A stretch of 34,547 nt of DNA, from the NCBI GenBank assembly GCA_913057515.1, contig CAJXOJ010000020.1, positions 1 through 34,547 of the forward strand. Direction: 5' to 3'. Of this stretch, positions 1 to 34,547 are shown piece by piece. This DNA is from an uncultured Cycloclasticus sp. (GTDB taxonomy: Bacteria; Pseudomonadota; Gammaproteobacteria; Methylococcales; Cycloclasticaceae). Both the position numbers and the translations under genes were made by a program. Numbering within the stretch: position 1 is the first letter of the stretch; each line of letters starts with the position of its first letter. A model generated the notes under the pieces. The model did not search any database. It was not told where the DNA came from and worked only from the letters and a program-made list of their open reading frames with translations.

Positions 1-81
1 TGAGACTTATGCCCTTTGGGTATAAAGCCGAACCAAACTGATTGATCGTTTGAGTAAGGCCTTTACCTTAAAACTTAACGA

Positions 82-1806
82 TTATGCTTTAGCTCTAAGC
101 CATTTAAAGAAATCGCTGCGAACTAAGTCTTTCCCAGTTAGCAGATAGTCTAAGGTGTACCTATTAGCCAAATTTGCCTCTAACAACACTTGATGTTTTG
201 GTCGCATGCAAAATAACAGCTCATCGCCTTCTCTCAATGGCAAATTATCAGCTGGCAACACCTTGATAACTTTCCCACGCCGGTGAACCAGTGGAACCAT
301 CTTCAAAAAACCCTCCCTATTAGCAGGGTCTCGATAAATATCGCCCAAATCCACTGATTCGTTTTCGAATAATTTTGCATACACAGCCGGTGTTTTCTTC
401 TTATTGATAGTGTATGTCCTTAGTGCGGGAAAGTTACCACCGACTTCAAGTGCTAACCTATTCATTATATCAGCTAGCCTGGTTGGGTCATTTTCATAGA
501 GTAAGCGTAAGTGCGCAAAAAATGACTTTAATAAGGGCGCTGTCAGCATAAATAAAACCATCCGCGCTATCACCAAGCTCGGTTGTAAAATATAGTTTAC
601 ATCTGCTTTCTTAAAAAGCACCTCATTAGAATGCTTGTTTTGTCGAACAATAGAAAACAATGAGCCATTTTCTCTATTAGCTTGATGCACCATACTCAAG
701 TTAAACGTATCGTTATCTGTGCCCGCAATTAAGCCAACACAATCCGACAAGCCTGCTTTTTTTAAGTTCTCTAAATTCGCCCGACCTAATACAGCATGCT
801 CGGCAATATTCTCAATTTTCTCTACCAGAGGCTCAACCACCGTGATATCAATACCCTTTTTAGACAGTTTTTTATAGACAACGGTCCCCATTCGGCCATG
901 CCCACACAAAATCCACTTACCGTTTTTCAAGGGGCAAATGTTTCGATCTAATGCCACACCAGATTCGCCAGACATCCACTCATTTAATGTCTGTATCGTT
1001 GGATTGTAAATAACCAAACTAAGGTAACTTGCAAAAACTCGAAAGGGATCAACAACATGAGTATCCCCACCAATAGCAAGAATTTCACTTTCGTTATCAG
1101 CAGAGGTTGAGCGACAAATAATTTTAATATCCGGCCTTAATATCCTCGCCGACACCGCTACTTTAAGGTTCGCCTCTTCATCATTTGATAAAATTAAAAC
1201 ACCGACGCATTTATCGGTTTCTATACCAGCCCCTAATAAATAACGCGGCACTCTTGCATCTGCGCAAAGCCCTAACACTTTAGTTGGGTAGTCACGCAGC
1301 TCTAGTGCTTTAATTCGCTCATCGTCTAATTCAAGCACAACCGCAGAAAACCCCGATTCGGTTAAACTACGTAAGATAAGGCTACCGGTATCACCAAAGC
1401 CACACACTAAATAATAATCTCTGGTTTTTTTGCTAACCGCTCTTATGAACCTTTCTTCTTCAAAAGCAGAGTGTAAATGAGGGTTTTTTAATAATGAGAT
1501 GATTTTACCGACCGTATATAGCCAAGTAATCACGCTGATATACAAACAACAAATCGCCCAAACTCTTTGTGCATTACTAAAGGGTACGGGTAATTCACCA
1601 AACCCCGTTGTTGTTGCCGTATACGCTAAAAAGTAATAGGCGTGAAAAAATGACATGTAGGTCGATTGGCCATTTGCATCCGGTAAGCCTGGAACTAAAA
1701 CCATGCCCAAAATGCACACTGCATACACCGTTATGAAGACGATAATCGGCGTGCGCATATGCCGCAACACTATAAATGATACTCTGCCCAGTGATGAGTC
1801 AGACAT
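82..1806 (-). CDS. Potassium channel with tandem RCK (TrkA-N) domains
   Basis: 574 residues. Two membrane segments (about residues 19-40 and 84-106) flank a pore loop with a filter-like TTTGFGE at 65-71, where classical K+ channels have TVGYGD. Two cytoplasmic Rossmann/RCK domains follow, with nucleotide-binding glycine motifs GFGDTG (136-141) and GHGRMG (302-307). A TrkA-C-like segment near 490-545 contains LREGDELLF. This is the architecture of an inner-membrane two-TM K+ channel gated by ligands binding its RCK domains, with both RCK modules in one chain. ATG start at 1806. The gene lies 11 bases downstream of a small membrane protein on the same strand, probably co-transcribed. Ion selectivity is inferred; the filter is non-canonical. 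High confidence in the channel/RCK class, lower in the physiological role. Confidence 0.85.
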   Translation of the reverse strand: MSDSSLGRVSFIVLRHMRTPIIVFITVYAVCILGMVLVPGLPDANGQSTYMSFFHAYYFLAYTATTTGFGELPVPFSNAQRVWAICCLYISVITWLYTVGKIISLLKNPHLHSAFEEERFIRAVSKKTRDYYLVCGFGDTGSLILRSLTESGFSAVVLELDDERIKALELRDYPTKVLGLCADARVPRYLLGAGIETDKCVGVLILSNDEEANLKVAVSARILRPDIKIICRSTSADNESEILAIGGDTHVVDPFRVFASYLSLVIYNPTIQTLNEWMSGESGVALDRNICPLKNGKWILCGHGRMGTVVYKKLSKKGIDITVVEPLVEKIENIAEHAVLGRANLENLKKAGLSDCVGLIAGTDNDTFNLSMVHQANRENGSLFSIVRQNKHSNEVLFKKADVNYILQPSLVIARMVLFMLTAPLLKSFFAHLRLLYENDPTRLADIMNRLALEVGGNFPALRTYTINKKKTPAVYAKLFENESVDLGDIYRDPANREGFLKMVPLVHRRGKVIKVLPADNLPLREGDELLFCMRPKHQVLLEANLANRYTLDYLLTGKDLVRSDFFKWLRAKA

Positions 1807-1817
1807 AGACTTAAATA

Positions 1818-2201
1818 CTACCGACGAGACATCAGTGTTTCAGAGACCAGCATCACCACAGAAATAACATTGGCGATAAGTGCCCCCCCCGATAACGACA
1901 CAATGACCGATGTGTTATCGGTTGTTAATCCTGTGCCAGAAATTTGCGTGACATAACCCCAGACTAATGCACCGGCTATCAATTGCAAATTAGCGACGAT
2001 ACTGGTGGATAACAAGACCGCACCGACTTGAGTTCGATCACCTAACTTAAGCCCCATGGCCACTAAATTAACGAAGATTGTGGCAAACAGTTCGTAGATA
2101 TTATGATGCCGGAAGTCATCCAGTTCACCCATAAAAAAACCAAAATTAAGAGTCAACGCCAAAACAATAAAGAAACTAAAAACAACTTTTTCGGCATTCA
2201 T
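1818..2201 (-). CDS. Small four-helix membrane protein (DUF6394-like)
   Basis: 127 residues, strongly hydrophobic, with about four predicted transmembrane stretches (near 6-24, 38-55, 60-85 and 97-122) and no catalytic motif I can recognise. The ATG at 2201 is preceded by GGAGAG at good spacing, which supports this start. It sits immediately upstream of the RCK potassium channel in the same direction, with an 11-base gap, so the two are probably co-transcribed and may act together, for example as an accessory membrane subunit. That partnership is inferred from position only. From memory it resembles the DUF6394 family found beside such channels; I could not check this. Confidence 0.7.
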   Translation of the reverse strand: MNAEKVVFSFFIVLALTLNFGFFMGELDDFRHHNIYELFATIFVNLVAMGLKLGDRTQVGAVLLSTSIVANLQLIAGALVWGYVTQISGTGLTTDNTSVIVSLSGGALIANVISVVMLVSETLMSRR

Positions 2202-2282
2202 GCTAACTCTCCAATTTATTATATTAATCTTGGCTAGTTTACCCCTAAGACCAACGTAATCAAGACCCTATTAATGAATAAT

Positions 2283-2495
2283 TCAAGAGCTTCCCATCGG
2301 TTTACTTTTTTTACTGGTTAAATTTAACGAAGGTACATCAAGCATCTGAAGGCGACAAGCACACGCTTGCATTATCTCATCGCGACGCTCTTCAGAATAA
2401 GCACTCCACGAAGTAATTTCATTCACTAACCGCCCGCATCCAAGGCACAAGTCCTCTTTATTTAAAGTACATAATCTGACACATGGCGATTTCAT
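2283..2495 (-). CDS. DUF1289 family cysteine-rich small protein
   Basis: 70 residues. The N-terminal half has the DUF1289 pattern: SPCVRLC at 3-9, then CLGCGR at 17-22, followed by a W-x-x-Y/E-E-R-R-D-E-I helix and further cysteines near residues 45-47. The clustered cysteines suggest metal or Fe-S binding, but the family has no firmly assigned function. The ATG at 2495 has a strong AGGAG five bases upstream. It is read in the same direction as phaC, but a good intrinsic terminator lies between them, so it is probably expressed mainly from its own promoter. Confidence 0.8.
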   Translation of the reverse strand: MKSPCVRLCTLNKEDLCLGCGRLVNEITSWSAYSEERRDEIMQACACRLQMLDVPSLNLTSKKSKPMGSS

Positions 2496-2521
2496 AAACT
2501 CTCCTACAAAGTCGTGAAGAT

Positions 2522-2548
2522 AAAAAAGCCACCGTTTTACTGGTGGCT
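2522..2548 (-). terminator. Intrinsic terminator downstream of phaC
   Basis: On the minus strand, AGCCACC pairs with GGTGGCT around an eight-base loop, and a run of six T follows directly. It lies about 60 bases beyond the phaC stop and 27 bases before the DUF1289 start. This is a textbook Rho-independent terminator ending the phaC transcript. Confidence 0.85.
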
Positions 2549-2606
2549 TAAAGGCGAGTTATAGATCACCCAATATATCAGCTACTCGTTGATTAGCATT
2601 TATTGG

Positions 2607-4328
2607 CTAACTCGATTTAGCCAATACAAATGAGCCCGGCGCTGCTTCTAATTCAGGGTATTTGTCTGTCCCTAATTCAGCTGGGGCATCAATAGTTTTA
2701 TTACCATGACTTTTTAGCCAGGCATCCCAATGACTCCACCAACTTCCCGGCACTTCTTCCGCCGTTTCTAACCAATGATCGGCCCCTTTCCCTAACTCAC
2801 CCTCTTTCCAGAAATGACGTTTATTTTTACTCGCTGGGTTAATAACACCGGCAATATGTCCGCTGGCCGATAATACAAACTCGACCTCACCTTTCACCAA
2901 CTCTGACCCAATAAACGTAGTCTTCCAAGGCGCAATATGGTCCTCTATAGCCGACAAGAAATAAACAGGACAGTCAATTTTGCCTAAATCGATATCCACA
3001 CCGCATAGTTGAACGCCTTTAGGTTCAGCGAGTTTATTTTCTAGGTACATATTCCGTAAATACCATGTATACATGGCTGACGTCATATTAGTTGAGTCCG
3101 CATTCCAATAAAGAATGTCGAATGGAGGTGGTGTTTTACCTTTTAGGTAATTATTAACAACGTAGCTCCAAATAAGGTCATTCGCACGCAGCATCGCAAA
3201 AGTAGTTGCCAATTGCTTACCGGGCATGACACCGCCTTCTTTTAGTTTATGTTCAAACTGTTGTACTTGAGACTCATCAATAAAGACGCCTAACTCACCT
3301 GGGTCAGAGAAATCTAATAATGTTGTAAAAAATGTCACTGTGGCAAATGGTTTTTTACGTTTCGTCGCTAATACTGCTATTGTGGTTGCTAGCATGGTTC
3401 CGCCAATACACCAAGAAACACCGTTAATTTTTTTCGCTCCGGAGATTTCTTTTACTGCATTAATGGCTGGAATGGTGCCTTCTGAAATATACTCATCCCA
3501 TGTCACATCACCCAAGGTTTCATCAGGGTTACGCCATGAAACAATGTACACATCATTCCCTTGTTCTAAGCAATAACGAACATATGAGTTATGCTCAGAT
3601 AAATCCAATACATAATACTTATTAATACAAGGTGGAACGATTAAAATCGGGCGCTCGTTGACCTTCTCAGTCATCGGCTTGAAGTGAATCAATTGAATTA
3701 ATTTATTTTCAAAAACCACTGAGCCCGGTGTTGTCGCCAAATTTTCACCCAAGGTGAATTTTGACTCATCCGTCATACTAATGCTGCCCTTATCCATATC
3801 TTGGATTAAGTTTTCCAAACCTGCTACTAAATTTTGACCTTTACTTTCGATCGTTTCTTTCAGTACTTCAGGGTTTGTTAAAGCAAAGTTTGAGGGTGAC
3901 ATCGCATCTATAAATTGACGCGTATAGAAATCACATTTTTTCTTTGTTTTCTCATCTAGAGTTGAGTCTTCAACCATTCCTGTCAACCAACGGCTAGATA
4001 ATAAATAAGATTGCTTTAAATAATTATGTACCGGACTTTCTTCCCACTCCTCACCCGCAAAACGGCGGTCTCCACGTTCTGGTTGCACAAGCGATGGGCT
4101 CCCAGGGTTGAACATATTAACCCACAGGTTAAATTGATCTTGATAAAAACCGGTCATCGTTTTAACCCATTCTTCAGGGCTCTCCATAGCGCGCGTGATA
4201 ATCGTATTCCAAGAATTCGCGAACTGCGCCATCATTTCCTTGGACTCATTTGCAGAAAAATCTTTAAACATAGTATGGCCTCTGCTGGCCATCTTCTCGA
4301 ATAACTCTTGCGGGGTTTTATCGTCCAT
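2607..4328 (-). CDS. phaC: Class I poly(3-hydroxyalkanoate) synthase
   Basis: 573 residues, close to the roughly 590 usual for class I PhaC. It polymerises (R)-3-hydroxyacyl-CoA into PHA storage granules in the cytoplasm. An N-terminal PhaC_N region leads into an alpha/beta-hydrolase domain. The expected triad is visible: nucleophile Cys307 in SWCIGG, Asp463 in IEDHIAPW and His491 in SGHIAG, with spacing matching the Cupriavidus enzyme. The lipase-like box begins with Ser (S-W-C-I-G) where Gly is usual. No phaA, phaB, phasin or regulator gene is adjacent, so precursor supply must come from elsewhere. ATG start at 4328 with GAGG nine bases upstream; its own terminator lies downstream. Confidence 0.95.
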   Translation of the reverse strand: MDDKTPQELFEKMASRGHTMFKDFSANESKEMMAQFANSWNTIITRAMESPEEWVKTMTGFYQDQFNLWVNMFNPGSPSLVQPERGDRRFAGEEWEESPVHNYLKQSYLLSSRWLTGMVEDSTLDEKTKKKCDFYTRQFIDAMSPSNFALTNPEVLKETIESKGQNLVAGLENLIQDMDKGSISMTDESKFTLGENLATTPGSVVFENKLIQLIHFKPMTEKVNERPILIVPPCINKYYVLDLSEHNSYVRYCLEQGNDVYIVSWRNPDETLGDVTWDEYISEGTIPAINAVKEISGAKKINGVSWCIGGTMLATTIAVLATKRKKPFATVTFFTTLLDFSDPGELGVFIDESQVQQFEHKLKEGGVMPGKQLATTFAMLRANDLIWSYVVNNYLKGKTPPPFDILYWNADSTNMTSAMYTWYLRNMYLENKLAEPKGVQLCGVDIDLGKIDCPVYFLSAIEDHIAPWKTTFIGSELVKGEVEFVLSASGHIAGVINPASKNKRHFWKEGELGKGADHWLETAEEVPGSWWSHWDAWLKSHGNKTIDAPAELGTDKYPELEAAPGSFVLAKSS

Positions 4329-4362
4329 TTAATTTCGCCTCAAAATATTTTAATTTATATTG

Positions 4363-4375
4363 CAATGCCGCATTG
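4363..4375. promoter_or_regulatory. Short palindrome upstream of phaC, possible operator
   Basis: CAATGC-C-GCATTG is a perfect 6-1-6 inverted repeat about 35 bases upstream of the phaC start, in the only intergenic space in front of that gene. AT-rich DNA lies between it and the start codon. It could be a binding site for a PHA regulator or part of a small hairpin. The assignment rests on symmetry and position alone. Confidence 0.25.
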
Positions 4376-4421
4376 TAGGCTTTTTTATCCCTTTTTGCTA
4401 GAAATGCCAAAAACCTAGTCC

Positions 4422-4787
4422 TTATTGATCATGATTTTTTTCTGCTAAAAGTTCACCATTGTCAGACCAGGACTTGAAAATACCGACACGTTCTCCTTTA
4501 TCTAGATGGCCTGCTTCACGCTTTTCACCATTCGGCCAGTATGACGTGAGTAAGCCGTGATAATCACCATCAACAACAGATGCTTTCAGCGCAATATTTC
4601 CCGTTAAATACCATGAAATATGTTCACCTTGCATCACCCCTTGAACAAAATCTGTTTCTGATATTTTTACGCCTGATGGATGCCAAATTATACGCTTCCC
4701 ATGCATTAGCTCACCAAGGTAGTCGCACTCCTCTAGCAGCTTACCCTCATCATTTTTTTTAACTTTACGTGTTACCTCTTCACCCAT
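4422..4787 (-). CDS. MORN/YwqK-type repeat protein
   Basis: 121 residues from the preferred start. It contains four or five copies of a short repeat of the MORN variant type: a G-x-x-x-G core with aromatic residues, for example GELMHGKRIIWHPSG, GVMQGEHISWYLTGN, GDYHGLLTSYWPNGE and GERVGIFKSWSDNGE. This is the pattern of proteins annotated as YwqK-family antitoxins; such repeats usually form beta-hairpin scaffolds. The ATG at 4787 has AAGGA six bases upstream. Upstream in-frame ATGs at 4811 and 4838 exist but lack a Shine-Dalgarno site. No signal peptide. No partner toxin is visible nearby, so an antitoxin role is not supported. Confidence 0.65.
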   Translation of the reverse strand: MGEEVTRKVKKNDEGKLLEECDYLGELMHGKRIIWHPSGVKISETDFVQGVMQGEHISWYLTGNIALKASVVDGDYHGLLTSYWPNGEKREAGHLDKGERVGIFKSWSDNGELLAEKNHDQ

Positions 4788-4917
4788 CACTGTTCCTTTA
4801 TCATTGCTCATACAAAAAATGCGCGTTTTTATTAACATAAGCCGCTAGCTTAGCACTTATATTTTCGTATCCTATTGAAAACAGAAACGAAGCGCTAGCA
4901 TTAAGCCTTTAATCTCA

Positions 4918-4945
4918 CTGACTAACCCTTCAATTCTGCTAGAAT
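4918..4945 (+). promoter_or_regulatory. Probable sigma-70 promoter for grxC-hslR
   Basis: CTGACT (-35, four of six consensus bases) and TAGAAT (-10, five of six) are separated by 16 bases, and the -10 ends about 30 bases before the grxC start. It lies in the 188-base gap between the YwqK-type gene and grxC, which diverge. Confidence 0.45.
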
Positions 4946-4975
4946 CACTAGTTTAAGAAACCCTAAAAAAAGACC

Positions 4976-5227
4976 ATGGCTAACATCATAATTTATACTT
5001 CTTCACTTTGCCCCTATTGCGTTCAGGCTAAACGCCTACTGGATCAAAAAAATATACCCTATGAAGAGATTTCCATCGCAGAACACCCTGAAAAAAGAGC
5101 TGAGATGATACAAAAAAGTCAGCGAACAACTGTCCCACAAATTTTTAATGGTGACACACATATAGGTGACTGCACGGAAATTTATGGACTTGAAAGCACT
5201 GGAAAACTTGACGCCTTACTTGCTTAA
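4976..5227 (+). CDS. grxC: Glutaredoxin 3
   Basis: 83 residues, the normal length for bacterial Grx3. It is a cytoplasmic dithiol oxidoreductase that reduces disulfides with glutathione. The active site CPYC occupies residues 12-15. The cis-proline motif TVPQIF and the glutathione-binding stretch HIGDCTEIYGLESTGKL follow in the family order; GDC replaces the usual GGC/GGS. The downstream S4-domain gene hslR begins six bases after the stop, so the two form an operon. Confidence 0.95.
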   Translation: MANIIIYTSSLCPYCVQAKRLLDQKNIPYEEISIAEHPEKRAEMIQKSQRTTVPQIFNGDTHIGDCTEIYGLESTGKLDALLA

Positions 5228-5233
5228 GCAACC

Positions 5234-5632
5234 GTGGCTAAAGAAAAGCTAACGCTTACAAAACAACGTCTAGACACTTGGTTGTGGGCTGCTCGCTTTT
5301 TTAAAACACGGCGCTTAGCCACAGAGGCCATTTCAGGTGGTAAAGTTCATCTCAATAATCAGCGAGCCAAGCCTAGCAAGGAAGTGCGCCTTAGGGATGA
5401 ATTACAAATCAACAAAGCCGGCTATCGTTGGGAGGTCACTATTACCGACTTAAACGCACAGCGCCGACCTGCCAAAGAGGCCCAACTTTTGTATCTTGAA
5501 AAAGACGATAGCATTCAGCGAAGAAAAGCGTTGATTGCTCTTAACAAAGATATAAATGCCTCAGCACCCCAATCAGAGCGTCCCACGAAAAAACAAAGGC
5601 GACAAATTCACCGCTTTAAGCAAGCGGATTAA
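5234..5632 (+). CDS. hslR: Ribosome-associated heat shock protein Hsp15 (S4 domain)
   Basis: 132 residues. An S4 RNA-binding domain occupies about residues 9-70, with the typical RLDTWLWAARFFKTRRLA and GGKVHLNNQRAKPSKEV stretches. A basic C-terminal extension follows (PTKKQRRQIHRFKQAD). Hsp15 binds free 50S subunits carrying a nascent chain and helps recycle stalled ribosomes. The start is GTG at 5234, six bases after the grxC stop, with no strong Shine-Dalgarno, which suggests translational coupling. It converges with tusE, leaving only 11 bases between the stop codons. Confidence 0.9.
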   Translation: MAKEKLTLTKQRLDTWLWAARFFKTRRLATEAISGGKVHLNNQRAKPSKEVRLRDELQINKAGYRWEVTITDLNAQRRPAKEAQLLYLEKDDSIQRRKALIALNKDINASAPQSERPTKKQRRQIHRFKQAD

Positions 5633-5643
5633 CTCGGTTTGCA

Positions 5644-5970
5644 TTAAATGCACGAGGGCGGAATCGGCAGCCCCGCATATTTATTTGCATATTTTAGCGG
5701 CCCATCTGGAAACAATTGGTATAAATAAATAGATGCTCCCTTCTCGGCACCTAGTTTTTTCTTTATCGCCTGGCCAAATAAGCGCGCATTAGGTTGATGG
5801 TTAAACTCATCATAATAAGCTCGCATAAAATCAATGATTTCCCAGTGAGACACTGTTAATGCTAAGCCATCTTCACTAGCCAACGCTTCAGCCACCGCTT
5901 TATTCCACTGCTGCCTGTTTCTGAGAAAGCCATATTCATCGCGCTCTAACTGTTGCAACATCAACAACAC
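5644..5970 (-). CDS. tusE: Sulfurtransferase TusE (DsrC-like)
   Basis: 108 residues. It is the last sulfur carrier of the Tus relay, accepting persulfide from TusBCD and passing it to MnmA for 2-thiolation of U34 in Lys, Glu and Gln tRNAs. The DsrC fold is recognisable from DEYGFLRNRQQWN, HWEIIDFMRAYYDEF and the C-terminal AGLPIPPSCI. Only the penultimate cysteine (Cys107) is present; the second cysteine of true DsrC, ten residues upstream, is Asn here. That, and the absence of dsrAB, supports the tRNA role over sulfur oxidation. It overlaps tusB by ten bases and is the last gene of the tusDCBE operon. Confidence 0.92.
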   Translation of the reverse strand: MLLMLQQLERDEYGFLRNRQQWNKAVAEALASEDGLALTVSHWEIIDFMRAYYDEFNHQPNARLFGQAIKKKLGAEKGASIYLYQLFPDGPLKYANKYAGLPIPPSCI

Positions 5971-6251
5971 GATCTTACTGGGTTATTTTGTTCAACCAAG
6001 TCAACAAAGCCAGCATAATCGACATACTGAATATACTCATAACAACGTGCAACATCAATGCCTCTGGCCCGCATATCAGGCAGTAAGGCATAAATAGCAA
6101 CACCGCTAATCCGCTCAGACAAAACTGAAGGCTGGGGCTTATTAACTGCTGCATACACCGCACTTTCAATCAACAAAATCACATCGTCAGTAGACACCGT
6201 ATCGAGACAATTTCTTAACACATCACCTTTTTTATTAACAATATATAGCAT
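5961..6251 (-). CDS. tusB: Sulfurtransferase complex subunit TusB (DsrH-like)
   Basis: 96 residues, the usual TusB length. It starts MLYIVNKKGD, and the DDVILLIESAVYAAV segment matches the DsrH/TusB beta-alpha core. It forms the TusBCD heterohexamer that takes sulfur from TusA and delivers it to TusE. It shares one base with the end of tusC and overlaps tusE by ten bases, so translation is tightly coupled. Cysteines near the C-terminus (CC at 95-96) are not a family hallmark as far as I know. Confidence 0.9.
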   Translation of the reverse strand: MLYIVNKKGDVLRNCLDTVSTDDVILLIESAVYAAVNKPQPSVLSERISGVAIYALLPDMRARGIDVARCYEYIQYVDYAGFVDLVEQNNPVRSCC

Positions 6252-6607
6252 TAGAAACTAAACACGTGATCTGCTAAATTTAGTTGATCTTTTATCGCTC
6301 TACGAGATAAAGCATGAACACTAATCTCCAGCTCTTCTTCAACTAAACCCCACATAGTCATAGACTCCTCTTCAACCAGCACATCATTAATATCATAGAT
6401 TGGCAGCGCATTTAAAACCGGCACTATGTTTTTCAATTGCAAGCCATCAGGACACTGGTTTTTCACTAAGGCGTTAACCCCTTCACCTTCAAATAGCAAC
6501 ACCACCTTTTGATCAAAAGCAGCTGCCATTAACGCCATATCTAAAAACTCTTGGCCACATACATTTCCTTGAAGGCTTTTATTAATAATAAAAAACAATG
6601 TTTTCAT
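6251..6607 (-). CDS. tusC: Sulfurtransferase complex subunit TusC (DsrF-like)
   Basis: 118 residues from the ATG at 6607. It begins MKTLFFIINKSL and continues with the DsrE/F-like fold (MALMAAAFDQKVVLLFEGEGV). It is a structural subunit of TusBCD in tRNA 2-thiolation. An upstream in-frame TTG at 6619 would add four residues, but the ATG lies directly after the tusD stop (TGA, one base, ATG), which fits coupled translation and the family length of about 119. Confidence 0.9.
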   Translation of the reverse strand: MKTLFFIINKSLQGNVCGQEFLDMALMAAAFDQKVVLLFEGEGVNALVKNQCPDGLQLKNIVPVLNALPIYDINDVLVEEESMTMWGLVEEELEISVHALSRRAIKDQLNLADHVFSF

Positions 6608-6608
6608 G

Positions 6609-7001
6609 TCATGCACCAAACGTAATATGGCGGTCTGATTCTATCACCGCTTCCATCAACAAGCCTAAGCCTGCTATTCGAAACCCATCCGACAATGCCT
6701 GCTCATAGCCACCTACTTTTAAGGCGACTGACTGCTCCAACAGGCCTCTTCGCTGAGCTGATGATACACACACAACTAAATCCACATCATGCTCAAGCTG
6801 CAAACCACTCCACCTTTTCACAATATCTCTTTCATCCCCGGGCGGCCTTGAGTCTCGATACGCGTTATAAACACCATCATGGTAAAAAAAAATACGGTAA
6901 ACCTTATGCCCTTTCGCTATCGCCGCCTGGATAAAATGCCACGCAGTGTCGGCAGCTTGGTATTGGTAAGGGCTCGCATTAATTTGAATAGAAATTTTCA
7001 T
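6609..7001 (-). CDS. tusD: Sulfurtransferase complex subunit TusD (DsrE-like)
   Basis: 130 residues. It is the catalytic subunit of TusBCD, carrying the persulfide on Cys78 in LVVCVSSAQRRG, the position known in the E. coli protein. It starts MKISIQINASPYQYQAADTA and ends with the GLGLLMEAVIESDRHITFG signature. It is the first gene of tusDCBE. Only 37 bases separate it from divergently read bepA, so the two promoters must be packed back to back or overlap. Confidence 0.95.
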   Translation of the reverse strand: MKISIQINASPYQYQAADTAWHFIQAAIAKGHKVYRIFFYHDGVYNAYRDSRPPGDERDIVKRWSGLQLEHDVDLVVCVSSAQRRGLLEQSVALKVGGYEQALSDGFRIAGLGLLMEAVIESDRHITFGA

Positions 7002-7038
7002 TTAACTTACTTTTAAACTCAATTACACTGAAACAGAT

Positions 7039-8532
7039 ATGAACACTCACCATAATATCATGCGTCGTTTTCTTACCGTACTATTCACCTGCGCTTTTAC
7101 TATCACTATGGCGGCGAGTGCCTTTGTTTGGTCTAAAGAAAGCCTTGCAAACAACCGAATTAAACTGCCCGATATTGGCAATACATCAAACATCATCATC
7201 TCAGGGGAGCTGGAAAAAAAACTCGGGAAAGCGTTTCTTAGAAGCATCCGACGAAGTATCCCGCTCAGCAGTGACCAAGAAATAAACGATTACGCTCAAC
7301 AACTGGGCGATAAAGTGGCTAAATTCAGCGCCCAACCTGACCGTCAGTTTAATTTCTTTGTCGTCCGAGATTATCGAATCAATGCGTTTGCTGGTCCTGA
7401 TGCTAATATTGGACTCAACACCGGCCTTATCTTAGCAGCAGAATCTGAAAGCGAATTAGCCTCTGTGGTTGCTCACGAAATAGCTCATGTTACCCAGCAA
7501 CATTTACAACGTGCAATTGAAACAGCCAGTCAAATGTCGTTACCAAGTGCTGCTGCGACGCTCGCTGCAGTTGTCTTAGGAGTTGCTGTTCCTGGCATTG
7601 GTCCTGCTGCCATTTTGGCGGTACAAGCTGGGCAAGTACAACAACAAATTAACTTTACCCGCAGCCACGAAGCTGAAGCCGACCGAGTTGGCGTGCAAAA
7701 CCTGGCCGATGCTGGCTTTGACCCAAGAAGCATGCCTATTTTCTTTGGCCGTTTGCAAACTGCCACCACTCAATACGGCCAAAAAGTTCCTGAAATATTA
7801 CTCACCCACCCCGCACCTGTTTCACGAATTTCAGATACCGCCGCGCGAGCAGAAAAGTATCCTTATAAACAAGTTGAAGACTCACAAGATTTTCGTTTAA
7901 TTCGAATGAAAATTCGCGTGAACAAACAACAAACTTCAAATAGCGAGCTTATACAAGCCTTAACCGATGAATCAAAACAAGGTATTCAAGCGATCAAAGA
8001 TGCTGCTCGTTATGGGCTTGCGCTCGCTTTAATGAAAGATAGGCAATTTGAAAAAGCGCGAGATATTTTAACGGCATTAAGAGAGCAAAATCCAAATCAA
8101 TTGCACTACTTAACCGCCCTTGCACTGAATGAATACCGTGATAATAAACCCAGACAATCCTTAGCTTTATTCGACCAGGCAAGGCAACAATTCCCTCAAA
8201 GCCGCGCTGTTAATTTATTGTATGCAAAAGTCCTATTGCATAATGGCAAACCCCAACAAGCATTAACATATTTAAATGATGATTTACAGCGCTATGAACC
8301 AACGCCTAATGTGTACGACCTACTGTCAATCGCTTACGGCCAGGTTGATAACCCAGTCAGAGGTTTCCAATATAGGGCCGAATATTTTTTCTCGCTTGGT
8401 TTAACCAAAGATGCCATTATCCAACTGGAGCAAGCGCTACGCGCTGCTAATAATAACTTTTACTTAAGCAGCCAAATTGAAAACCGTATCCAACAGTTTC
8501 GAGCCGAACTGAACGCTCCACGATTACTATAG
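7039..8532 (+). CDS. bepA: Periplasmic M48 metalloprotease/chaperone BepA
   Basis: 497 residues. An N-terminal signal sequence (about 1-33, hydrophobic FLTVLFTCAFTITMAAS) directs it to the periplasm. The M48 domain has zinc ligands in HEIAH (146-150), a Glu in RSHEAEADR (209-215) and a regulatory-type His in THP (257). The C-terminal half is TPR-like (about 300-490). BepA supports assembly of LptD and BAM substrates and degrades misassembled LptD. It shares the window with lptF and lptG, which act in the same outer-membrane LPS route. An RDD membrane protein gene follows after seven bases. Confidence 0.92.
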   Translation: MNTHHNIMRRFLTVLFTCAFTITMAASAFVWSKESLANNRIKLPDIGNTSNIIISGELEKKLGKAFLRSIRRSIPLSSDQEINDYAQQLGDKVAKFSAQPDRQFNFFVVRDYRINAFAGPDANIGLNTGLILAAESESELASVVAHEIAHVTQQHLQRAIETASQMSLPSAAATLAAVVLGVAVPGIGPAAILAVQAGQVQQQINFTRSHEAEADRVGVQNLADAGFDPRSMPIFFGRLQTATTQYGQKVPEILLTHPAPVSRISDTAARAEKYPYKQVEDSQDFRLIRMKIRVNKQQTSNSELIQALTDESKQGIQAIKDAARYGLALALMKDRQFEKARDILTALREQNPNQLHYLTALALNEYRDNKPRQSLALFDQARQQFPQSRAVNLLYAKVLLHNGKPQQALTYLNDDLQRYEPTPNVYDLLSIAYGQVDNPVRGFQYRAEYFFSLGLTKDAIIQLEQALRAANNNFYLSSQIENRIQQFRAELNAPRLL

Positions 8533-8539
8533 TATCCAA

Positions 8540-8965
8540 ATGAACGATATAAAAGCGCCCGCAGGGCTTGTTAAACGATTAGCCGTTATTGTGTATGACG
8601 CACTACTATTGATAGCTGTTTTATTTTTAGCGACGTTAATATTACTACCTTTCCAAGAAAACAACTTATTCCAACCTAACTCATGGCAATATTCTGCTTA
8701 CCTTGTAACTGTTAGTTTCTTTTTTTATGCGTGGTTTTGGACTAAAAGCGGTCAAACATTAGGTCTTCTAGCGTGGAAACTCCAGGTAGCTGACGAAAAT
8801 GGCCGCAATATCAGTTGGCAACAGGCATTAATACGTTTTACCGTCGCAATTTTTTCTTGGGGGGTATTTGGCTTAGGTTTTATTTGGGTGCTATTCAACA
8901 AAGACCGTCTTACTTGGCACGATATCGCCTCACAGAGTCGCCTACATTGGAAGCGGGCTAAATAA
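8540..8965 (+). CDS. RDD family membrane protein
   Basis: 141 residues. An RDD-type domain with three predicted membrane helices (near 15-38, 52-72 and 100-122) shows the family pattern GLVKRLAVIVYDALLL at the start and GQTLGLLAWKLQV in the middle, and ends in WHDIASQSRL. Family function is poorly known; some members are linked to ion exchange or stress. It starts seven bases after bepA and is probably co-transcribed with it. Its stop codon abuts the lptG stop with no base between, so the two convergent transcripts must overlap or end inside coding DNA. Confidence 0.85.
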   Translation: MNDIKAPAGLVKRLAVIVYDALLLIAVLFLATLILLPFQENNLFQPNSWQYSAYLVTVSFFFYAWFWTKSGQTLGLLAWKLQVADENGRNISWQQALIRFTVAIFSWGVFGLGFIWVLFNKDRLTWHDIASQSRLHWKRAK

Positions 8966-10030
8966 CTAACCCATACGGCGAATAGTAAAGACAGCCGCTG
9001 ATAACGCTAAAAAGAAGGGTAGTGAGGCCGCGATCACGGGGTGCAAACCATATAGCACCCCTACATTTCCAAACAATCTATCCACTAAATTAAACCCTAT
9101 CCCTATCAGCGCACCAATCAATATTCGCGTTCCCGTACTGCCCGCTCTATTAACACCTAGTACCATTGGTATAGCGATCAATAGCATCACTAAAATCACA
9201 AAGGGGCGAACTAACTTACTGGTAATAGCCACCACAAAACGCGTAGCGTCTTGTCCATTATTCTCCAAAAACTTAATATAGCTTGCCAAACCCATAATAG
9301 ATAAACGCTCAGGTTTCACCACAATAACGTCCAGCAGGTCTGGGTCTAATAATGACTCTAATTGTGCTGACTCTGAATTCGTTATATTTATAGCCTGTTC
9401 GGCAAAGGTGGTTTGCTGTACACCCTTAAGTTCCCACTGGCTATCAACAAAACTCGCTGCCTCAGCATGTGTGGCATATTCAAGCCCATTCGACTCACTC
9501 ATCTCATAAATACTGACCCCTTTAAGTTCTGATGAGTTTGCAATTTCACGAATATTTAAATAGGTATCAGCATCTCGCGTCCAAAAACCATATTTTGTTT
9601 TCAGGGCAATTTGTTCATTTTTAGCAGTGAACTTTAGCATTTGCGCAGCTTGCTCACTAACCGGTGCCACAAACTCACTCACGAGTAAAGACACTACCAT
9701 TAGCACCACACCGACACGAAGTGATGCAAAAATAATCTGCCAACGGCTAATACCGGCTGCCCTCATCGCTGTTAATTCATAATTATTCGCCATACCACCT
9801 AACGTGATAAGCGCGCCGAGTAAAGCAGCTGACGGAAGTAGCTCATAAAAATTACGAGGCGCAATGAGTAACAAATACTTAAAAACCTCGGCAAGTCCAT
9901 ATTGGCCATCCCCAATATCATCTAGCTCATCTGCAAAGGTAATAACTAGCACCAACGACAACAAAAACAACAACGCAATGCCTGTGCTTTTAAGCATCTC
10001 TAACGCAATGTACTTATTGATAACCTTCAT
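8966..10030 (-). CDS. lptG: LPS export system permease LptG
   Basis: 354 residues. Inner-membrane permease with N-terminal helices (starting KYIALEMLKSTGIALLFLLS), a periplasmic beta-jellyroll domain (about 130-255) and C-terminal helices. With LptF and the ATPase LptB it extracts LPS from the inner membrane and passes it to LptC-LptA. The cytoplasmic coupling region YELTAMRAAGISRWQI (near 84-100) fits the YjgP/YjgQ family. It overlaps lptF by four bases (ATGA), so the two are translationally coupled. Confidence 0.95.
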   Translation of the reverse strand: MKVINKYIALEMLKSTGIALLFLLSLVLVITFADELDDIGDGQYGLAEVFKYLLLIAPRNFYELLPSAALLGALITLGGMANNYELTAMRAAGISRWQIIFASLRVGVVLMVVSLLVSEFVAPVSEQAAQMLKFTAKNEQIALKTKYGFWTRDADTYLNIREIANSSELKGVSIYEMSESNGLEYATHAEAASFVDSQWELKGVQQTTFAEQAINITNSESAQLESLLDPDLLDVIVVKPERLSIMGLASYIKFLENNGQDATRFVVAITSKLVRPFVILVMLLIAIPMVLGVNRAGSTGTRILIGALIGIGFNLVDRLFGNVGVLYGLHPVIAASLPFFLALSAAVFTIRRMG

Positions 10031-11133
10031 TTTTTTAACAACAACGTCTTTTTAATGTAACTAAAACCCAACATCCTAACCACCATCACAGCCGCCAGCC
10101 CAATCATTGCAAGGTGTACCCACCAAACACCAAGCCAAGCAGGAATCACTCCCTTCACTAACCAAGAATGCGACAAATTCATAAAGTTCTCAAAAATAAC
10201 ATAGATTAATAAGGCCATTAACAAATTGCCATACATTCCCGCCCGAGGTGACACACGACTAATAGGCACCACCAATATAGCAAACGTCAGCAAAGCAAGG
10301 GGCAATGACCAACGTTTTTGTAGCTCACTGACCGCTCGTGGTGAATCCATGGACATCAACTCAAGTGTCGACTTCTCTTTTGTACCAAAATTTAATACCG
10401 CGTCAGACTTTTCAGCAACAACAACACCGTATTGCTTAAATTTAGTCACCTTGTAATTCGCCTGGCCGGGCACACCTTCATAGCGGCGGCCATCACTGAG
10501 AATAATAAAACGATCACCCGTTTCTGGGTCGACCTTAATTTCACCGCTTTTAGAGGCAGTAATACCCAGCTTCCCATGCTGACGATTTTGAATAAAAACA
10601 TTATGCATTTTGTCGTCATCGGTTATTTTTTCAACATAAAAAACCAAGTCGCCACGACTGAATTCGTTAAAACGCCCTTCCGCAATCCCCCGAATATCTA
10701 GACTTGATTCGTCACTCGTCTTCACCCGCTCTATTTCCTGCATGAGCATGGGTGTCACCATCAGCGATAGGTAAAGTGTTATCACGAATAATGGCGTCAC
10801 AAAAAGAAAAACCGCTCGGTAAATTCTCGACAGCCCCACACCAGCAGAAAATAAAGCTGTCATTTCCTGATCACGATACATTCGGCCCAACACCAATAAG
10901 ATCGACAACAATAAGGCCACAGGGAGAATTTTAATCATCAACAACAGCATGTTAAACGTGATTAATGACCATACTGCTTCTGTTGATAATTCACCGGCTG
11001 TTACTTTAGAAAATAGGCGTACCAAACGCTGACTGAGTAAAATAACCATCAATACCGTCATCACGCCCAGCATCATTTTACTCAGTTGAGTAATAAATAA
11101 TCGATCAATAATTTTTAATTTAAACACAGACAT
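10027..11133 (-). CDS. lptF: LPS export system permease LptF
   Basis: 368 residues from the ATG at 11133; a TTG one codon upstream is possible but less likely. It has the same layout as LptG: N-terminal helices (IDRLFITQLSKMMLGVMTVL), the coupling segment RDQEMTALFSAGVGLSRI, a periplasmic jellyroll, and three C-terminal helices. It is the partner permease in LptB2FG. It reads away from pepA across a 208-base gap, the same divergent lptFG / pepA-holC-valS order as in enterics, which supports both assignments. Confidence 0.95.
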   Translation of the reverse strand: MSVFKLKIIDRLFITQLSKMMLGVMTVLMVILLSQRLVRLFSKVTAGELSTEAVWSLITFNMLLLMIKILPVALLLSILLVLGRMYRDQEMTALFSAGVGLSRIYRAVFLFVTPLFVITLYLSLMVTPMLMQEIERVKTSDESSLDIRGIAEGRFNEFSRGDLVFYVEKITDDDKMHNVFIQNRQHGKLGITASKSGEIKVDPETGDRFIILSDGRRYEGVPGQANYKVTKFKQYGVVVAEKSDAVLNFGTKEKSTLELMSMDSPRAVSELQKRWSLPLALLTFAILVVPISRVSPRAGMYGNLLMALLIYVIFENFMNLSHSWLVKGVIPAWLGVWWVHLAMIGLAAVMVVRMLGFSYIKKTLLLKK

Positions 11134-11344
11134 CAATGGTGTATTTGGCTTATAGTTAAGGCTACGTTATACCTTTATGAGACGGCTGTATCGGAAATGT
11201 CTTTTCGCACAAAAACATAAGCAGCTCATAGAGTACATTTATACGCTTTACGTAGAGTATTAGGTTCTAAATTCTATATAGATTATGCTGTCCTATCGTA
11301 ACGGAAAAATCATACAAAAACATTAAAATCACCGAGGTTACACT

Positions 11345-12832
11345 ATGCAATTTGTTTCAAAAACGGGTCAAATCGATAAACTTTCAAGCCCTTGTCTCAT
11401 CCTCCCCGTTTTCAGTAAAGGTAAACAAACAGAGCTGACTGATCTATTTGATAGCGCGCACAACAAACAAATTGCAGCCGTATTAAAGCAAGGCGATGCA
11501 ACAGGTAAAGCAGGAAACACCCTGTTATTACAAATGCCTGTAGGCAGTAAAGTCAAGCGTGTACTCTTGGTCGGATTTGGCGAACAAGGCAAAACAACCG
11601 CTGACGATTTTAACAAAGCCATTACTGCCTCCATCAATACACTTAAAAGCCTGCCAATTAAAGCCGTTTGCTCAGCCTTGTTAACGGTTGATGTTGATGC
11701 AAAAGACACGGACTGGAAAGTACGCCAAATCGTTCTAAAATCACGTGAAACTTTATATCAATACACAGAAACACTCACTACATCGGCACCTGATGCTCAT
11801 GTGTTAGAAACTTATCAATTACTTGTGGTTGCCGACAGCACGACAAAAACTATTAACAAGGGTGCAGAAACTGCCAACAGTATTGCAAACGGCATTGAGA
11901 GCGCCAAAAAACTAGCCGACTTACCCGGTAACATTTGCACACCTAGTTACTTGGCAAACACGGCAAAAGAACTGGGTAAAAAACACCCTGCGCTTAAAGT
12001 CACAGTGCTGGATGAAGCGAAAATGGAAAAACTCGGTATGGGGTCATTATTATCGGTATCTCGCGGCTCTCGCCAACCTGCCAAATTGATCACCATGGAA
12101 CATAACGGTGGTTCTAAGTCTCAACAGCCCATCGTTATTGTTGGCAAAGGGCTTACCTTTGATGCGGGCGGTATTTCAATTAAACCCTCATCTGGTATGG
12201 ATGAAATGAAATACGATATGTGCGGAGGCGCCAGTGTCTTCGGCGTGATGCAAATGTGTGCCGAATTAAACTTGCCCATCAACGTCGTTGGCGTTGTTCC
12301 CTCATCAGAAAACCTACCCGATGGTGATGCCAACAAGCCGGGTGATATTGTCACCAGTATGGCGGGCTTAACCATTGAAATCCTTAATACCGATGCCGAA
12401 GGCCGCTTAATTTTATGCGATGCGCTCACTTATGCCGCCAAATTCAAACCCGATGTTGTGATTGATATTGCGACCTTAACCGGTGCCTGTGTTGTCGCCT
12501 TAGGCAAACATGCCACCGGCTTATTAGGCAATAATGACGAGCTAGCTAATGAACTGTTGAGCGCTGGCATTAAAGCAGGCGACAAAGCTTGGCAGTTACC
12601 GTTATGGGATGAGTACAAACCTCAACTAAAAAGCAACTTTGCTGACCTTGCCAATATTGGCGGACCCGCTGGTGGCACCATTACCGCCGCTTGCTTCTTG
12701 TCACGCTTTACCGAAGATTACAAATGGGCGCATCTTGATATTGCCGGCACTGCGTGGAAATCAGGCAGCGAGAAAGGCGCAACAGGCCGCCCTGTTCACA
12801 TGCTAAGTCAATTTATTTTAGATCGCTGCTAA
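11345..12832 (+). CDS. pepA: Leucyl aminopeptidase (M17)
   Basis: 495 residues, the standard length. It is a cytosolic hexameric enzyme with two metal ions that removes N-terminal amino acids; E. coli PepA also binds DNA in Xer recombination and pyrimidine control. The M17 signature NTDAEGRL begins at residue 348. The metal and substrate residues in GKGLTFDAGGISIKPS and MKYDMCGGA are present upstream. ATG start with GAGG eight bases before it. It is the first gene of a pepA-holC-valS block; holC follows after 15 bases. Confidence 0.97.
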   Translation: MQFVSKTGQIDKLSSPCLILPVFSKGKQTELTDLFDSAHNKQIAAVLKQGDATGKAGNTLLLQMPVGSKVKRVLLVGFGEQGKTTADDFNKAITASINTLKSLPIKAVCSALLTVDVDAKDTDWKVRQIVLKSRETLYQYTETLTTSAPDAHVLETYQLLVVADSTTKTINKGAETANSIANGIESAKKLADLPGNICTPSYLANTAKELGKKHPALKVTVLDEAKMEKLGMGSLLSVSRGSRQPAKLITMEHNGGSKSQQPIVIVGKGLTFDAGGISIKPSSGMDEMKYDMCGGASVFGVMQMCAELNLPINVVGVVPSSENLPDGDANKPGDIVTSMAGLTIEILNTDAEGRLILCDALTYAAKFKPDVVIDIATLTGACVVALGKHATGLLGNNDELANELLSAGIKAGDKAWQLPLWDEYKPQLKSNFADLANIGGPAGGTITAACFLSRFTEDYKWAHLDIAGTAWKSGSEKGATGRPVHMLSQFILDRC

Positions 12833-12847
12833 ACGAGACGTTACAAA

Positions 12848-13270
12848 ATGACCAGAATCGACTTTTATGTGCTGCCAGATGACAAGCTTGAGGCGCAACA
12901 GCTTTTCGCCTGTCGACTAGCTCAAAAAGCCAGCAAACAAGGGCATCGCGTCTACATCCATACCGAGTCCAACAGTCAATCTAAAGCCCTAGATCAGTTG
13001 CTATGGTCATTTTCAGCCACCAGCTTTGTTCCTCACACGATGAACGCCGATGAGTGCGCCAACATGCCTGTCTATATCAATCACAGTGGTGACCCATTAG
13101 ATATTCACGATGTTTTGATTAACCTCTCTCAACAAACTCCAGAGTGCTTTGCCCGCTTTGAACGATTTGCTGAGCTTGTTAATCAAGATGAATCAATTAA
13201 ACAAGCTGGGCGAGAGCGGTTTAAGTTTTATAAGAGCAGGGGATACCCATTACAGACTCATAAAATTTGA
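12848..13270 (+). CDS. holC: DNA polymerase III chi subunit
   Basis: 140 residues, the family length. Chi bridges the clamp-loader psi subunit and SSB at the replication fork. Family features visible are the start TRIDFYVLPDD, the segment ACRLAQKASKQGHRVYIHTES, the pair LLWSFSATSFVPH, and the C-terminal GRERFKFYKSRGYPLQ. The last 20 codons are repeated 415 bases downstream as a remnant, so this 3' end has been duplicated or replaced. In enterics valS follows almost directly; here about 1 kb of repeat DNA intervenes. Confidence 0.95.
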   Translation: MTRIDFYVLPDDKLEAQQLFACRLAQKASKQGHRVYIHTESNSQSKALDQLLWSFSATSFVPHTMNADECANMPVYINHSGDPLDIHDVLINLSQQTPECFARFERFAELVNQDESIKQAGRERFKFYKSRGYPLQTHKI

Positions 13271-13321
13271 TTCTTATTATCGCTGCCGCTGGGCGTTCAT
13301 TTCCTTTTGTATGCCCAAAAG

Positions 13322-13377
13322 CACCTGAGGCATAAGTCTCATTAAGCAGATAGCGAATATCTGCCAAATTAGACTAA
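13322..13377. other. Small hairpin-bearing insertion inside repeat copy A
   Basis: Relative to copy B, where CCCAAAAG runs directly into TAACGAACCAAAG, copy A carries about 56 extra bases here. They contain a perfect 7-bp stem GCAGATA / TATCTGC with a 5-base loop (13346-13364), flanked by AGTCT (13335-13339) and AGACT (13371-13375). It looks like a nested insertion, though a deletion in copy B cannot be excluded. Confidence 0.5.
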
Positions 13378-13417
13378 AAACGAACCAAAGAAAAAGGCAC
13401 CCAACTACCGCTTATTT

Positions 13418-13508
13418 CCCATAAAACTCATTTGGTATTGTGTGAGCGCTAAACTCGCTATGCTCAGACAACGCGCTCACTCATCCAATACCAAATGAGT
13501 TTTATGGG
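13418..13508. repeat. Long perfect inverted repeat (hairpin A)
   Basis: Arms of 23 bases at 13418-13440 and 13486-13508 are perfectly complementary (CCCATAAAAC...GGTATTG against CAATACC...TTTTATGGG). The 45-base loop holds an inner 8-bp stem, GTGAGCGC (13442-13449) against GCGCTCAC (13473-13480), which encloses AACTCGCTATGCTCAGACA. No T tract follows, so it is not an ordinary intrinsic terminator. Confidence 0.9.
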
Positions 13509-13623
13509 CGCGATAAATGGTGGTTAAAATCAAAACCTGCTCTGCTCCACTCGCCTTGCCACACTGAAAATCTGATCATTAGAAGCACGCCTTATACTGC
13601 GTATATCAAAGAAAATTCAATCC

Positions 13624-13685
13624 GGCGAGAGCGGTTTAAGTTTTATAAGAGCAGAAGGTACCCGTTGAATACACATAAAATTTAA
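13624..13685 (+). pseudogene. Remnant second copy of the holC 3' end
   Basis: Bases 13624-13654 are identical to 13209-13239 inside holC (31 of 31). The following 65 or so bases remain about 80% alike, through the stop codon and into downstream sequence. The remnant reads RERFKFYKSRRYPLNTHKI then stop, against RERFKFYKSRGYPLQTHKI in holC, so most differences keep the amino acid. It has no start and no upstream part of the gene. It could be the displaced original tail left by an insertion at the holC 3' end, or a tandem duplication of tail plus repeat. Confidence 0.75.
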
Positions 13686-13695
13686 TTTTTATTAT

Positions 13696-13960
13696 TGCTG
13701 CCGCTAGGGTGTTCATTTCTAGTTAAGGTTTCGCCCTAAAGGTCGAGTGACTCTTTTGTCAATAGCAACAAAAGAGTAACCAGAAAAATGCCACCCGAAT
13801 GCTTTCACCCTGAAGGGTTCCTGCAAAACCAATCACTAAAATAGCTACTATGGAACTCGCCTAAAAAACAGACTCAAACAGCCACAGTAGAACTCTCTAT
13901 TTTAATGCTTATTTTTCAGTAAGAGCAAAAGGGGATATTAAAATCAAGACCGCTTCAGAT
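13696..13960 (+). repeat. Hairpin repeat element, copy M
   Basis: It follows the holC-tail remnant exactly as copy A follows holC: GCTGCCGCT, then GTTCATTTC. A separate small stem, CTCTTTTGT / ACAAAAGAG (about 13751-13776), comes next. The main hairpin (13837-13904) encloses AACTCGCC and CAGACTCAAACAG, a diverged version of the loop in copies A and B. The tail TTAAAATCAAGACCGCTT matches copy A's TTAAAATCAAAACCTGCT. It abuts the tail of copy B, which points the other way. Confidence 0.6.
13837..13904. repeat. Inverted repeat (hairpin M)
   Basis: The outer stem is TAAAATAG (13837-13844) against CTATTTTA (13897-13904), perfect. The inner stem is CTACTATGG (13845-13853) against CCACAGTAG (13882-13890), with one mismatch. 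The arms share no sequence with those of hairpins A or B, but the structure and the loop are related. Confidence 0.75.
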
Positions 13961-13984
13961 ATGGCTTTAGATTTACCGTCCCTT

Positions 13985-14151
13985 TATCTCGCAAGTAAAT
14001 TAACCTTTTTCGGATAAGTAAGCAGGTTGTCTGAGCGTAGCGAGTTTACCTGCGAGCCCGAAAACTGTTAATTTACTGATATTAGGGCACCCTTTTCTTT
14101 GGTTCGTTACTTTTGGGTGAACAAAAGAAATGAACGTCCTCGCGACAGCGA
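13985..14151 (-). repeat. Hairpin repeat element, copy B (inverted)
   Basis: Read on the minus strand it has the same order as copy A: CGTTCATTTC, TTTTGT, CCCAAAAGTAACGAACCAAAG, AAAAGGGTGCCC, the hairpin (13995-14076), then GCGAGATAAAGGGACGG. The head is uninterrupted here. It ends about 150 bases before the valS start, so copies A/M and B face each other across the holC-valS gap. Confidence 0.7.
13995..14076. repeat. Inverted repeat (hairpin B)
   Basis: Nineteen-base arms at 13995-14013 and 14058-14076 pair at 17 positions. The inner stem GCAGGT (14022-14027) / ACCTGC (14048-14053) encloses TTGTCTGAGCGTAGCGAGTT on the plus strand. This is the reverse complement of the hairpin A loop with one mismatch over about 22 bases. 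Confidence 0.85.
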
Positions 14152-14304
14152 AAAACCATAGATACTATGTCCGCAATAAAATTCACTGCAAACAATTTTT
14201 TTCTTGCGAAATATTATTACGTAAGAAAACTTGCTTACCAACAACTCCAACCCCATCAACAAAGCTATAATACCGCCTTTCAAAATCAACACCGAAGACA
14301 CACG

Positions 14305-17070
14305 ATGGATAAGACATACGCCCCACATGACATAGAATCTCGCTGGTATCGCCAATGGGAAGAACAAGGCTACTTTGAACCTAAAGGTGGCGACAGCGCT
14401 TATTGCATTATGATTCCGCCGCCCAATGTTACCGGTAGCTTACACATGGGGCACGCTTTCCAAGACACAATCATGGATTCGCTAACGCGTTACCACCGTA
14501 TGCAAGGCCACAATACTCTATGGCAAGCCGGTAGCGATCACGCCGGTATTGCGACCCAAATGGTGGTTGAACGCCAATTAAACGCGGAAGGTAAAACTCG
14601 TCACGACTTAGGCCGTGACGAATTTGTTGAACGTATTTGGGATTGGAAAGAATTGTCCGGCAATACGATTACCAAGCAATTGCGCCGCATGGGTACATCA
14701 CTTGACTGGTCACGCGAACGCTTCACCATGGACGAAGGCTTATCAAAAGCGGTTAACGAAGTGTTTGTTAAGCTCCACGAAGAAGGTTTAATCTATCGTG
14801 GCAAACGGTTAGTGAATTGGGACCCTAAGCTGCACACAGCCGTGTCTGATTTAGAGGTTATTTCACAAGAAGAACAAGGCCACATGTGGCACATGCGCTA
14901 TCCATTAGCCGATGGCAGCGGCGAGCTTATAGTTGCAACCACTCGCCCAGAAACCATGCTAGGCGATGCTTGTGTGGCTGTTCACCCATCCGACGAACGC
15001 TACCAGCACTTGATTGGTAAAATGGTCGCACTGCCTTTATCTAACCGTGAAATCCCTGTTATTGCCGATGATTATGTAGACCCTGAATTTGGTACGGGTT
15101 GTGTCAAAATAACCCCTGCGCATGACTTTAATGATTATGAGGTTGGCCAACGCCACGATATGCCGTTAATCAACATCTTCACCGTTGACGCCAGCATCAA
15201 TGATGAGATGCCAGAAAAATACCGTGGCTTGGATCGCGTGGCAGCGCGTAAACAAATCGTACAAGATTTGGATGATTTAGGCTTATTAGCTAAAATTGAC
15301 GACCATAAACTCATGGTGCCTCGTGGCGATCGGTCAGGTGTGATCATTGAACCTTTATTAACAGACCAATGGTTTGTTAAGGCCAAACCGCTGGCAGAAC
15401 CTGCTATTGAAGCGGTTAAAAGCGGCAAAATTAAATTTGTACCCGAAAACTGGGACAAAACCTATTACAACTGGATGAACGATATTCAGGACTGGTGTAT
15501 TTCTCGCCAAATTTGGTGGGGCCACCGTATTCCAGCTTGGTACGATGAAAACGGCAATATTTATGTTGGCCGCAACGAGGCTGAAGTACGTGAAAAAAAT
15601 AATCTAGCCGATAGCCTTGTCTTATCTCAAGATGAAGATGTATTAGACACTTGGTTCTCGTCCGCATTATGGCCATTCTCCACCCTTGGCTGGCCCGATA
15701 AAACACCTGAGCTTGATACTTTCTACCCCACCAGTGTATTGGTTACCGGTTTTGACATCATCTTCTTCTGGGTCGCTAGAATGATTATGATGGGCTTGAA
15801 GTTTATGGACGATGTGCCATTTAAAGAAATATACATTCACGGCTTAGTGCGCGATGCGGAAGGGCAAAAAATGTCCAAATCCAAAGGTAACGTACTCGAC
15901 CCGATTAATTTAATCGACGGTATTACGCTAGATGATTTACTTGAAAAGCGTACAAAAGGCCTTATGCAACCGAAAATGGCTGCTAAAATCGAGAAAGATA
16001 CCCGTAAGCACTTCCCCGATGGCATCCCTTCTTTTGGCACCGATGCGCTACGCTTTACCTTTGCCTCACTCGCCTCTACGGGGCGCGACATTCGCTTCGA
16101 CTTAAACCGAATTGAGGGCAACCGTAACTTCTGCAATAAACTGTGGAACGCTACTCGCTACGTGCTAATGAATACCGAAGGCGAAGATACCGGTTTAACC
16201 AACGAGCCTTGTATCTACAGCTTGCCAGATAAATGGATTGTGTCACGCTTACAAAAAACCGAAGCTAGCGTTATTGCCTCTATCGAAAAATACCGCTTCG
16301 ACTTAGCCGCACAATCTCTGTATGAGTTCCTTTGGAATGAATACTGTGATTGGTATTTAGAGCTATCAAAACCTATATTGCTTGATGACAATAGTTCAGC
16401 CGAACAAAAGCGTGGCACTCGCCAAACCTTAATTCGCGTGCTAGAAGCTGTGCTGCGTTTACTACACCCACTGATGCCGTTTATTACCGAAGAAATTTGG
16501 CAGCAAATCGCACCGCTGGCAGGTAAATCAGGCGATACCATTATGCTACAGCCCTACCCAAAACCTGACGACAGTAAAATATCATCCACTGCTGAAAGTG
16601 ATATGCAATGGGTGATGGATTTTGTGATGGGCATTCGCCAGATTCGTGGTGAGATGAACATTGCACCTAGCAAACCTTTGCCGGTGCTGTTAAATAATTG
16701 CTCCGAAGACGACCTCACTCGTTTAGATAATAATGAGATTTTAGTTAAAAAACTGGCCCGTTTAGACTCGATTACAACCTTAGGCATCAAAGAAGAAGCA
16801 CCGCAATCAGCCATCGCTTTAGTGGGTGATTTGCAGGTACTCATCCCGATGGCAGGGCTGATTGATAAAGAAGCCGAACTGGAGCGCCTAAACAAGGAAA
16901 TTGATAAACTCGAAAAAGAGAATGCTCGAATCAGCGGTAAGTTATCGAATGCTTCTTTTGTCGACAAAGCCCCTGCTGCCGTCGTTGAAAAAGAAAAAGA
17001 AAAGCAAAGCGATATTTCTTCCAAGCTAAAAAACCTAAACGAGCAAAAAGAGAAAATTGCGTCGCTATAA
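14305..17070 (+). CDS. valS: Valyl-tRNA synthetase
   Basis: 921 residues from the ATG at 14305. It charges tRNA-Val in the cytoplasm. Class I motifs: HMGH (HIGH) at 47-50 within [13 protein letters not shown], and KMSKS at 522-526. The CP1 editing domain lies between ([29 protein letters not shown]). The C-terminus (about 855-920) is a charged coiled-coil tRNA-binding arm. A longer in-frame reading from 14167 adds 46 residues unlike any ValS and overlaps the end of the repeat region, so the internal ATG, which gives [15 protein letters not shown], is chosen. The valS promoter must lie in or beside repeat DNA if holC read-through does not supply it. Confidence 0.97.
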
Positions 17071-17125
17071 ACAAATCTCTCAGGCAGTCGTTTAACTGCT
17101 CATGTATGCAAAATAAATAAGAAAG

Positions 17126-17169
17126 CACCGGTTAATTTAAAGTTAGCCGGTGGTACCTTATATCCGGCT
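17126..17169 (+). promoter_or_regulatory. Two mutually exclusive hairpins after valS
   Basis: CACCGG-TTAA...TTAG-CCGGTG (17126-17152) forms a 10-bp stem counting a G-T pair, with a 7-base loop. AGCCGG (17145-17150) can instead pair with CCGGCT (17164-17169). The two share bases and cannot form together. No T tract follows either. They may end or protect the valS transcript. Confidence 0.3.
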
Positions 17170-17619
17170 GCCATTTCACTATAATAAGCAACTCCCATAT
17201 AAGCAGCTTGGTTAAGATACCCTAGCTATCAACCTTCTTAACTGCCAAAACATTAAGTTAAACCTTGAGGAAAAACAGCTCTTCTCCTCTTTATACTCAT
17301 CCGAATTCATTACCATTTAAAAAATGGTTTTCAGCTAGAGCTTTAATACTTCTCTTTAAACCCAAATAAACTAAGTTAGCACCCATCAAACGCTTGTATT
17401 ATTTAGCCGGCAAGCTGGCATCACTAAGCATAAAAAAACTCATATAGTTGGAAATTTCACTAAAAACCTCATTGACGGTTCGATTCTTTAGACACCATTA
17501 AATAAATAATATGTTCCCGCCTTAACTTGAAAAAACCTTGGTGCTCTATTTTTATCATCCTGACCTTAAGTGACTATTTTTTTAAATCATCGACTTGTAT
17601 ACGTGAATTTTTTCGCAAA

Positions 17620-17649
17620 TTACAAAATTTAGACTAAAGTTACTCTAAT
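17620..17649 (+). promoter_or_regulatory. Probable sigma-70 promoter for the response regulator
   Basis: TTACAA (-35) and TCTAAT (-10, five of six) are 18 bases apart, 21 bases before the ATG at 17671. GAGAG lies just upstream of that ATG as ribosome binding site. Based on pattern only. Confidence 0.4.
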
Positions 17650-17670
17650 GAAAAACTTTACGAGAGCTTA

Positions 17671-18462
17671 ATGGAAATTTATTTAAATGATATAAATGTA
17701 CTTATTATTGAACCCTCACGTACTCAGCAACGTATCATTGAACGAGAATTAAACAGCCTATCAATCGATAAAGTTGACTTCGTTGAAACCGCGCATGAAG
17801 CTTTAGAATACATTCAAACAGCTGCCCCTGATTTGATTCTTAGCGCTTATTACCTTAGTGATATGACCGGTAGCGAGCTACTTCACATCCTGCGCGAAGA
17901 TGACGAAAACAATGAAATTTGTTTTGTTCTTGTCTCCAGTATGACCGATATTCGTCAACTTGATGCCGTTCGCCAAGCTGGCGTTGTTGCGATACTTCCT
18001 AAACCATTCGCAGCGGAAGATTTAGCACTCGCCCTAAAATCCACCCTCAGCCACCTCAATCCAGAAGAAGTTTCACTCAATGAAACGGAGATTGATGACT
18101 TAAGGATTTTACTGGTTGATGACAGCCCACTAGCACGTAAACACATCATTAGAACACTCAAATCCATGGGGCTAGAGCACATAACAGAAGCTAAAAATGG
18201 ACGAGAAGCCGTGGCGATAATGGACACTAGTTTATTTGATTTAATCGTTACCGACTACAATATGCCTGAAATGGATGGACGGGAATTATCAGCTTATATT
18301 AGAGAGCAAAGTAACCAAACATCAGTACCCATTATCATGGTTACCAGTGAGCATAACGAAAACCGCCTTGCGGCTGTTCAACAAGCGGGTGTATCCGCTA
18401 TTTGCGACAAGCCTTTTGAACCAGAAAATGTGAGACAATTAATTCAACAGTTAATTAATTAA
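17671..18462 (+). CDS. Tandem-receiver response regulator, first receiver degenerate
   Basis: 263 residues made of two CheY-like receiver domains and no output domain. The second (about 144-263) is canonical: acidic pair D150/D151 in LLVDDS, phospho-acceptor D195 in VTDYNMPEMDG, T225 and K247 in CDKPF. The first (about 8-125) keeps the fold and K111 in LPKPF, but the acidic pair is E14-P15 (IIEPS) and the acceptor position is Ala59 (ILSAYYLSDMTG), so it cannot be phosphorylated in the usual way. It probably works as a pseudo-receiver for dimerisation or partner binding, with signalling through protein contacts. No histidine kinase is adjacent. A glycosyltransferase gene follows after 17 bases, which may link it to surface-glycan control; that link is inferred. 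Confidence 0.88.
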   Translation: MEIYLNDINVLIIEPSRTQQRIIERELNSLSIDKVDFVETAHEALEYIQTAAPDLILSAYYLSDMTGSELLHILREDDENNEICFVLVSSMTDIRQLDAVRQAGVVAILPKPFAAEDLALALKSTLSHLNPEEVSLNETEIDDLRILLVDDSPLARKHIIRTLKSMGLEHITEAKNGREAVAIMDTSLFDLIVTDYNMPEMDGRELSAYIREQSNQTSVPIIMVTSEHNENRLAAVQQAGVSAICDKPFEPENVRQLIQQLIN

Positions 18463-18479
18463 AGTCTAGTGGTTCAAAC

Positions 18480-19349
18480 ATGGCCAAAAACAAACCCTCC
18501 CTCAGCATTGTTATGCCCTGCTTAAATGAAGCAGAAAATCTTGAAATATTACTTCCGCAACTCATCTCAACCCAACCAAACGCAGACATTTTAGTTATTG
18601 ATGATGGCTCAACAGATGCATCTAAATCCATCTGCGAACAACATGGTATAAATGTTATTTCTCACCCCCATCCTTTAGGTAACGGGGCAGCCATTAAAAC
18701 AGGCGCTCGCAACGCAACCGGCGATGTTATTGTATTTATGGACGCTGATGGGCAACATGATCCAGATGATATTGAGCGCCTACTGTATAAATTAGCAGAA
18801 GGTTACGACATGGTGGTTGGAGCAAGGCAATCTAGCTCCCACGCTTCAACAAAAAGACAGCTTGGCAATGCGGTATTTAACAAACTGGCTTCGTTTATGA
18901 CAGGCCAGAAAATAGAAGATCTCACCTCCGGTTTTAGAGCAGTTAGAGCACAACACTTTAAAAAATTCTTATATTTGTTACCCAATGGATTCTCATATCC
19001 CACCACCTCAACTATGGCTTTTTTTCGCTCAGCCTTACCAGTCGCTTACATTCCTATAAAGGCAGGCAAGCGTGAAGGCAAAAGTAAAATAAGATTACTC
19101 AAAGACGGCTTGCGCTTTTTTATTATTATCTTAAAAATTGGCGCACTTTTCTCACCGATGCGTTTATTTTTACCCACCAGCGCCGTCTGCTTTCTTTTCG
19201 GCGTCATCAATCACATTGATAGCTATATGTCTTCAGGCACATTCAGCAATGGCAGTTTATTTTTGTACGTCGCATCCGTATTTATTTTCTTAATGGGCAT
19301 ATTGTCTGAGCAAATATCATCATTGCATTATAGAAATACAGATAAATAA
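18480..19349 (+). CDS. GT2 family glycosyltransferase, DPM1/polyprenyl-phosphate type
   Basis: 289 residues. An N-terminal GT-A domain has LSIVMPCLNEAENL at 8-21, VIDDGSTD at 39-46 and the metal-binding DAD at 88-90 in FMDADGQHDPDD. Two C-terminal membrane helices lie near 225-245 and 252-275. This fits dolichol/undecaprenyl-phosphate sugar transferases, which load a sugar from a nucleotide donor onto the lipid carrier at the inner membrane. The retained SGFRA motif and the basic KREGKSKIR segment support the DPMS-like subgroup. It lies 17 bases after the response regulator and 31 before the GT4 gene, in one probable operon. The sugar cannot be told from sequence. Confidence 0.85.
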   Translation: MAKNKPSLSIVMPCLNEAENLEILLPQLISTQPNADILVIDDGSTDASKSICEQHGINVISHPHPLGNGAAIKTGARNATGDVIVFMDADGQHDPDDIERLLYKLAEGYDMVVGARQSSSHASTKRQLGNAVFNKLASFMTGQKIEDLTSGFRAVRAQHFKKFLYLLPNGFSYPTTSTMAFFRSALPVAYIPIKAGKREGKSKIRLLKDGLRFFIIILKIGALFSPMRLFLPTSAVCFLFGVINHIDSYMSSGTFSNGSLFLYVASVFIFLMGILSEQISSLHYRNTDK

Positions 19350-19380
19350 AAGCGTTTATTCTACTAATTATTAAGCCCGG

Positions 19381-20613
19381 ATGAGCACGCCAGCCCCATT
19401 AAAAGTATTGATGCTAACATCAAGCTATCCAAGAAATGATAGTGATAATAGCTCGGTATTTTTGCGTAACCTTGCATGCAATTTAGCCCAGCAACAGGTG
19501 GAAGTACATGTTTTAGCACCCGACCACCCACTGGTTGGTAATACAAAACTTGATTCAGGTGTAAAAACCCACTGGTTCCAATACTTTCCTAAACAATGGC
19601 AACAACTTGCTTACGGATCAGGCATTTTGCCAAATTTAAGAAGAAACAAACTCCTCTACCTGCAAGTACCTTTTTTTCTAACCACCATGTTTTTCTCATT
19701 AATCTTTTTATGTAAAAGACTAAGGCCCGATATTATTCATGCCCATTGGATTATTCCCCAAGGGCTTATAGCCATTATGGTTGGCAAGCTATTAAACATA
19801 CCCGTTATTGCTACTGCTCATGGGGGTGATGCCTTTTCACTCAACACAAGCCTCCTTAGCCGCTTAAAAGCACTTACCTTAAAGCACTGCCATGCATGGA
19901 CATCTAATACAAAAGCAACTGCAGAAACGTTTGGTACGGCGAACAATATATCAACACCTATTATCATCCCAATGGGGGTGGATATTGATCGGTTTCAATC
20001 AGGTGATGGCGCTAAACTTTTAAACCAAGAAAATAGAAAAATCATTCTATTTGTTGGCCGCTTAGTTGAAAAGAAAGGCGTTAAATACCTTATTGAAGCA
20101 TTTTCAAAGCTCCCATTAGAGGCTCAAAAAACCTCGGTTTTATGGATTATTGGTGATGGCGATGAACGGACCGCGCTTGAAAAACAAGCACGACGCTTAG
20201 GTATTAAGAATATAAAGTTTTGGGGGCAAGTACAAAACAAACAACTGCCAGATTTTTATGCCGCTGCCAGCATTTTTGTAGCCCCCTCGGTCGTTGATTC
20301 AAAAGGCGATACCGAAGGCCAAGGGGTTATTTTATTAGAGGCAATGGCCAGCAAAACGCCTATCATCGCGACTACCGTGGGCGGCATCCCCGAAGTTATC
20401 TCTCACAAGGAAACAGGCTTACTTGTTCCACCTAATAACTCAAATGAGTTATCGAACTCAATTTTACTCATGCTTAGCAATAAAAAACTAATCGATGATT
20501 GTACAAAAAATGCCTGGAGTGAAGTAAATAAAACCTACTCATGGGGAGCGGTTTCTCAGCGGTTTAGTTCCGTGTTAAATGAGTTTGAGAAGCTCGCTAA
20601 ATCTAAACAATAA
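19381..20613 (+). CDS. GT4 family (GT-B) glycosyltransferase
   Basis: 410 residues. GT-B fold with an acceptor-side N-terminal domain (VLMLTSSYPRNDSDNSSVFL at 9-28; AHGGDAF at 146-152) and a donor-side C-terminal domain with FVGRLVEKKG (224-233) and the family EX7E motif E312-E320 (EGQGVILLE). These are retaining transferases that add a sugar from a nucleotide donor to a growing surface glycan on the cytoplasmic face. It is the last gene of the plus-strand group and converges with the GT2 gene at 20636, with 22 bases between the stops. Confidence 0.88.
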   Translation: MSTPAPLKVLMLTSSYPRNDSDNSSVFLRNLACNLAQQQVEVHVLAPDHPLVGNTKLDSGVKTHWFQYFPKQWQQLAYGSGILPNLRRNKLLYLQVPFFLTTMFFSLIFLCKRLRPDIIHAHWIIPQGLIAIMVGKLLNIPVIATAHGGDAFSLNTSLLSRLKALTLKHCHAWTSNTKATAETFGTANNISTPIIIPMGVDIDRFQSGDGAKLLNQENRKIILFVGRLVEKKGVKYLIEAFSKLPLEAQKTSVLWIIGDGDERTALEKQARRLGIKNIKFWGQVQNKQLPDFYAAASIFVAPSVVDSKGDTEGQGVILLEAMASKTPIIATTVGGIPEVISHKETGLLVPPNNSNELSNSILLMLSNKKLIDDCTKNAWSEVNKTYSWGAVSQRFSSVLNEFEKLAKSKQ

Positions 20614-20635
20614 GTCAGCCTAATTGAGGCACTCG

Positions 20636-21547
20636 CTATTTCTTAACACCAAGCCTTTTGTTGATTCCATCTTTAAGGCCAACATACATATTAGAAGTAT
20701 GTTTAACTCTATGCCGATGAAAAACCCCGAAATAGCTTATCGTTAAAATTAATTTTAGAACATTCTTATACTTCCAACTTATGGGAACATAGCTTTGCTG
20801 CTGCAAGAAAATGCTATTTCTAAACAAGTAATAATGTCTTTCAGGGGTTCTATCTGGCATGGTTCGCCAACCAAAAAACCAATATTTTATAGTCGACTCA
20901 CCCATCGAATGAGATAACAAAGCATCAAATGTTCCATAACACACATAACCAGCTGCTCTAGCTCTAAAACACCAATCCGTCTCTACGTGATCAATAAACA
21001 GCTCTTTATTATTCCCTCCTAATTCTTGCCAAGCCTCTAAGGGAATTAGGGAGCCAGAACTATTAATACCATCACATTGAAACATGCTATTGCCTGCATC
21101 CTCTTTATAAAAACGTTTTCCATTCTTTATAAAGCCGTAACGGCTTTCACAAAAAGCATCTTCTAATGCTGGCCCTATAACGCCAAGATTTACTCCATTA
21201 TTGATTAATTCATTCGCATATCCATGAAGCACTTCGATACAGTCATTAACTGGCACACTATCCTGGTCAAACAATAAAACAAAAACACCTATCTCTCCAT
21301 TTTTTATCGAATCAATAGCAATATTCTGTGCCTGAGCCAACCCAACATTAGAGGGCAAATACTGGGCAAGAATATTATTATATGTCGAACATAATGCTTG
21401 TAACGAACTAACATTGTCAGACCCGTTATCAACCAAAGTAACTTCATCAAACAATACAAGAGAGTCCACCAACTTCGTAAAATTCAAAATATCCGGGTTA
21501 TACGTAACAATGACAGGTATTACTTGTTGTAAATAATTATTTCTCAA
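20636..21547 (-). CDS. GT2 glycosyltransferase, rhamnosyltransferase-like
   Basis: 303 residues. GT-A domain: VIPVIVTYNPD at the start, LVDNGSD, NVGLAQAQN and the DXD-type LLFDQDSVP. The C-terminal RHYYLFRNSIFL is typical of RfbN-type rhamnosyltransferases of O-antigen clusters. The start is TTG at 21547 with AAGGA just upstream. It overlaps the flippase stop by four bases (TTGA), so it is translated in coupling with the flippase. It is the last gene of the minus-strand glycan operon. Rhamnose specificity is only a family tendency. Confidence 0.85.
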   Translation of the reverse strand: MRNNYLQQVIPVIVTYNPDILNFTKLVDSLVLFDEVTLVDNGSDNVSSLQALCSTYNNILAQYLPSNVGLAQAQNIAIDSIKNGEIGVFVLLFDQDSVPVNDCIEVLHGYANELINNGVNLGVIGPALEDAFCESRYGFIKNGKRFYKEDAGNSMFQCDGINSSGSLIPLEAWQELGGNNKELFIDHVETDWCFRARAAGYVCYGTFDALLSHSMGESTIKYWFFGWRTMPDRTPERHYYLFRNSIFLQQQSYVPISWKYKNVLKLILTISYFGVFHRHRVKHTSNMYVGLKDGINKRLGVKK

Positions 21548-23073
21548 AGTGTCCTTCTACTTTTAAATATACGTGGCCAAAGTTGACTAAGCTCAAATTG
21601 ACTAACTCCTAATAAAGGTTTCGAGATAAACCATACCCCCGTCCCTATACAAACTAAATAAACACCGCCTGACAAGAAGAACATTAATACACGTAACCCT
21701 TCAGTTTGCCAAAAAAAAGTTACAGCATAAAATGAAAAATAACCGGCCATTACTGTCAGCATTAAAATATATATTTGATACTTAAATTGATACTGCCAGT
21801 TTTGTTTTTTACACAAAAACCAAATGTATAAATTAACCGACAAAAACTGTAAAAAAACCATTTTAAGCGCTAAACCAATCGCACCTAAATCTAAACCAAA
21901 GCCAATAATACTTTTATCAGAAGGTACTAATACAAAATAAGTGACAATTACACTTACCAGCATGCTAACAACCCCTAATCGTGCATACGATATAGTCATC
22001 TCGAGAGCTAAATACATTGAGCTTACGACTTGACCAAGTGCTTGATGAACAGGGTAAAAAAACATCACTGTTAATACTGTCACACCCATCATATATTCTT
22101 CACCAAGGGTAACATCAATAATATCTGCAGCCCAGGGAACTAAAAACCCAGAAATCATTGCTGCGAAAAAAAACAGCCACCTGCACGTATTAAAATATAG
22201 TCGCTTTACTCTTTCCAAATTACCTCTATGAGCTTCTTCCGCAATCTCTTTCCATAAGACACGAAGAATAGATGTCGTCGCAAGTAAACTAATAGTAGCC
22301 ACTTGCAACGCCACAGAGAAGTAGGCCTGTTGAACCGAGCCAGCATAATGTTGAAGCATCCAAGCATCCGCAAAAATATAACCGCACATCACCCATGTAT
22401 ATAAAAACAAAGGGCGGCAGTATTTATAAAATTCTTTAAAAAAACCTTTTGCCGATAATTGGCTATCTGCAACATTAAAAACAATGATTTTTCGCCACGT
22501 ACTCAGTACATATATGAACGCCAATAAAAATTCTAATGCCACAAGAGTATATAAAATAAAAAGGCTTTTATAGCCTAATAAGATAACAACCAACACGGCA
22601 AGCAAGTGACTCATTGCTACTGTAATATTAATCAATTGAACTTTTTTGGTAAGTCGTTGTGACTCACCCAATTGCGCTATAAATCCCCATAAGGTGAACT
22701 GCATAAATGAAGCAATAAACGCTGCTATTATTAATTCTAATTCCCCCCCTTTCCATACGCTGATCAACCAATTATTAGAAAGACTAACAATCAAAATAAT
22801 GGGAATTAAAAATTGAGCACATATCCACAAAAAATAATATAAGAAGAATTTTTTTTCTCTAGGCTCCTTTGATACAAAAGTAAAAAAAGCATTTGAAGTG
22901 CCCATGTCGAATAATGCTCGAACAGCTACAAACGACGCTAGCAAAAAAGCAAAGTAACCATAGTCTTCTGGCCCTAAAGTCCGCGCGATAAGCAAACCCG
23001 TAACAAAAACCAGAAAGGCTTTAATTAAATTTCCTGCCAAATTAATTCCGAAACGCTCAGGTATTGAATTCAT
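21544..23073 (-). CDS. Oligosaccharide flippase (Wzx-like)
   Basis: 509 residues with about 12-14 hydrophobic helices and short loops. The N-terminal FGINLAGNLIKAFLVFVTGLLIARTLGPEDYGYFAFL stretch is characteristic of the polysaccharide-transport MATE/MOP superfamily. It would flip the undecaprenyl-linked repeat unit across the inner membrane for O-antigen or capsule assembly. ATG start at 23073. No wzy polymerase or ligase is visible in the window. Confidence 0.88.
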   Translation of the reverse strand: MNSIPERFGINLAGNLIKAFLVFVTGLLIARTLGPEDYGYFAFLLASFVAVRALFDMGTSNAFFTFVSKEPREKKFFLYYFLWICAQFLIPIILIVSLSNNWLISVWKGGELELIIAAFIASFMQFTLWGFIAQLGESQRLTKKVQLINITVAMSHLLAVLVVILLGYKSLFILYTLVALEFLLAFIYVLSTWRKIIVFNVADSQLSAKGFFKEFYKYCRPLFLYTWVMCGYIFADAWMLQHYAGSVQQAYFSVALQVATISLLATTSILRVLWKEIAEEAHRGNLERVKRLYFNTCRWLFFFAAMISGFLVPWAADIIDVTLGEEYMMGVTVLTVMFFYPVHQALGQVVSSMYLALEMTISYARLGVVSMLVSVIVTYFVLVPSDKSIIGFGLDLGAIGLALKMVFLQFLSVNLYIWFLCKKQNWQYQFKYQIYILMLTVMAGYFSFYAVTFFWQTEGLRVLMFFLSGGVYLVCIGTGVWFISKPLLGVSQFELSQLWPRIFKSRRTL

Positions 23074-23135
23074 TTAATACTTAATATTTGATAATCTAAA
23101 AAAGTAAATATCATATTGATTTTGACTGCTGCAAC

Positions 23136-24740
23136 TCATTTCAAAAAGCCATCAATAATGGCACTAACCCTTTCTATAGTATTCGAACAACTCGACGAGT
23201 AGTAATCAACTAATTTTGGACTTTGGGTCGCCTTTTTTTCAATCATACGACTCGATATGTTGGGCATTAAGTCATCCAGCTCACGGACGCTTGATATAAC
23301 CGTTAAAAGCGCTGCCATATCTTTTTCAACGTCCTTATTAACGAATCGCAGTATATCGCCAAACAAAATAATGTTTTTTTTCTTTAAAATATCTTTGCTG
23401 GAAAATTCGCTGGAAAAATAGTCACCCAATATATATGTTGATTTCTCAATCAAATGAAATAAATCTGAGACATAATCAATTGAGACGTTCGGATACTTTT
23501 TAGCCATTTCTTTCAATGGAACATACATTTGTCCACCCAAGAACAACCCTGGTTTCACTTTTACACATAACTTCACACTCGGGTAACACTCACCAAACAG
23601 CTCAATCACTTCCTTATGACGTGAAAATATATTCTCTCCAGTGGCAGAAAGTACCGACTTCTCACTAGCATTTAAGATGCCCGGGTAACTATAACGAGAA
23701 CAATACGTTATATATAAAAACTCATATTCACACGCTCTCTCTTTCAGTTTTTTATCAAAAAATATTGAGCCCACGTTATGAACATTACTACCGCCTTGTT
23801 GCTCTATAAGAGCCTTTGAGAAATCATTAAAGGTTAAATTTATATCTGCAGGAATGGCCTCATTATGTTTTAAGAAATAATTTTCGTTAACGTAGGCGCC
23901 ATGCTGCATCATAATCACAGGGATGTTGTTTCGTTTATAGCTTTCATAACGAAAAAACATTTGTTTTCCGTGTAAAAAAATAAACGGCCTATAAGCTGTC
24001 CCAACTGACTTAGTTGCCGGCGTACAAAAATCATGTTTGAGCATGCCCCGAAGAATAGGATTGGAAATAATCTTGGCACTTTCTTTTAGAAATCCCTTAT
24101 AAGCGGCATCGCTAAATGATGAGTTCGTGACGTTTATATTTATCTTTTTCTTTATATATTTATCTTTAAGAAACTTATTATCGTACGTGTATTGATTATC
24201 CTTTAAGAAAAATCTTATGAATTTCTTAACGCTTTCCAACGGTCTGCGAGCAATGAATCTCAGAAGTGATACGAGGTAAAACTTTTCATCTCTTTCAACT
24301 TGAATAACGGATTTAAAATTAACGAATACACTTAGCATTGTGTCCACGGTAAATAGCGCCTTACCTTGAGAATCCGTAATATATATGGCGTCAAACTGAC
24401 TAATATGTTTTTGGAGCGCGCTAATAAAGCTATCAAGCGATATATATTTAGCCAATTCACTGAGAATATACGAGCCATGTTGCAAATTTTTAAAATGGAT
24501 CGAATTCTCAACTCTCTTGTATTTATCTATAATCTCCGAATGAAGATCTGCATCATCAACAAGACATGAAAAACGTTTAAACCTGATATTTAACTTTTCT
24601 AAAACAAATGTCGAATAAGGTGTAAGAGAAATGACCTCATCAAAGCCACTCAGTCGCTTTGTGAAAACGATTTCATCTTTGATTTTTTTTCTTAAATCTA
24701 GAAATACAACCTTTCGCTTCACAGTACTTTCATTCGCCAA
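23136..24740 (-). CDS. Putative glycosyltransferase of unclear family in the pseudaminic acid cluster
   Basis: 534 residues, soluble and lysine-rich, with DNA AT-richer than its neighbours. I do not recognise the family with certainty. The C-terminal half looks GT-B-like: PFIFLHGKQMFFRYESYKR then VIMMQHGAYVNENYF, a lone KVKPGLFLGG, and a late DLFHLIEKSTYILGDYFSSEF region resembling the donor-binding part of capsule or polysialic acid type transferases. It starts TTG at 24740, overlapping the pseI stop by 11 bases; no good Shine-Dalgarno is visible, so coupling to pseI is likely. Its place directly after pseI makes it the best candidate for the enzyme that transfers pseudaminic acid from CMP. 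This is inference from context. Confidence 0.65.
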   Translation of the reverse strand: MANESTVKRKVVFLDLRKKIKDEIVFTKRLSGFDEVISLTPYSTFVLEKLNIRFKRFSCLVDDADLHSEIIDKYKRVENSIHFKNLQHGSYILSELAKYISLDSFISALQKHISQFDAIYITDSQGKALFTVDTMLSVFVNFKSVIQVERDEKFYLVSLLRFIARRPLESVKKFIRFFLKDNQYTYDNKFLKDKYIKKKININVTNSSFSDAAYKGFLKESAKIISNPILRGMLKHDFCTPATKSVGTAYRPFIFLHGKQMFFRYESYKRNNIPVIMMQHGAYVNENYFLKHNEAIPADINLTFNDFSKALIEQQGGSNVHNVGSIFFDKKLKERACEYEFLYITYCSRYSYPGILNASEKSVLSATGENIFSRHKEVIELFGECYPSVKLCVKVKPGLFLGGQMYVPLKEMAKKYPNVSIDYVSDLFHLIEKSTYILGDYFSSEFSSKDILKKKNIILFGDILRFVNKDVEKDMAALLTVISSVRELDDLMPNISSRMIEKKATQSPKLVDYYSSSCSNTIERVSAIIDGFLK

Positions 24741-25806
24741 GAAATTTGTATTCCAAAGCCGTCCCTTTAGAAATATTCACTTTTGCCTTTTGCCCTATAA
24801 TCTTTTCATAGTCCTTCACAGGCAGCCCGAACCCTGGCCGGATACTTTTTACATTTTCTTTTGTTATAAGCTCGCCAGCATCGATGTTTCTTACCGCATA
24901 TAAGGAACGCCTAAACTTTGCATTGTTTATTTCACTGGCCTTTTTAATGTAGCTTGCGTGCCCTATAGCACCCCACGCCTCCTTCAAATCTAAACATAAT
25001 GATTTCAGTTCAATGGGCTCCAAAGAGAAGCTATCGTCCACGCCACCGCCTTCTCGATCTAAGGTGACGTGCTTTTCTACAGCGCACGCCCCCAGAGCAA
25101 CACTTGTAATTGCTGTGATATTGCTGATTGTGTGGTCTGATAGACCCACTGGCAGAGAAAAACGTGCTTGCATGTCTTGCAGCGTACTTAAATTATAATC
25201 TTCGGTAGGTGCGGGATACCCACTTACACAGTGCAATAAAACCAACGCTTCACAACCGCCTTCTTTAGCGGCATCAATAGCCTCTTGGATTTCTTCTGCA
25301 CTTCCCATCCCAGTAGACATAATGATCGGTTTACCTGTTTGCGCAACATATTTAATTAATGGTAAATCAACCATTTCAAAAGAGGCAATTTTATAACAAG
25401 GCACATTAATTTTTTCAAGGAAATCTACAGCGGTTGTGTCAAACGGTGAACTAAAAGCAACTAGCCCTAAGCTATTTGCTTTTGCAAAAATTTCTTTGTG
25501 CCACTTCCACGGCGTATGCGCCTTGTCATACAAATCATAAAGCGACTCCCCATCCCACAAACTATTTTTATCTCTGATAGTGAAATCGTCACTATTTAAG
25601 TTCAATGTCATTGTATCTGCTGTGTATGTTTGAAGTTTTAACGCATGAGCCCCCGCTTTTGCGACCTCTTCTACAATTAACAATGCGCGTTCTAAAGACT
25701 GATTATGATTCCCTGACATCTCAGCTATTACAAAAGGTGGCTCACCTTTACCCACTTTATAACGCCCTATTTGTACTGTTTTTTGCATATTAATACCTAC
25801 CATCAT
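24730..25806 (-). CDS. pseI: Pseudaminic acid synthase
   Basis: 358 residues. It condenses the 2,4-diacetamido-trideoxy-altrose made by PseG with phosphoenolpyruvate to give pseudaminic acid. A NeuB-type TIM barrel has PPFVIAEMSGNHNQSLERAL near 23-42, KLQTYTADTM, SSPFDTTAVDFLE, IMSTGMGS, LLHCVSGYPAP and GLSDHT, followed by a SAF domain (from about 295, SLYAVRNIDAGELITKENV). The motifs fit PseI better than NeuB. The ATG at 25806 overlaps the upstream oxidoreductase stop as ATGA. An ATG at 25788, with AGGT seven bases before it, is an alternative start giving 352 residues. Confidence 0.95.
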   Translation of the reverse strand: MMVGINMQKTVQIGRYKVGKGEPPFVIAEMSGNHNQSLERALLIVEEVAKAGAHALKLQTYTADTMTLNLNSDDFTIRDKNSLWDGESLYDLYDKAHTPWKWHKEIFAKANSLGLVAFSSPFDTTAVDFLEKINVPCYKIASFEMVDLPLIKYVAQTGKPIIMSTGMGSAEEIQEAIDAAKEGGCEALVLLHCVSGYPAPTEDYNLSTLQDMQARFSLPVGLSDHTISNITAITSVALGACAVEKHVTLDREGGGVDDSFSLEPIELKSLCLDLKEAWGAIGHASYIKKASEINNAKFRRSLYAVRNIDAGELITKENVKSIRPGFGLPVKDYEKIIGQKAKVNISKGTALEYKFLGE

Positions 25807-26849
25807 TTTCCAAACTCGGCATAAATAGACTTAAATATGTCGTTCATAAACCAATCTTTCGTATTGCTTTTACCCTGAATTGACAGGTTAGAAAATGAAT
25901 CCATCGCTAAATCATATTGATACTTAGAAGACTTTACGAACTCATGCGTGAATTTAGGAAACCCTTGTTGAATACATTCCGTATGTTGAAACAAGACATT
26001 TGATTTCTTTGCTACCAATTTCATTTTTATTAAATCTTGCCACACATCCTTTTTTGAATTTTCTAAATCTAATGCTTCTTTACTCAAAACTTCAACCGTA
26101 ACTCTATGACGCTCTGTATTCGCGGAAATCACCGATTGGAGGTTAGAATACAACGTAACACGAAATGGAAGTAAGTTCGGCTCATAACAGTAAAGATAGT
26201 GATTTTGGTTTAAAGGCGGCTGATCAATAACATAATGGAAAAGTGTTGTATGCACGAAAGAGGGGCGCTCTGTTTTACACTTAATTTCTGCAGCTCGAAA
26301 AAGGAAAATTAAAGGCACCGTCCATACTAAAATATCACAATTCACCTTAACCCCATCATCCAAAGTAAGTGACTGAATCGTCTTATCGTTTGAATCCATA
26401 CCTAATATGGATCTGCCACATAATATTTTAACACCTACATCGCGTAATTTCTTTTCAAGCGCCAATGTCCACTGACCTACACCACCCTTGGAAGGGTAAT
26501 ATAGCGGACAAGTTGATAAAGCATCCTTGGTCGTGTGATAACTCATCCTGGCGTCATACGATGGGATGTTTTTAATCAGTTTAGTCGACGCTTCGTTTAA
26601 GACTTTCAATCTCTTTAACCCAAAACGTAAATGGGCACCCGTAACGATTTCATTTAAAGAGTCCACACAAAGTAACTTTTGCAAGACAGGAGTGAAAATT
26701 TCAGTCGCAAAAGTAACGCCAAATGTCCCGTTCAATTCTTCTTTGACGTTATTAAACTTGACATCGTCATCCACAACTTCTAAAAAATCACTTAATCCAT
26801 GATAGTAAGCATTCCCTATGTCCTTGGCATTAATAAAAAACGCCATCAC
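25803..26849 (-). CDS. FAD-dependent oxidoreductase, C-terminal part of a frameshifted gene
   Basis: 348 codons open from a GTG at 26849, but the protein is the continuation of the 26830-27135 fragment in another frame. It lacks the FAD-binding Rossmann start and carries the substrate and cap regions of an amine-oxidase/UGM-like flavoprotein (SKGGVGQWTLALEKKL, VNCDILVWTVPLIFLF). Removing one T from the six-T run at about 26835-26840 (read on the minus strand) joins both parts into one protein of about 443 residues. It overlaps pseI by four bases, so the intact gene would belong to the pse operon. The substrate is unknown, perhaps a nucleotide sugar. Confidence 0.7.
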   Translation of the reverse strand: MMAFFINAKDIGNAYYHGLSDFLEVVDDDVKFNNVKEELNGTFGVTFATEIFTPVLQKLLCVDSLNEIVTGAHLRFGLKRLKVLNEASTKLIKNIPSYDARMSYHTTKDALSTCPLYYPSKGGVGQWTLALEKKLRDVGVKILCGRSILGMDSNDKTIQSLTLDDGVKVNCDILVWTVPLIFLFRAAEIKCKTERPSFVHTTLFHYVIDQPPLNQNHYLYCYEPNLLPFRVTLYSNLQSVISANTERHRVTVEVLSKEALDLENSKKDVWQDLIKMKLVAKKSNVLFQHTECIQQGFPKFTHEFVKSSKYQYDLAMDSFSNLSIQGKSNTKDWFMNDIFKSIYAEFGK

Positions 26850-27135
26850 TTAAAGAATTTCTAAAGAAATTACCCCCTTTTTCATTAGCAAAAAACTGCC
26901 AGTCTTCTCGTAAATCTTCACTTAAAATTACATTGTCAATCGCCTCAACCCCTGTACCTACAATAAAATGAGTGCCGTAATCAAACCAATCCCCATGTTC
27001 GTTTTTAGTTGAACGTAATAATCCACCTAATGAATCGTCTTGCTCAATCAAGTACACAGTCTCATAACTTTTTCTTAACAAAAGCGCACTGTAAATTCCT
27101 GCAATGCCTCCACCAACAACTACCGCTGTTTCCAA
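26830..27135 (-). CDS. FAD-dependent oxidoreductase, N-terminal fragment (frameshifted)
   Basis: 101 residues. It has the dinucleotide-binding start AVVVGGGIAGIYSALLL, then IEQDDSLGGLLRS and FDYGTHFIVGTG. These mark the FAD-binding domain of an amine-oxidase or UDP-galactopyranose-mutase-like flavoprotein. It ends in a TAA shortly after a run of six T, and the rest of the protein is in the next frame. The start is TTG at 27135 with a strong AAGGAG upstream. As it stands the fragment has no catalytic part. It may be an assembly error, a phase-off allele or a dead gene. Confidence 0.75.
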   Translation of the reverse strand: METAVVVGGGIAGIYSALLLRKSYETVYLIEQDDSLGGLLRSTKNEHGDWFDYGTHFIVGTGVEAIDNVILSEDLREDWQFFANEKGGNFFRNSLSDGVFY

Positions 27136-27221
27136 TTTATCTCCTTAAAATTATTAGAGTATTTTTGTAAGAACACGCATAATGATTATTTAAATACTCT
27201 TAATTCTAGCTACTTTTTATT

Positions 27222-27833
27222 ATGTCGTTAAAAAAACACTATATAAATTTATTTCAAAAAAATGGAGCGAACCATAACGCTGTACAGTACAGCTCTGCAG
27301 AAAGCCAATATAAACGTTTTGAAATATTGTGCGAGCTAATTCGCCCTACCGACAAAGTCCTAGATTTAGGTTGTGGGTTGGGTGATATGCTTACCTTTTT
27401 AAGGCACAAAAAAGAGTTTAAAGGCACTTATTTAGGCCTTGATTTTGTCCCTGACTTTATCCATCACGCTCAGACTGCGTTTCAAGATGACTTGAACTCC
27501 TCCTTTAGTCTCTTCGACATACAACAAGATCCCCTACCTGAAAATTACGATGTCATACTTTTAAGTGGCGTTTTTAATAATGAAATGGAAGACAATTGGG
27601 ATTTTATAACAAATAGCTTAATAAAAATGCACGCAGCTTCTAACCGTGTGGTTACATTTAATGCGTTATCTACGTATGTGGATTATCAAGATAAAGGACT
27701 TTATTACACCGACCCCTTAAAGCTATTTCATTTTTGTAAAAATGAATTATCTGCCTTCATTACTTTACGGCATGATTACTTAGTTAAAGAAAATTCTATT
27801 CCTTTTGAATTTACTATGCACTTAAATAAATGA
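27222..27833 (+). CDS. Class I SAM-dependent methyltransferase
   Basis: 203 residues. The Rossmann motif I KVLDLGCGLGDML lies near residues 45-57, with YLGLDFVPDFI as motif II and YDVILLSGVFNN as the motif IV region. Substrate unknown. It reads against the surrounding pse genes and overlaps the wbqC-like gene by four bases (ATGA). The pair forms a small two-gene unit, which suggests they act on the same molecule, probably a sugar precursor or a glycan end. The ATG at 27222 has no clear Shine-Dalgarno. Confidence 0.82.
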   Translation: MSLKKHYINLFQKNGANHNAVQYSSAESQYKRFEILCELIRPTDKVLDLGCGLGDMLTFLRHKKEFKGTYLGLDFVPDFIHHAQTAFQDDLNSSFSLFDIQQDPLPENYDVILLSGVFNNEMEDNWDFITNSLIKMHAASNRVVTFNALSTYVDYQDKGLYYTDPLKLFHFCKNELSAFITLRHDYLVKENSIPFEFTMHLNK

Positions 27834-28516
27834 CTACCGCTGTCATTATGCAACCCACCTATATACCGTGGATGGGATACTTTAATCTTATCTCCCAAGC
27901 TGATCATTTTGTGTTTCTTGATGACGTTAAAATTGAAAAGCAGTCGTGGCACGTTAGAAATAAGGTATTAAATCAAGGTGAAGAACATCTTATAACGCTA
28001 CCCATTCTAGGCTCTAGAAATCAAGCATTAAACCAGGTCGCTCTTGATGAAAACCAGAACTGGAGAGAAAAACATAGCAAACTTATCACTCATTTATATC
28101 GCAAACATGAACATGGTTTAGATATGTTGAACACTATTTTGCCTCTAATTAATGATAAGAAGATTATCACCTTGGTAAACCTTAATACTAGCATCATCAT
28201 GTCCATCGCAAAAAAACTAGAATTCAAGCCGGTTTTTCATTTTTCAAGTAACTTGAACATCACTGCACCTCGCACTCAGCGATTGGTCTCAATTTGCCAC
28301 CAACTTGAATGTAATAACTACTTAAGTCCAATGGGTTCTAAAGAGTATATTGAGCAAGACGGTGATTTTGCGCCATCAGCCATAGACGTTGTCTTTCAAA
28401 ATTTTTCTCCTCAGCCCTATCCACAAAAAAATGTCACTCCTTTTGTCCCTTATCTTTCTATCATTGATATGGTTGCAAACATAGGTTGGGCTGACGCCGC
28501 CCGTAAAACACAATAA
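27830..28516 (+). CDS. WbqC family protein
   Basis: 228 residues. The WbqC pattern is clear at the N-terminus: AVIMQPTYIPWMGYFNLISQADHFVFLDDVKIEKQSW. Later come the family stretches TAPRTQRLVSICHQLECNNYLSPMGSKEYI and PYPQ...FVPYLSIIDMVANIG. Members occur in O-antigen clusters; the biochemical activity is not established. Translation is coupled to the methyltransferase just upstream. It converges with pseG, with nine bases between the stops. Confidence 0.85.
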   Translation: MTTAVIMQPTYIPWMGYFNLISQADHFVFLDDVKIEKQSWHVRNKVLNQGEEHLITLPILGSRNQALNQVALDENQNWREKHSKLITHLYRKHEHGLDMLNTILPLINDKKIITLVNLNTSIIMSIAKKLEFKPVFHFSSNLNITAPRTQRLVSICHQLECNNYLSPMGSKEYIEQDGDFAPSAIDVVFQNFSPQPYPQKNVTPFVPYLSIIDMVANIGWADAARKTQ

Positions 28517-28525
28517 CCGTTTAAC

Positions 28526-29554
28526 TTATAGCTGATCTAAGACGACACGCGCTAATGGTTGAAACACATCGACAGGGTATACAAGCACTTGCTGCTCACG
28601 CATTATTTGTCTTTTCTTTTGAGAAAGCCTCTTGAGCGATACTTTTACTTCTTCTTTGTCGAACTGAGAAGCCAAACCAAGACTCAACGTTACCCCTTCT
28701 TTTTCTAAAACTAACGTATCTTGCTGTTGCTCTCTCGTTTGTGAAAGCGTTGCATTGGGAATCGCGCAATAACTTGCTTCGTACTTAAGCAAACCTCCAC
28801 CTGAAACAATCAAATCAACATTGGTCATTTTTTTGTGAACATCTGTACACAAACATTCAATATTTATTAACTCTGTACCTTTATAGCGTTCATTCAGCGT
28901 GACGACCAATGATTCGTCGGATGACAACAGCGTAATGCGTGCTAAATTAAAAACTAACGCGACTGTTTTGAGTAATTCAAGACTTACCCCGAATAAGTCT
29001 TTACCCCCTAAACATATCAATATATGTTCAACTTTTTGTTCTACCTGTTGACCTTGATTCTTCCGGCGTATGGATTCGAACTCTAAATTCACGGGGAAAA
29101 ATTGAGGGCCTAACGCACGCGTTCTTGCGGCATAATTAAACATTTCTGTTGCACCCACCCTAAAATTAATCACTAACTGGGCGTCTGAATAATCTAATAA
29201 CTCAAAGTCATCTAAGACGCCCCATTTAAGGGCTTTAGCTGATAACTCGTTATAAAAACTCTGCGGCAAAGTGTAACTATCCATAAGCAAAAAATCTGCT
29301 TCTTGGAAGCCAAGCACCTCTAAAACATAAGCCGTATTAAAAACGTCTATCGGCAATTGGATAAAATCAAATGCCGACGCTTGCATCCTATCTAGGGCGT
29401 ACTGCTCATAATGACCAATGAAGACAACACGCACCATTGAATCAAATTTTCGAACAATGGTCGCCAACGCCATACATCTTGACAAATGCCCCAAACCACT
29501 CCGCACATTACCATCGCAATACACACACAAACGCCCCATAGTACTAACGAGCAT
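28526..29554 (-). CDS. pseG: UDP-2,4-diacetamido-2,4,6-trideoxy-beta-L-altropyranose hydrolase
   Basis: 342 residues. It removes UDP from the acetylated intermediate to give the free sugar used by PseI. MurG-like GT-B fold with the family start CDGNVRSGLGHLSRCMALA, where His23 matches the catalytic His of PseG. The C-terminal part has the nucleotide-binding ILICLGGKDLFG and VDLIVSGGGLLKYEASYCAIP. There is no fused acetyltransferase domain, unlike some PseG-PseH fusions. It starts 18 bases after the pseF stop, at the ATG at 29554; the ATG at 29539 is an alternative. Confidence 0.88.
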   Translation of the reverse strand: MLVSTMGRLCVYCDGNVRSGLGHLSRCMALATIVRKFDSMVRVVFIGHYEQYALDRMQASAFDFIQLPIDVFNTAYVLEVLGFQEADFLLMDSYTLPQSFYNELSAKALKWGVLDDFELLDYSDAQLVINFRVGATEMFNYAARTRALGPQFFPVNLEFESIRRKNQGQQVEQKVEHILICLGGKDLFGVSLELLKTVALVFNLARITLLSSDESLVVTLNERYKGTELINIECLCTDVHKKMTNVDLIVSGGGLLKYEASYCAIPNATLSQTREQQQDTLVLEKEGVTLSLGLASQFDKEEVKVSLKRLSQKKRQIMREQQVLVYPVDVFQPLARVVLDQL

Positions 29555-29572
29555 CCCTACATATTCCGAACA

Positions 29573-30268
29573 CTACTGAGCCCCTGCCAATAGTAGTGAG
29601 TACATTAATTCCGCTCTTTTCCAATCATCCAACGTATCAATATCTTGCACCAAATACGTCGGTAAAAACAAAGGAATCGTCGCATCAGAATAAAAATTTT
29701 TATTCTTAAGATACGCCTCCGCTCGCCCCCAATAAAACAACCCTGCATCGTGATATGCGAGCTCTAAATCTTGAGAGCGTTTTTCAATTGACTCTTTATC
29801 GAATGGTTCAATTCCTCCATTTTCTGTCACCTTAAGCGCTCGTTGAATTGGAAAATCAAACGCCGTCGCCGCAAAACAATAATCCTTCTTAGTGTCTATG
29901 AGTAAAGCCAACCCATCTTGGAGCATGCTTGGGGTGACGAAAGGTGCCGTGGCATATAAACAGCAGACACGCTCAATGCGTTTATCGTTATTAAGGCACC
30001 ATTGTATAGCATGCCGAACGACGTTATCTGTTCCTTGGTAATCATCAGCTAATGCTTTAGGCCTTATAAAAGGCACATCCGCACCACACTCTATTGCCAC
30101 ATCGGCAATATCTTCATTATCTGTCGATACGATCACTGAATCAAAACATTCACTGTCTAACGCCGCTTGAATTGAGTAAGCAATAATAGGCTTCCCATGA
30201 AATGGTTTAATGTTCTTGGACGGAATCCTTTTGCTCCCTCCGCGCGCTGGAATAATGCAAACGTTCAC
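29573..30268 (-). CDS. pseF: Pseudaminic acid cytidylyltransferase
   Basis: 231 residues. It activates pseudaminic acid with CTP to CMP-pseudaminate. The CMP-sugar synthetase motif IIPARGGSKRIPSKNIKPF (5-23) is intact, followed by IIAYSIQAAL and STDNEDIADVA; ATAPFVTPSML is the family middle segment. The GTG start at 30268 overlaps the pseC stop (GTGA), showing coupled translation. NeuA-type sialic acid activation is the main alternative, but the pse neighbours favour PseF. Confidence 0.93.
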   Translation of the reverse strand: MNVCIIPARGGSKRIPSKNIKPFHGKPIIAYSIQAALDSECFDSVIVSTDNEDIADVAIECGADVPFIRPKALADDYQGTDNVVRHAIQWCLNNDKRIERVCCLYATAPFVTPSMLQDGLALLIDTKKDYCFAATAFDFPIQRALKVTENGGIEPFDKESIEKRSQDLELAYHDAGLFYWGRAEAYLKNKNFYSDATIPLFLPTYLVQDIDTLDDWKRAELMYSLLLAGAQ

Positions 30269-31425
30269 TGTAAAACCGCGGAAAGCTCGCTGACAACACG
30301 TTCTTGCTGGGTTTCAGTTAAGCCCGAATACATCGGTATACTGATCGCACGTTTATAATACTCTTCAACATTTGGACACGTCGTTTGTTTTACACCTAAC
30401 CGTCGAAAATAGGGGTGCTTATAAACGGGAATATAGTGCAAATTAACACTCAACTCTTTTTCTCTAAGTTCACTGAAGACTTGGGCATGTGTTTTATTTA
30501 GTCGCTCTAAATCAAGCAAAATAGGGTAGAGATGCATCGACGAAACACACTCTTTTGCTTGATAAGGTAAGAAAACGGGCAAAGCTTTTAACGCTACATC
30601 GTAGCGTTTTTTTATCTGATGTCGAATCTCTATAAACTTTTCTAGCCTTTGCATTTGACTACTACCTAACGCCGCTTGCACGTCCGTCATACGGTAATTG
30701 TAACCCAGTTCAATTTGTTCGTAATACCAACCGCCATCAGGAATGTTTTCCATCCGGCGAGGGTCTCTTGTCACACCATGACTCCTTAACAATTTCATTG
30801 TAGCAGCCAGCTTTTCATCATTCGTAGTCGCTATACCCCCTTCCGCTGTCGTAATGATTTTTACAGGATGAAAGCTAAAAACGGTTATGTCGGCATATTG
30901 ACAACAGCCAATGGGGTTATTGTCATATTTTCCACCAATTGCATGAGCCGCATCTTCAACGATTTTAAATTTATATTGTTGGCTTAATTCATGAATACGC
31001 TTCATGTCACACGACTGCCCAGCAAAGTGCACCGGCATAACAATTTTTGGTAGTTTGTTTTCTTTCTTCGCAGTTATCAACTTGCGCTCTAACGCATCTG
31101 CACAAAGATTGTATGTTTGGAGGTCGATATCAATAAAATCCACCTGCGCCCCACAATAACGAGCGCAGTTTGCCGACGCGACAAATGTGTTGGGGCTCGT
31201 CCAAAGCCAATCCCCATCACCTAGCCCAAGCGACTTACAAGCGAGATGTAAAGCAGATGTTGCACTATTGGTTGCCACTGCATAGTTCACGTTGCAGTAA
31301 TCCATAATGTTTTTTTCAAACAATGGTACTTGCGGCCCTTGAGTCAAAAAATCAGACTCTAAAACTTTTATAACCGCATCAATATCTACCTGATTAACAT
31401 CCTGCTTTCCATAAGGAATAATCAT
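30265..31425 (-). CDS. pseC: UDP-4-amino-4,6-dideoxy-N-acetyl-beta-L-altrosamine transaminase
   Basis: 386 residues. PLP-dependent DegT/DnrJ/EryC1 aminotransferase that converts the PseB 4-keto product to the 4-amino sugar. Visible are SATSALHLACKSLGLGDGD, EDAAHAIGG with the PLP-binding Asp, and the Schiff-base Lys189 in VFSFHPVKIITTAEGG. The start MIIPYGKQDVNQVDIDAVIKVL is typical of PseC. ATG at 31425. Confidence 0.95.
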   Translation of the reverse strand: MIIPYGKQDVNQVDIDAVIKVLESDFLTQGPQVPLFEKNIMDYCNVNYAVATNSATSALHLACKSLGLGDGDWLWTSPNTFVASANCARYCGAQVDFIDIDLQTYNLCADALERKLITAKKENKLPKIVMPVHFAGQSCDMKRIHELSQQYKFKIVEDAAHAIGGKYDNNPIGCCQYADITVFSFHPVKIITTAEGGIATTNDEKLAATMKLLRSHGVTRDPRRMENIPDGGWYYEQIELGYNYRMTDVQAALGSSQMQRLEKFIEIRHQIKKRYDVALKALPVFLPYQAKECVSSMHLYPILLDLERLNKTHAQVFSELREKELSVNLHYIPVYKHPYFRRLGVKQTTCPNVEEYYKRAISIPMYSGLTETQQERVVSELSAVLQ

Positions 31426-31515
31426 CTAATTACAATGTGTTTGTTATTTAGTTTTTTAACCATGGTTTAAAGTTTAATCCATATTTTTTTTGACTAACAT
31501 TTAAGAGCATTTGAC

Positions 31516-32589
31516 TCATGTAGATTTTCTTTTCAACAACAACAGTTCTGAGTGGTAACCATCAACCGTCGTAAATCCAAATGGAAGCACATTTCTCTCA
31601 ACCAAGTCATAATCTGGCAACATGGCTATATAGTCATCCGTAAGAATTGGCACTTCCACACCAACTGAGCCCGCCCCTTTTTTTATTTGCTTGCCTTCTC
31701 GCATATTACGCAATAAGACCCACTTAGTTTTAAGCCGAGAGACATGTTTTAAGTAATTTTCTACTATATGTGGCTCCATCTCTTGAAAAGAAATAAAGTT
31801 AACGAACAAATCAACTTCACCTACAACTCTCTCAATTTGCCAGGAACATAAAACAGAAGCCATTGGTAGCGCCTCAATATCAATTTCCGCAAGCTCCTTT
31901 GTTTGGGCATACGTTGCTACATTTTCTTCACCTAGAACTCCCGTCAAATAATACTGCGCAACAAAACTAGTAGGGGGTATATCAATATCAATATAGCGTA
32001 AATTTGGTATTTTCGTGCTGCTTAAAACTTCGCCTAAACTCCCAAAGCCCCCCCCAATTTCCAATACATTTTCAACCTCACTCTCACCAAGGTGTTTTTT
32101 CAAAAAGGCTAGGCCCAACAGATAGTTCAATGAAGAGCGGCTGAAAAATCTTGAACCAAATTCAAAGCGTTCAACTGGACTCCCAACTGAGCTCTCAGAG
32201 AACAAATGCAAGAAAGGCGGACTCTTCTCATTATCTGATGCTTTTAGAACCCGATAATCAGCCATTGCCGATGCCTGCCCATTCAAGAAATTTTCTAACG
32301 CCAGTTTTGGTTTGTTTATTTTAAGAGCACTATCCTCAAGCCCTTGAATCAAATAATTTGTTTGCTCTTTGGAAAAAAAATTTCCCGGACAACCATAAGT
32401 GGGCACAAAATAACTTAATGGCAGCCGATAGGACCGAAAATGCTCTACGCCTAGCCTACAAATTTCCTCTGCTATCTTCAATGTAGCTTCACGCCAAAAT
32501 GAAGATGGCACATAAATTTCTTTCTGTAATGCCATGTCATCCAGAGCAAGAAGCAGTTCACTAAAGTATTTTTCGTTACTATTAAACAT
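31516..32589 (-). CDS. Putative sugar O-methyltransferase
   Basis: 357 residues. The SAM-binding motif I VENVLEIGGGFGSLGEVL (near 178-195) is followed by RYIDIDIPP. The C-terminus WVLLRNMREGK...GVEVPILTDDYIAMLPDYDLVERNVLP matches the putative sugar O-methyltransferase family seen in glycan clusters. It sits between pseB and pseC in the same direction, so it probably modifies pseudaminic acid or a neighbouring sugar. ATG start at 32589. Substrate not determinable. Confidence 0.75.
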   Translation of the reverse strand: MFNSNEKYFSELLLALDDMALQKEIYVPSSFWREATLKIAEEICRLGVEHFRSYRLPLSYFVPTYGCPGNFFSKEQTNYLIQGLEDSALKINKPKLALENFLNGQASAMADYRVLKASDNEKSPPFLHLFSESSVGSPVERFEFGSRFFSRSSLNYLLGLAFLKKHLGESEVENVLEIGGGFGSLGEVLSSTKIPNLRYIDIDIPPTSFVAQYYLTGVLGEENVATYAQTKELAEIDIEALPMASVLCSWQIERVVGEVDLFVNFISFQEMEPHIVENYLKHVSRLKTKWVLLRNMREGKQIKKGAGSVGVEVPILTDDYIAMLPDYDLVERNVLPFGFTTVDGYHSELLLLKRKST

Positions 32590-32713
32590 TTTTCATACCA
32601 ATATTTAATTTAACAAAGCCTGATTGTAAATCATTAGTTTATGCATCCATATATACCTAAATGTCTTTTTAAGTTCATCATCCAACTAATATTGCTCAGC
32701 TTAACCACCAACC

Positions 32714-33845
<1,132 letters not shown>

Positions 33846-34139
33846 CTATGCAAGCTGAAGTAGCTTGAATTGATCAAAGATAAAATTCTGCTTAGCTTCC
33901 AACAGTTCATAGTTATCTTACATCCTTAGTCAGTTCTCTGGGGATATACCAAGTACACTTGAAAGTCTTAAAGCAATATCAGGTGTAATACTTGCAATAC
34001 TGTTCATTAAGCGGCTTATTAAGCCTTTACTAAGCTTTAATTCACGTGCTAATTAATTTGACCCAATGCCAAAAGGGGCTAGGTAAACCTCTCTGATAAA
34101 CTCGCTTGTGTGCATGGGTTCATGCTGCCCTATAGTCAT
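33846..34139 (-). pseudogene. higA: higA-type antitoxin relic with three internal stops
   Basis: 97 codons from the ATG at 34137-34139 to the TAG at 33846-33848, in one frame. Codons read MHTSEFIREVYLAPFGIGSN, then TAA (34053-34055), LARELKLSKGLISRLMNSIAS...LSSVLGISPEN, then TGA (33930-33932), LRM, then TAA (33918-33920), and DNYELLEAKQNF to the end. This is a full-length HigA/XRE helix-turn-helix antitoxin apart from the stops. TGA stands where the family has Trp, and both TAA are one transition from CAA (Gln). As read it cannot give an intact protein. Confidence 0.85.
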
Positions 34140-34414
34140 TAGTGATAGTCCCTATCATTTAAGATTAATGCATTACCATCAACAAATTCAAAAGTAACAC
34201 GCCAATTACCATTAACAGTTATTGAAAAAACACCCTCTCCCCCCTTTTAATTCTTGAAAACTTCAGTCTGGGATATTCATATCATCAGCTGATTCAGCCG
34301 TGTGCAATGCTTGCAATCGAACCTTCAGTTTACTGGCAAGGGAAACATCGATTTTTGCTTTATTTCCGGTCGTGAAAAAGAACTTTAAACCTGTATGCAT
34401 AAATGTTTTATCAT
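34139..34414 (-). pseudogene. higB: higB-type toxin relic (RelE/ParE superfamily)
   Basis: It reads HTGLKFFFTTGNKAKI, SKLKVRLQALHTAESADDMNIPD, then TGA (34263-34265) where the family has Trp, then SFQELKGG. A shift at a six-base C run (34239-34244; G on the coding strand) follows, and the protein resumes as EGVFSITVNGNWRVTFEFVDGN...LNDRDYH, the classic HigB ending. The natural start is probably the ATG at 34414, which is also one base out of frame. Its TAA overlaps the higA ATG by one base (TAATG), the normal toxin-antitoxin layout. The toxin is inactive as read. Confidence 0.85.
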
Positions 34415-34417
34415 TTT

Positions 34418-34434
34418 GTTTACTGTATGTAAAC
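34418..34434. promoter_or_regulatory. Palindrome upstream of higBA, probable autoregulatory operator
   Basis: GTTTAC-TGTAT-GTAAAC is a perfect 6-5-6 inverted repeat beginning four bases upstream of the ancestral higB start. HigA antitoxins commonly repress their own operon at such sites. Assigned from position and symmetry. Confidence 0.5.
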
Positions 34435-34498
34435 GATCAAAATAACACAACTACTTGCTAAATGGTCGCCCAAGAAGTTTAGTCGAATGGCCCTAAGT

Positions 34499-34547
34499 CT
34501 GTCTCTTATACACATCTCCGAGCCCACGAGACGCTACGCTATCTCGT
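34499..34547. other. Illumina Nextera adapter and i7 index (artefact)
   Basis: CTGTCTCTTATACACATCT followed by CCGAGCCCACGAGAC (34499-34532) is the reverse complement of the Nextera read-2 transposase adapter. GCTACGCT (34533-34540) fits an eight-base i7 index (N709), and ATCTCGT begins the P7 sequence. These bases are not genomic and should be trimmed. Sequence just before them may have low coverage. Confidence 0.97.

Follow-up and report, generated by a model that had tools for sequence, protein, structure and literature searches.

A dispersed family of bacterial hairpin elements with a conserved apical loop and covarying arms, inserted between holC and valS in an uncultured Cycloclasticus

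The closest described systems to the hairpin elements reported here are the palindromic repeats dispersed in bacterial genomes. REPINs and the GTAG-tagged REPs that go with RAYT genes are similar in being, according to the passages of the source papers used here, dispersed intergenic palindromes that form inverted doublets, combine a conserved core with a covarying paired part and are patchily distributed (PMC3116915, PMC3733652, PMC6006769). The TIR repeats of TIRYT genes, described in Stenotrophomonas, are comparable in that some are self-complementary and clustered (PMC3733652). Bacterial MITEs such as ERIC, NEMIS and Nezha, which PMC3733652 names, are similar in being non-coding and intergenic, with inverted ends, beside genes. 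Finally, template-switch mutation at quasipalindromes produces homogenised arms, multibase compensatory changes and spacer inversion in the parts of two papers that describe it (PMC8794818, PMC8604942).

We analysed a 34,547-nt stretch (contig C20, hereafter the window) of the draft genome of an uncultured Cycloclasticus sp. (2.475 Mb in 97 contigs, 89.9% complete), in which a sequence-only reading had noticed three hairpins sharing a loop, with differing self-complementary arms. They belong to a non-coding and apparently unnamed family, of which we found no description in the open-access literature, either by sequence motif on both strands or by concept. The papers listed for the motifs are unrelated by title, and the concepts led to work on REPs, REPINs and template switching in which no title or opening of an abstract describes this element. 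A study of hairpins and cruciforms across 118,019 genomes also exists (PMC13155455). ERIC, NEMIS and Nezha are clade-specific MITEs with conserved stems, whereas here the loop is common across phyla and the stems vary. The units measure about 200 nt in Clostridium sp. KNHs205 (genome G073), as opposed to the 20-40 bp given for REPs in the excerpts cited above. Unlike REPINs as those excerpts present them, they are conserved at the apical loop and not at the foot, have no GTAG at the foot and no linked RAYT; GTAG is absent from the foot in both the A1 and the A2 consensus and occurs on the complementary strand only inside the apical loop when its free base is T. Close neighbours are mostly paired convergently, as in REPIN doublets (PMC3116915, in part). 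TIR repeats are defined by a flanking Y1 gene in the relevant passages of PMC3733652 and the loci scanned here are not, a separation by description. Quasipalindrome mutation, as described in the cited excerpts, is a mutation process and not an element; in the present case it operates on a family of scattered repeats, single copies of which bear its footprints. The element works like a REPIN or a MITE but fully meets neither definition, and it belongs with the mobile palindromic repeats.

The hairpin units between holC and valS

The feature sits between two genes that we take, from their translations, to be holC (12848-13270) and valS; its parts are listed in Table 1. All three hairpins lie where the sequence-only reading had placed them. 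The arms of A (13418-13446 with 13480-13508) and of B (13994-14013 with 14058-14077) are complementary to the extent given in Table 1. When the hairpins were folded as single-stranded DNA and compared with 200 dinucleotide shuffles, no shuffle was as stable as A or B; M was matched by 5 of 200 and, at z -2.2, lies by itself only weakly beyond chance. The loop AACTCGCTAYGCTCAGACA occurs twice in the window, exactly in A (+) and in B (-), against 0.01 occurrences expected with up to three mismatches allowed, and M carries an expanded form of it (AACTCGCC..CAGACTCAAACA). M can be recognised as a member of the family because at least five relatives (L009, L017, L019, L025, L036) show a comparable second half, also inverted, whose expanded loop is similar but not identical to that of M.

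Table 1. Parts of the feature in the window (positions count from the first base of the window)
Feature	Position	Strand	Content or basis
A unit	13281..13537	+	head (CGCTGCCGC..GTTCATTTC), hairpin A, tail TTAAAATCAAAACC
Small optional hairpin module within A head (GCACCTGAGGCATAAGTCTCATT..AGACTAAAA)	13321..13378	+	by reading
Hairpin A	13418..13508	+	inverted repeat I2, arms 93% complementary; fold z -8.1
Conserved loop of A	13452..13470	+	loop pattern search
holC 3' end remnant (last 21 codons, 81% aa)	13620..13682	+	runs into M-B composite (compare relative G014)
M-B composite: two convergent hairpin units, inverted ends	13692..14154	.	inverted repeat I4; relatives
Hairpin M	13825..13916	+	inverted repeat I6; relatives; fold z -2.2; loop 13854-13880
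Hairpin B	13994..14077	-	inverted repeat I5, arms 90% complementary; fold z -3.7
Conserved loop of B	14028..14046	-	loop pattern search
Head of B, inverted copy of A head	14080..14154	-	inverted repeats I3, I4, I7

The hairpins had been read as three separate copies with a common head. A is indeed a separate unit, whereas M and B turned out to be the halves of one composite, the inverted ends of which span 29 nt at 79% (I4). A and B share their head, but the head of M resembles theirs only in part. By reading, the small head module recurs in the heads of L010, L026, L030 and L032, in the last as two in tandem. This module is about 60 nt long with a varying stem of its own, and a similar stretch is inserted into an apical loop in L265 (2570-2760). 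Elsewhere in the window, 20636-33706 appears by eye to be a surface-glycan gene cluster (NeuB-, PseB- and PseC-like proteins), and the ORFs 25803-26849 and 26830-27135 look like one protein split over two frames.

The neighbourhood of holC could be compared across the genus, where the gene is present in 15 of the 16 genomes searched (our own included). Among these 15, the gap to valS is filled in six (our own, G010 at L383, G001 at L384, G014 at L387, G007 at L389 and G005 at L391), empty in six (L388, L390, L392, L393, L394, L396) and uncalled in three, with other DNA in the gap of L385 and valS not seen in L386 and L395. Because orthologous sites are both filled and empty, A and M-B are inserted DNA; the empty sites that the sequence-only reading had proposed to look for do exist, and the states of the gap show directly that insertion has taken several forms at this one site. 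In G014, the holC tail is directly continuous with the M-B composite, matching positions 13626-14399 of the window at 90% identity. M-B has the same orientation in G000 and G014 and is inverted in G010. The window itself contains the holC 3' end and head twice (13209-13293 and 13624-13708, 86%). Given the continuity in G014, the second holC tail probably marks an old junction that predates the A unit, which would have been added later. The exact insertion target at holC-valS is not readable, with diverged flanks.

Beyond this gap, the loop pattern was found in 17 of 61 genomes, 14 of the 18 in the genus (our own included) and 3 of the 43 elsewhere in the order. A reversed-pattern control gave no match in our own genome or in the genus and order, 14-genome and 150-Pseudomonadota scans. 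Most copies read have a head (GTTCATTTCTTTTG..CCAAAAGAAACGAACCAAAGAAAAGG), stem, loop and a tail resembling GCGCGATAAAGGG in common; other subtypes are represented by L022, L023, L031, L033 and one copy of L034. In our own incomplete genome the pattern occurs at this site only, so the family shows itself in the relatives. The predicted further copies thus exist there and in many other bacteria, though not elsewhere in this assembly, and the family claim does not fail for want of them.

Copy number, spread and the form of the loop

The loop AACTCGCTNCGCTCARACA with locus-specific complementary arms is present in at least seven phyla as judged by record titles, which we take to be Pseudomonadota, Bacteroidota, Bacillota, Desulfobacterota, Fusobacteriota, Patescibacteria and the Cyanobacteria-related Gastranaerophilales. 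Scanning the representative contigs of GTDB yielded at least 118 stretches with the loop. Among the matches listed, 108 of 136 loop places had an arm score of at least 6, compared with 5 at the 95% level and 7 at the 99% level for swapped arms. With a gapped aligner and with viral, relative and genome loci pooled, 140 of 206 distinct places, which include related strains and coding sequence, scored above the 99% level of arms swapped between loci. Of the scored loci assigned by title, 59 of 75 exceeded the 99% control level, which roughly one locus would be expected to pass by chance; L191 is the sole locus for Fusobacteriota and L128 that for Gastranaerophilales, and a Nitrospirales case is weaker (L176, 10.8). 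Many titles refer to metagenome bins, where contamination is possible. Isolates with several to many copies are found in Clostridium, Flavobacterium, Marinobacter, Haemophilus and Variovorax.

Copy number is patchy. Fourteen genomes selected for having a match carry 5 to 75 copies (at most one mismatch), and a Stenotrophomonas genome (G061) has 7 loops. Of 150 evenly drawn Pseudomonadota genomes, 6 contain the exact loop, our own included, and counts differ inside genera, with 28 and 0 in two genomes of g37 and 8 and 0 in g42. BLAST against plasmids and phages with four versions of the family found three records in all: a large replicon of Variovorax, a fragment from Comamonas and a phage match of 39 nt. 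By a crude ORF caller, and unchecked, 43 of 164 places fall inside a frame of at least 90 residues. A further 23 are at contig edges, and the remaining 98 lie in tandem (58), convergent (25) or divergent (15) gaps. Neighbours within 400 bp of each other are convergent in about 22 of 24 cases (duplicates merged by hand).

Since the search pattern fixes 17 positions, conservation of the loop cannot be judged from pattern matches. Retrieval from G073 by one arm alone nevertheless returned a loop with at most one mismatch in 26 of the 30 best copies. In G073 a unit forms a hairpin of some 200 nt that averages 87 Watson-Crick pairs over 40 copies. Its internal loops are kept in position and sequence, and by eye such loops differ between clades. 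Of 140 scored loops, 136 have A, T or G at the free position of the apical loop and 4 have C; read on the complementary strand, this base is the centre of GNA in GC-GNA-GC, an unusually stable DNA mini-hairpin. Several M-type loops (e.g. L009, L025, L036) have other tips between TGTTTGA and GAGTT, and L017 and L019 depart from this form. At six G073 loci (L325, L332, L337, L359, L360, L361) short tandem repeats such as (AGGTT)n stand directly left of the hairpin foot.

How the arms stay paired

The arms of A, M and B had been called unrelated. This holds between the three subtypes, whereas within the genus B-type arms align with one another and covary by base-pair replacement. In the A2 alignment of 21 copies, from which A, L019 and L034 had been removed beforehand, 94.2% of cells are paired against 79.2% after shuffling, a percentage that leans towards structure because the structure was derived from the same alignment. 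Both-sided changes affect 11 of 24 pairs, where shuffling gives 7.5, and 68 cells, where it gives 16.7 and 0 of 500 shuffles reached the observed number. Sliding the partner by one column lowers pairing to 48-57%. Among 39 aligned G073 copies with 83 consensus pairs (L328 and L352 removed beforehand), 53 pairs have changed on both sides; paired columns differ by a mean of 17.6% between copies, and 5.8% of pairs within copies are non-Watson-Crick. The covariation in the arms that the sequence-only reading had asked for is therefore present in both sets.

The same reading had offered two causes, selection on structure or the rebuilding of one arm from the other, and both find support. For the change spectrum, two G073 stem pairs below 70% Watson-Crick were left out. 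Of the 269 double-changed cells, 148 are transversions and 121 transitions; counting each new type once per pair gives 45 and 36 (of 81), and A2 gives 39 and 28. Paths through G.U are expected to favour transitions, an expectation uncalibrated here. Moreover, when 61 distinct G073 copies were checked for three features, 54 were standard, 4 were loop variants and 3 bore footprints of copying. In L429 an internal loop on the 3' arm is replaced by the complement of the 5' arm, L442 shows the reverse at another internal loop, and L352 has an inverted duplicate of the apical loop (the script flagged its internal loops because it had been read in the opposite orientation). L431, L432 and L435 share one derived loop insert, and their arms are different yet self-matching. 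These three findings, the double-change spectrum, the single-copy footprints and the shared insert with different arms, favour arm copying.

Copying does not account for everything. Pure copying predicts the same share of transversions among standing mismatches as among double changes, but of the 121 one-step mismatches of G073 only 34 are transversions and 87 are transitions (17 and 13 in A2). Selection or repair hence also eliminates transversion mismatches. Furthermore, G.T exceeds A.C on the strand opposite to the written one, by 59:31 in G073 (35:12 counting isolated mismatches), 51:32 in the wide set and 10:7 in A2. This bias is not expected from pure copying and suggests that the folded strand in question is under some selection, as DNA or RNA. 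A control on 14 poorly trimmed tRNAs (G.T 13, A.C 5, other 12) was dropped.

The explanation we favour, with slightly better than even confidence, is that A and M-B are non-coding, non-autonomous mobile fold-back elements, which insert between genes singly or as convergent pairs, have their arms rewritten by template switching and keep their loops for a putative trans-acting factor. The element would fold as single-stranded DNA, and its loop strand TGTYTGAGCGNAGCGAGTT would form the GC-GNA-GC mini-hairpin above tandem G.A pairs. The folded loop and the internal loops would be recognised in trans by a putative enzyme or host factor, which would both spread the element and hold the loops fixed. 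During replication, the polymerase may switch template within the hairpin and copy one arm onto the other, by which a mutation in one arm would be either removed or written into both. Such copying would let the arms drift in sequence yet remain paired, with no wobble intermediate needed. Several results speak against this explanation: no mobilising gene among the recurring neighbours looked at, no clear target-site duplication, an orientation bias that is weak or absent, copying footprints in only 3 of 61 copies, and the 43 places inside a reading frame.

The covariation and the loops could also be those of a structured RNA family, a transcribed element whose helices are made to covary by the need of the RNA to fold around its conserved loops. 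Variable helices with conserved apical and internal loops are RNA-like, covariation is strong in G073 and A2, and the G.T excess on the opposite strand would fit. We nonetheless consider this reading unlikely. The wobble excess is about 2:1 to 3:1, where a structured RNA might be expected to show a stronger one, and double transversions outnumber double transitions. Copies range from 0 to 28 inside one genus and occupy tandem, convergent and divergent gaps. At the gathering score, Rfam returned no family for the element in the window or in 20 loci (one tRNA lies elsewhere in L241), and a permissive search of the region gave five matches far below cut-off (best E 0.0046), to two microRNA families, purD and a Streptococcus sRNA.

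Candidates for the mobilising factor

Among recurring neighbours we found no mobilising gene in the 25 protein clusters looked at, of the 51 that span at least two loci. By eye, the largest neighbour cluster (9 loci) consists of ABC ATPases and a four-locus cluster of sensor kinases; others belong to one shared prophage or are host genes at orthologous sites. An autonomous form suspected in L133 (2842-4457) and L179 (25-1641) was rejected, as by eye ordinary genes lie between the copies. In these unrelated organisms, two same-strand copies lie 1597 and 1598 bp apart, respectively. An orientation bias against replication is weak in G073 (45/67) and absent in the wide set (64/113); a first replication-strand count of 35/40 is not relied on, since it fell to 29/40 once bases nearer the element were excluded.

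It is also conceivable, though quite improbable, that the composite is a MITE of a DDE transposon, with its inverted ends as transposase sites and the hairpins as passengers. Composites with inverted ends occur in this genus and, by reading, in Variovorax. However, single hairpin units dominate the G073 and Flavobacterium copies read, and the hairpin loop is common to phyla whose heads differ. Among the neighbours we saw no autonomous partner with the same ends, and no clear target-site duplication was seen at the flanks, which are diverged or AT-rich.

That a Y1 (RAYT) transposase moves the elements, as REPINs or TIRtrons, seems very unlikely to us, even though REPINs are known to form inverted doublets and to show compensatory changes (PMC3116915, in the part used here). 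Y1 genes occur in the genus, and one adjoins two copies (L265). Nevertheless, of 14 genomes that carry the element, 4 lack any match to Y1_Tnp, including G065 with 29 copies and G068 with 27. Among 42 chosen Y1 loci the exact loop lies nearby in only two (L265, L279), in neither as flanking ends, and a third has it with three mismatches; the gene in L265 has ends of its own, and the match in L279 is a fragment with stops, below the family cut-off. On these grounds, Y1/RAYT was rejected as a general partner. The Y1 transposase gene at L265:1620-2450 is bounded by AGGGTCAGAGTAAAAT/TTTTACTCTGACCCC, ends that fit the GGGGWSAS motif given for TIRYT genes in a passage of PMC3733652.

That the hairpins are ordinary terminators or 3'-end hairpins of adjacent genes is scarcely credible: several copies do begin straight after a stop codon and divergent gaps are the rarest class, but the region holds one weak terminator-like site against 0.8 expected, in line with the sequence-only reading, orthologous sites are empty, and the loop is common to several phyla.

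More tentatively, and with somewhat less than even confidence, the family, with members in at least seven phyla, may be bacterial mobile DNA of an ancient class whose hallmark is neither its ends nor its stems but one folded loop (TGTYTGA, a tip hairpin, GAGTT). An enzyme that reads the folded strand would spread it, and continual template-switch rewriting of its arms would keep it paired. Covariation is widely regarded as proving that an RNA helix is functional. In this natural family the majority of pairs covary, but the spectrum of changes and the footprints in single copies point to copying between DNA arms, so that the family can serve for testing how the two are told apart. With the loop, members can readily be searched for in any genome, and isolates rich in copies (Clostridium sp. 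KNHs205, Marinobacter and Flavobacterium sufflavum) make it practical to look for the mobilising factor.
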